A stretch of 64,000 bases of DNA from assembly GCA_004335835.1 (NCBI GenBank), contig RWJK01001984.1, positions 62,001-126,000 of the forward strand. Reading direction: 5' to 3'. Shown piece after piece: positions 1 through 64,000 of this stretch (position 1 is the first letter of the stretch; each line of letters opens with the position of its first letter). The notes under the pieces were generated by a model. It ran no database searches. It saw only the letters and a program-made list of their open reading frames with translations, and was not told the DNA's origin. Source of the stretch: Scenedesmus sp. ARA3. Lineage: Eukaryota; Chlorophyta; Chlorophyceae; Sphaeropleales; Scenedesmaceae. The translations under genes were made by a program, and so were the position numbers.

Positions 1-1126
1 AGCAGCTGCACTTGTCTCTGCTTCTTGGTATCGGACGATGTAAATGGTGTTCAGCAGAAGAAAATACAGCAACCGCAGCAGAGTAACAGCGACAGCTTTA
101 GCGCCAGATGCAGCTGCTGCACCAGCGGCAGCAGCAGCAGAAGCTACACCAGCAAGTGCTACACATGCTCAGCCATGTAAAGCCTGTGTGTACTGTTGTG
201 AGTACAAGTAGTCAGGAATGCAATTTCAGCTACCGCTCACCCGCAAGCTGCTGCTCTCCGTTGTTCACTTGACCTTCCGCAAGCACACCTTCTCTAGATG
301 AGGCAAGGCAGAGCAGGCACACGAGCAACAAGAGGTTCGAGGATTCCATTTAGATCATTGTGGCTTGCACATGATCGAGGTCCGTCGCACACGGTGTCCA
401 GAGTGCTCACAGCGGGCTCGCGAGTGACAACGGAAGACAGCTCTGTCGCGGACCAGAAGTACCAGATCTCACAAGCATATCCTTGTGATGGCTTCAACTG
501 TAGTAACGGATGGTGGTCAAGCGGATCAAAACATGCTACGTGTTGTTGTCGGACGCCCTTGGCTTGCGTCACCTGTCATTATCTTGTTGTGAACTTTGAA
601 CTTCTTAAGGGATCACCGCAGACTTGCAAGAGCAAACGCAGAGTATGGCTGCAAAGTTCATCCAGCCAACTTGCTTGTTTCATGGCGCAGACCAGATGCT
701 GCCGTCACCCTGTCAGGTTGCACCATCATGCATGGCATGCTAGCCAGCAAACACTGTGCTGTGACAGCAGACCAGCAACACCCGCCCCATTGCAACGCAC
801 AATCATGCATGCCACACGTCAACGCAATATATTACAAACACGAAGAACTGTTTGGTGCGGCCCAGCCTTTGAGCCCGGTGAAGCCCGTTGGGTCTGAGCT
901 GTTCTTGACTACAGCTTGACCAGTTGCACCTCTGCGGCAACCGTCAAGTGGCCATGTTCCCGCCTCTGCGCCTTCACTTCTGCGCGCTACATGCTCAACT
1001 ATAAACAACAGGCCTTGCGCATGCACTTCTGGGTACAGACGGCTGCAAGGGGTCGACACAGAGGGACCTGCCATGTCACATGGCAGCAGTGCTGTCACAT
1101 CATCACGGTGAAGCTGCTGCCTGGCC
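1..1126. other. 3' flank of the nitrile hydratase gene, no gene recognised
   Basis: No reading frame here has a recognisable domain or a run of exons with matching splice phases. The stretch most likely holds the 3' untranslated region of the minus-strand gene that ends at 1127, followed by intergenic DNA. The open frames between 298 and 1412 are of shadow type, rich in Cys, Arg and His. Confidence 0.5.
832..836 (-). terminator. TGTAA polyadenylation signal candidate
   Basis: TTACA on the plus strand reads TGTAA on the minus strand, about 290 nt past the stop of the nitrile hydratase gene. TGTAA is the usual poly(A) signal of chlorophycean algae. The five-base motif is common by chance, so this is only a candidate. 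Confidence 0.35.
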
Positions 1127-4100
1127 TCATGCTGCTGCCTGCTGCCGCCGCGCCTCCAGCTCCTGCAGCTGCTGCGGCGTCAGCGCCGGCGCCACGCCAA
1201 TCATGCTGTCACGCGTCACCAGCTTGGCCAGCTGCAGCATGATGCGTGGCAGGGGCAGGGGTGGGAGTATAATTAAGATTAGGGGCACAGAAGAGGTGCA
1301 ACAACAAGAGGATCATGGTGATCACATGGCGTCAGCAGCAGAAGCAACAGCAGAAGCAGCAGCAGAAGCAGCACCACCAGCAGCAGTGACGGCTACCAAC
1401 AACTTGCGATGAAGAACCTGTTCAGCAATCAAGCACACCCATCCAGCTGCGCAGCTAGTCAAAACAGGTGTGCCACACAGCATAAACAGCAAGCTCGCTA
1501 AAAGCACCGTTGACTTGCGTGCAGCATATGGTGTACTGCGCTGTTGATGTGCGTGCAGCATATGGTGTGCCGCCCCACCTGCTCCTCGCTCCAGCCCTCA
1601 GTGCCGGCTGGGCGTGCAGGAATGACCATGTACCTGGCAGCAGCAGCAGCAGCAGCCGCAGCCGTACAGTGTAAGACTAGAACAACCTTGACCTCAGCAG
1701 CAAAGCACACATACAACCATGCTGTTGTGTGCCAGTGTTGCAAGCTATTGCCAGCCTGCAGAGCAGGAACTCGCATCCCGGAGCCGCATGTCTGTCAAGG
1801 GTGTCGACAGGACGTCCTGCACACATAACAGTGGCTGCAAAGTTGCACACATGGTCAGCATTGTACCCCGTCAACAAAAGTTAACACAATGCGGCCTCAC
1901 TGTGGAAGGCGTCAAAAGACAGGCATCAACAAGGAAACAAGCAGCACACAGTGCCCGCGTTACGCCCCAGCACTGTGTAGATCCACCGTAACAAATACCA
2001 ACAGGCTAGCCGCCCTGCTCTCACCTGAGGTCTGCTGTGCTGTCGTGCACGCGTATGGCTGTGCCTGGCACCAGTGTGGTGCCAAACTCTGCCAGCAGCC
2101 CGCGCGGGTCACGCACAGCACGCGCACGGTACGCCCTGCAGCAGCGCAGTGGTGGTTGCGAGGAAACTAACTGTCAGCTTTGTGCGTGCCACGTGAAAAG
2201 GTCAGACCTGGTGTTATAGTACCAGCACATCATCATCCTCCCCTCGCCCTCACCTGCCCCTGTACCAGTGCAGGATGATGCTCAGGCTGGAGAATATGTT
2301 GGGATGCAGAGTACAGTGCTCGCAGCAAGCACAGTCGCCGCACCAGTTGCTGGCTTGCTGCCTGTCTGCAAGTGTGCCATGTATAGCCCCCTGTACCATT
2401 GTGGGCTCATGCCCAGTATGCCTGCAGTGCTGTGCTTGCCAGCCACATCCGGTCAACAGAAACACAGCCGTGTAACTACAACACGGCTGCACTGCTGGCT
2501 GGCTGCCGCCCCTGCCCTCACCTGCCCCTGTACCAGTGCGGGCTCATGCCCAGGATGGAGCATAGCTTTGGGATGCAGAACACAGTGCTAACAGCAAAAC
2601 AATGTCAGTGTGCCGCCTCACCTGCCCCTGTACCAGTGTGGGCTCATGCCCAGGATGGAGATGGGGTAGCAGCTGCACAGCGTGCACACGATCAGGTTGT
2701 GCACCTTGCCTTCAACATTTTCAACAGCTGCAGCAGCAGTGCGACAGGGCGGCAGTGGGCGGCGCGGCAGCACATGCGTGCGGAGAGAGGCGACGCAATG
2801 GTGCTGAAAAGATTGCAGCCACATGCTGCCTGTGCCCTATGTTGTTGCGATGTTGATGATGGTGCATGGCGCAGGCCGGTTACGTGGGGCTTCAAATGAG
2901 AAAGTTCTTACGCGAAGCGCAGCTAACTGCGGCAGAGGATCAATTGGCCAACCTCAAAGACTGGCAGCGTTGGCTGAAGGCCCCAAACCTTACCTGTGAG
3001 GATGGTGCCACTCTTGGGCTGAGGCCCGGAGCCTGTAGGGGCTGGCGGTGGCGCTGCTGCTGCTGCTGAGCCTGGCTTAGGCGTGAAGTTGCTGGTGCTG
3101 ATGCCCATCTCTGCTGCTGCTGCCGACGTGTCCTGCAGGCAGCAAACAATGTGTGATGTCGGGCACGCTGCCTTGTCCTTTGCAAACCTGCTGGTTCAGA
3201 TGCAGATTGGCCAGAGCCCTGCCTGTGGCTGTGTATGTGCACCATGCATGCATGCTGTTTGTGCAGTACCGCGCGTGATATGAGGCCGACACAGACCCTC
3301 TGCCAGCACCCAGCAACCTACACCAACCTCGCCACGCACAATCTACACCAGCTGCCAAGCGCCGCACCCTAAAAGCGAATGCAACAACGCATCTAGCTGC
3401 ACGCACACTACTATATCACATGCTGGAGCACCACGGCGTAAGCCCTGCAACTCAGGCCTGACCCCTCAACAGCAGCCACACCTGCAGCAGCCGAGCCTTG
3501 AACTCAGGGTCCAGCCACGCGCGTGCCACCAGGCGCGGGCCCTCGCCCCGTGTGCCTCGAGCATCCATGGCCTCCACCTCGCTCCGCAGCTCCTGCAGCA
3601 GCAGCAGCAGCAGCAGCAGCAATCGGCAAGGGCACGAGGTAACACACACTTGCAAAAGACAGACAGCCGCTGCCCACCCGTAGATGCCGCGTAGGTGCAC
3701 TTAAGCTGCGGGGCAGCTGCTGACCTGCTTGGTCAGCAGCAGCGCTCTGTAAGCCCGCAGCACATCCTACAACTATTCAACATGCAGGTGACTGACCAAC
3801 TGCAACGAACCACACGCCACACGAATGAAGATATATACCTGCGGCGTGATGACTCCCTTTGCCAGCAGCAGCTTTTTGAGCGCCACGTAGGTTGTTGAGC
3901 CATCTGTCTCATCCCCCTCCAGCTCAACAGCCGCCTGCTCCACCTGGCAGTGGCAGCATCACAGTGCAGCACAACAGCAGCAAATAGCTAGGATGTCTTG
4001 GGGTTGTCAGGGTAGACAAGGCCTGCTTCTGTTGGTGACTGTGGTTGGTGGTGCGGGTGATGTTCGAGCACGCACGGTGTGCGCAAGGCGGCACCGACAT

Positions 4101-7100
4101 TGTGATCATGCTGTTGCTGCTGCTGCTGCTACTGCTGCTGCTGCTGCGCCTTCTGTGCCACCACAATGCCGCAACGCCAGCACACCACTCTAACTGCTGC
4201 TGGCTGCAACCCACCTTGCCTCGCGCCTCGTGCACGTGGTCCCCATGGTCAATCACACCCTCTTCATGATGGTGGTGGTTGTGGTGCTCGTGATGATGAT
4301 GGTGGTGATGGTGATGATGCTCGCCGTGCTCATGGCTGTGCCCGTGCTCGTGCTCATGTCCATGGCCATGTTCGTGTGCGTGTGCATGGCCCAGCTGCGC
4401 CTGCTGCGCCTCGCGTGCCGCCTTGCTGGCGTCCCGCTGCTGCTGCAGCTGCTCTTGGGTGGCCGGCTCCAGCCAGGGCTGGTACACCTCCACCTCCAGC
4501 GTGTCATTGGCGTCGCCTGTGTGTACGCAGAGCACAAATTCCCATCGGCTAAGAGCGTCTGCCGTGAGCGGAACTGCTGCCGGCGACGCAATAAAAAAGC
4601 GTTCATGTGGCGGCCGCACCCACGGCTTAAACAGTGCTGCGCAGGCTTCTGCTGTAAACCACATGCCCAGGACATGCCAAACTAATACAGTCATGCTAAA
4701 CAGGCGGCATGTGCAATGCGCTGCTGCAGCACAGCCCAGCAGCGCAAGCGTCGCAGCCGCAGCAGCTGGCTTACTCACCTTGGTACAGCTCCCACACGTC
4801 ACTCTGGTAGAACCGCACACTGCAAAAACGGCAGCAGCAGCAGCAGCAGGCATGTCATCAGCACGCATATCATCTTGAGCCTCATACATCATCTCGAACA
4901 TATACGCACATCGAAGACAGGTTCTGCGCACCACTGCTACCAGACGCTCAGCGGACTGCATGATGACTTCTGTGTTACCCTGGAAAAACATTCAAGCAAA
5001 AAAGCATGCACACAGGCATTTGCATACTCCCTAGCGCCCTGCAGCAAGCGCTCTCCTGCAGCCTGCTCACTCACCAGCGCAGCGGGTGCCCCAACTGCAA
5101 CCTTCCGACGCCCTTCTACACAAACAGACACGACTACACGAGACTCAACGCATGCCTGCACCCCCATATCCCCATCTTCCTTCAATTATTAATGTCCAGC
5201 ATGCACAATGCCTACAACTGCTTGCTACTACTTCGTACACAATAGATGTAATGGCCTGGTGAATTCAGTTTGACCTGCGCCTCACCGGTACAGCGGCTGG
5301 CGCGGCCCCTCCTCCCTGAAGGCCTTCAGCTCAGGGTTGCCAAACAGGCCCACACAGGGCCGCTCAATGACGCCCACCTGGCGGCAATGCAGCAGCATAC
5401 AGCAGTGGAACAAGCAGTTCAGCAACAGAGCCAGCACGACACAACAGGCCCGCACACGGGCGCTTAACGACGCCCACCTGGCGGGGTGTAATGCAGCACG
5501 ACGGAAAAAGCAGCAGGGCAGGGCATGTCAGCTTGGCTGGTGCTGGGGCGAGTGGCCGATTTGGTCACGCAGGCACTGACGCATGTTGCAGCGACCCCTG
5601 TACGTAATGCAGCTGCAGTTGTTGACTGCATCACTGCCATGCATCTGCACAAGTTCCATGTTTATTACTAGCGATGTGTTTCAGGCGTAACATGTGCAGC
5701 AGCAGCTTTGGTAGGCGGCAGATGGCAGTTGCGGTCAGCATTCACCTGCCCGAAGATGTAACCGGGTGTGCGCAGGTGGGGGCGGCGCCAGCGGATGGCG
5801 GCGTCCTCGGGCCTCACACGCACACAGTCGCCCTCATTGAACCTGCGCCACAGCACACGGCACAGAGCAGCACAGCACACTGTGGATTTCGCAGAAGCAC
5901 TTGTCTCCCGGTTTTTGGGGAGCCACATGACAGGCTCACTTAGCAGAGCAGGAAAAATCATGGACCAACACATCACATCACAGCACAGCATACAGTACAG
6001 CAAGCAAACAGTAGCTCAGCCTCCGCCACAGCCGCCACACAGCCAGGCAGCAGTCACTCAAGCCGCCATACAGCAGGCAGCACACGGCGGCAGGCACGGT
6101 GCCGACACTTTTGATCAACGCACACAGACAGGCCCACAGGCCCTCACAGCCGGCTGTGCTGGCAAACCACATTACAATGGCAGGTACTCGTCTGCACAAA
6201 CGACCTGCACACCGGCAGTTGCATAAGTGCGTGAGGCTTTGGCTAGCAGTAACAGTAAGTCCAGGCATCATGCTGTATGCGGCATGCTGTTGTTATGCAC
6301 ACAGCAGCTGCAGTACGCCTGGAACGCTGCTGCGCTGACGTGGCACCTACCTGGCGGTGTTGTCAAGTGTTGCTGGGTCGGGCCCCATTTGCGCGTCCAG
6401 CTCAGCATGTGTAAAAGTGCCCCGCTCAATGGCAATGGCTGCGCTGGCTGATGCCCACTTCTCATAGTAGCTCATGCTAGCGTAGCCTGTTTGTTTGCAG
6501 CGCAAAGGAGTAACAGTTGTTATGCACGAACACAGGTGAGCTTCAACAGTAAGCGTCACATACCACTGCATGCAAGTGATTGACAGTCCACTGCCTTTTC
6601 AAAGCTGCCAAGCAAACAGGGGCATCTAGTTCTGCCTTTGCTAGCGTGCATACAAAGCACAGAGGATTGCCACTTTAGGTTGCATATATGTCAGCTAACC
6701 CGCCCCACCTGGCAGTGCCTCTGTAGCCCGCCGCAGCTCATCCAGGCTCATGAGGCCCTTCTGCACCAGCAGCCTGCAGAACATCACAAGGCAATGCATT
6801 GCAGCAGCTTGTGGCAGGTGCACTAATGCAGCTGCTGGATGCAAGCACGCTGCTGCAGCACTGGCTGGCCTTGCATCCCATTGGAGACAAAGCACGGGGA
6901 TGATTGCTTGCAGGAATGCTGCAGAGTGATGCGGACGCTCAACGCGCGCTTGCGAGCCAGCAGCATAGTATCAGTTGTGACCCTGCCGCATGAACAGCCA
7001 CAAGGTTCAGCTAACAAAAAGGTGAAGCAGAAGGACTGGCTGGTACCAGGCCCTGCAGAATTCTAAGTACTTGCAGTCTCACCAGACCACGCCGTGGCAC

Positions 7101-7449
7101 TCGCGCTCCCATGCCTTCCAGGGGCGGTCACTCACGTCAATGGGGCCTGCAAGCAGACATAAATGAATTTGTGAGTTTGCATCCTGTTGACATACACAGC
7201 GAGCACCATGGTTGGACTACATGGCGGCATAGCAGGCATTCACATGCATCCCTGCATCCATCACAGCACACCAGCTATGTTGTGTTGATGGAACTGCCGT
7301 CATGCGTGCATGCAGGCACATCGTTGTCACCCTGAGGTGATGGGAGGGGCTGCATCCGTTGCAGTTGCACATTCACCGCAACCAGACAGCCTAGCCAGAG
7401 TACCTGGACGTAGTCCTCCCAAGTCATGTGGGCCGGTAGCTCGCTCCAT
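1127..7449 (-). CDS. Fused beta-alpha nitrile hydratase, cobalt type, His-rich linker
   Basis: Hydrates nitriles to amides. Fifteen exons read in phase from ATG 7449 to TGA 1127, giving 524 residues: 7404-7449, 7083-7146, 6709-6773, 6351-6486, 5746-5842, 5286-5377, 4779-4819, 4215-4516, 3839-3943, 3482-3592, 2994-3132, 2622-2727, 2025-2135, 1579-1633, 1127-1231. The beta part (about 1-205) has HDLGG near the start, LLVQKGLMSLDELRRA, SYYEKW, RTPGYIFG, GLFGNPEL and EVYQPWLEPA. The linker (about 206-281) has 30 His in 53 residues. The alpha part (282-524) has LVARAWLDPEFKARLL, the metal motif VCTLCSC at 413-419 (Thr marks the Co type), SPHWYRGR, AYRARAVRDPR, PARPAGTEGWSEEQ and TRDSMIGVA. A Pro/Ala/Gly-rich insert replaces part of the segment before the metal site. 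Beta-alpha fusion with a His-rich linker is known from the choanoflagellate Monosiga. The frame stays open upstream to 7785, so a longer Ala-rich N-terminus is possible. The related thiocyanate hydrolase is a less likely alternative. Confidence 0.95.
2249..2660 (-). repeat. Four copies of the exon 12 tail plus donor site
   Basis: The true exon end (2621-2660) encodes LGMSPHWYRG and the GTGAGG donor. A copy 100 bp further into the intron (2521-2560) differs at one base in 40. Degenerate copies lie at about 2387-2425 and 2249-2280. The first, second and last keep the donor sequence; the third has lost it. All sit in the intron after the active-site exon. Confidence 0.85.
2669..2689 (-). other. 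Nitrile hydratase metal-binding motif VCTLCSC
   Basis: These seven codons encode the Cys cluster that binds the non-corrin metal. In the family two of the cysteines are oxidised after translation to sulfenic and sulfinic acid. Thr in C-T-L-C-S-C is the cobalt form; iron enzymes have Ser there. Confidence 0.93.
3596..3619 (-). repeat. CTG array before a nitrile hydratase acceptor
   Basis: CAG repeats on the plus strand read as CTG on the sense strand. They run directly into the CTGCAG acceptor of the exon starting at 3592, in the place where a pyrimidine tract would be expected. Confidence 0.8.
4230..4388 (-). other. His-rich linker between beta and alpha domains
   Basis: Residues 224-276 of the fused nitrile hydratase contain 30 His, mostly as His-Glu, His-Gly and His-Ala pairs and one run of ten His. 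The segment lies inside one 302 bp exon whose flanks encode the beta C-terminus and the start of the alpha part, so it is translated. Metal binding is the natural inference, either for loading cobalt or for buffering it. Confidence 0.88.
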
Positions 7450-8011
7450 GCCTACAGCTGGTGCTGCTGCTGCTGCTGTTGCTGCTGCTGTTGCCGCTGC
7501 TGGTGTTGCTGCTGCTGCAGAGGCGGGCGGTGCGGTGTGCAGAGTATGCGACAACGGTGCGGAGAGTCTCAAATGGTTTCGTAGGATGCACCTGGCTGCC
7601 AACAACATGCTCAGCACATCTGCAAGCCACCGATCTGGTTCCGGTGATGCTGGCAATGGCTGGGATCTGAGCAGACGCCGGCACACAGAGCTGTAGCGTT
7701 CAACCGTCTCTATTACCTCTACTGCCAGTGCACTTAGCAGCCGACGGGCAATGTGTCCATCAGGGAGGGGTTTGGAAAAAAACACAGGACAACATGTTTG
7801 AAGGCAGGCAGGGCATCACCGCCCGAAGTCATTGCAACACGCAGGTTTACAGCATAGGAAACACGGTGTTAGAGCCCAGCCGGTGACGTACACGCATCTG
7901 TCGAAAGTCAAAACTCTTTGGCTGCTGCCCCGCCTGATCAAAAATGAATTCAAGTGTACAATGAGGCATACAGTTTTGGTAAATTTCCTATCTGTGGTCG
8001 TCTGACGGTCC
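7450..8011. promoter_or_regulatory. Shared divergent upstream region
   Basis: About 560 bp separate the start of the nitrile hydratase gene (leftward) from the first proposed exon of the reductase gene (rightward). I see no clear TATA box. A GCT/GTT repeat at about 7460-7518 would encode Ala and Thr in the nitrile hydratase frame if translation began further upstream. Confidence 0.4.
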
Positions 8012-8299
8012 ATGAACATAATGGCGCAGAGGCAGCACTGCGCAGCTGTCCTGTGCCGTCTGCAGTTGCACCTGATCACAATCGTAGCTTGCTGTAGCTT
8101 GGTTTGTGGAGTGCACGATCGTTCAGCAGCGTTCATAGGCTACACAGAGAAAGCAGGCTATGGGCACTGCCAGGACAAGCACCGCACCTGTGAGCATGAT
8201 GCCAGCGTCAACAAGTGCCTCACCGACCCTTACAATATGAGAAGAGTTTGTCCGTTCAGCTGCAACGTGGAGCCTTGCACGAATCCAGGCACATACCTG
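8012..8299 (+). other. Exon with signal peptide and ShKT domain
   Basis: The 96 codons give a hydrophobic leader (about residues 16-34) and a six-cysteine ShKT module (about 54-91), with the typical Cys-Asp start, Met-x(3)-Cys-Pro-x-Ser-Cys and final Cys. ShKT modules occur widely as accessory domains of secreted enzymes and do not by themselves mean a toxin. A GTGGGT donor at 8300 ends it in phase 0, which matches the reductase exon at 8588. Without that splice the frame stops at 8416, giving a 134-residue Cys-rich secreted protein. Confidence 0.7.
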
Positions 8300-11200
8300 G
8301 TGGGTACCAACTGCAACTGCTGCAACCGCAACTGCTGCAGCGCTTGCACCTGGCACCTGCGCTCATGTGTTGGCGTTCCAGCTGCAATAATTCGTGCAAT
8401 TGATGTGCCTGGCTGACTGCACCGTACAGATGCAGCAGTCTTGGTGCGGCAATTAGCAGCGACAACAGCACGCAGCATGTCTTCTGTACTGTAGGGTTTG
8501 TCTTGTGCCTGCAGCGTACAAGACTCCCCTCCCCTTCAGCACACAACTCGACACAAGCACGCATCTGCAACCATTTGATGCTTGCAGGAAAAGTTTGTGT
8601 TCAAGGGTCATGCCAGCAAGCGTGGCACGGAGCTGTATGCTGGCTCACTGTTGGGGTCAGTGGGCATAAACCACTTTCAGCGAGTGCAGTGGGGCCTCAA
8701 GAACATAACAGAGCCCGACAGTGAACGTGAGTGCAGTACAACGCACATGAGGGTATCATATTGCACTGCCGTGCGCCTGTAACGCGTAGTGCGCAGCAGT
8801 GGCACCAATGGACACTTGGTAGTAGCGATCACGCTTCTGTTCTGCGTAATCGAAGTGATGGGTTGGGTGGCAACAGCAAATCTGCATGCAAGCACTGCTG
8901 CAGCAGCAGCACAGCTAGCACGTTGCTATATCTGCAGCTGTGCTTCTGCAATTAAGAGTACCCCGTTGCTGCTGCTGCTGGTGCTGGTGCTGCTGCTGCT
9001 GCCATGTTTGCTGCAGCCATGAGTTTGAAGCTCAGCAGTTTGGGCCTGGGCACATACCTTGGGGCAGCTGATGATGCCACAGATGAGCAGGTGCTGTCCG
9101 CAGTGCTGTACAGCGCAACACGCGGCTGGAATGTTATCGACACAGGTGCGCTTGCAGGAGCACGAGGCTGCACAGAGACAGTCACAGCACAACAGAAGGA
9201 TGATAGCTGTAGCAGCTGTGTGCGCGTGTTTGTGTAGGGTGGCTGTCGCGCACAGGGTGAGCAGCAGCATCGCACAGCAGTGCGGTCGCCGTTGGAACTG
9301 CTAAGTGCATACAGGCAGGTGGGCACGCAGCATGACAGCTTAAACACTTGTACCGCTGGTGAGCGCTACTCCACTGCAACCGGCAGCAATTCAGCGTACT
9401 ACGAGCTGTTCATGCTTTGGTTGACCTGCATGTGACGCTTGCTTTGGGTTCAACGTGCAGCGCCAAACTACCGTGACGGCCGCGCTGAGGCCAGCATTGG
9501 GCGTGCGCTGTTGCTGCTGCTGGTGGGTAGCAAGGCGGAGGAGTTCCCCGAGGGCCGCGCTGAAGTAACACGCGATGCGCTGTTCATCTCCAGCAAGGCG
9601 GGCTTTCTGAACTCTGGTGAGCGGGCTTGTGGGAGCAGAGTGCAGCACCAGGGTGCGCTTGCAGGAATTTTGCAGGAAAGTGTTGCGTGCGTGTCTGAGC
9701 GCTGTGGGTCTGGCCGTGTGGGGTGCGAGGCTGCAGATGTATGAACCTGCAGCTGCAGCATTCCCTCATGTACCTGAATGACTGCGCTCCTGTGCAGTCG
9801 GCAGGGCTTTGTCCTTTGGTCAGCGCAAGCGTGCGCTAGGACGCTCACTTACTGCACGGCTGCCGGCCTTGGCTCACCACGCTGCCACGCCCTCCCCTGC
9901 CTGCCCTGCAGCCCTCAAGCAGCAGCTGTTGGAGCAGGGCGCAGCCAGCAGCACAGACCTCATGGCTGGCAGCCACTGCCTGTCGCGCGCGTGCATACGC
10001 GCATCTGTGAAAGCCTCACTGGCTGCGCTGCGGCTGGAGACGTTAGACCTGCTGTACCTGCACAACGCTGCTGAAGTGCAGCTGCTGGCGCGCGGCAGGG
10101 TGGGATTCATGGCGCTGCTAAAAGAAGCCTTCCAGGAGCTGGAGGCGCTGCGGCAAGAGGTGTGTGTCTGCAAATGTGCATGTGGGCATCAGTGGGCATG
10201 TGTGCATGTATGTGCTGAGCACTTTGAAGCTGGGGGCGCTGCGGCAAGAGGTGTGTGCGTGTGCATGCATGCATGCCGTGACCGCATGTATGCATACATG
10301 CACGTGCATATGTATGAACTCTGCTGCTGGGAATGGTGTTGGTGTGGTTGGTGCCTTGCATGGTGCACTGGCGGTGACGGGGGCGTTCCAGGAGCTGGAG
10401 GTGCTGCGGCAGGAGGTGCTTGGGTGGGTGGGTGCATGTGGGCGGGTGCATGTCCGCGGGCGGGCGGAGAAAATGTGCGCGCGCGTGTGCGTGCGCGCAC
10501 ATGGGCATGAGCATGGGGCCGTGCGTGGGCGCGCGCATGTGCGAGCGTGCGCATGCGCGTGTACAGCGTGCGTGCGCGTGCGCATGCGACTGGGTGTGCG
10601 TGTGCGCGTGCGCGCGGGTGTGTCCGCACGGGCGTGTGTGCGTGCGTGCGCATGTGTGCGCGGGCGTGTCTGCATGTGCGTATGTACGCACGCGCACATG
10701 AACGGGCGTGCACGCGCGCTCACGCACACGCACACGTGTGTGTGTGCGCGCGCGTGCACGCCCGTGCATATGCGCATGCGTGCGCGCGTGCGTGTGTGTG
10801 CGGGCATGCTCAGGCATGTGTACATGGGCGTGCGTGCGCGCGTGCGCGCGGACAGGTGTGGGCGTGCGCGTGTGCGTGCGGGTGCATTTGTGCGTGCGCG
10901 TCACATGTTCATGTGCAGGTGTGTATATGTGCTGCTGCTGTTGATGGTGGTTGTCGTGGTGCATCAGGTGCCTTGCAGGGTGTACCGGTAGTGTAGCACT
11001 CATCCTGATGGTATGCTGCAGTGCAGCGGCGGTTTCATAGTGTTGAGGGCGTCCTGTAAGTGCTTCAGTTGGCTGTTCCTTGGCTGTCCCAGGGCCTAAA
11101 CCACAAACCTTGTGGCACTATACAGTTGTCGTAGGGCAAACTTGTGGCATGCGTGATGTTGTCAGCATGGAAGCTGCATCTTTTGTAAGAGGGCCACATT

Positions 11201-12449
11201 CTGACCGCTGGTCACACTGCGCTGTGTGCTGGGCTATGGCTGTGCTGCTGCGCAGGGCAAGGTCCGTGGCTACGGCATGGCCACCTGGGAGTGCTTCAGG
11301 CAGCCGCCAAACTCACACACGGTATGCCCTGTGCTCTGTGTCAGCGTCTCGGCCTAGCTGCCTGCTTCTGCTGCCTGCTGCCTGTGTGAAGCAAGCCTGT
11401 GTTCACCTGGCTCCCCAATGCGATACATGGGAACAACTGTTGTGCGCTGTTTGTAGCAATAAAGCAATCTCGCCTGCAGCTGTTGTTTAGCTTTACCTGC
11501 CCCATGTGCTTGTCTTTTTCAAACTGAGCCCTCATGCTTCCTGTCCTGCTGCTGCTGCCACCCTGACCGCCCTGTGCAACTGCTGCTGCTGCTGCTGCTG
11601 GAATGTCCTCCCTTACAGCACCTCAGCCTAGAGGAGGTGGTCAATCTTGCACGTGAAGTAGGCGGCAAGCAGCACGGCTTCTTGGCAGTGCAGCTGCCAG
11701 TGAACGCAAAACTCACAGAAGCCTTTATGCAGCCCTGGCAGCTGGTGCTCAACCAGACAGCCACAGACGCAGTGCGCAAGGCGGCAGCGGCGGCAGCAGC
11801 AGCGCAGGCAGCAGCAGAGGCAGCGCTGCGGCTGAAAGAGCCGGAGGATGTGGACCCTGAAAAGATATCTGCGGCAATGGACCAGGGGTTGGCGCTGCCG
11901 CCGCCCCCGCCGCCGTCGCCGCCACCGCCGCCGCCGCCGGCTGTGTATGACAGCGTGACGTTACTTGAGGCGGCGAAGCGGATGGGGGTTGCTGTGTTTG
12001 CGTCAGGGCCCCTTTTGGAGGTAGGCACTGGTTGTGTTAGTATCTGTGTTGGTGTGAGGTTGTGCACAGCACAGTGAGGTCACGCTGGCTGGCAGCATGC
12101 AGCTGGATCTTGCAGTGGTTCTACAGCGCCAGATGTATTGCAGTTGCAGTACATCTGGCATCACCGGCTGATGCACAGGCTCTTGTGAGGACTCCCTGGC
12201 AGGGCTGCTTGACATGCTGTGGTTGGCGACATCGATAAGCTTGGGCATCTTGTGTTGCTGTTTGCATGTGCTGTCTTGCGCTTGGCACAGCTGATGTGCA
12301 TGCTGCAGAAGTTGCTGTTGCAGTGCGGTACTCCTGCCCAATCAAACATGCTACCTGTCCAGCCCTTGCAAGCAGATCAACTTTGTGCAAAATCCTGCAC
12401 AGGTCGACAAGGTTGCTGCGCTGCTGCTCTGCGGTTTGCTCTCTGCATC

Positions 12450-12484
<35 letters not shown>

Positions 12485-13057
12485 AATTGCTTTTCACCTG
12501 CAGGGCCAGCTGCTGCAGGGCCTGGTGGGCCCCCTGGATGGCATCATGGGGCTCAAGGACGCGCGCAGCACCGCGGGCAAGCTGCTGCAGTACGCGCGCA
12601 GCGTGCCTGGCGTGGCCAGCGTGCTGCTGGGGCAGAAGGTGAGCGCAGCGGCCTAGCAGTGGCAAGGACGAATTTGGCGTGGCAGCAGCAGCTAGCAGCT
12701 GAGACGGTTTGCTACTGTTGCCAGCAGTGGACGCTGAGTTGCTAGGTGCTGCAGCACAGATCCTGTGTAGGCAGTGGCTGTGGGGTGATGCATTTCGTGC
12801 CATGCATGATGTCTGGTGCTTGGGGCCTTAATACAGAAACGCGGTTGGTCCTGTTATGACTGTTCTTCTGGCCGTGCATGCCTGCATCTGACGCGAGCTT
12901 GCTGCTGCTGCTGTTGCTGCTGCAGGCCCAGGAGCATGTTGAAGCAAATGTGCCGCTGGCAGCAATGCCTCGCCTAGCTGAGAAGATGTGGGAGCTGGTC
13001 AAGCAAGAGATGGAGGCCACGCTAAAGCAGCAGCAGCAGAAGGCTGTCACTGTCTGA
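8012..13057 (+). CDS. Aldo/keto reductase with proposed ShKT N-terminal exon
   Basis: NAD(P)H-dependent oxidoreductase of the aldo/keto reductase fold; substrate unknown. The phase-consistent exons are 8588-8726, 9017-9145, 9461-9616, 9798-10159 (or from 9912), 11256-11321, 11619-12020, 12504-12638 and 12926-13057 (TGA). Family landmarks in order are FVFKGHASKRGTELYAG, LSSLGLGTYLG, GWNVIDTAPNYRDGRAE, SSKAGFL, MAGSHCLS, LETLDLLYLHNAAE, GKVRGYGMATWECFRQPP, HLSLEEVVNLAREVGG, QLPVNAKL and VPGVASVLLG. A poly-Ala stretch and a poly-Pro run interrupt the C-terminal half near 11780-11945. The exon at 8588 has no Met. The only upstream exon I find that ends in the right phase is 8012-8299, which encodes a hydrophobic leader and a ShKT domain, so I place the start there. 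If that exon is a separate gene, the reductase start is unresolved. The gene ends 242 bp before the next start. Confidence 0.85.
10127..10418 (+). repeat. Copies of a reductase exon end with donor
   Basis: The exon end at 10130-10162 encodes FQELEALRQE and a GTGTGT donor. A shorter copy lies at about 10226-10255 and a fuller copy, with three or four changes, at 10385-10418. Each keeps a GT donor. The copies lead into the alternating GT/GC tract. Confidence 0.8.
10425..10925 (+). repeat. Long alternating GT/GC purine-pyrimidine tract
   Basis: About 500 bp are built almost wholly of GTGCGC, GTGTGC and GCATGC steps with no fixed unit. It lies in the reductase intron between 10159 and 11256. Alternating GC/GT steps are the classic sequence for left-handed Z-DNA. 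The long open frames here on both strands, rich in Cys/Val/Arg or His/Thr/Arg, are by-products of this composition. Confidence 0.85.
12451..12484 (+). repeat. CTG array in a reductase intron
   Basis: Eleven CTG units lie about 20 bp before the CAG acceptor of the exon starting at 12504, on the sense strand. Confidence 0.85.
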
Positions 13058-13141
13058 AGCAAGATCTAGCCGGGTTCCTGGTGTTAGTTCACAGTCCGGG
13101 GCAGGAACTTGTTATGGCTCGAGCATGAAGGCTTTCCGCCT

Positions 13142-13146
13142 TGTAA
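13142..13146 (+). terminator. TGTAA polyadenylation signal of the reductase gene
   Basis: TGTAA lies 85 nt past the reductase stop codon and is followed by an AT-rich stretch. Position and motif fit chlorophycean poly(A) signals. It also leaves about 150 bp before the next start codon. Confidence 0.6.
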
Positions 13147-13298
13147 AAATACATTTACTTTCATTGTATGTATTTCTCGACTATCGCTTGCGGTGTGAGC
13201 TCTCCACGTCAGCTGCGAGTTGTTGCTGATCTCTCGTCACCGGAGCAGCTGTGCGTGATGGCACTACAGTCCAAGCAGCAACACCCTTTATAATAGCC

Positions 13299-13844
13299 AT
13301 GCGCGCTGCTTATCCGCTGGCAGCGCCATGCTGCTCAGCACAGCGGTGCTGCTTGCCAAATGTGCTGTCAAGACCTGGCCCTGGCTTCTCCAGAGTGCCA
13401 AAGAGACCTCTACTGACGACAGCAGCTTTAAAACGCACTAAAAATGACAATGAAGGCAGCACAGCGGACTCCTGGCTGCAGCAGCGCTCCAGGCTGGCAG
13501 TGCAGTTCTTGAAGGAGCAGCAGGCGCAGTGGCTCTACAGATACTTCAGAGACTGGAGGAAAGATGCCTTCAGGTACCTTCAACTGAGTCACAACATCAT
13601 GAACCGAATATGGTGCAAGTACAAGCATTCACACCGTGGGCAGCAACACCTGCATGGTCCAGCCAGCAAGCAAGCAGCAGCACATCGTAGCTGTGCAATC
13701 CTTGCTGCTTTTGATCCACCCAGAACACTTGAGCACTGCACAGCAGCAGCGTGACCCCTTGTCTGCCCATGCACGCCGGTGCGTTGATACAGCTGCCATA
13801 TTCTGTGCAGGCGGCCGTGGCACATGACTTGGCATGCACTGCCC

Positions 13845-13888
<44 letters not shown>

Positions 13889-14882
13889 TGCTGCCGCAGT
13901 GACCTGCAGGCCATCCTGCTGCTGGCGCTGGCAGTGAACCTGGTGCTTGCAGGAGGCAAGGTGCTGCTGCTGGGTGAGAGCAGCAAGGGCGCCTGGGAGG
14001 ACTTCTACCACAATGCAGTGGTGGCATTTGGGGAGGCATGGCCCTCCGACACGGCACCAGTGCTGGAGCAGGTGCGTGTGTATAGTTGAGACGGGCAGCA
14101 GCGGGATTTGGGCAACGTGGTCCAGCCATGTGACTGAAGCGTTGTGAGATCAGGTTGTATAACGAGGGCAGTATCAGCAGGCTGGCCCAAGCAGCACAGC
14201 ACAGGCACATCAAGGGCACAGGGCTGCATGAGCAGCATAGCGCTGGCTGTCACCTGCAATGGTATCCTTGCATCCCAAACCCTCCTTCTGGGGTCCCTGA
14301 AGTGTAATGTATGCAACATGCAACTCATGTTGCGCGATGCTGTGCAGGTGTACTCTGTGGGGCTGTACCTTGCCGGCCTGATTGGCTTTGCGGTGCTGCT
14401 GGCGCTGGTTGAGCAGAGCGTGCTGGGCGTGTATGAGGCACGCGTGGAGCTGGGCGCGCCGGTGCTGGAGGCGGGGCACATGCTGGTGCTGGCCTGGTGC
14501 AGGTGAGTGTGTGGCATGCTGCTGGGTTGCTGTGTGCTGTTTGTGCCTGCTTGCAGCACGCTTGCAGCAGGCTTGTGGCAAACATGCAGCAGTCGTGCCA
14601 CATGCTGGTGCTAGCCTGGTGCAGGTGCGCGTGTGTTCTTAGCGCTGTAAGGTAAACCAGGTGATACTGCAACTAGGCTTGCAGCAGACGTGCAGCAGCC
14701 CCTGCATCCGGACAATTTGCAGTTGCTGAGTGACCCTGCAGTCGGGCGCATGCTGGTGCTGGTGCTGGCCTGGTGCAGGTGCACGTGGCATGTTGCTGGC
14801 TGCTGTGTGCTGTTTGTGTGCTTGCTTGCAGCAGGCTTGCAGTCGCAGCTGACTGACTGGCTTGCAGATGCGCGCGCAGGAG

Positions 14883-14918
<36 letters not shown>

Positions 14919-16605
14919 GCTGCTGTTGCTGCTGTTGCTGCTGCTGTTGCTGCTGCTGCTGTTGCTGCTGCTGCTGCCGCTGCAGGCGTGCGATGCAGCA
15001 GGCCCGTGTGAGTAGCGCATTGTTGTGCTGCACACGCGCAAGCTCACCAGCTGGACTGCTGCTGCTGCCGCCGCCACCACTGCTGCTGCTGCAGGAGCCA
15101 GGCTGACGTCAGCAAGCTGGAGGGGGTGCTGCGGCAGCTGTGCGCAGCATACGCCTGCAGCGGCGGACGCACCCTGGTGGTGCTGTGCCAGGTGGGGTCG
15201 GGGTGGGGTCTCTGCTGCTGCTGCAGCGGCGCCGGCTGCCGCGCCGCACACTGTTACCAGCACCAGCAGTTGCGTTGCTGTATGAGGCGCATGCTGTTGG
15301 TTGGCGTTGAGCTGCTGCATGCAAGCAAAGCTTCTATACAGCTTCTGTGCAGCAGTGACAGCCGCCAGCTAAGGCACATTTGCTGTACCAAGCTCTTCAT
15401 CTGCTCTGCTGCAGCCATCGAACACAAGCACACATCTGACTTCTGCTGCTGCCGCTGCTGCTGCTGCTGCTGCTGCTGCAGCGCAAGAAGACGGAGATGG
15501 AGGACCTGTTCAGTGCCGCCATCCCGCAGCAGCAGCGTGGCGGCTCACGCTTCGTGTTCAGGCAGGGCAGCCCGCTGAATGCGGGGGACCTCAAGCTGGT
15601 GGCAGCAGGTGAGGGCGGCTGCTGGCCATCCTCGCAGCATACATGTGTGCTTGCTCGTGACAGGCCATGTGTGGCTGGGTGCTATGGTACTCCTGGCATC
15701 TGCTTGCTTACATCTGTTGGAATGTGGAGCCTACATCTGTCGCAGGGTCGTGAGCATTGGATCAACGGTCTGCGCTAACATGCTCATATGCCAGGTTTGT
15801 TTGTGAATTAAGGGATCCACGTGAGCTACTGCTGGGTGAACACAACTCACCAGTGCTCTGCTGCTGCTGCTGCCTGCAGATGACGCGTCTGCTGTGCTGG
15901 TGCTTGCTGACTCAGCCGTGTCTGCAGATGCCTCCGACAGCCAGGTGTGCGGCACAGGCAGACGCAGCCTGCTGCTGCTGCCTTTCCTGTCGACAGCAGC
16001 TACAGCTGGCGCCTTTACGCATGGTGCATCACATGATAGTGGAACTGCTCCCCTTGATAGCTTTCAGTTGCACGATCGCCAAAAGCACAGCGTGCGAGCC
16101 TGAAGTGCCTTCCTATGCATCCCTCTTCCTGCACTGCACCAGCAACTCCAGTCAAACTGGTGCTTGTCTGTCCGTGTGCCTGTTGCAGGTGTTGCGTGTG
16201 CTGGTGCTGCTGGATGAGTCTGAGGTGGCGGCCAGGCAGGAGGGCAGGCCACGGCCCACACCAGGTCACGTGGTGGCAGAGATATTGGTGAGGCATGTGG
16301 CAGCGTTGTGCTGAGGAGGTGTACTCTACACACAGCACCAGCAGCACGACACCACTCAGGCTGCTCGGGTGATGCTTGGTGAGGCGCGATACCTGACATT
16401 CACAGCACCAGCAGCATAACACTGGCGATGCTCAGGCTGCTAGTGTGATGCGTTGGGGCCATGCTTGCACCTGTGTGTGTGCTGGTATGTCTTATGGAGT
16501 AAGGGCGAGGGCGGTGCTGCCAGCATCTGTTGCTTGGAGCTCCACTGCGCCTGACCCATCAGCTTGTTGCTGCTGCTGCTACCACTTCTGCATCTGCCTG
16601 CTGGC

Positions 16606-16637
<32 letters not shown>

Positions 16638-18718
16638 GCCTGCTGTTCCCAGAGCAATGACGCGATGCCGCTGCTCAAGTTTGTGCCCAGCAAGCCGGTG
16701 CTGCCGCTGCCCTCACACAGGCGAGTGGCTGCGCTTGGCTGTCGACAGGAAGGCTGTGTGCAGCATGTGAATATGCCAAGAATACATCAAGCTAAACCAA
16801 GACCGGCAGCCGCATCATGTGCAACCCAGGGCCTGCATACAGGCAATTGGTGATCTGCTGCACTGCAAACCTCCTGGTCCTTGCAAATTGCAGCATATTA
16901 GAATTTGCGCTGCTGTTGCTAATGTGACAGCTATCACCGTGTACTTTGTGCAGGCTGAACGCCACGCGTCTGGCCATGCTGGTGACACGCCCCGTGGTCA
17001 GCCACCTGACAGACACCATGTGGGACTTCTCCAACAGCAGCGCAGTCTTCATGCACCACTTCCCGCAGCTGGCAGGGAGCACAGTGGCAGGTGGGGCGGC
17101 GGCTGCCTGACAGCCTGGCATCAATTTACACCTGAAGGGCGTGTTATAGCTGAACCTCCAAGCTGGTGAATGGAGATGTAGAGGCTTATGTGAATATTGC
17201 TGACACATCGAGCAGCTTGCTGTGTTGCTCCTTCTGCGCCTTAGCGTCTTCATGCACCACTTCCCGCAGCTGGCAGGAAGCACAGTGGCAGGTGAGTTGG
17301 CTAGGGGCGGCCTGGCAGCGCAGCGGCAGGCTGAGGCGAACAGGCCTGCGAATCTGCTAGAACCAGTTTGATGAGCACACGCGAATGGTGCAGGGCAGCG
17401 ACTGGAGATAACGGTTGCATGCAGTGCTTGTGCTGCACCCTGGCGCTGCTGCACCCTTCAGCAGTCAGAACATAACACACAGTTCTTCAATTTGGTTCAC
17501 CACTGCAACCCATACGGATTTGCTTGGTGCTGTTGCAGACGTTGCCCTGCGCTTTGAGGATGGCATTCTGATTGGCCTGCTGGAGGCCTCCACCGGCTTT
17601 GTGCTGATCAACCCGCCCCCAGGCTACACGCTCAGCGCTGACGAGCACCTCATCCTGCTGCGGCCCACGGCTGCCTGCGAGGTGCGGCACAGCCGGCAGC
17701 AGCAGCAGCAGCGGCAGTGGTAGAACGTGCAGATTTTTAGCACCAAGTTGGCATTTAGCTGCAAGCACACGCTATGTCATTTGGCAATGGCAGAGGCGGC
17801 AGCAGTGGCAGTTGTGATTGGGGTTCCAATTGTCGCGCGATCGTACGGCGGTGGCCAGATACCTTGCACGCTCTGCATCCCACCTGTCTCTGCCCTGCCC
17901 GCTCTCACACACTGCAGGCTGACGTGCAGCCGCTGCCAGTGCCAGTGTCTGCACCCATCGGCAGCTACAGCGCGGAAGCAGCAGCAGCAGCGTGGCGCCA
18001 GTCTCAGCAGTCGCTCAGCATGCCCATGGTCATCAGCTGCGGCTGCGCTGATGCAGATGAGACACCGCTGGAAGACATGGGCCAAGATGCTGCTGCTGTT
18101 GACGACCCTGTGGGGGCCATGCAGCAGCACCTGCAGCAGCAGTTCGTGGTGCAGCAGGGGCAGCAGCAGCAGCAGCAGCAGCCGCATCGGCTGGGCCAGG
18201 AGCAGCAGCAGCCGCAGCTGCTCGGCCAGGAGCAGCAGCAGCAGGAAGGGTTTGATGCGCTCAGGCGGCAGCTGCTGGAGCCGCAGCAGCAGCTGCAGCG
18301 CCAACTGCAGGACAATGCACAATCGGCAGCTGCAAACGGCAGCAGCAGGAGCACCGCCAGCAGCAGCAGCAGCACTGTAGCACAGGGCAGCAGCGGCAGC
18401 AGTAGTAGCAGCAGGGCTGTCACGAGCAGCAGCGATGTTAGAAGGTCAGCGGCTGCAGGCAGCTCAAACGGTGCTTTGACTGATGGTGGTTGTTCAGTGA
18501 TGTCATGGGACCTGGATGACAGCAGCAGTGACCTGCTGCCTTCACAGGGGGTGATGGACTTGCTACAAGGGACCAGGTGGGCCAAAGCATCATCTTGCCT
18601 GCACATGCTTCTTGCGACCAGTTGCATCTCCAATCAGCACGTCTGCCTTGGCAGTGACCAACTGCTCACCAGCTACAACCCTAACACCCTAACGTGCCAC
18701 GTCAGGCACACCACCGTT

Positions 18719-18782
<64 letters not shown>

Positions 18783-21421
18783 CCTGGCGTGGCCAGCTGC
18801 CGCATGTTCTCCCTGGCTGAGGCCAGCATGCAGCTGAGCAGGCTGGCCCCCCTGGCACTGCTGGTGCTGGGATGGGGGGCGCATGACTTCATGGCACAGC
18901 TGCTGGCAGCACTGGGCACAGGTGCGGTGCCGGAACTGCATTCTAGCAATTTTGTGAAGCATGTCATCCACACCCTTTGCTGCATAGCAGCTGCGTTGTT
19001 GCATACGGCACGCCACAGCTGCTGGCGGCACTGGGGCCACGTGCAGGGGCTGCATGTCACGGTGTAGCCTGCAACCCCATTCTGCAGCAGCTGAGCAATG
19101 TAGTATGGTGTATGAAAGGCAGCAAGTGGGTTCAGATGGGCATCTCTACACATCATGCATGCCTTGTGTGCTGCGCCGCAGGCTCCAGCGCGCTGCCAGC
19201 AGGCAGCAGCGTGACCTTTGCCAACAGCCATGCGCCTGAGGCCAGCCTGCACCCCGCCATCGCAGCAGCAGGGGGCCCGCAGGTGCTTGCTGGGCTGACT
19301 GTGCAGCATGTGCGGCTGGACCCGCTGTCACGCGGCAGCTGGCTGGGCAAGCTGCAGCTGGATGGTGTCAAGTGAGGGGCTTGCTGCAGCTGCTGCTGCT
19401 GCTGTGCATGTTATGTGGACATGATGTTGGCAGGGGAAAGTATGCAGTGCCATTGGCAGCTGGCTGGGCAAGCTGCAGCTGGATGGTGTCAAGTGAGGGT
19501 TGCTTGCTGTTGCTGTAGATACTTTACATGTTGTCAATACATGCTTCATCAATAGCGCTTGGTGTTGGAGTGCGCGTGTGCACCCGCCTGTTTGCAGCAA
19601 GCAAGTGTACCCGCATGTGTGCACATGCAGGCACCAGCATGTCTAGGCTGCACTCTGCCGAGCTGATATAACCGCTACTTTAAGCCACACTCAAATGCAC
19701 CATGGTTGCATTTGCTGCCCGCTTTATTGGTCCTGTCTGCTTGCAGTGCTGCCATCGTGCTGTGTGATGCAGCCTGGCGCCACTCCCTGACACCAGACCC
19801 CTTCGCCTTCAGCAACGCAGCTGCAGCAGCCGGCAATGCAGCAGTGTACAGCAGCAGCTTGTCGCCATCAGTCAACGGCAGCCTAGGTGGCTCTAACGGC
19901 AGCTTAGATGCAGCAGGTGGTGCTAGCAGCGCATCTTCCTTATCTGCTGCTGCTGGCATGTATGGTGCTGTGGGTGGTGCCGGCAGCAGCAGCATGTATG
20001 CATTTGGTGCTGGCGGCAGCTCTGGCTTTGATTGTGATGTGCTGCAGCTGGATGCGCTGCTGCTAAGGGTGCAGCTGAACCTGCGCAGCGCACTGCAGGG
20101 CATAGACAGGGAGCAGGAGGTGAACATCATTACGGAGAAAGTTGGCACAGAGCAAGATACTCGCTTTGAAGACAAGGCTCGGTTGCCGCTGGGTGAGCGT
20201 AGGGGAGGATGCAAGGAATGGATGCTGCTGCCTCATGTTGTGCTAAGTGCTTGTGGCACTGCTGCCTCATGCGCTGAGTGGCAAACACGCTGGTATGGGT
20301 GCGGCGTTTGCAACCGTCAAGTGTGAACAGCCGCATCGTGCTACAGTACCGCTGCCCTGCTAGTGTGGGGTGCACACAGCCAAGGGCAGGCAGTGCCTGC
20401 ACCAGACTTGCAGCATGCCATTGCGCTGCTCCTCGCGCATCTGTGGCTGGCCAGTGCTGCTTCAACCCTGCAGGTGTGCTTGTCGACCTGCGCCTTGTAC
20501 CTGGTGCCTGCTTCAGTCAATGCCTTGCATATCATCACCAGACTGCTCATGCCTAAGTGACTGCCCTGTGTTGCCGCAACCCTGCAGGTGTGCCCGTCAA
20601 CCTGTCCTCCTACTCGGCCTGCATGCTGAGTCAGCTGGCCTTCTGCCCGCTCATGGTGCTGCCCGGCAGGAGCACTGCACGGCCCCTGGGGGCGCAGATA
20701 GATCCGCTCAGTGAGTGCCGCTTAGCTGTTTAGCGCTCTGGGCTGTCTGCGTGCTGCGTTATCAAAGCTGTGGCACTGCAGATGATGGTCATGCCTGCAC
20801 CAGCAAAGCGCAGCCGCATTGCGCCAGCAACAGCTGTAGTGCACACATTTACAGGTTCTGTGCAGAAATGTTTGGGGCACATGACCTGTTGCGTTGGTTT
20901 TTGCAGGCATGGTCACAGGCGCTCTGGCACCTGCTGCCATTGCTGTGCAGCACGCACGCCACCTTGCTGATGCCCCAAGCTCATGATGTCTGTGTTGCCT
21001 GAATCTGCTGTTGCCGCTTTGCGCTGCTGCTGCAGTTGTGGATGCTGACCTATACACAGATGTCGGCGACAAGGTGAGCTGCTGGTGCAGCGCTGCGCGG
21101 CGGCTGGGCAGCTTGCTGTTGTTGTGACACATCCACAGTTTGACTGCAGGCAGCAACCATGCTGCAGGCAACGCGCAACCTCTGCTATGGCAATCGCCAG
21201 CTGAAGAGCTTTCGCTATTCGATCTGGACAAGCCCGCCAGTGTGCAGCTTGGATGCTTTCACTGCCTGCTTGGAGCCCACTGGCAGCTGGCCTGCCTGCC
21301 TGGTGCTATTGTTTTCTACCTACTGTGGTCACAATCTGCTGTATACCCCTTAGGGGCCCTTCTGGAGCCTGATGCGTCGCGCGCAGCTGCTGGGTCACTT
21401 TCAGCGTTCGCTTCTAGATGG

Positions 21422-21478
<57 letters not shown>

Positions 21479-22303
21479 TGATGTGTGCTGTGTGCTGCTG
21501 CGCCCCTCAGGTGTCCTTTTGGAGCCTGATGCGCCGCGCGCAGCTGCTGGGCCACTTTCAGCGTCTGCTTCTAGATGGCCTGCAGGTGCTGCTGCTGTTG
21601 TTTGATGTGTGCTGTGTGCTGCTGCGCCCCTCAGGTGTCCTTCTGGAGCCTGATGCGCCGCGCGCAGCTGCTGGGCCACGTGCTGCTGGGCTACTACCTG
21701 CTGCCCGCTGCTGCTGCTGACCCCATTGAGGCCGTGCTGTGCCCGCCTGGCGCGATGCGCGGCGAGGCGCGTGTGTGGAACAGGGGCGACAACCGGCTCA
21801 AGTTCATCGTGCTGCAGGTGGGTTAATTATCGCACATTGATGTGGTTCATGCAGTTGATGTTGTGTTCCTAGGATGATCAGCTGCGCTTTCAGCTACAGC
21901 GCAGCTTGTGTTGTGGCCGCGGACTGCTGTTAGAAGGCTTTGCCTGCAGCAATGCTGGTGCTATGGTGTTGCCCTGGATGGCGATTAAAGAAGAGTGTTT
22001 GCCTGAGCACGCAATCGTTTGACGGCGCGCGCAGCACTTGCACAGAGCATGCCAGCCTACTACTTGCCGGCAGCACCGGCTGAAGAGTGCAATGACACGC
22101 CTCTTTCCTGCTGCTGCTTGCAGGATGCCGAGGCAGCAAACAGCCAGCAGCAGCAACAGCAGCAGCTGCGAGATGAGGCGGTGGCAGCGTCAGTGGCAGG
22201 ATCAGCAGCAGCACGAGCTGCGGCGGCAGCAGCCAAGGCAGCAGCTGAAGCCTCAGCACGCTACTACCCTGTGGATGGTGGCTGGCAGTGGTGGATGCGC
22301 TGA
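13299..22303 (+). CDS. CASTOR/POLLUX (DMI1)-like ion channel
   Basis: Related to plant CASTOR/POLLUX/DMI1 cation channels of plastid or nuclear envelopes. The first exon (13299-13573) is Ala/Pro/Arg/Cys-rich, like a plastid transit peptide. Exons at 13900-14071 and 14348-14502 give two hydrophobic helices (about ILLLALAVNLVLAGGKVLLL and LYLAGLIGFAVLLALV) flanking a pore-like segment, then HMLVLAW, matching the family's ILGW. Exons from 15095, 15482 and about 15880 give RTLVVLC, FRQGSPLNAGDLKLVAA and AVLVLADSA, the Castor/Pollux middle region. Those from 16190, about 16660 and 16951 give GHVVAEIL, MPLLKFVPSKPV and FMHHFPQLAGSTVAG, and the next GILIGLLEASTGFVLINPP. An inserted exon (about 17921-18576) holds poly-Gln and Ser repeats. 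C-terminal exons near 18781, 19182, 19747, 20588, 21635 and 22124 end at TGA 22301. Only two membrane helices are evident where plant CASTOR has four. ATG 13299 is the first Met in frame. Confidence 0.9.
13846..13885 (+). repeat. CTG array before channel exon 2
   Basis: About 13 CTG units lie just before the CTGCCGCAG acceptor of the exon starting at 13900, on the sense strand. Confidence 0.85.
14477..14782 (+). repeat. Three copies of channel exon 3 end with donor
   Basis: The true exon end (14477-14505) encodes HMLVLAW and then GTGAGT. Copies lie at 14599-14627 and 14748-14782. Intron sequence after the first and third copies is also alike, so the duplicated unit is longer than the exon part and spans roughly 270 bp. 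Confidence 0.85.
14890..14983 (+). repeat. Long CTG/TTG array in a channel intron
   Basis: About 31 triplets of CTG with scattered TTG form the longest array in the window. It lies in the intron before the exon at 15095, on the sense strand. The reverse strand reads as an uninterrupted poly-Gln frame that I do not regard as a gene. Confidence 0.9.
17045..17291 (+). repeat. 46 bp exon end copied within a channel intron
   Basis: 17045-17090 (VFMHHFPQLAGSTVAG and donor) recurs at 17246-17291 with one mismatch, 201 bp apart. Both copies end in CAG followed by a GT donor (GTGGGG and GTGAGT). The second donor fits the consensus better, so which copy is spliced is unclear. Confidence 0.9.
18721..18778 (+). 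repeat. Pure CTG array before a channel acceptor
   Basis: Nineteen uninterrupted CTG units run into GCCAG, the acceptor of the exon starting near 18782 (GVASCRMFSLAEAS). No other pyrimidine tract precedes this acceptor. Confidence 0.9.
19334..19499 (+). repeat. Perfect 45 bp exon-end duplication in the channel gene
   Basis: 19334-19378 and 19455-19499 are identical over 45 bp, offset 121 bp. Each encodes SWLGKLQLDGV and carries the same GTGAGG donor. Splicing from either donor to the exon near 19747 gives the same reading frame (VNAAIVLCDAAW). Confidence 0.92.
21360..21690 (+). repeat. Three copies of a channel exon start with CTG array
   Basis: The segment encoding WSLMRRAQLLGH occurs at about 21362, 21519 and 21643. 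The last two carry the same CCCCTCAG acceptor (CAG ending at 21510 and 21634), 124 bp apart. The first two continue into a shared non-coding tail with a TAG stop; only the third continues into VLLGYYLLPAAAADPIEAV and is the real exon. A CTG array of about 18 units (21423-21476) lies between copies one and two. Confidence 0.9.
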
Positions 22304-23531
22304 TGCTGCCTGCACATGCATGTGATGCACACCGTACATTGTGTGCTGCATGTGCTGCTGCTTTGTGCTGTCTCATGCATGCTGCACTGGACGTTCTAGC
22401 CTGCCTGCCAGCTGCAAGAGATACTAAGGGTTATAACGCGTTACATGATAGTCGGGGCGATTGTCTCTGGCTTGATGAGGGTAGGGGGACATGTGGAGAA
22501 AGTGTGACATGCACAGAGCCAAGCATTTGCGAGCTAAGGGGCAGCTGGCACCACCTGTATAGGGGTGTTTGTGTGTCTTGCTGGTGACGGCAGTGCCATA
22601 GAACCCCGGCATTCAGGTTTGCCAAACCAAGTTGATTGCTGTGTGTGGCCAGCCAGTAGGGTTTCGCTCCCTTTGGTGACAAACAACGGAGGCATCTGGT
22701 GATGTTGGCAACTATTGTGCAGACACCACGTCTCTTCAGGACTGTAACAGCGCTGCTTGCAGCTGATAACCTGTTGGCACCCTGGGTACCCCTGGACCGG
22801 TCCAGTGTAGCAGAGGTGCAGAGCTGTATATGACGACTGCAGATTGATGAGCCGGCTCATGCCCTGAGTGGGCTGAGCGTGCGCTGTCAGCAGTCACAGC
22901 AGAGCCCCAACACAAAAAAGGCGTGGCCCAACTCGGAGTTACCCATGCCCAGTCCATAGTCACCATCGTCCTGCAAGGTCTATGTGTACATGCAAATGGA
23001 AGCGCAGCACTCGAAGCTTAAGTCAACGCCGTTGCAGAATGTCACGCAACAGGCACGACATCTAGCAACACTTTAGCTACTGCTGATATGCTCAAGGGCC
23101 GACATGCTGCGCAGCGCCAGCAGTGAGGTGCTGCAGACGGCTGCTTATATGTAACCCAGAACTCAGCTGAAGGTTCGCTGCTGCGAAAAGACGGCAGCAG
23201 GATGATGCCAATGATGACAACACAGCTCTCCTGGCAGATTGCTTTCAAGGAAGCATGTGACCACCAATGCTGTGCATCCCCTGGTAACAGAAAAACTGTG
23301 CCTGCAGCGGCCCATGCAATGGTACATGCATGCTGCCGCAACCTATAACAGCACGTCCAATCTCTCTGCAAGTTACTATGGAAGCTCAAAATGCTAGGAT
23401 TGACAACAAGGCTGTTGGATCGCTGCTACAAAACAACAAGCACTGCTGCTGATGTGCAGTTGCACGCTGGCGCAGCAGCTAGATGACCCTGTAAAGCTGT
23501 TTCGGTTGAACCAAAGGGCAGCATGAAGCCA
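22304..23531. other. Convergent 3' region, no gene recognised
   Basis: The stretch lies between the stop of the plus-strand channel gene and the stop of the minus-strand coiled-coil gene. It has no convincing exons and probably holds both 3' untranslated regions. Confidence 0.5.
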
Positions 23532-23792
23532 TCATGAGCTGGTTGCTGTGTTTCTGCTTCGGTATGATGTGGTCAACGACCTGGCTAGGCTCTTGGGAGG
23601 CGTCCACCGGGCCCTACTCTCTCCTGGTGCTGCTGCTGCAGCAGCTGCTGCCTTGGCCTCCTCTTGCTTCACCAGCTGATTTAAGTTCCTCTCCATATCA
23701 TCTATTGTGGTGTTGAAGTCCTTGAACTTGCTCATTATCTTGTCAGAGGCCTGGGCAAACCGCCCTTTCAACAGGTCGACCTCTGCTTGCAT
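23532..23792 (-). CDS. Small coiled-coil protein resembling HSBP1
   Basis: The 86-residue frame starts MQAEVDLLKGRFAQASDKIM and continues with a hydrophobic heptad pattern ending IDDMERNLNQLVKQEE. This resembles heat-shock-factor binding protein 1, whose core has F-x(3)-SDxI and then RIDDLEKNIADL. HSBP1 binds the HSF1 trimer and damps the heat-shock response. After the helix comes an Ala tract and a basic tail. The CAACAG just before the ATG could be a splice acceptor, so an upstream exon is possible. Any short coiled-coil protein could look like this, so the call is tentative. Confidence 0.5.
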   Translation of the reverse strand: MQAEVDLLKGRFAQASDKIMSKFKDFNTTIDDMERNLNQLVKQEEAKAAAAAAAAPGESRARWTPPKSLARSLTTSYRSRNTATSS

Positions 23793-26700
23793 GCCTGTTG
23801 CACAGCAGACTGTTTATCGGAGACGAGGGTATGGCACGATACACAGTGTGATGAACTGACGATATGTGGGCAGCTGAAATAAGATGGCTTCGTAGCTCAA
23901 AAAGTGCAACTGTTGTGGTTGTTTGAATGAGCACCGAATGTCCTGAGGCCGCGACACGGATCTACAAAACGACTGACCAATCAACTGCACCACAGCTACA
24001 GCAGTCACAGGGAGGTAAAGCTATTCGACCGTGAGAGAATGGATGAGCCACACATGGGATGTGTTTACATAACAGTGTGTTGCATCAGTCACACTCCCAG
24101 GGTTCATTGAACTCCGTGCCAATGACACAATCAGGCACGCCACCTGAGTACCTTGCCAGCTGACACTGTAGATGATCGGCCACACTACAGCCAACCAACA
24201 TTGGTAAACGTAATGGCTACAGTTGCAGCCACTGCCGTTACGACCCACTGCCAACTTTGTCAGCACAGTTCCAAACAATGTGCGGCCCGTCCACACACCA
24301 GCCGCATTCCCTCGAGCGCACATATGCAGTATGTGAGAGATGCGCCAGCTGATTTCTTTTCAACAAGCAAACAACGATGCCATGCAATGTGCCAACTTCT
24401 CATTGCATGACCACGCATGACAGATTTCAGCAACAAGTGCTGGCTCAACAGCACAACAGTGCTGCACAACTGCGTTCGAACTGCATCTGAAGCAGGACAA
24501 ACCGCACACCACAGCCGCTGTTCTCCAAAAGGCGCACACAAAAAGAAAGCAATCCATGGCAGAAAAGTCAGTCCAGTACAACACCAGGCAGGCTCAGCAG
24601 TGCCAACACCATCCTTGTTCCACCCAACATGCTCTGCAAGAAGGACAGATTGTCCTGCAGCACCCCAAGCGTGCTGCATAGCACACGATGAGCACCAGGC
24701 AGCCCTGAATCTGGCTGCAAAGCAGCACAGGAGTAGCATGTTCTGTAGTGCTTCGCCTGTTGCATATCAAACCTCCCCACAACAGGAGGACAGCGGCACG
24801 TGGGAAAGCCAAGGGATTGCTGTCGGAGCAAACCCCACCCCACACAGTACAACATAACCCAATGCATGCAACACACGCGCCAAGAGCTCACAAGTTGTGA
24901 ACAGAAGTCAGCACAAGGTGCAGCACAGCAAGCCATACTGGCTACAGGCTGCTGGGTGCCGTGTGAACGAGCAGGCTGCTGCTGCTGCTGCTGTTCCTGG
25001 CGGTGGATGCAGCCCACAACTCAACAAGTACACAGCCATACACATGCAGACGCAAGCATAACAGCACAACAGCACGGGTTCACACTGCCTTGCAACAGAC
25101 CCAGCAAGCAAAGAACAAAGGTCCAGACAGGACAATGTCTGCCAGCAGCCAATGCACGGCGCAACTCAACGTGGTTGCATGGCGATACAACAACGCGACT
25201 ACCGTGGCAGCAGCGCTCCAGGGCACGTCCCCGTAAGATTGCAGTGCAGTGTAGTTCATACACGCCCCAGACCGAAGCAGGCAGAGCCAAGCTCATCAAC
25301 TGGAGGCAGCTAATCAGCTGCGCAAGCAGGGCACACCACAACGTCCTCTGCTGGAGCAAACTGACCCGACTGTGCCTTCACCACAGACAGGTGCCGCAGC
25401 TGCCACACAGTGCAAGCACACCACAGGACTGCCACATCCCCGCAGTCACCAGGCGTTGTGGCAGCCGAAAGGCTAAAAACCACCAATGACGTTCAGGGCT
25501 ATGGTTGACCGTGAATGCAATGTAAAGGGCCCAGCCTAATCACAGGGCAGACCGCCAGAGGCTGGAGCTAATCAGAAAGTGGGGCAGCAGCGCCCCTCAG
25601 CTGCCACCACCCACACTGCCCTTCACCACCACCAAAGCGCGCTGGAGCAACACTACGCATGCGATATGGCAGCCTCAGCAACCAGGAATGTGCATGCCGG
25701 CGGACAAAGAATCAGAGCAACAGCGCACAGCATGGGCAGATGCAGCGTGACTGGCAAACAGGCACACACGCTATGAATAACGCCAACAGACCAGCCTTGA
25801 AGTACAACACAGCACAGGCACAGGATACCCGTACATCATAACATTGCAAGAGTTTGCAAGACTGCCCAGGGTGCAGGCTCCTCACGGTTGCCACACATCC
25901 TGCTGCAACACCAAGTTGAATCAAAACAAGCATGTTCAAAAGGCCGCACAAAGCACAGACTATGTGCTGAGCAAACAAGCGCCCCAGCAAGCAGCTGGAG
26001 CCACAAGAATCCATTCAATCATAGCCCGGCTGTGGCAGCAGGATCACGCGAAGGGCTGGCAGCATGTGTGCAAGCCTGCGGGCTGGAGCCTGCGCAAGGG
26101 AGCATAAGTTGCAGCAAGAGGCACTTGCCCTGCCAAAAAAACTGGAAAAAGCGCAGAAGCTGCCGGTGCATGGCAGCATATGCAAGCGACAGATCTGTAT
26201 GTACGTACATTGTATAGGTGTGTTTCCGGTCGCAGTGGGTGCGCTGGAAGACTACAAGTGTGCAGATCACCACAAGCCTCCATGAAAAATGCAGCGGCAT
26301 AGCAAGGGGTGCATGCCCCGGCCGTTAAAAGCCTCACGCCGCACGGCATGTGCCAACATCACATGCCAAAGTACTGCCTTGCAGCCTTTGCTGGCAACAC
26401 TATGCTGCCACTCAGGCTGCAGATGCCTAGAAACATTTGTAAGTATGTGCCACGCGTTCACCACCAACCCCGCCGGTGCAGGTCCATGTAACACCAGAGG
26501 TGTGCACGGCACAGCCTGTTAAATAGCCATCCATTGGCTCAGTGACAATTGCAGCAGGCCGCACGCCAACAGCATACGCATATGGCAGCACCAGCCTGCT
26601 GCCAAGCTTCCCGCCCTGCAAACTTATGTAAGACAGCAACCTTAGGTAAGAGTTTGACTGTGGAAAGCAAGACAAAAACACCTACAGCCGGAAGAACGCC

Positions 26701-27199
26701 GTGACCACAAAAGGTACGGTTGTGTTATACAGTGTGCGGCAGCACTTTCAATTGTGCTGAAGCCCAGAGCGCCCCGCAACCAAACATACAACGCACACCA
26801 ACCAGCCATGCCCCCAGAACATGCTGCATCACAGGCAACAACAGCAACCAAGCCACCGAGGGGCTGCACTACAAAGGGACCAAGGGGTCCAGCCTTGAAG
26901 CTGCAGCCCAGACAGCATGCCACCAAACAGCTGTTCACATATGCACGTGCTGTAAGGTCGATCACAATTAGCTGCTTGTATGGCTCAGAATGATGAACAC
27001 CGAACTCAGTTCAAACGGCTCCTCCTGAAGTCAGAGCAATGCAATTTGCACAGAAGCATCTGCACCATAGTGCCTGGCTGCTGCCAGAGCAAGCGACGGC
27101 ATCAAACACGCAGCAACTTCTGCAGCATTTGCACCTGCCGATGCAGAACAAACGGTGTACAGATCACGTACACACGCTACAATTCAGCCAGTGCTTGCT
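23793..27199. other. 3.4 kb without a recognised gene
   Basis: Open frames on both strands here (for example about 24800-25489 plus) have no domain and read like translated non-coding DNA. The minus strand is rich in TGT and TGC words, as expected if much of this is a long 3' untranslated region of the minus-strand gene ending at 27200. A TTACA (minus-strand TGTAA) near 24065 is one possible end. Confidence 0.4.
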
Positions 27200-28321
27200 T
27201 TAGACAGTGCTGCCCACTGTGCAGCTCATCTGCGCGCTGTCATCCTTGCTGAGCAGGCCCGGCCAATCACCATCCGCCCCGCCGCCACCGCCTGCTGCTG
27301 CTAACGCATGGCTCCGCCCAAAAGCCTGCTCACTGAGCCCAGCAGCAGCAGCAGCAGCGACAGCACCCTGCTCTGCCCCAGTACTATCCTGAACAGCTAT
27401 CGACACCTCCATAGCTGCCTTCACAGCCAGCGCCTGATGCACAGTGTCCTGGTGCAGCTGCGCCGCAGCCTGGCACGCAGCAGCAACAGGCGTGCCCTGT
27501 GCGGCTGTCGCTGCTGCTGCTGCCAGCTGGCTCCGCAGCTGCTGCAGCTGCTGCAGCTCCTGGTTGAGTGTGCTCATCACGTTCAGCAGCTGCTCTGCGC
27601 CGCAGCCACCTGCCAGGCTGCCAGCGCCTGCTGCTGCCTTGCTGCTGTGGCTGCAGCTGTTCACCAGGCCGGAGGCGCTGCAGCTGCTAGCACTGTCACT
27701 GCTGTATGTCTTGTCATATAATTGGGTTGGCGCTTGCTGCTGCTGCTGCTGCACAAGTGCGCCGTAGCTTTGCTGCTGCTGCTGCATACATGACAAGCTC
27801 CCTGCATGAAATGCTGCGCCAGCACTTGACAGTGGCATAGACACACTCGAGAAGCTGCTTCCAAGCCCTTGGTACTTTGGCAGCGGCTGCGAGATAGCCT
27901 GCTGCTGCATGTGCTGCATCTGGTGCTGCTGCTGCTGCTGCTGCAACAGCAGCTGCTGCAGCAACTCAGAGCTCGCCAGCATGCGGCTGCTACTGCTTTC
28001 ATCCGCAAGCATAGGGTGAGGCTCTTGCGCTTCATAGGCACGGAAGGGCGCTGCTGCTGCGTCATATGGCACGTGCTGCTGAGCTGCCAGCGTTGCTGCA
28101 GCTGCGGCTGCTGACACTGCTGCTGTGTGCGCAGCGTAGTCCAAGTCCATCTGCTGTCCTGCAAGCTGCACCTGCGGGGGCAGCATGCCTGGCTGTGGCA
28201 TGTTGCGCAGCTCCAGTGGCTGGCTGATGGTGCTGTGCAGTAGCCCTGATGAAGATGCTGCTGCTGCATGGAGGCCTGCATAGAAGCCGTCATCAAAGCC
28301 TGCAGGCACCAGGCACCCAAA

Positions 28322-28353
<32 letters not shown>

Positions 28354-30365
28354 CTGAGGTTTACAAGCAGAGGTGCTGCAGCAACCCTATGCCGACTAGC
28401 TAACAGTACAGTAGCATGATGAGCAACACCACGGCGCGGCTCTGTCTGTGATCATGCCATGCTGCAGAGAGCGTGACCTGGCAGGCAGTTAACAGCTGCA
28501 GCAGCACATATGATTCAGCTAGACACGGCAGCCCAGCAGCCCTACTACTGCACACCTTCGCCATAGTCGGCCATGGGCTGGCTGCCAGCTGGCCCAGCAA
28601 GCACCCCAGCTGCTGCAGCAGTGAAGGGCGCCCCCGGCTCCCCCTGCTCCTCCTCATGCAGCGGCAGCTGCGTCTGAGCCCACGGCACACCATAGCGGTG
28701 CCGTGCTGCTGCTGCTGCTGCCCGGGTGCTGCCTGGCCTGCCATAGCTGCCCGCACTGCTGCCTGCTTCAACAGACCAGACAGGCAACGGCCATGAGGCG
28801 GCTGTGCTATCTGGCACTGACGGCATGGCTCCATACAGGGACGGCTGATGCGCACTGCGGCCGAGCTGTGGCTGCAGCTGCCCTGGCGGATAGCCGCAGT
28901 TGCTGCCGCTGCTGCTGCTGCTGCTGCTGAAGCCCGAGAAGCCATAGCTGGGGCCAGCGCAGCTCCAACTGGCGCGGCGGGCGCGCGGCATGCGCGGCGG
29001 CCTGTGCTCTGACCCCAACACTGCAGCAGCTGCTGCTGCAGGGTCAACTGCGCCGCCTAGCAAGATGCAGGCACTGTTGCGCCGTGGCTTGCGCAAGCAG
29101 CAGGACGCCTGCAGCGGCTGCTGCTGCTGCTGGCAGGGCAGCAAGCCACTGGCGCTGGCATGCTGCAAGTTGCCAGGCACCTGCACTCGCCTGCAGCAGC
29201 AGCTGCTGCCGCTGCATGAACAGCTGCTGTTCATACAGCGAGCAGGCGCTGTAGCTGCAGCGCCTCCTTGACCTGCTGCTGGCTGGCTGCTGCTGCTGTG
29301 GTGGCTGGAACTGCTGCAGGAAGGAGTTGGCAGGTACTGTGCTGGTACCCCCCAAGCTGGCGCAGCAGCTGTTGCGCCTGGAGCGGCGGGGGGCCCCGGC
29401 ATAAGCCTGCTGCTGCTGCTGCTCCCAGCAGTTGCCAAACACTGTGTGCAGGCCAAATGCTGCCGAAGATGTGCTGGGGAAGGCGTTTTGCTCATGTTGG
29501 TCTTGAAGCATCTGCGCTGTGTCGAGGGCGAGCTGTGCTGTCGAGACAGCAAGTTGCGCTGCCATGCTGGCACTCTGCAGAGCAGCCGAGGGCGCTGCAC
29601 GCCTCTGCTGCTGCTGCTGCTGCTGCAGTGGCGGTAGGCTCCTGGCTTGCGGCTTCTGCTGCTGATCGCAGGTGTGCTGCTGCAGGACAGGAATGAACGT
29701 GACGTCTTGCGCAGCGCTCGCTGCTGCTGCTGCTGCTGTTGCCGAGGCGGTCGCAACGGACACAGCATGTCCCAGATCGCTGCTCAGGTGTGGCGTGGCA
29801 CTGCGCATGGCTGGTGCAGATCTGATCACACCAGCTGCATTGCTGCTGCTGCTGCTGTCTGCGCTGCGTCTGCCAGCCAGGGGTGCTGTTGGCAGGCCAA
29901 CACGAGGTGTGTCGCACGCAACGTACCTTGCTTGGCTGAAGTCGATGGCGGGGGATGATGCTGATGCTGTTGAACCTGAGTCAAGGCCCTGCAGTCCACG
30001 CAGATATTGCAATAGCACTCAGTGGCTGGGGGCTTAGATATTTTGACCAGCTGAGCAGCTTGCCATGATGTTGTGAACAGCAGCAGCCATGATGCAGCTG
30101 CAGTGTCGTGCACGGCCACAGCAAACATGCTCAGCAAACTGCTGCATCCCACAACGACAACTGCAGTCTAGGCTGCTGTGATGCCCGCTAGTGTTGCTGA
30201 GCTGTGTGCCCGACCCGCGCCAAGCACCTGTAGCCACGATGCACAAGACTCATCGCATGCCAGACTGACAGAGTCCGTGTCGTAGACATTCTTGCTGGCG
30301 TTTGCAGGAGGATACAGGGCCGCGTCTTCAAGCCCTGCATCTCCGTGTCGCTGCAGTCCGATCAT
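27200..30365 (-). CDS. Gln/Ala/Ser-rich protein of unknown function
   Basis: I recognise no domain. Exon 1 (30228-30365) starts MIGLQRHGDAGLEDAALYPP and ends in phase 0; exon 2 begins at 29988 (GLDSGSTASASSP) and stays open to about 29200. A frame change near 29100-29200 implies a short intron whose donor I could not fix. The next exon runs to about 28556 and the last runs from about 28304 to the stop at 27200. The join GEG-FDDGFYAG keeps frame. The protein is dominated by poly-Gln, Ala and Ser. It has recurring basic-Ser motifs (SRRNSC, RKPRRNS, RARRAS) that look like basophilic kinase sites. Composition suits a transcriptional regulator or RNA-binding scaffold, but there is no direct evidence. 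Confidence 0.6.
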
Positions 30366-31209
30366 GATGAAGGCCACAGCCCAGCTTATCTATGATCGTG
30401 CAAGAACAGCCTGTAATAAAAATTCAAGCGCAGGGAGCGGATGAGCGACCCGGCCAGGCGATGATGCCGAAACAGCGGCGAGTGCCCGAGGACAAGCGAA
30501 CCGCTGGACACCTTGTGAACTATTCTGAAAGTATCATGTTTATCGCTTGGTCAAGCTGCACATAACTTCCGGGCGACCACAAGTGACCACGGAGTCCGTG
30601 GCACGGACTGGCAACTCTGAAGCCATTACGCGCTGTAAACATGCCTAGAAAGGAGCGCTTGCATACTGTTTTGGTGATTAATCGCACGTCACGGCGGCTT
30701 GTAAGGCAACTACAGTGATCTACAGTTATTTGGAGGTTGTCCTAAGCAGGGTTCATAATGCTTTTCCAGTTGGGCAGCACTGGTGTGCACAGCACTGCCA
30801 TGAAGCTGACACCAGCGTGCGTGCGTCAGTAGGCGACCGAAGGTCGACCATCTGCATCATTTGTTGACTCTTTGACGTTAGAGTACACATGGGCACTGCA
30901 GTACTCACTGCTGGCTGGCGGAGCTTACATTACATTGGATCGCCTTCCCACACTGCATTTTCGCATGGCAAAACTTGACGCGACCACAGCGCAGCACCAA
31001 AGACACATGCCACTACATGTTCAGGCCTGTGACGCTTGCATTTGCTGTGATGACCAGGAATAGAACTTGTAGTGGGCTGTAGCCCTGTGCATGTGTCGCA
31101 CATGGACTGGTGTCGACCCATGTCATGTTGGCTGATCAGCCAGGCTGCCAGCTGCAGCAGCAGCTCCACTACAGGTGTTCAGCTGACACCATGTCACACA
31201 CACAGGAGG
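30366..31209. other. Intergenic region between two minus-strand genes
   Basis: It holds the promoter side of the Gln-rich gene and the 3' flank of the membrane-protein gene. No exon is recognisable. Confidence 0.5.
30925..30934 (-). terminator. Two adjacent TGTAA poly(A) signal candidates
   Basis: TTACATTACA on the plus strand reads TGTAATGTAA on the minus strand, about 275 nt past the stop of the membrane-protein gene. Two copies in tandem make this more convincing than a single chance match. Confidence 0.55.
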
Positions 31210-34200
31210 TCACCTGCTGTCCTCATCGTCGCCGTCAGGCCAGGCAGCAATGCTGACAGCCGCGCCGCCTCTGCTGCCTTCATGCTGCAGCTCTGCTTCA
31301 GCCCTGCCTCCAGCTGCACCAATGCAGCTGCCGCAGGTGAGGCACTGCAACTGGCCTGCCCCCTTGCTAGCCCATACTTCTTCCTTCTTCCCCTTGCCAC
31401 AACCTCGTACACCTCCTGCTGCTGCTGCTGCTTCCCCAGGGCACTGTGTCGCGTTTATTTCACTGTTTGCTGTTGCGCCCTGCCCTTGCACTGCCGCCAC
31501 CTCAGTTGTCTCAAATGCTATGTCTTTGATGTCCTTCAATGATAAGCTTAGCCTCTGGCGCTCAGACTTGAATGCTGCCAAGTAAAGCACAATGATGATG
31601 ACTGCCACAGCCGCTTCCAAGTACGATTCATATCCAAGTGCAGAGCCGATGCTGCTCAGCCAGCTGTTGCAGGACTCCTGGCAGCAGTAGATGTAGTTTT
31701 CCAGCCACCAGCTGGCAGCCTCGTTGTCGTTTTTGACAGCACTCAGACCCTGCAGCGAGCAACAGACCATGGCATGACGGCGGCAGACAGCGACAACTGT
31801 GGTGACTGCACAATTGTAAGACTTGCAAGTCTCTGGTAGTCAGTGGTACTACCCCGCCGTCAGTAGTACTGCAGCTGAGTCATGCAAGCCGCAGGTATAG
31901 CACCAGCCAAATGCACAGCCACTCCAGACGCCTCACTTTGAGCGCTTCTGCTGCGCGCCGTGGGTAGCAGCACGTGCACACACATAGCGCAGTGCACTAA
32001 ATAACTCACACACAGGGCTCCATGACAGGCATGCAGTTCTGTGCAGCCGCCGCACCTGTGAAGCGCTGGCAATGTCCACTTGCGCTTCAGCCATGTAGGC
32101 AGCAATGGCCATGCCAAACTCATGTGCCAGTGGCAGCAGCAGCGAGGTGGCCGCTGCCTGCTGAGCTGCCCACGGCTTGGGGGTGGCAGTGGCTGCTGCC
32201 GAGGGGTGTGTTACATTGGGGCAGCTGCCTGAGATGGTGTAGTAGTCTCGGAGATTCAGCTGCGTGTGCAAGAAGCAAGCAGATCAGGCGAGGCAGCAAA
32301 TGCTGATACACATCCTGCAAGGGATGCACAGCGCACTGTCCTTTGTGGATGGATAGTGCTGCTAGGCTGGCAAGGAGCGGCCTTCGACGTACGCGGCTGC
32401 CAGTACTTCACACAAGTCACATCATTGCTTTGCACTCTGCAGCAGTGTCCATCACAACGACAAGCTACAATAGTCATGGTGGCGCACCTGCACGTTATTC
32501 ATCGTGCCATTCAGGCATACGTAGTGCGGGGTTGGTGCCGTTGTTGCGCTGATGTTGCTGTGGGTGGCTTCCCCAAGCATCTGGCAGATTGATGCTGACA
32601 TGCCAACAGGGGCACTGTATGTGTCTGCCTGCTTGTTGTACCATTCACTGCAGAGACGCTGCTGCACTTGATTGGAGGGTGGCAGGACCATTGCTGCTCA
32701 TGCGGTTCACATACACAACGCAGCATCAGCATCCAGATGTAGTCAGTGATAATATGCGGCTACAGGGAACGTACATAGGGCTAGATGGCGCACAACGTGC
32801 ATGGAGTGGTGACGGCTGGCCACATGAGCTCTGCATTTGCACTGTCGCTGCTCACACACATGATTGCAAGTGCAGGCAGGCATCATACAAGTGCTCAGCA
32901 CAACACTTTTTATGGCTGCACGCAGGGCCGTGAATGACATGCTTCTGCACTTCTGCCTCGCACCTGCATTGATCTCCACGTAGCTGCAGCGTTTACTGCT
33001 GCTGCCGCTGCTGCTGCTGCTGGTGGTGGTGATGCAGCTGGCCGTGCTCATGCTCAGGTCCTTGCGGCCCTTGAAGTTGACCACAAACCTGCAGCACAGC
33101 CCCGCAGGTGCAACACACTTGCTGCCACTCGCTCACACTACTGCGACACGCATGCCCCTGCAGCACGCAGCCCCTACACCTGACGACAGCTGTGACAGTT
33201 CCAGCAGCATGAATGAGTTTCAAAGCAGGCATCCGGCGGCTGTTTGGCTGGGGCTGCCTTATGGTAGCTTCTGCCACTCATACTGCACACGTGCCACACA
33301 GCAAGCTGCATCACCTTGAGCTGCCGCCACCAAACTCTCCCAGCTTGGTGCCATCAGTGGTGATGTCGCAGCATGCAGCAGTAGCTGGCGCCTGCGCAGC
33401 ACAGCACAAACGTAAGAGGGCATTGGCAGTTGCAAGTGCATGCTGCTGAGGCCCTGAATGCCTTCAGCCAGGCACGTGGGATAGATGCAGCAGCCTGTGA
33501 CGATTGCACCCCTCAGCATGCACTCTAGCAAGCATAGAAGCAGTGTTGACAGTGTGCTGCAGTGCTGGCAGCAGCCGCACACCGCAAGAATGCTTGTGTT
33601 GGATGCTAGTGCTGCGCCACTGGCTGCCAGCAGCGCCTGAACACCAGCAGGGTTGAGGCGGGTGGTGCCACTGGCTGCTGCAAACAGTGCCTTCCTTTGG
33701 TCGTCTAGGTTGTTGCTGCTGCTGTAGAATGTTGTCACGCTCGGCCACTCTGCTGCTGCTGCTGCTGAGCTGGATGTGTTGGCAAGTCGAGAGATAGCCA
33801 CCAGGCCCTGTTCACAATCAGCAGCATAACATGGGGACACACAGCTCTGAGGTGATGTGGTCAGACTGCACATGCAGATAGTTGGCATTTGCCTCATTGG
33901 GTTATGTCCGACAAAAGTAAACCCTCCTCCCCTGCAGTCAGACAATCCAGGCAGCAATGCAAAGGCTGCTGCTGCCGCTTCTGCTGCGGATGAAACGAAC
34001 ACTACTCTATACACGCGCCGGTCTGGCCACTCGATCCATTGCTGCCTGCTGCATTGCTGCTCCCTGGCTTGTTTTGGCATGACTGACACCCTGTATCCTT
34101 GCGGGTGGATGCACAAGCTTCTGCCGCCCACCTGAAATGTAGCCAGCCACTCCTGCAGCCCGCAGTCTGTTGCATGCAGGAAGCTGCACTTGCCAAGCCT

Positions 34201-34790
34201 GGCGGAAGAGGCACCCCATACAAACCCTGCCCACACAGCACTGGGGTTGCCATCAGCACCAAGCACATCATGGAATAGCGCACGGCTCTGTTCATTAGTG
34301 CTTATGGACAGCTGCAGAGCCCTGGTTCCGAACCCTACACATGAAAGCTTGGAAGCTGTTGAGGTGGCCAGCAGAGCCAGTGGTGTGGAGTTGCAGACCA
34401 AGGTGCAGGTGGTGACCAGGAAGTAGGTGATTGTTGCAATGCCAGCTAGCGTGAGCAATCCCACTGCCAGGGCAATGCTCAATGCAAACCTGAACCTGCA
34501 GCCAGTTTGCATGTAATGCCCGCGTTGGGTTGTGACACAAAGTCTGCCATCTGATGCTGGAGCTTCATCTTGTAGGTTGTGCACGAGTTGTGGGGCAAAG
34601 CAGACCAATCAGGGCATGGCATTCCGTGGGCGATGCATGTGCTAACAGCACATGCATACAGGCAGCATGAGACACAACTTCGCACATACCCGAATACCAA
34701 ATATTCCCACCTGAGAAATTTGACATTGACACAGCTGATTACTGCACATCTAAGCACTGTGCCAGCACCCATAGAGCCCATGCTGACCAT
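31210..34790 (-). CDS. Membrane protein with large glycosylated ectodomain, unknown
   Basis: Not recognised. Exon 1 (34711-34790) starts MVSMGSMGAGTVLRCAV and joins in frame to an exon at 34495 encoding FALSIALAVGLLTLAGIATI, a clear membrane helix. A long non-cytosolic region follows, with conserved-looking stretches such as YRVVFVSSAAEAAAAAFALL, RKALFAAASGTTRLNPAGVQ, EWYNKQADTY, LNLRDYYTISGSCPNVT and SWWLENYIYCCQESCNSW. It has many Cys and several N-glycosylation sequons (NTS, NIS, NGT, NVT). A second helix, EAAVAVIIIVLYLAAF, precedes a charged tail. The frame then stays open to TGA 31210, though a donor near 31490 could shorten the tail. The topology suggests a surface protein with two or three helices. 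Internal exon edges between 33260 and 31770 are approximate. Confidence 0.65.
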
Positions 34791-34898
34791 CAGCGAATAG
34801 TGCAGGTTGCTCAACACATCAGCAAGGTAACAGCAAAGCTCGCAAAAGATTGTTAGATCAGCATCAAGTGCAGCCCTTTCAAGAGGTGCGACAGCGGA

Positions 34899-34921
34899 TC
34901 AACACCCTAGACGGGTGTTGA
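34899..34921. promoter_or_regulatory. Perfect 9 bp inverted repeat
   Basis: TCAACACCC, a 5-base spacer (TAGAC), then GGGTGTTGA. The arms are fully complementary. It could bind a dimeric transcription factor or fold in a 5' leader. Confidence 0.45.
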
Positions 34922-34957
34922 AAGCTGTTCCCCAGAAGCTGACTCACACCAGGGTTT

Positions 34958-34973
34958 TCAACCCCGTGGTTGA
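34958..34973. promoter_or_regulatory. Second inverted repeat with related arms
   Basis: TCAACC, CCGT, GGTTGA. The outer five bases of each arm (TCAAC and GTTGA) match those of the hairpin 37 bp upstream, which suggests a repeated site. Confidence 0.4.
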
Positions 34974-35263
34974 CTACCTTGTCCGGCTGTCGGAGTCGCT
35001 CATATTAATTGCTTGCGTTTCAAGGCGTTGATGGAGTCCAAAGTGTTACCGTCGGTGCTGTACAATTCAAACTAGCAAGGCAGCTTTGCTTATGTATGAA
35101 GGGCTTCGCATCATCTATATGCTGCAGTAACTGTGATAACTCCATACTAGAAACCATCAGGTTGCACAACAATAGCCACCAGGGCAAGAGCAGGGTGTTG
35201 GTCTGAGGGAGCAGCAGCTGTCACTCCGTCTGTGTGAACAACGTGTGACGCCTCGCAGTGGGC

Positions 35264-37046
35264 ATGGCTCGCCGGCAACGCGAAAAAGAGGAGAGCGTAT
35301 ATGATTGGGGCAGGCTAGGCTCGGCACCTGCGGCCGGCGCTGCAGCACCTAAGGTGCAGACATACAATGTACCAGCACCAGCAGCAGCGCCCAAGGTGAA
35401 GATGCATGTGGACAGCTCACAGGTGAGCACATGCAGTAGAGAGTGTTCTCCGGTCATGCTTTGTATGCTGGTGACTATCGAACGCTAAACAGCGCATCAC
35501 CAGTCCTGTACAGCAATGTTTCAACAGCGTTCACTCGACATGCTTTACACAGTGGCCTGCTGTTGCAACCACTGCTACTTCAGGCGCAGCTGCACACCTG
35601 TGTTCAGCCATGCAAGGTGTTCAAGCATGCTGCAAGCACCATAGCTGACAGTAACGAGCATTGACTACAAACTGCACCCCTTCCACTTTGTGGTCACCTG
35701 CTGTGCAGCTGCCTGAACTTACCAGCTGCATGTCATGCTGTTGTCAAGAGCGCAATACTGTCCCCATACTGGCTCCGCAACATGCATCTGCTTCAGGTGG
35801 AGTCTATCTTGAACCCAGTGCGCGGCATCAGAGATGCTCAGGCACGTGCCGGCATCACACCCACCGACCACTCACGCCACAACATCCTAGCCATCAAGGA
35901 GCAGAGCAGGCTGAACGCGCTTCAAAAGCAGCAACAGGAGGAGCAGGCGCAGCAGCACCTCCGCCCGCAGATGCGGCGCACAACTTCAGGCTCAGCAGGA
36001 GGTGCAGGCCCCGGCGGGATCAACAGAACCCTGTCAGGCGGGGGCAGGGCAGCAGCAGCAGGAGCAGGCCGGCCAGTCATAGTTCGTTCTGTCTCTGGCA
36101 ATGCAGCGGCAGGCGGGCGCAGCGCTAGTGGTGGTGGCAGCAGTGACGGCAGGGACTTTGTGCAGGAGAACAAGGCAGCAGCAGCAGCAGCAAGCAGGCC
36201 AGTCAAGGCAGAGAGCAGGCAGGATAGCGGAGCAGCGTACCTGCAGAAGAGTGAGTACGGGCAGGTGCCTGGCTACCTGCTGCAGCGCAAGGTGGAGATG
36301 GCGCAGCAGGAGGCGGCGATGCAGGCAGCCAAGCAAGCAGCACAGATACCAGCAGGTGCGCGGTTGCGTGCGACCAATAATAGTGCAGCAGTTGCAACGG
36401 CCCTCACAGCATTCACGCCTGCGCCTGCCAGGTGCCTTCGGTTTGTTAGCATGTCGCTACATCGCACTCTGGTCGGCTGCGTGTGCACATCTGCGCCTAG
36501 CGCTCTTGCATGCACACAACTCCTTCCAGGGCACATACCTGCTTCTTGCACCAACCTCACATACACCTCCTTTACGGCGCACATTCCTGCAAGCGCAGGC
36601 CTGCGGCAGATGCCTGAGGCTGAGCGGCTGGCCACGCTGCAGCTGCTGGATGCCAACAAGGCCGAGGTGGAGGCCCGGCTGTCTGCACTACCCATAATCA
36701 TTGAGACGCCCAGCGCGGTGAGGCACGCTGCCAAACACGCAGGCGGGGCCTATTGCAGGCAGCGCTACAATGTGCCTTGGCACTGCCCACAGCAGTGTCT
36801 GCTGCTTACAGCGTTGAATGATACTGAGCGGCATTGCAACAATCAGGCTGCTTTCTTCTCTGCACACATGCATGCTGATGGCCTGCTTGACCAATGCCCA
36901 TGTGCCTGTCATGTCGCTACTGCTGCTCCTCATGTCTGCAGATCCGGCACAAGGATGAGCTGGAGCGCCGACTGCGGGAGATTGAGGATGCTCGCAGGAT
37001 TTTCAGCCGCCCAAATGTGCTGGTGCACGCTGGGCAGCAGCAGTAG
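35264..37046 (+). CDS. ENKUR: Enkurin (FAP106-like) axonemal protein
   Basis: Enkurin is a microtubule inner protein of ciliary doublets (FAP106 in Chlamydomonas), first described as a TRPC-channel adaptor. Four exons join in phase: 35264-35422, 35797-36355, 36599-36717, 36942-37046 (TAG), giving 313 residues. The N-terminus has ESVYDWG and a Pro/Ala segment. The middle is Gln-, Gly- and Arg-rich (about residues 90-190). The C-terminal enkurin domain begins at QVPGYLLQRKVEMAQQEAAM, continues with ERLATLQLLDANKAEVEARL and SALPIIIETPSA, and ends in ERRLREIEDARRIFSRPNVL. The first ATG in frame was chosen; a GTG lies six bases earlier. The exon 2 donor is followed by an open but non-conserved stretch, consistent with an intron. 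This gene argues that the organism builds cilia or retains ciliary genes. Confidence 0.9.
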
Positions 37047-37413
37047 TTGAGCAGTCTATGGCGAAAGGTAGCAGTACAAGCTGTGCAACGTTGCAGCGCT
37101 TTGTGAAAGTTCAGTGCAGGCACTTGTGGGGAGTTTTTGGGTGTCAATGTGCCTCTGCAGCTGCGATATGCAGTGTTTGTGTGGCATCTGCATGAATTGC
37201 TCATCGCTTTTATTGCTGGCCACTAGTCCAGTATGCGTGAGTGTGGCATAAATGGCTAGCCACGGGCACCCTTAGGGACATACAGACTGTTCCGTTTGCT
37301 GCTTGAGCTGAAGCATGTTTCACCGGGTTACATGCATTGAGCCGCTGCATACGCAGCTGGGTCAATTGTGTGCACAGGACCACATACGTGGTCACACAAT
37401 TCTCTCAGTCTGG

Positions 37414-37486
37414 CTGTGAGGTCACTGTAAGATCACAAAATTCACTGTGAGGTCACTGTGAGGTCATAAAATTCACTGTAATGTCA
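37414..37486 (+). repeat. 31 bp tandem repeat, 2.3 copies
   Basis: Units at 37414-37444 and 37445-37475 differ at three positions, and a partial third follows. Each holds two nested CTGTRAGRTCA words and ends ATTCA. It lies about 370 bp past the enkurin stop, and the TGTAA words inside it could act as poly(A) signals. Confidence 0.75.
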
Positions 37487-38914
37487 ATACAGCCTGATTT
37501 GAATGCAGCAGATGTGTCAGTCATGCGTTGCCTTGGTGCGAAATATACGCCTCACTCTCAAGGACTGAACATGTAACAGAACATTATGGTCGCCATGTGG
37601 TGACATCTTCTCGACGTTGCAATGACGCTGCAGAGTTCACTCTGCAGCCACTCATAACCTTAATGCGCAGCGGCAGATCTGGTGTCATCACGACACCCAG
37701 CAGGTACTACGCGAGTTCCTGCTGGTCAAGCACAGTGCAAAGCAACAGCTTGCCGCTGAGCAGAAGCCTTCACGGCATGTCTTTGGACCTCTTGAACAGG
37801 CTACCTGCAATTCTTTGCACAGGCTGGCAGCCTGATGTGGACACACCCTGGTGGTTGTGTTGCAAAACACCTATAATACGTTGTTACAGCAGGGCGGCGC
37901 TTGGTCGTCATGATACAGTGCTGATCAGCAGAGACACTCACGCTGTCCAGTATCATGATACAGTGATCACTGCAATACCACCAGCAGGAGCTAGATGAAA
38001 TACCTGATAGCTGCCACCACAAAAACCCAACAGCCTGTACCTCAAGCGAGCTAGCTGACATAGCCCCCCCCCCTCCCCACGTGCACAGTACTACTACAAG
38101 AAAGCACCGCCGTAAAGAGAGTCGTCTGTGAAAGCCTCAAGACCTGTGTGCAGTGCAGCAGCTGCCAACATGTGGCAGGCAAGATTGTAACAAACCGATA
38201 GATGTACATGTTTTTTGTAGCTCCATCATGTATTGTATCGTACAAAAAAGTTTCCTGGACCCCCAGCGCACCACAGAAGCATCAGCAGCTCAGCTCAGTA
38301 TGTCATAACAAAGCATGGAAAGGACTGAACATGATGGCTGATCAGAACACAGCAGCAGAGCTCAAAGGACCCACTGCAAGGACATACTGCTGATGTGCAC
38401 TTGATATTGTGACAGCTGCGTTTGACCTCATGTAACTGAGTATGTAAGAAAACCTGAGTTTGCTCATGTAAAAAAGGAACCAGCCTTCCATCAAGATCCA
38501 TAACAAATTGCCTATGCAAGGTCGAAGAGTGCAGGCACTACACAATAGCAGCAATCAAACAGTGCAATCCTTGGCAGGTGCCTGTGAATCGACACATTTG
38601 CAAGCAGATGGTCCACACATAGAGAAGCAAGCAAACACGCACAAGTAAAAGCATGCAGTACTTTGTACCCACTCCTTAGAGTCAGCAATCGATCCATGAA
38701 GTCAGGTGATACCATCAGCTTGACCAAGTAAAATGTAGCGGAGATGCACGGATCAGGGCGCGAGGCTGCATGGCACGCCTGAATGACGATGGCTGGACCA
38801 CAGCCAATGTGAAGTAGGTGACATGTCCAAACATACGGCATGCAGGTCATCCAGTACATGCGCAATCCCATGATACATACCCCAACCCCCCTCAACAGCT
38901 TTCTAGTGACTTAC

Positions 38915-39034
38915 TTTGCAACGCAAAGCAGCACAGGCGTGGCTTTCAGCCCAAACAGCCCCCCAAAGCGCACCAGAAGATGTAACCAGCCCTGCATGTG
39001 CTCTGGCGCCTTTCATGGTGGCATTTGTAAGCAT
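38915..39034 (-). other. Possible start exon of an unidentified small gene
   Basis: Forty codons run from ATG 39034 (MLTNATMKGARAHAGLVTSS) to a consensus GTAAGT donor in phase 0. A candidate next exon near 38690-38785 (ISATFYLVKLM) keeps the frame. There is no family match, and the start lies only about 195 bp past the TmcB-like stop, so this may be chance. Confidence 0.2.
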
Positions 39035-39228
39035 GACACTCGCATACACGTGTTGTACACGCTGCTTTTTGTCGTCGAGATCATGTATGAATATCATCCT
39101 CAGCCTTCCAATCACAATCATTTGTGCTCATCATGAAAGCAATCGTTGCGAAAATTCATACTGAATTTCTGCATGGCTGCAGCGTTAATGCTCACTGCTG
39201 CGCATGCTAACATTTGTGTCTCACGAGG

Positions 39229-42200
39229 TCACCTGCCCGCAGCGCCACCCCATGCCCCAGCTACATTACCCTGCCACATTGCTGGTGGCCCCGCCCCCTG
39301 CCAGCCATAGCCACCTGCTCCTGCTGGTGGTGGCAGCATCAGCGCAGACCCTGCGCCTGGTGCACCTGCCCCAAAGGCACCAGGAGGCATGCCCGTAGGC
39401 GCGCCACCAGGTGCACCTGCGCCAGCTGTGAGAGATGCTGCGCCATTTGAGCGCGTCATGCCCAGCACCACCGTCTTGACATGCCCCTCCACATCAACCT
39501 CGGCAGGCAGCTGGCTCAGCAGCCCCGCCACCGCCTTGCTGTCACGGTGCAGGCGGCGCGCATAGGGCCGGTACAGTGCCATCACAAACAGCACCATGCA
39601 GGCCAGGGAGATGACCAGCAGGATGATGTGCAGCTGCTTGACAGACTCAAGCCTGCAGAGCAGTAGGCAGGAAAGCACACATGTGGCCGACTCAGTCAAG
39701 ACACGACATGTTAAGCACTGCAACAAATGCTGATCACAATCGCTAGCAGACAGGCCAGGAGGAAGCAGTCTCTGTGCACCACACAGAGACATTGGCTGCC
39801 ATGTGGTCACTTGTGCTGGCGGTTCTGCTTGCTTGCGTTGTTGTTGCTGTGCAGGATGCGAAATTTCGCACCCACCTGCTGATGGTCCAACGCACAAATA
39901 GGTTTCCAGAATCTTTCAGGGCATCAAAGAGATCTGTGGCCACCACCTTGGTACTGTACACGTACCTGCAACAGAACGACACAACAATATCAATCGCAGC
40001 AGTTGAAGTTGATCCTACAAAATAAGCTGCATGTCTGCTTAACTTGGCAGTTTGTGTGCTACAGCTATGCTGGCAACAACGCAACATACTGTGATTCAGT
40101 ATGTGTGTGCTGTTGGCTCGCCCACAGGAACTACGTCCTTGCTTGTGCTGCAGATGCTAGTGTGTCTATTGCTGTGAATGCGTCGCTGCAGTGGAGCCGC
40201 TGCAGCTGCTGTGCCTGTCATCAGCCGTACGCAATATTTCCCAAGGCAGCAAAGTCTCAGGACTCACGAGGTGTGGTTCGCAAATGCCAGCTCATCCGGC
40301 AGGTTCACGAAAATCTGCAGCAACCAGCAGCAGGGTGTTCACTGTGGAGCCCATGTCCAATGGTGCACAGCACCTATACTATGTGCAAGTGGCTTCAAGG
40401 CACACAGCTTGTTGGCAGAAACTGCATGGGCAGCCTGGTATGCTGTGAGTCACTGTCCCTGCGTACCTCCATGTTATCCAAAAACCTGTTCATCATGGCA
40501 TCAATCCCTGCAGCAGCAACAACAGAATTGCTCAGCTTTGCGCAGTACATGTATCAAGAATAGTCACCGCCCTGCTGCTGCACCTACCACTGTGTGTGAT
40601 GGTGTACCACTCGCTGTCAGGGGGGTAGCAAGTGCTTTGATTTTTGCGCAGGCAGCGCGTTGTCTTGAAGAAGGCATCTGCAGGTCAGCAGCAAGCGGGC
40701 AGCATGCAACTGATATCTTGTTGACGTAAAGCATGGTGCATCAAGCCTAGCTGCATGTCGACATTCAGCTAGCAATGTGATGCCAGCAGCCACCATGCAG
40801 ATCATGTTGGCAGCATATGGTAAAAGCCCACCTGCTACGTCAGCATTGGTCAAGGCAGCCGCTGGGGCCACTGGATTGAAGGTGACTTGGACATCAGCCT
40901 GCAGGTGCAAGGAGTATGTCAGTTACGAGTGATCCTTGCAGATCTGTGCTGTGATTGTATTTACAACAAGGAGCTTACTGTTGCAGGTCAACATGAGGAA
41001 GACTCACCGCAAGCATCATTTTTCCGCCATACAGCAGAGTGTCATACTCCTGCCGCAGCTTCAGCAAGCGTGACCGCAGATTATTTCTGTGGAACTCATT
41101 GTCTGCAGCGTCTGTGCTGAAACCCAGCATGAGGGCTGCTAGCCTGCAGCGTGTTACACGGTACAACACGTGTGCTGACAGGTCAAGGGACGCCAGGGGC
41201 CCCTGCGAACAGCAACACCAACAGCAATTCTTTGATGTGTGATTTTTGCAAGCATTTGTGATTGCAGCCATAAGCATTCTCAACCATTAAGGCTTCTGGT
41301 GGACGTTGAAAGAGCTGCGCAGAGGTATATGCGGCAGCTGAAGTGGTTCTCACCTGCAGGCCCTTCAGGCTGTTCTGGGACACAGCAAAGATGACGACCA
41401 CCGCAGCCACCCACAGCAGCAGAGGCACCTGCAACCAGAGCAGGCGTGTGCAGCTCATGCATAATCGGTACAGCATTCAAAGTAAACATTGGCTGCTGTA
41501 AAAGCTTATGCGAGGTTGCCAGGACGAATATGTTACACTAAAGCTTGTGTACAGTGCGCCAGCAACACTTCGACAACCTGAGTAGACAACATCACCTTTG
41601 CTTGCCATGGAGCAATCAAATGCACAGCTTACAGACAATACGGGTGCTAGCAAGCTGCATCACACCAGTTCCACCAACTGACCATAAACCTCCACAGCAC
41701 GTTGTTGCTTGCCAGCAGCTTCTTGCCGTTGCGCTTGAACTTGGGGTCCAGCCAGCCAAACAGCGCCTTGTAGGCGGAGTGGCGCAGCGCGGCAAACCTG
41801 CTGACTGGGGGCTTCTTGGCAGCTGACAGCGCTGCCTTTGCTGTGCTGGACTTGCCCTTGAATTTGCCAGAGGAGCGCCCTGCTGCTTCTGAGCGGCGCT
41901 TGCCCTTCTTTTGCTTGCCTGGTGTGTCAGGCTCGTCTGCATTCTCCTCCGCATCCTCCTCTGAATCATCGCCTGCAGACACGCAGCACCAGGCACACGT
42001 GCGCAGGAACCTGCTGAAACTTTGCAAATTACGAAATGAGTGATAATGAGACACAGGCATGTTCCCGTTGTTATTGACAAAGCAGCAAGCCTTGCCAAAG
42101 CAAACTGCAGGACAGCTTTGCAGCAAGGTGCAGCCTGCACGTATACCCCACCATCGCCGCAAAATCCCAGATCCAGCAGCCCACCTTCAACCACCATGCG

Positions 42201-45200
42201 CACAGACTTCTGCTTCCTCTCTCCGTCAGTGCCTGCCTCATTCCCCACAGCTGGTTCTGCAGCGCTGTTGCCGCCCGCTGCTGCCTCTGCCAGCTCCATG
42301 TCATCCTCGTCCACCTCCTCTCTGCTGTCGTCGTCAACCTGCAGCTGCCGCGCTGCCATGAGCCGCACAGTAGCGCTGGGCAGCGCGAGGAACACGCTGA
42401 ACAGGCGCATGTGGGACACGTTGCAGCGCTGCAGCAGGTAGAACTCGTACGCCATGCAGCCCAGCTGCACCACCAGCGCCTGCGCAGTGTTTTGTACATA
42501 TTACAGCACACATATAGTTGGAGCACTATCATATACCGAACACAGTGCTAGCCGTCATGTCGCAGCTGCAGCATCTTGCCAAAACTACACCAGCAAAACA
42601 AGGATTAACTGCTCATTCTGCAGCCTCACCTCAACAACAAGCAGAACAATGATGATCTTGGACAGGCTGGTGAGGTCGCGCCATGTGTAATCCACAAAGG
42701 TATCCAGGGCTGTGCAGCAGCAGCAGCAGCAGCATGGCACCCGCTTAGTAGCATGAAGGCAGGGCAGGCATCAACCGCTCGTGTCTTGTGGAGAGCATGG
42801 CATCGTGTACAATGCTTCCAGCACACAAAGCCAGCAACAATGCAATTTGACATGTCTGCCAGCCAGCAAGTTCTTACTCCAGGCGTAGCCAGTGTACAGA
42901 GCGCCAGGTCCATTGTTGACGACATACTGCCATGCTGAAGAGTTGACCATGCTGCAGGGCAGAACACAACAGAATGTGCTGTAGCGATTGGGACAGCAGG
43001 GGCTGCATGTGGGCGCCTGACACATTGACAACAACAGCTTCCCTGAAACACAGCCTATTCCAAGGATGATTTGCGATGTGAATACAACATGATGTGTCAC
43101 GCATATATGTGGTGGGGCCAAGCAAGGCAGTGTATGGCATTATACCTGTCTTTCCAGATGTTGCCATGGAAGTACAGCGTCTTGCCAGCATCCACAAACA
43201 CGTTGCCCATCTCCTGCAAAACATGCACACCAGCATAGCAGCATTAGCTCTGGCCTTACAGCATATGCGTATTGAGAGCAAACGTGCCATCAGCATAGTT
43301 GGCAATGCCAGCAGAACCATACATAGTGCCCATCAACTACATGATTATTTAAAAAAACTCACCCACAACGTGCGTGACCCGTTGATTGGCACATTCACTC
43401 CAGTGTTCGTCACAGGGAGAACTAATTGCTCAACAAGAGGCTTGTAGGTCCTGCAGAAGTTGGGTAGCAGTACTCAGCTAAGCCAGGCCGCAACCAACAG
43501 TCAGTGATGGCAGCAGGTAGCTGTGGTGCTGTGACAAGCACAAGAGAGCGCAGCGGCATACAATGCGGCATGTCTCCTATGCTTGCGCTTTGCAACATAC
43601 CTAGCTGCACAAGCCTGCTGGATGCAAAGCTGTATTATCTGTGCTCGAGGCTGCATTCCTCACCAGTAATCAATAAGCCGCTGGTCCTTGAATGGCTGCA
43701 GTGTGGTGTCTTTGCCGAGGTACAGTATCTGGTGGTAACCACGTGTTAGGTCCACGTTGGACTGCATATACATAAGTGCACGGCAGCAGTTGAGAAGGTC
43801 GTAACAGGAGCAGCAAGAAAGCAATTGGCAGCTAAGACAGCAAGGCATCCAACCAGCAGGAGTTAGGGCGAAAGCTGCAGCATGGAATGGCTCACAAACC
43901 TGTAGTTTGTCGCGGTATGAGACCTTGCTGGCAGCATCACATGCCGCCATGTTCTGGAACTCGTCCATCCAGCACTTCTGCAGCCGCAGCACACAACACC
44001 AACCGAGTACTGGTTAGGGTGGTATTTCGCTGCAACAAAGGCGCTACAGCAACAGCAATTTTAGATCGTTGCCCGGCTTGAGCTGCCGTCATGAGCATAA
44101 TCACTGCCACACACAAAAACACAGAGCTATGCACTGCACCCACCTGCATGAAGTATGCCCGGAGTGAAGCCTGCTGCGAGGAAGCCAGCAGCTCAGCCAT
44201 CTGGCTCACTGACTCTGCATTTTGGTACCTGCGGTCGACCTCCATGGTGAGCACTGCGAAGCACACCACATGGGCCAGCAGTGCCACGCCCAGCAGCATG
44301 AGTGTGCGGCTCCGCCAAGCAGTGGAGGCCTGCTGGGCTGCTGCGCTCTGCATCATGCGGTTGAGCTTCTTCAACCGCTTGGCGCGCCTGGCAGGCAGTG
44401 AAACAAGGCAGGCAGAGCACACACTAGATTATAAAGGGCAGCGCTGCGCATGACGTGCAAGGCACCGGACTGGGCACTGCATTTTGAAAGTCAGATTAAC
44501 ACAGCAAGACTGGCGTGTTGTAAGCTGAACCCTTGCTCACCGCCCTCCTAATCAAACACAGTCCTGCGCACCTTGCGTCAATTGCCAGGTCCTCATCATG
44601 GCCCACTCCTTCTGAGGCGCTGGTCACACTACCAGCAGCTTCGCTGGCGCCATCATTGATGCTAGAAGCGCCACCTGCACTAGCCGACTCAGCCACACTG
44701 CCAGGGCCTGCGCTGCCAGCAGCAGCAGCGCCTCTCAAGTATGGGTGAGCGGCAGCTGGTGTGGCGCAATCATCGTCCTCGCTGCAGCAGCTGGGCTGCT
44801 TCTTGCCTGGATGCATGGCAGCTACTGAGCCAGGATGCCCCTTGCCACTCTGTGCAGCAGCTGCACCCTTGCCATGCTTCGTTGACACATACACAGCAGC
44901 CTCGTCACCATCCAGCTCATCCTGATCGTCTTCAGACAGCTGGCGGTGTTTGCCCTTGCCAGGTGCACGCTCACCACCATGCCGACGTTGGCCATCTGGT
45001 GAGCCCAGTTGGGATTTGGGCAGCTTGCTGGTCTCCCTCACCCAGTCAGACGTGCGGTTGCTGCAGGTGCAAAACAAATAATGGTTCAACACTGTCGTGT
45101 GTGCAGCCACACGCAAGCAGACAGCTGTACAGCTGCAGATTGAGCATCATGCATGGACTGACTTCTAGCAGCGGTATTCTATGCAGTACGGCAGTACAAC

Positions 45201-48200
45201 AGAAGCTGAAATGCGCAAGGAAGAGGCCGACTGCCATGCTGCAGCACAACTCACAAGGACTCCAATGGCTCTGGAGGACCCCTAGGCCTAGCTGGCAGCC
45301 TTGCAGGCCCGTCCTGGTGCTCCTCATCTGATTCATCGCTGCCATTGCTGTGTCTGCTGTGTGCTGGTGCAGAGTGCTCAACAATAAGCTGTTCTTCTTC
45401 TGCCAGTGCTGCCCTGGCAGCAGTTACAGCAGCTGCTGCCTTGCCCTCCTTGAGCTGCAGCAGGGCTGGCAGGCTGGAGCTGGCGGGCTCGTGCAGCTGC
45501 AGTCGCACCAGGTAGCGCGTCTTGCTGCCCTGGCTGTACGATAGCGCCTGCAAAGTGTGTGCAGGGGACAAACAGAACCATGGGTATTAGCCTCAACAGC
45601 AGGGGCGCTGCGTTCAACCAGCAGAACCAGTGCAGTGGCTAGTGTGCAGCCACAGAACACGTTCAGCTGTCCAAATGCATGCATTAAGTCATTTACAACC
45701 CATAGCCAGGCAATAGGGGTTGAGCCAGCAGCAACGCTCGCTCACCTGCATCACCATGTGCATGGGCTTGCCATCCGCCAGGTGGCATGCAGTAGCGATG
45801 TGCTTCGTTTGCCCAACACGCGAGGCCCCAGTTCCGCCACCTGCTCCAGCTGCTGTCTTCATGGCGCCTTTCTTGGCTGTTGCAGCTGCTGTCTTGCCAA
45901 GCAGATCCTCGAATGTGGTAGAGGCAGGCAGGCCCACCAGCCTGCATGGCAGACAAGCACAATCTTGGAATTGAAGACAAAGAAAGGGTTTTTAATCTTG
46001 TGACAATTGTGACTGTGACTGAGTAGCGGGAACAGCCGCAAACAGAGGAGGGTGCTACCACTTCAGCTAGCAGTGGTATGCCTAGTATGTTTCAAGCATG
46101 TTTAAATGGAGCAACGTTTGTTGGTCGATGTCTGCTGAGCATGCTCAGGATGTTGAGCATCAAGCTTGTATGTGCTGCTTCAAGTCTCACTTGACAAACG
46201 ACTTCTTCAGCATGTGCTTGTGGTTGATGCCAAACATGAGGCCAGCTGCATCATCTGCGTGTGCTATGGTCAGGTGCTTGTCCAGCTCAACAACAGATGA
46301 CAGAGCATCAGCGCGGTACAGAGATACCTGCAGCAGCAGCAGCAGCAGCGGCAGGAGCAGCAGCAGCGTGCACAGTTAGGAGAGGACATGGGGCAGATAA
46401 GTGAACACTTGTGTGCATGCATTGCGGTGAACAGCTCTATGCATTGGTCCTTTGCTGCCATGAAAGCATAGCGGCAGTCTTACCTGCAGCACAGGCACTG
46501 TTTCTGCGGCAGCCGCATCCTCCAGCAGTTGCTGGGACAGATCTTCGTCTGCTGTGGCTAGTTCAATCTGCATGCAGGCTGCTCGCAGCCTGTCACGCTT
46601 CTGCAGCGCATGCAGCAGATTGCTGGCAGCACCCTGTGTGCAGCAGCAGCAGCAGGGGGTCAGGTTTGTAACAGCTCTTGTGAAGGCAGCCAAGGACAAC
46701 CAACAAGCACCGGCAGCGGACAAACAGTTCAGCACACATACCGAAGAATGCAGCTCTGTGCCTCCCGTCATTGCTGCGGCATGTTCCTTGATGTCCGCTT
46801 CATTCTTCACCGGGAGGTGCACGCCAACGCGCCAGGAGGCACTGCCGGCATTGGATCTGCCACTGCTACCCGCTCCGGTTTCTTCCATGGCCTGTGCTGC
46901 CAGCAGTGCTAGCAGAGATCCATCCCCTTCAAAGCGATGTCTCCAAACACCAAATATGTCCACTGTGGCAGCCAGGGGCTTCCCCACAAGCTCACTGGGC
47001 TCAAAGCCATACAGAGCCTTGGGTGCACCTGCAGCAGGTGAATGTCAACAGTATTCTATTGTCTTCTGCCAGACTTTGTGGGCTGCAGCAACAGCCGCAT
47101 AGGTGCTGACAGACCGGCACAACTCAGGCAAGCCCACAATTAGCCAGGAGAGTCATGCAGAACACTGAGGACTGACCTGCGTTGACCTGAAGAATGGTGC
47201 CCTTGTGGTTGACGCTGAGCAGCAGCCGGCGCTGATCCAGGCACGTAGCCTCAGTTGCCTTGGTCACCTGGCAAATGCAAAAGCAGGTGGGAAGTACGCA
47301 CACCGGTGATTTGGCAACCACCATGCAGCTCGACAATCAGGCTGCTGGAAGCTCCAACCCCTGCAGCAGATGTGGCTTCAGGCTGCATGCTATCAGGGCC
47401 AGGTCACCTGTTGTACTTGCCATTGGTAGGTCCCATCACGATACATTGAAGCTGGGTGTACGCACCTGCACAATATGTGTTGCGCGGCCTGATGCTACGT
47501 CATCCCTGGTTGACATCACGAGGGTGACTGGCAGCTTGGAACCATTGGCTGCTAGAATGTGCACCACACCGCCAGCCTGGCAGCTGGATGGGGTAATCCT
47601 TCTGGTGGCATCCTGCAGTGTGCACAGCAGATGCAAGTAAAAAGGTCAGCCATGTCTTGGCTACAGGCACTGCACTGCAAAGGGCACAACTGCGGTTGCT
47701 TCATAAGACACACCCCTGCTGCTTAGATCAAACGGCACATACCGGGGCGAACCAGGGCTTGTAGAGCTGGCAGGTGGGCTGAGGCAGCAGCGCGCCCAGC
47801 TCCATCTTCAGCAGCGATGCCACCGGGTAGCCCAGCATGGCGGCCAGCTTGTCGGTGGCGTACACCACACGTGCCTTGTGGTCCAGCACGAGCGTGGCAG
47901 CAGACTCTGACAGCACAGCGGCCTGCGGCAGACAGGAGGCACAGCAGGAATGACGCAGATGAAGTGGCAGTGGTGCAATGCAAGCTTTTTTTACTGGCAA
48001 ACCAGCTTTTTCAATATATGCTGTGCACATTCACACTGTGGATGTTGCACTTACGTTAAGGGTGATTGTGCGGCAGTCTCCACGGCCATCCAGTGCCCCG
48101 CCAAACTCTATGCTCAGCTCCACATCCACAGGTGGAAGGTAGCTGTGCATGATCTGCGCCCTCAGCTTCATTGACTTCTCTGCATCAGCACCCGCTGTCA

Positions 48201-51200
48201 TGCCTGCGACTGAGGCACTGTTGGCTTCATTGAAGAACCTGCCAGCATGTCAACAAGAAATCATCAGGGAGCACATGGTGCGTCGATGCTGGTGCCAGTG
48301 CCACGTCAAGCAAGTTGTACACCCAGATAGACAACAGGTGATCAGCGGGACAGCATGACCTGCATTTGAAACGTGTGATATGTTCCCTGCATGATTATGA
48401 GCAGCTTGATGCGACACCACATTGATGTCGCACCTGTTGACGCCCTCCACATCTGTGCACAGGTTGCTGAAAGGCTGCCCCACCAGCTCGAACGCGTCCA
48501 AGCCAAAGCTGTCTGCAGTGCCGCGTTCACAGCACAAGATGATGCCACTGCTGTTGGTCCAGAAGCGCACTACTGCTCTGCCATCACTGATTGCTGGTGG
48601 CAGGCGCCGTATGAGGCCAATGAAAAGCATGTCGGCGCCGACTCCAGACAGTCGGGTTGCACACAGCATTATGGGGAACATGGAGCGATCCTGCAGACAA
48701 GTGGCAGCAGGTACGGCTGTGACTTGGCTGCTGCACTGTGCTGGACAGCCCTGCGCATTGTGCAGGCTGTGAAGACTGGTGCCTTTCTCAGTGAACCATA
48801 CGCAATCAGCAGCAGCACTTCAAGCACGTGGTTGTGATGTCTGTTGTCAGAGCAGCGGATGCAGCCCTTCCTGCAGCAGCCGTCTGGTTTGCCTACCTTG
48901 TGCAGCGCCACCATAGAACGCTTCTTGTTGGCTATGTGTGGGATGCCGGTTTGCACAAAGCGCTGCAAGAAGCAGGGACATACAAAGATGCCAGGTCAAG
49001 AGGTCTGAGAGCGCAGTATGTGTGAAGCAGACTTACTGCAACACGCACTTGCACAGCAGTATATGTGCTCTCAGCATGACCACCACCACAGGTAGGTTTT
49101 GCACTTGAACATTGTGAAACCGACCATAGCCAACTGCATCACCTACCTCCAGGAAGCTGTTGTGGTTGGTGCTGAAGGGTGGCGGCCTGCAGGGCATACC
49201 GATGTTGTGTAGTAAGCAGCACATGAATAGCCAGGCCTAGGTGATGTCAGCTGGGACAACACAAGGGCAGCCACTAGCAGCATTCAATGCTATTCACCTG
49301 TGCCTAGAGCATCTGCTCACTCACATGAGCACAGACACATTCTTGCCTTCCAGCTCTCCATTGTCATAACCAAACATGGTCTGAGCCGGGGCGTTGACCA
49401 TCAGGATGATGCCCTGGGTGTTGATGATCACCAGGCCGTCAATCTTTTCGTCGATGGAGCCAACAGCAGCTGCCAGAGCCTCTCCACCAGGCTGACCTGC
49501 TGTCATTGCCAGCAGGCCTTCACTGGTGCCCTGCTTAAGTGCCTCCTCATAATACTTGGCAGCAGTGCCTGGCTCGTTGCGCACGAACTCAAGGAAGCGG
49601 CCATACACCTTGAGCACCTTGCCGTTGCCAGGGTAGCGCTCCAAAACGCTACAGCATGAGGCACAATACAAGCAGCAACAATAGTGGGCGACCTGCTGGT
49701 GGATCGGCAACTGCCTGTCTGGTGTACGCCAGTGCCACTCCATTGCCCCAGACTTGCAAGGCAATCACAAGCAGCAGAAGTTGCGCATAAAGAAATGGCA
49801 GGGCATCTTGAGCCATGCATGTTTAAGCTTTAGAGTATATGTAGTGGCAGCTGTGAGCTTTCATCAAGACACTTACCGCCTGTACGTTGCAGTTGCGCGC
49901 TGCTCTGTCTCCTCCATCACCTCCAACTTGCCCTGCACATGTAGGCGGAAGCATCCAAGAAACTGGTCACGCATCAAACTCGGTGCATGTGCTTTGGTCA
50001 CTACATGTGAATGAGAGGCACGTGAGCGGCACAATCAAGATGCCACTAGAGAGGACGGCAGCAGATGATGCTTGTGTTGCTCAACAGCACGCATAAACAC
50101 TCATCCTATTCTGCTGCACATGCTCTCAACAAACATTGACTCACCAGCAAGTCCACAAATGCCACAGAGTCCCGCAGCAGGCTGTTCCAGAACTGGCGCT
50201 GCGCCATGAGCGCCAGCTTGTGCGTACGCACACATGCCCTGCAGAAAGCATGAGCACTCAGCAGTCAGAGCGAGCAGTAAGAGCCATGATCAACGGCATG
50301 CAGTGCAGTGGTCAAAGGACGAGTGAATGTTGTCAGCTGCTGGACGCTGACCCCATACCTGTAGTTGCGCTGGAACTCAACATAGCCCAACAGGTCCAGG
50401 CCATCGCCATCTGCAAGAGCAGGGCAAGCGAACACAGTGGCCGAAGTCATCAGCACATTCATCGTGTACACTGCTGTCGAAAGCACTTGAGTTTGCTGTA
50501 AATCACCAACATCCCAAAACCAAGCAATCGACTATCATCCAGTCCCAAATTGGTTTAAATTAACCAGGCCCTTGGCAGCCAGCAGCTGGGCAATCTCACC
50601 TCTCTTCAGCGCCTTGGCCAACTGCTGGGCCACAAAGATGTTGTAGTTGTCCAGCAGGCTGGGCTTAGCCTTTATAGCAAGCTGCATTTGAGTTTGCGCC
50701 GCCTGGCCGTCCTTGCGCACTTCAATCAGGAAGTTGGCATGCACCACCAGCAAGGCTGGGTTGTCTGGCATGCGTGCCATGGCACACTGCGGCAGACCAC
50801 AGCAAGCGGCAAAGCCTTCAGCTAAGGAATGTGTTGCGCATACGTAGGTGGTCAGCAGCTGGTTCTGATGTGATGCAGCAGTATTGTTACACTTGCAGGA
50901 AACCTGCTGGCTGCAGCACTGCTGCTTCGTACTGTGCCGGAGATCCTTGAAACATTATAGACGTTTGCAGCGTTGCTGTTGCTGCTGCTGCATTGCCATC
51001 CATGCTGCGCCAACACATGACAAAACAGATAAAGCGGCAGCAGCAGCAGCCGTTTTCTTACCTTCAGCACAAACTCCCCAAACTCTGCTGCCTGTGGGTC
51101 TGGCACCCCATCCTCATCCCACACGCGCATTTCGCGCAGCACCAGGGACACCTGCTCAACGTCCTTCCACCTGTGGACGGTTTTCAGATCCTTCATCATT

Positions 51201-53822
51201 GAGACCGCTCCTGAAGTTGTGCCAGTTGCATCGCCTGTAAGGACTGCGGCTGCTGCATCCTTGCGCTCATGGAACGACACGCGCAGTGTAGCTGTCAGCT
51301 GCCTCAGCAAGCTCATGCGTAGCCAGCAGGCAATGATCCCCAGCGCCACAGCAGGAAAGATTCCGTAAAGCACAGCCTGCAGCAGGCAGTACCAGGCTGG
51401 TTTTCAGCAGTGTGTTGTTAGGGTGCTGAAAGTGTGTCATGCAGCTCGTCCACATTGCATACAGAGCATCCAGGATGTTGCTGCCATGCGGCTGGTACTT
51501 ACCCATGTCATGAATGTTGCATAAGCTTCACTGTCAGGGCGGCTGTTTTGCGTGAAAGTCAGGGCCGTCAGCAAGCCAGCAACCAGCAAGAGGCCAGCCC
51601 ATAGCCCATTCACCACCATGTTGACATAACTGCTGTAGTAGGGCACCTGTAAAACGGAAATGACAGGAGGATCAGTGTGCCGCTCAGGCCAGTGTGCAGC
51701 CCTTACCATGCACAACTGTGTTTAGCGGCACCTGACAGCTTGCAGGATACACAGTTGGTTGTGACAAGCACAGTCACCACACCAGGAACAGACAATCTAT
51801 TCCTGCAGGATGAGCAGCAGTTGGAGCACCATGCACCAAGCATGTAAGTTCTGTGGCATGGAGTTCATATAGACATACATCATATATGATGCCTGCAGCC
51901 ACTCACATCATAGAACAGGAATGAAGACACGCCGGTTACACACAGCAAGCCAATGACCACTTGCGCAGGGCCAAATGCGTCCAGGCAGCTGCAGATGACA
52001 ACCAGGACCATCTTCAGAGCCAAAAGTTTGAAGCTGGTTGCCGCATCAGCACTGGCCAAGACGCTGCGCGTCAGTGGGTTGAGGTCGCACATGCCGGTGG
52101 CCTGCAGGACAGTGGTACACCAATTGCAGCGTTGCGAACACGCTTCCACTGTGTTGGTGCTTGGCAGTAGCTGATAGCAGTGCCTGGCAGCAGTGCGCAG
52201 TAAATACTGAACTTTTACCTGCTTGCAGGACAGCTGACTGTGAGCATCTGACAAGGGCACCTGACAACAACACCTGCTGGACCCATAAGGCAAACTCACC
52301 ATCAGCAGTGTCATCGCCCCAAAGATGATGCACATGACACCAGCAAAAATCATGTGGGCCATGTGTGGCATTGCAAGGCAGCCTGCAGGACAGCACATGC
52401 AGAAGAACAAGTGCACGGTGTGAGATCATGCTGCTCATGATTCTGACTGCTACTGCTGACCTACAAAGGAGTTGCCTACTTGGTAAGGAACCGCAACAGC
52501 AACGTCAAACACTGAAAACAGTAGCACACAGCGTGGCTCACTGTGGTCAGAGAAGTATATGTGCGTTGGTGGGCTGCCAGCCGCGATGTTGCTCCAGCGG
52601 CAGTCCCAGAGGAAGCAGAAGAAGTCCAGAACCGCTGGCCAGAACATGGTGTAAATGACCATGGCAAACAGTTGCAGAGCTTGCACCAGCCGGTTAAGCC
52701 ATGCGCTGTTGGAGTTGCTGCCTTTCATGACAACTGCAATCCAGGCGGTGGCCAGTAAGCTGCCAATCACGAGGCCTGACAGCAGGTAGAACACAATGAT
52801 GTATGTGTTGTACCCTGCTGGGACAACCAGCATTCTGAACAGCAGCCACTGCAGCAGCAGAATTGAGCAGACATTTCTGTTGTGAGTACACAAACATTTC
52901 ATGGGCGCCAGTTATTGCTTCAACAGCATTCGCAGCAAATAACACAACAGGAGTGATGATACACCATGGTGCAACTGGGCCAGATTAAAGAACCCACTTG
53001 GATGGCTTTGAATATCCAGAGGTCCTTCTGGATATTCCAGGGAAACGAGCTGTTGAAGAGCACGCGAAATGTCTGCACAAAACAGGTGGGCAGGCAGAAG
53101 AGGCTGGCAACCCAAGGCACGACGTGTCATGCACACATTCAGCAGCAACACGAGGCAGTAGTTGGTGATGGTGCCAAAAGTACAGTACATGTCATGCATG
53201 CTAATTGCACGTCCTGCAGCAACTCGTACACGATATGCCTGGTTGTGCGACCTGCCACCGCTGTCTGACACTGGCACATGGCTCCATGCTAGTCACCTGC
53301 AGGAACTCCAGCACCACCTTGAGCGCTGCTAAGCGGAGCGATGCATCCAGTTGCTTGTTCTTGGTCAGAGTGTATAGGGTGGCAAAGGCACCTTCTTGAA
53401 AGGACTTGTTGGTGTTGTCCAGGTCATCAGTCTCACCCTCCCCAGCACTGCAAAGCAGCATGTGCACCAAATGATGGCGTTAGTACTTCAGGCGAAAGTG
53501 CCAAGCAGAGCCTGTACTCAACACTTTTCAGGGCATTGAATGGGTCACAGCAGCATTAGGTACAAGCGGTTTGCTGTGGTTCGGAGCAGAGGCATTGCTG
53601 CCTGCAAGGCTGCTGCACACACATCTTCTGCAACACCAGCACGTTGATTGCTCGCATACAATTCGTTGTCCAAAACCTGGTTCTTCAGTTGTGATTTTAG
53701 CTTACTTACCCTGCATTTACACTGTTCAGTGCACGGCTGTCTGTGTTCTCACTGCCCACACTGCTGCCATTATCACTGCTGGCAAAGCTGCTGCCGTTGA
53801 ACGTAGAGGTGCCTTCGCTCAT
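39229..53822 (-). CDS. TmcB-like PAS-domain multipass membrane protein (copy A)
   Basis: Large sensor-like membrane protein of the 'tiny macrocysts' B/C family, expanded in volvocine algae. The first exons are 53710-53822 (MSEGTSTFNGSSFASS), 53297-53447 and 52998-53072, all in phase, then one from 52848. Membrane helices fill about 53070-51300 (for example YIIVFYLLSGLVIGSLLATA, MPHMAHMIFAGVMCIIFGAM). TPR/HAT-like repeats follow (50780-49500: FLIEVRKDGQAAQTQMQLA, VYGRFLEFVRNEPGTAAKYY). PAS domains lie near 49470-49320 (GIILMVNAPAQTMFGYDNGE), 48580-48430 and 47930-47740, with more PAS-like sequence to about 46400. The C-terminal third has helices near 44250 (LMLLGVALLAHVVCFAVLTM), 42650, 41400 and 39600, acidic and Lys-rich linkers, and a Gly/Pro tail. 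The C-terminal half, about 47000-39229, is duplicated in the next gene. The signal sensed is unknown. Tens of introns make the exon list incomplete. Confidence 0.88.
39506..39641 (-). repeat. 136 bp block identical to the second TmcB-like gene
   Basis: Identical base for base to 56447-56582. It encodes QLHIILLVISLACMVLFVMA and the following YRPYARRLHRDSKAV segment. Flanking exon and intron sequence diverges at once on both sides. Confidence 0.9.
46327..46371 (-). repeat. CTG-rich array in a TmcB-like intron
   Basis: CAG, CGG and GAG triplets on the plus strand read mostly CTG on the sense strand, in the intron after the exon encoding LYRADALSSVVELD. The paralogue has a similar array at the matching intron (about 63302-63320). 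Confidence 0.75.
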
Positions 53823-56124
53823 ACTGGCAAGTCAATTGAGATAGTCGAGTCAAGAGAACCCCGTTTGGCGACGTTGGTGCGCGTGGCGGGGCAGATGATG
53901 ATGTAGGCCACCTGCAGCTGGTGCTGCTTCGTTAACTCTTCAGCAATCCACTTTGCCCCGGAGCTACTCTAATTCCTTACTAATGGAAAATCTCAGTCGC
54001 ATCATCAGCGAGCTGAGCATGTGCATGCAGGGAAACGAGCGTCTGTTCAGCGCTCATCAGTACAGCTACACCTGTCGCCAACTATGTTAGATGTTGTGCC
54101 GATGGCATGACAAGATATATGGGGACCTGCACTGCATCGAGCGTCTCAGCGCACAACAGCTGCACGTCTCGCATTTGAATCACGTCACTGACAAGCATGC
54201 CGTCAAACCCTAAATTGTACCCATGGACCAACTGGTGAAGTGCATCATCATCATCAGAGGTTGCAATCGGTTGCAAATTGTTACCTCTGCGTGATCCAGT
54301 GTGCTACAGTGCGGCCGTATTGTCAGCATCATGCTACTGCCGTACTGCGCTTATTGTTGCATCCGGGATGCAGGGGGCCTGCATCACCAATACATTACCC
54401 ATTTTTAGTGAAAGGGGTTGGTGCAAATGGCCCAAGAAAAACTCGACAAGGGTCACCGTCAGTAGTGCCACCCTGTTTAGGTAGCGGCAGCAGGAGACCG
54501 TCTTATAAGAAGCGTTTTCACGCTTTGACATGCGCGTGTTGGTACAGCAACGCTGGTACAGCTTGCAGTGCATATTAGAGACGTTTATAGGTGATACCTT
54601 ATCATTGTATTGCTTATTTGCACAAACGCGTCCTGCAATGTGAACCAGCCGCTGCAATGCTTGCAGTGGCACAGCTGGGCTCAGCCGACAAGCACTGCAC
54701 GTCTGCACCGTCTGTAACCCCCCAGATGCGCTGGAATTGAAAGACGGCGGTAGCCAAACTAGGCGAGCGTGTGCACCACTGCTGCCACTGCAAGATACAT
54801 CTGGAGCAGCTGCCTGCATGATGGCTGTCGATCGTCATTGTCACTTAAGTGAAAGCTTTCCTGTTCAAGCCCAGCTGGGCTGCGGCAGTTGCTGTGGCCC
54901 CAGTCCAACATCAGCTTGCCGCCGTGCTCAGTGCATGCCTGCACCAACCAGACCCACCAGCAGACAACGCTGCTTCTGGAAGGGACGATCACTGTGGTGT
55001 GTACGGACACCTTGACTGTTGCGGCAACATGCAGAAGCTTCTTAGGAGGCATTACCAGAGTACCGCTCAGCAGTGGCCTTCGCTTGTTATCAAACTATGC
55101 GGCCCTAACACACACGGTGTGCCAGCCCCCTAGTTGACACGCAGGTTGGTGGTGTCTATCAACAAACAGATGCACGTGGACTCCACCATACAACACATTA
55201 CAGAAGGGTTTAAACGCATGATAGGTTCCTGCAGCTACCAGAGTCGCTTTGGACTGTTGTTCAGTTGTTGCTTCCATGCTGCAGATTGCAAAAACCCACT
55301 ACCCTCACATCCTTATCTATCACCGTCTGTTGATACTTGCACAGATCAACAAAGCCATGATGGCATGCATGTATGTGCCCCACTCAATATCTCTGCGGCA
55401 GCGCGAGCAGCTGCAGGAAAACCACAAGCCCAGTCAAATCAAAGTATCCCCATCACGTGTGTCAGTTGATCAGTAAGAGATGGTGCTACATGCAGCCAAA
55501 GTTCAAAACAGTTCCATTAATCCACCTGGGAGCTGCACAGAGCTTGCAGGAGCACATTTGCAGTGCGGCACAAGCCCAGCCTTCAAAAACCATGACTGTG
55601 GCCGCTAAACCCCAAACCGGGTTTACTTGGACAACACACTACATATGACAGTACAGACGCACATCACCAGCACCACAACTCCTGAGAAGCCGCTGTCATA
55701 TGTGGTTGGCTTGAGTCTCAGCAAGTTGCAGTATGTTGAATAATGTTAGAGCCAATACTGCCTACTTAATATCAGCGGCCGGCAAGGAAACGTTTCAGAG
55801 TACACAATGCTGATAGGAGCAAAAGAACGTGTCAGTCTGGCGCACACATAGCATAGCATTGGCCTGGCAGGCGCTGTCGAGCAAACCAGCCTGGAGATTG
55901 CTTGCAGTTACTGGATGAAAACAAGGTGACACAAGCCCTTCACAAGGTAAAAAGTCAACAGATCAAGGTGTGAATATTCAATGGCAGTGCTCACGCGATG
56001 GCACAAGCAGTCCTTGTTCAAACCTGTTCGTCGGTGCTCATTCAAAGCGCACCGCACTCAATTGAATGCAGTGCACCTGTGCCATGAGCGCTGGTCTGTC
56101 AAAGCCTAAAGCAGTAGCCACGCC
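53823..56124. other. Region between the two TmcB-like genes
   Basis: It holds the promoter side of copy A and the 3' flank of copy B. A possible exon at 54082-54276 is listed separately. Nothing else is recognisable. Confidence 0.5.
54082..54276 (-). other. Possible orphan exon or gene relic
   Basis: A 64-codon frame has balanced composition unlike the surrounding DNA, including HQLVHGYNLGFDGMLVSDVI and ETLDAVQVPIYLVMPSA, and ends at a TAG. It has no in-frame ATG at its start. I do not recognise the family. It could be the last exon of an unseen minus-strand gene or a decayed fragment. Confidence 0.25.
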
Positions 56125-57117
56125 TCACCGGCCGCCACGTCCTGCATACCAGCCGCTTGCACCTGCAGCCGCACCGCCCTGCTGCATTCCAGGAAACCCT
56201 GGCCCAGAGGCACCACCCATCCCCTGCCAGCCATAGCCGCCTGGCCCGGCTGGTGGTGGTAGCATCATTGCAGGTGCAACCACCCCATACCCGCCAGGAG
56301 GCGCAGACATCCCGCCGATGGCGCCACTGGGGATGCCACCAGGCCCAGCCATGCTGGCAAAGCCAGCTGCCATCGTGGCATTGCCGTTTGAGCGTGTCAT
56401 GCCCAGCACCACGGTCTTGACGTGCCCCTCCACATCTACCTCAGAAGGCAGCTGGCTCAGCAGCCCCGCCACCGCCTTGCTGTCACGGTGCAGGCGGCGC
56501 GCATAGGGCCGGTACAGTGCCATCACAAACAGCACCATGCAGGCCAGGGAGATGACCAGCAGGATGATGTGCAGCTGCTTGATAGACTCAAACCTGTAGG
56601 GGCAAACAGGAACACAAGTCACAACGTCAATGTGCAAACAAAGCTGCTGTGGATCAGTGTTTCATTTGCACATATGTCTGGTCATTCACAGTTGAGCGCG
56701 TATGCAGTGCTGCTAGCTAGCTATAACAAGGGTGTGCGGGTGTGCATCTGCAAAGCTTAGATGTTCAGCTGCAGCTAGAGAACGGTGCATTGTGCACTTG
56801 GACGCTGTACAACAGCAGCCATGCACACCTGCTGATGGTCCAGTGCACAAACAGTTGTCCACCATCTTGCAGTGCGTCATACAAATCGTTGGCCACCACC
56901 TTGACCACCCATGTGTACCTGTAGAGCAGTACGCAAACTATGTTTTTGTACCAGTTGAAAGCGAGCTGAATCTGAGAGCTGCTGCGCAGCATTCCAGCAA
57001 GCCTTGCTCCTATGGCATCATTGGCCACAGCAGGGCATGCACAATGGGTTCCCAGGTGTTGCGGCATGAATCCAACACAACATGTTTCCCTCTCCTTCCA
57101 GCCACTGCCCACACGTA

Positions 57118-57158
<41 letters not shown>

Positions 57159-60100
57159 TAGCGTCTAGCGTGGCATATCTGTGGCTACTTGTGGCAGGGC
57201 TTGTAGGTGACAGTTGCAAAACAGTGTCCAGTGTTGCCTCAGTAGCATGTTTACAGCATAACAGCAGCCACCAAACATCCAATTTGCAGACACGCAATCC
57301 TACTCACGTGGTGTGGTTGCCGAAGGCCAGATCATCAGGCAGATTGGCGAAGATCTGCATATGCAATAGGTTTCAAGGTAAGTTGCTGCACGGTCAAGCC
57401 AGAGGAGGAGCTGTTGTGCTGTGACGAAAACTTACTACAGCAGCAAGTGGCATCTGCGGTGCAAGTCATGCTGACATGGGCAAACGACATAACACTGCTG
57501 TGTGATCAGCTTCCGTGATGAGAGTCAGCGCTGGGTGGTAATCCTCACCTCCATCTTGTCTATATAGGCATTCATCATGGCGTCAATACCTGAAAAACAC
57601 ACATGCAGCACGCGTGGCATCAGAACTGCAAATGTTGACCAAAGAGCAGCATGTACTTGTGGCAAGGTCAGTGCCACTTCAACTTGCAGACCTCACCGCT
57701 GTGTGTCACAGAGTAGTACTCGCTGCCTGGCTTGAAGCACGTGCTCTGATCTTTGCGCAAGCATCGGTTTGTCTTGAAAAATGTATCTGCAGAGCATGCA
57801 CGTGGCACGTAAGCATAAAAGCAGTAAGGACACATTTGAGTGAGCTGCATAACCAGGACAAAAATCAGGGTTACCAGCTCTCAGGCTAATTTCAGGTTTA
57901 TTAGTAAAGCCAACAGGCAGGGTACGCATTGTGCCTTGTCTGTCTGCTGTGCTATGCTTCTGCACTGATTTGTTGAAGCAACCGACTCACCCGCCACATC
58001 GCCATTTGATAACGCGGCAGCTGGTGCAACGGGGTCAAAGGTTGCGTTGACGCCATCCTGCAGGAAGCAAATTAGCAGGCTCAGCACAGCGCACACACAC
58101 ATACACACAGCAAGGAGTTGCTGGTGACCAAGCAGCTTAGTTCTGCATTCTGTGATGTGACACACGGTTAAGATGATCAGCTGTGTTGCGAGGCTTGCTG
58201 ACGATGCCACGCACCGCTAGCAGCATCTTCCCGCCGTACATCAAAGTGCTGTAGTCCTGCCGCAGCAAGTCCAGCCGGTGCCGGAGCTCGGCCCTGTGCA
58301 ACTCATTCTCTGCAGCAGTCGTGCTGAAAGCAAGGAAATTGGCTGCCAGCCTGGCGCGTGTGATGCGGTACAGCACGTGCACTGACAAGTCAAGGGACGC
58401 CAGCGGGCCCTGCAGACAATAACAGCAGCACCCAAACACCTTGCGGCACTTGCACCTGAATGATACAAGATAATCATCGTAATCTGTTGGCCTGATGATC
58501 TCCTACGCGCATTCAAGCAGCAGCCACCTGGTGAAGCTGTTGTCATGCATTGGTATTGGGCAGTGCATGGCGCATGTTGCTGTATGCACTAAGCGCTCTC
58601 AGGAAAGCTCAAGTAACCTCACCTGCAGGCCCTTCAGGCTGTTCTGAGAAACAGCAAAGATGACAATCACTGCAGCCACCCACAGCAGAAGAGGCACCTG
58701 TGTGCAGCATAAAAGCAAGCATGGCATTCGTGAGAGCAGTCATGATAAGCAGGTTGACCTGCACGTGCTGGTTGGTGAATGGGAGCCGCTGTTCAAAAAG
58801 GCAGGAACGGCTTTGAGCAGGCTGACATCACAGAGAAGGCGACAGCCGAGGTTTGCCGGTGGATTGCCAGCATCCCTCACCATGAATCTCCACAGCACAT
58901 TGTTGCTTGCCAGCAGCTTCTTGCCATTGCGCTTGAACTTGGGGTCCAACCAGCCAAACAGCGCCTTGTAGGTGGAGTGGCACAGAGCCGCAAACTTGCT
59001 GACAGGGGCCTTCTTGGCAGCTGCCAGCGCTGCCTTTGCTGTGCTGGACTTGCCTTTGAGCTTGCCAGAGGAGCGCCCTGCTGCTTCTGAGCTACGCTTG
59101 CCCTTCTTCTGTGTGGCTGGTGTGTCAGGTTCTTCGGCATCCTCCTCTGAATCATCGCCTGCAGGTGCTCACCCACCAAGTCAGTACACCTTGCTGCCGA
59201 CTTTTAGCGTGCATGGTACAGGCCAATGCTGAAAGTGTACATACTACAACAGTGCATGTGACAGCATGCCCGAAAATTTGGGCTGGAGAAAATGTGGGCC
59301 AAGAATGTGACGCATGCAATCACAGCTTGTTATGTCCTTTTGTTAAAGTACTCTGATGCGAAATTGACGGCATCTTTGAGGCGAAAGCCCACACCTATGT
59401 TGACACAGTGGAACCCGCTGCGGTTGCACCAGCAGCATACCTGCCAGCGCCATGCGCACAGACTTGTGCTTCTTCTCTCCGTCTACTGCTGCTTCACTTC
59501 CTGAAGCTGGATCTGCAGTGCCACCCGCTGCTGCCTCTACCAGCTCCATGTCATCCTCGTCCACCTCCTCTCTGCTGTCGTCGTCAACCTGTAGCTGCCG
59601 CGCCGCCATGAGCCGCACAGTGGCGCTGGGCAGCGCCAGGAACACGCTGAACAGGCGCATGTGGGACACGTTGCAGCGTTGCAGCAGGTAGAACTCGTAC
59701 GCCATGCAGCCCAGCTGCACGACGAGTGCCTGCAGAGTGGCAATTGGTTGCACACGCTTCTTGTTACACCGACTGCAACGCCAGCTGTACAGAACATCAT
59801 AAACAACTTCATGTGCTGGCACATCAGAAGTGCTGCTCATGTGTATGAAAGCCAAGGTCAAGTTGGGTGTATCTGCTTGCTGCTCTGCCTTGTCTCACCT
59901 CAACCACAAGCAAGAGTACTATTGTGAGGGAAAGGCCGGTCAGGTCCCTCCAGGTGTAGTCAACAAAGGTGTCCAAAGCTGCAACAAACAGACAGGCAGG
60001 TGCAGCAGCGGCGTTCGTTGGCTGACAGTAATATTTACCAACACGCAATTCCATCAAGTAGTTCCAATTGGGCTGCCTAACTGTGTGCAGCCAGGCTGCA

Positions 60101-63100
60101 AGTTCCTGAGCCCACCACAGAGCAACAACATGTGTCAGGTAGCTGACGGATGGTTGTGAAAAGTCAAGTGCAAGCATTACTCACTCCAAGCGTATCCGCT
60201 GAACAGCGCCCCCGGTCCATTTCTGTAAATGTACTGGAACTCTGTGGTGTTCTCCATGCTGCATGATGGAAGCAACAGTCAAGTCAGCATAAAAGTGGCA
60301 CCTTGAGCTGCATGTGCTATCGCATGTGCAACATTTCTGTTGTGATACGTGCAGTGTGCAATTGTTCAGCAAATCATGTGACCGGACTCACCTTTCTTGC
60401 CATGTGTCAGCGAAGTGGCTGACCGTGTGACCAGAATCAGCAAACACGTTGCCCATTTCCTGCAGGTGCAAACATGTGTCAGCTGCACGTACTTGCTTGT
60501 GCAGAGTCTATTCTCTGCCACCAGCTGTTGACACCGCAGCTGATCACCAGGTGTTTGCAGCAAACATGGCACATGGCACACCCATCTTACCCATAGTGTA
60601 CGTGTGCCGTTGATTGCGACGTTGACGCCAGCATTTGTGGCGGGGAGGACCAGCTGTTCGACAAGGGGCTTATGCGTCCTGGACAAGAAGAAAGTGGTGA
60701 TTCAGTAAGAGTGAACCCAACGGCGAGCAGCAAGGACAGACAGCACAGCACAAAAGCAAAACTGCCTTGAGCCTCACCAGTAGTTCACCAAGCGCTGATC
60801 CTTGAAAGTCTCTACCTTTTTGCCCAGCCCTAGGTACAGTGCCTGGTGACGATTACGGAGCACATCAATGTTGTACAGGAACTTGGTTTTGTACATTTTC
60901 CTGGATTCAGGGGTGCAGATCTCCCAACCCTGGTACTCCTTGACCCAGCACTTCTGCAGATGCAACGGCAGGTTCAACAGTTCAGACACTGAGCACACAG
61001 CACCAGACGGTAGGCTGCATGTCACAACAGTCAACACGGAACTTCATATGCAACCAGCTGCTCCAGCAGTTGATGCTCACCTGCATGAAGCTGGCCCGCA
61101 TGGTAGCCTGCTGAGATGCAGCCAGAATGTCTGCCATTGAGTTGACTGCCTCTGCATTCTTGTACCTGCGATCAATCTCCATTGTCAGCACTGCAAAACA
61201 GGCAATGTGCACCACTAGAATCAACGCCAGCAGTCCAAGCGTCCGACCCCTCCATCTGTCGGTAGCAGCCTGGGCAATGCTGCTTTGCAGCATGCGATTC
61301 AGCTTCTTCAAGCGCTTGGCACGCCTGCATGCAGCAACAGAAAGCAGAACAGGTTCAGGCAGGATGCTGCATTGCTGGGAGCGCTGCCATTCAGCTAGCA
61401 AGGGTAGGAGAGGTGTTGCTGGCCTTGTGTGTTAAAATCTGAAACGTGCAGCCCATCTGTTTCAGCTTTGACCCTGCAGCAGACAACCCACCTGGTGTCA
61501 ACAGCCAGGTCCTCATCATGGCCACCACCGCCAGCACTGCTGGCGCTGCCTGCGGCCTCACTGGCTGCATCGCCTATACTCTGGCCATCGACCACACTGG
61601 CAGACTCAATGGCACTGCCAGGGCCTTCACTACCAGGAGCAGAAAGACCAACAGCATAGCTTTTTGGCCTATGTGCTGCAGCAGCATTGTCATCTGAATC
61701 ACTGCTCCTACTCGGCTGCTTATCTGCGCGCGCGCCAGGCTGCCACTTGTCGTACTTTGTGCCTGAGTGCTTGCCCGTGACATGTAGCTTTGCTGAAACA
61801 TAAACAGCAGCCTCATCTTCACTCAGCTCGTCTTCAGCTGGCTGGCTGTGCTGCTGCTGACCCCTGCCAGGTTTGTGGCTGCTGCCACGCTGCTGGTTGT
61901 GAGTCGGTGATCCAGGGGGCTTGGGCAGCTGGCTGGTCTCCCTCACCCAATCTGATGTGCGGTTGCTGCACAAGGTGGCAGAAGACAACCACAATTCAGC
62001 ATTGGTGCAGTGGTGATTTGGGGATGCCTGGGCGAGCAACAATCTGCATATGCTGGCGTGTCCCTGGCCGTGCACCCTCATGATGTCAGGGCTGTGCAAG
62101 CTGCGCAATACGTCACCAGGGCACAAGCATGCACATGCACTCACAAGGATTCGTGCTTCTCAGGTGCGCCCCGTGGTTCTCTTTCTCTGCCATTGGCAGC
62201 TGCTGCCTCATCAAGACCAGCATCATCAGCATCAGGACCGCTGCTGCCATCTCCGCTGTTGCTGCTACTTGGGCGCTTGGCAGGTCCTGCCGCAATGTGA
62301 TCATCAAGGTGGTGTTCTTGTTCAGCCAAAGCAGCCCTGGCAGCAGCTGCTTCTGCAGCGAAGTTGCCCTCCTTGAGCTGCAGCAGGGCTGGCAGGCTGG
62401 AGCTGGCAGGCTCGTGCAGGTGCAGCCGCACCAGGTAGCACGTCTTGCTGCGCTGGCTGTATGACAGCGCCTGCAAGGCGTGCGTAGTGGCCGAACAGCA
62501 GCCACAACAACAGCAATCAAAGTAGCATATACAAGTCCAGCATCACCAGCAGCAGTGGCTAGCTTGCAGCCAAGAAGCATTTCAGCTGTTGAAGGGTTGC
62601 ATCTTTTAACTGCACCGACAGCCAGCGCTAAAGGGTGCAAACACAGCGACACACACTGGCTCACCTGCATCACAATGTGCATGGGCTTGCCGTCTGCCAG
62701 GTGGCACGCTGTCCCGATGTGCTTCGTTTGCCCAACACGCGAGGCGCCAGCGCCGCCACCCGCTCCCACTGCTGTCTTTATGGCGCCCTTCTTGGCTGTT
62801 GCAGCTGCAGTCTTGCCCAGCAGATCCTCGAATGTGGAAAACGCAGGCAGGCCGGCCAACCTACGCAGAAGTCAAGCGCATGACTAAGAACACAGACGGA
62901 GAGGGTGCATGTAACATGTAAAACAGGTATCACATGCGTGATGGTGCCTGAGAGGCAGGCACAGGCAAGCTCCATGAGAAGGGTGCCAACACCCCTGCTA
63001 GCAGCCGTATGCATGCTACTTTCGCCTGCTGAGTGCGCATGAGGGCGATTGTTTATGTCTGTCGAAGTATGCACACACGCGTATCCCATGAGCATGATGC

Positions 63101-64000
63101 GCAGCACGCTCGTATGTGCTGTTTTGTGCAACAAGCCCCAAGCCACCTTTAGTCTTACTTGGCAAACGACTTCCTCAACATGTGCCTGTGGTTGATGCCG
63201 AACATGACACCAGCTGCTTCGTCTGCATGGGCTATAGTAAGGTGCTTGTCCAGCTCGATGACAGATGACAGCGCATCAGCACGGTACAAAGACACCTGGC
63301 GGCAGCAGCAGCAGCAGCAGAAGCAGCATGTCTGGCAGGGGAGTGCATATGCTGTTGAGACTGACTTGCTTGTCTACATACACTGCCGTTGCTCAGCTGA
63401 ATATATATGTATACTGCTGCCACATGCCCCAGTTAATAAGCGCACCTGCAGCACTGGAACTGCTGCTGCAGCAGTCGCGTCTTCCAGCAGTTTCTGGGAC
63501 ATGTCATCATTGCTTGTAGCCAGGTCAATCTGCATGCAGGCTGCTCGCAGCCTGTCACGCTTCTGCAGCGCATGCAGCAAACCGCTGGCACCACCCTGCA
63601 GGGAAAAGTGGCAGCAAGATGTGGGATTGTTGGGGATGAATTGCAGTGAGACCAGAACGTAGCTGACTACACCCATTGTTGAGGCCAAGCACCACCATAG
63701 ATCTGCACACACCTGTGTTTTGGTGAGCTGGCTGTCAGCCCCCAGGGCAGCGGCGTGCTCAATGATCTCCCTATCACCCTTCACGGGCAAGTGTACCCCC
63801 ACGCGCCAGGATGCACCACTGCCAGTTTTGGTGCTCCCCAGATCTGCTGCATCATCCATGACCTGGGTTGCTAACAGTGTCAGCAGGGAGTCGTCTTCCT
63901 TGAATCTATTCCTCCAGTGGCCAAACACGTCAACTACAGCCGCCAGTGGCTGTCCAACCAGGTCACTCGGCTCAAAGCCATACAGCGCCTTGGGTGCACC
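56125..64000 (-). CDS. TmcB-like PAS/membrane protein (copy B), 5' end outside window
   Basis: Tandem paralogue of the gene ending at 39229, same strand and exon order. The window end lies inside the exon matching copy A's GFEPSELVGKPL segment, so the first half (membrane, TPR-like and first PAS regions) is not visible. Exons in order from the window end include SGASWRVGVHLPVK, LHALQKRDRLRAACMQIDLA, the ALSYSQ segment, the acidic linker with DWVRETSQLPK, RRAKRLKKLNRMLQSS with its membrane helix near 61200, YLGLGKKVETFKDQRLVNYW, MAYEFYLLQRCNVSHMRLFS, LFGWMDPKFKRNGKKLL-like sequence near 58950, LDLSVHVLYRITRARLAANF and QLHIILLVISLACMVLFVMA. The tail is Gly/Pro/Met-rich and ends GRGGR at TGA 56125. 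Introns do not align with those of copy A. It probably has the same role as copy A. Confidence 0.88.
56447..56582 (-). repeat. 136 bp block identical to copy A
   Basis: Partner of 39506-39641, inside the penultimate coding region of copy B and covering the last membrane helix. Confidence 0.9.
57119..57157 (-). repeat. CTG array in opposite orientation within copy B
   Basis: Thirteen CTG units lie on the plus strand, so the transcript would carry CAG. This is the clearest intronic array that does not follow the CTG-on-sense rule. It lies in a copy B intron between exons near 56900 and 57350 and not at an acceptor. Confidence 0.8.

Follow-up and report, generated by a model that had tools for sequence, protein, structure and literature searches.

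How did a nitrile hydratase (NHase) come to be encoded in a green alga as a single chain, and is the gene the alga's own? The locus lies within a 64-kb stretch of DNA, here called the window, for which a sequence-only reading had proposed a complete NHase gene with its beta part placed before its alpha part. The gene is real but not new, since its protein has already been deposited, the enzyme family is known, and fused homologues are present in many green algae and in other eukaryotes; the rarity implied by the earlier reading therefore did not hold up. Reports of a beta-alpha fusion in eukaryotes appeared in 2008 (PMC2603476) and in 2012 (PMC3323583), and a paper on Coccomyxa viridis refers to nitrile hydratases as "typical in lichen photobionts" (PMC10693582). 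Among the papers listed in literature searches, none dealt with the Tetradesmus NHase gene. The origin of the linker between the beta and alpha parts, for which the evidence is circumstantial, is the only portion of this analysis with some freshness beyond the literature.

Gene model, start codon, and repeats within introns

When the exon model was reconstructed directly from the sequence, the 15 exons noted previously joined without a phase error into one protein of 524 residues (Table 1). The gene is on the minus strand; the earlier reading had given no strand. The coding sequence begins with an ATG at 7449 and closes with a TGA that ends at 1127. It is 1575 nt long (524 codons plus a stop), contains no internal stops, and has a GC3 of 0.74; the two remaining frames contain 11 and 27 stops. 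Each of the 14 predicted introns, which range from 222 to 508 nt, has GT at its start and AG at its end. Their acceptors had been described as "CTG acceptors," and several do follow CTG tracts, but the acceptors themselves are ordinary ones that end in CAG. A Tetradesmus obliquus protein, OEZ85_003011 (P0001), which is labeled "hypothetical protein" at NCBI and "nitrile hydratase" in UniRef, is essentially the same protein as that encoded by the window. Both are 524 aa long, share their start and end, and are 99% identical, with four substitutions at positions 145, 171, 260, and 457. An identity this high indicates T. obliquus or a closely allied strain as the source of the window. Because P0001 has equal length and only these four differences, separate annotation arrived at the same protein, and it is very unlikely that the exon model of the window is a chance assembly. 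The source of P0001 is a 6.7-Mb contig of T. obliquus; the contig of the window is 142 kb, in an assembly of 87 Mb and 1567 contigs. No tRNA was found within the 64-kb window. A phage or viral carrier was considered and rejected (no match in phages and 21 pattern matches in IMG/VR, 0 of them confirmed).

Table 1. Positions in the window of the NHase gene, its exons, the protein regions they encode, and nearby features
Feature	Position	Strand	Basis or remark
Fused beta-alpha nitrile hydratase gene	1127..7449	minus	15 exons, 524 aa; exon model without phase error and P0001 match
Exons 1-5	7449-7404, 7146-7083, 6773-6709, 6486-6351, 5842-5746	minus	Model rebuilt from DNA
Exons 6-10	5377-5286, 4819-4779, 4516-4215, 3943-3839, 3592-3482	minus	Model rebuilt from DNA
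Exons 11-15	3132-2994, 2727-2622, 2135-2025, 1633-1579, 1231-1127	minus	Model rebuilt from DNA
Exon 1, likely start ATG at 7449, context GTAGGCATGG	7404..7449	minus	Exon model; P0001 starts at the same place
Beta N-terminal domain, exons 1-4, residues ~6-93	6383..7434	minus	Pfam PF21006, residues 6-93 of P0001, mapped onto exons
Beta C-terminal domain, exon 4 (end) to exon 8 (start), residues ~99-198	4464..6367	minus	Pfam PF02211, residues 99-198 of P0001
Exon 8, end of beta and His-rich linker; beta-alpha junction inside	4215..4516	minus	Exon model and linker count
His-rich core of linker, residues ~223-276, ends DHGDHVH	4230..4391	minus	30 His in 91-residue linker
Alpha domain, exons 9-15, residues ~299-504	1190..3892	minus	Pfam PF02979, residues 299-504 of P0001
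Ala/Pro-rich insert, between alpha N-terminal helices and metal site	3004..3096	minus	Alignment A1; long in green-algal set
Metal-site motif V-C-T-L-C-S-C, residues 413-419, cobalt type	2669..2689	minus	Invariant in 23-protein alignment A1
Three degenerate copies of exon 12 3' end, intron 12	2241-2303, 2388-2420, 2509-2571 (span 2241..2571)	minus	Repeat families D4, D6; read as noncoding
Degenerate copy of exon 6 5' end, intron 5, 100 nt upstream	5443..5484	minus	Repeat family D7, 88%; read as noncoding
Possible N-terminal extension, 53 residues, targeting-peptide-like, putative	7450..7608	minus	In-frame upstream ATG at 7608

The ATG at 7449 is the likely start codon of the gene. Translation from the in-frame ATG at 7608 would instead add an Ala-rich presequence of 53 residues (21 Ala, 3 Arg, and no Asp or Glu) and would direct the NHase to an organelle, which we consider unlikely. 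The composition of the extension itself is consistent with targeting, as are the A at -3 of the ATG at 7608 and the presence of at least 25 residues before the beta domain, some of them presequence-like, in 40 of 121 fused proteins (the window protein plus 120 listed of 604 matches; this set is used throughout). However, the annotated T. obliquus protein (P0001), P0002, and the proteins of Raphidocelis and Chlamydomonas leiostraca (MMETSP sourced) all start directly at the beta domain, and CAG repeats by themselves can account for a poly-Ala stretch at this site. Start context does not decide between the two ATGs, since the one at 7449 has a G at both -3 and +4.

Introns 5 and 12 carry degenerate copies of the edges of exons 6 and 12, respectively, and the outer two of the three exon 12 copies include the donor site. 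Use of these copies as mutually exclusive exons was rejected because an in-frame TGA lies directly past the true exon 12 donor and because the 100-nt spacings shift the frame. No match to either intron was found anywhere outside the NHase gene in a search that passes over common words, and the folding of intron 12 was no better than that of shuffles (z, 0.56). The copies are what could be expected of a decaying or mis-spliced gene without function, but we regard such a state as very unlikely here, since the frame is unbroken, the metal ligands and beta arginines are intact, and the second record, from T. obliquus, is equal in length with four substitutions only. In addition, a search of the contigs of this genome found no second NHase alpha gene, all 4 matches falling within the window gene, and thus no spare copy was seen that could relax selection.

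Domains, metal site, and predicted activity

A single open frame carries both the beta and alpha domains, with beta first. When the near-identical P0001 was searched, the Pfam models for the beta N-terminal, beta C-terminal, and alpha domains all scored above their curated cut-offs, which bears out the earlier claim of a complete fused NHase in a green alga. The landmarks on which that claim was based (HDLGG, SYYEKW, GLFGNPEL, VCTLCSC, and a His-rich linker) are all present in the translation. Both the end of beta and the linker are encoded by exon 8, the length of which (302 nt) is not divisible by three, and so simple skipping of this exon would break the frame and yield no two tidy subunits. 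In alignment A1, which contains 23 of the 120 listed proteins picked for spread, R51 and R128 of the window protein are invariant. In a separate comparison, they align with R52 and R149 of the Pseudomonas putida beta subunit. We take these two residues to be the beta arginines that hold the oxidized cysteines of the metal site. The confidence of the AlphaFold model is mostly low across the His-rich core of the linker, and the whole beta half superposes poorly (best beta match, 12.6 Å rmsd), which makes the placement of the beta arm tentative.

The NCBIfam equivalog models for NHase, which serve prokaryotic annotation of separate subunits and each match P0001 in two stretches, scored below their cut-offs on this protein (224.1 of 249.85 bits for alpha and 101.8 of 152.2 bits for beta). 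Since the gamma subunit of thiocyanate hydrolase also matches the alpha part, we considered whether the gene could encode a thiocyanate hydrolase or some other enzyme with the NHase fold. We find this highly improbable: the NHase alpha model gave 224 bits versus 188 bits for the thiocyanate model, thiocyanate hydrolase entries in the PDB have the beta-C-like and beta-N-like parts on separate chains but a single chain holds both here, and the top PDB match of the window protein is a Co-type NHase.

By homology to known NHases, each chain would fold into an alpha-beta pair joined by a tether. A low-spin Co(III) would be bound by the three CTLCSC cysteines, two of which, in oxidized form, would be held in place by Arg51 and Arg128 of beta, and the metal would activate the nitrile so that addition of water produces the amide. 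The alga's own genome has CobW-family, nitrilase-family, and amidase-family matches; at the level of gene families, these suggest that an amide could be processed further. A search for an aldoxime dehydratase partner gave no match, as did its control. The window protein resembles the bacterial Co-type NHase of P. putida (3qxe) in fold, metal motif, beta arginines, and the His-rich N terminus of alpha, but the P. putida enzyme is encoded by two genes and is matured by a separate activator, P14K. No activator-like gene was found in the alga's genome in weak, exon-wise searches in which both controls were also without a match (TIGR03889 had no match, and PF21006 matched only exon 4 of the NHase gene). 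The linker may help gather cobalt, although it is probably not essential. The His17 stretch of the Monosiga NHase was not required for metal incorporation (Yang 2018, as reported in a review [PMC7193024]), and an artificial beta-alpha fusion of the P. putida enzyme with a two-residue linker still required P14K (PMC4709657), while the three-subunit NHase of Streptomyces canus, which is said to resemble eukaryotic NHase, needed no activator for cobalt uptake in vitro (PMC7329996).

Relatives among green algae, other eukaryotes, and bacteria

Among the matches listed, fused proteins were present in the green algae Raphidocelis subcapitata, C. leiostraca (from MMETSP), C. eustigma, Myrmecia bisecta, Haematococcus lacustris, Sanguina aurantia, two Trebouxia, Coccomyxa viridis, and Apatococcus; other organisms among the listed matches included Polarella, Hyaloraphidium, Didymodactylos, Adineta, and Sphaeroforma. 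The record labels Astpho2, Botrbrau1, and Phypoly are taken here to stand for Asterochloris, Botryococcus, and Physarum. The fused NHases of Raphidocelis, C. leiostraca, Myrmecia, Haematococcus, Trebouxia, and Coccomyxa share with the window protein the order of beta, His linker, and alpha, the CTLCSC motif, and a long insert before the metal site, but they are 45 to 56% identical to it and vary in linker length and His count.

The bacterial comparison was made with the best 80 of at least 587 confirmed GTDB loci. A FastTree analysis of beta plus alpha (386 columns) held 111 of the 121 fused proteins and 8 of the 80 bacterial pairs, the small number of the latter being due to the poor coverage of bacterial beta by the beta profile; bacteria were therefore placed by alpha alone. 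In the beta-plus-alpha tree, the window protein joins P0001 (support, 0.999), P0002 (0.994), Raphidocelis (0.978), and Sanguina (0.773) in turn, and it falls within a green clade of 20 (0.978) that is composed of the window protein, 11 proteins that bear green-algal names, two Astpho2 proteins, and 6 others. P0002, P0005, P0007, P0009, P0011, and P0020 were counted as green from their tree position. The smallest clade with the green members in the alpha-only tree also includes P0015, P0022, and P0045 (0.892). All 119 fused proteins in the alpha tree share one side of a split whose support is 0.986 in the unrooted tree and 0.793 as printed after re-rooting. The same side holds 11 of 118 proteins from a second search and 2 of the 80 bacterial loci. 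These two, L067 and L072, form a pair (0.99) that attaches to a group of nine eukaryote-type proteins at 0.728. The window protein thus groups with eukaryotic fused proteins. In the beta-plus-alpha tree, with its 8 bacterial pairs only, fused and bacterial proteins are not separated, and even the smallest side that includes all 8 also takes in 18 fused proteins, at a support of 0.18. On these trees, a single origin of the beta-alpha fusion is no more than likely.

The metal-site insert measured 60 to 120 residues between two anchors in 20 of the 21 green-set proteins. The median for the 93 other proteins was 48, and 7 of the 121 fused proteins yielded no value. The green-set protein without the long insert is P0005, and 7 nongreen proteins exceeded 50 residues, three of these with 64. 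T. obliquus is a member of the Chlorophyceae, Sphaeropleales, and the other green algae named belong to the Chlorophyceae and Trebouxiophyceae. Because one clade spans these two classes and nearly all of its members have the long insert, fused NHase is probably an ancient feature of core green algae.

Bacterial contamination or a recent transfer from bacteria was rejected on the introns, contig, and tree. The NHase family is mainly bacterial, and one bacterial alpha, P0128, has up to 58% identity with the alpha part. Such an origin is nevertheless extremely unlikely for a gene that has 14 predicted GT-AG introns, resides on a 142-kb contig, is 99% identical in its product to a protein from a 6.7-Mb T. 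obliquus contig, and is nested within a green-algal clade; the full beta-alpha open frame, moreover, was found in none of the best 80 bacterial loci. The sequence-only reading was right to treat it as a nuclear gene and not as bacterial contamination. We are highly confident that this is an ordinary nuclear gene of the green alga T. obliquus or of a strain closely allied to it, most likely inherited vertically within green algae, that encodes a eukaryote-type cobalt NHase with beta and alpha in one chain. The NHase of Monosiga brevicollis (PMC2603476) and the eukaryotic family described by Marron 2012 (PMC3323583) also have beta first, a His-rich linker, and the cobalt-type motif, but the Monosiga gene has one intron versus 14 in the window gene. 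Marron 2012 named the non-land-plant archaeplastids as unsampled (PMC3323583), and the presence of fused NHase in Chlorophyceae and Trebouxiophyceae as one clade helps fill this gap.

The His-rich linker and the tails of bacterial alpha subunits

The His-linked fusion is known from Monosiga, as had been pointed out earlier, but the linker is not special to that organism. The linker contained at least 5 His residues in 104 of the 121 fused proteins (120 listed of 604 plus the window protein), with a median of 11. His-rich linkers were seen in fused proteins of green algae as well as in those of rotifers, a chytrid, and a dinoflagellate. The His-rich stretch was called an opisthokont character by Marron 2012 (PMC3323583). 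That view is not supported by these data, and a linker rich in His serves poorly as an opisthokont marker.

At the position equal to that of the eukaryotic linker, a His-rich N-terminal tail on alpha (at least 3 His) was found in 77 of the best 80 GTDB loci. Each tail was taken from the most distant Met in a stretch of 45 residues, or as all 45 residues where that stretch had no Met, so that some reach beyond the true start. The share of His in these loci was 19% in the tail stretch versus 1.6% within the alpha domain. A search with the algal alpha as the query yielded 99 Co-type single-alpha proteins, 91 of which also had the tail; these 99, which include a few eukaryotic proteins, remained after 19 of 118 were skipped because a beta part was present or no alpha match was obtained. 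For alphas found with an Fe-type query, 2 of 82 proteins of the Fe type had the tail, as did 5 of 37 of the Co type. Since just 5 of these 37 have it, the tail is limited to part of the Co-type enzymes, those nearest the eukaryotic ones.

Beta is located directly upstream of alpha in 72 of 79 of the best GTDB loci, and most Co-type operons are in beta-alpha order (PMC7193024). In the GTDB loci with beta upstream, the median distance from the beta stop to the alpha domain is 84 nt (18 to 279), and this stretch encodes the His-rich tail. Because beta lies just upstream of a His-tailed alpha, loss of the beta stop could produce both the fusion and the linker. The linker of the fused proteins would then be the former N-terminal His tail of a bacterial cobalt-type alpha, taken in after the upstream beta lost its stop. 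On circumstantial evidence, we favor the reading of the flexible linker as such a captured tail. The origin scenario of Foerstner 2008 required an extra inversion (PMC2603476), which is unnecessary if beta was already first, as it is in most of these bacterial loci; the correspondence of tail and linker provides a simple, testable route to the fusion that does without it. We found no statement of this correspondence in the literature examined, which was mostly open access.

More tentatively, and with somewhat less than even confidence, we propose that the bacterial tail captured through one beta stop loss acts as an in-cis cobalt-loading arm, replacing both a separate activator and alpha-subunit exchange, which is awkward when beta and alpha are covalently fused, and that the beta-N/His/alpha proteins of Roseomonadaceae arose when this step took place independently once more. 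That the His17 stretch of Monosiga is reportedly dispensable and that an artificial fusion still needs P14K count against a loading role but leave the tail capture itself unaffected. The earlier statement that bacterial enzymes use separate subunits is correct for full fusions within the best 80 GTDB loci but does not extend to partial ones. L045 and L063, both among these 80, have beta-N fused to alpha, and Roseomonadaceae proteins such as P0137 and P0163 are bacterial chains of ~330 aa in which no beta-C domain was found but which, like the window protein, carry beta-N and alpha in one chain, with a His-rich joining stretch seen in P0137.

Bacterial fusions and alpha subunits near the eukaryotic proteins

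Nitrile hydratase fusions of about 330 residues, in which the beta-N domain is joined to alpha and beta-C is lacking, were found in three database proteins (P0137, P0145, and P0163) and at two bacterial loci (L045 and L063), several of them carrying the organism name Roseomonadaceae. The two domains of P0137 are linked by a His-rich stretch. In the alpha tree, two bacterial alpha subunits lie on the side of the eukaryotic proteins, one from an Ectothiorhodospiraceae MAG (L067) and the other from Beijerinckia sp. L45 (L072), the latter without the His-rich N-terminal tail. A further fused nitrile hydratase, P0080, has a HAD-hydrolase domain added at its C terminus; it is labelled Prasinococcus, which we take to be a prasinophyte, and despite this label it was placed outside the green clade of 20 in the beta+alpha tree.

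Introns and possible upstream start of the nitrile hydratase gene

Degenerate copies of exon edges lie in two of the introns, and one copy in each is spaced exactly 100 nt from the true exon edge. Judged from its sequence, the extension that an in-frame ATG upstream of the likely start codon would give is possibly a targeting peptide.

Sequence features in the window
Feature	Position (strand)	Location	Details
Degenerate exon-edge copies	2241-2571	Intron 12	Three copies, donor site in two
Degenerate exon-edge copy	5443-5484	Intron 5	One copy, with acceptor
Upstream in-frame ATG and possible extension	7450-7608	N-terminus	53 residues, Ala-rich, without acidic residues
Enkurin domain	35665-37047 (+)	Open frame	E 1.6e-10
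GDDSEEDAEE..EPDTP stretch	41650-42186 (-)
TmcB-type TPR/PAS stretch	49324-49764 (-)
GDDSEEDAEE..EPDTP stretch	58743-59168 (-)

Other possible genes in the window

The TPR/PAS stretch, together with the two stretches that have the GDDSEEDAEE..EPDTP sequence in common, suggests large repeated genes on the minus strand. An Enkurin domain, described in Pfam as calmodulin-binding, was also detected.
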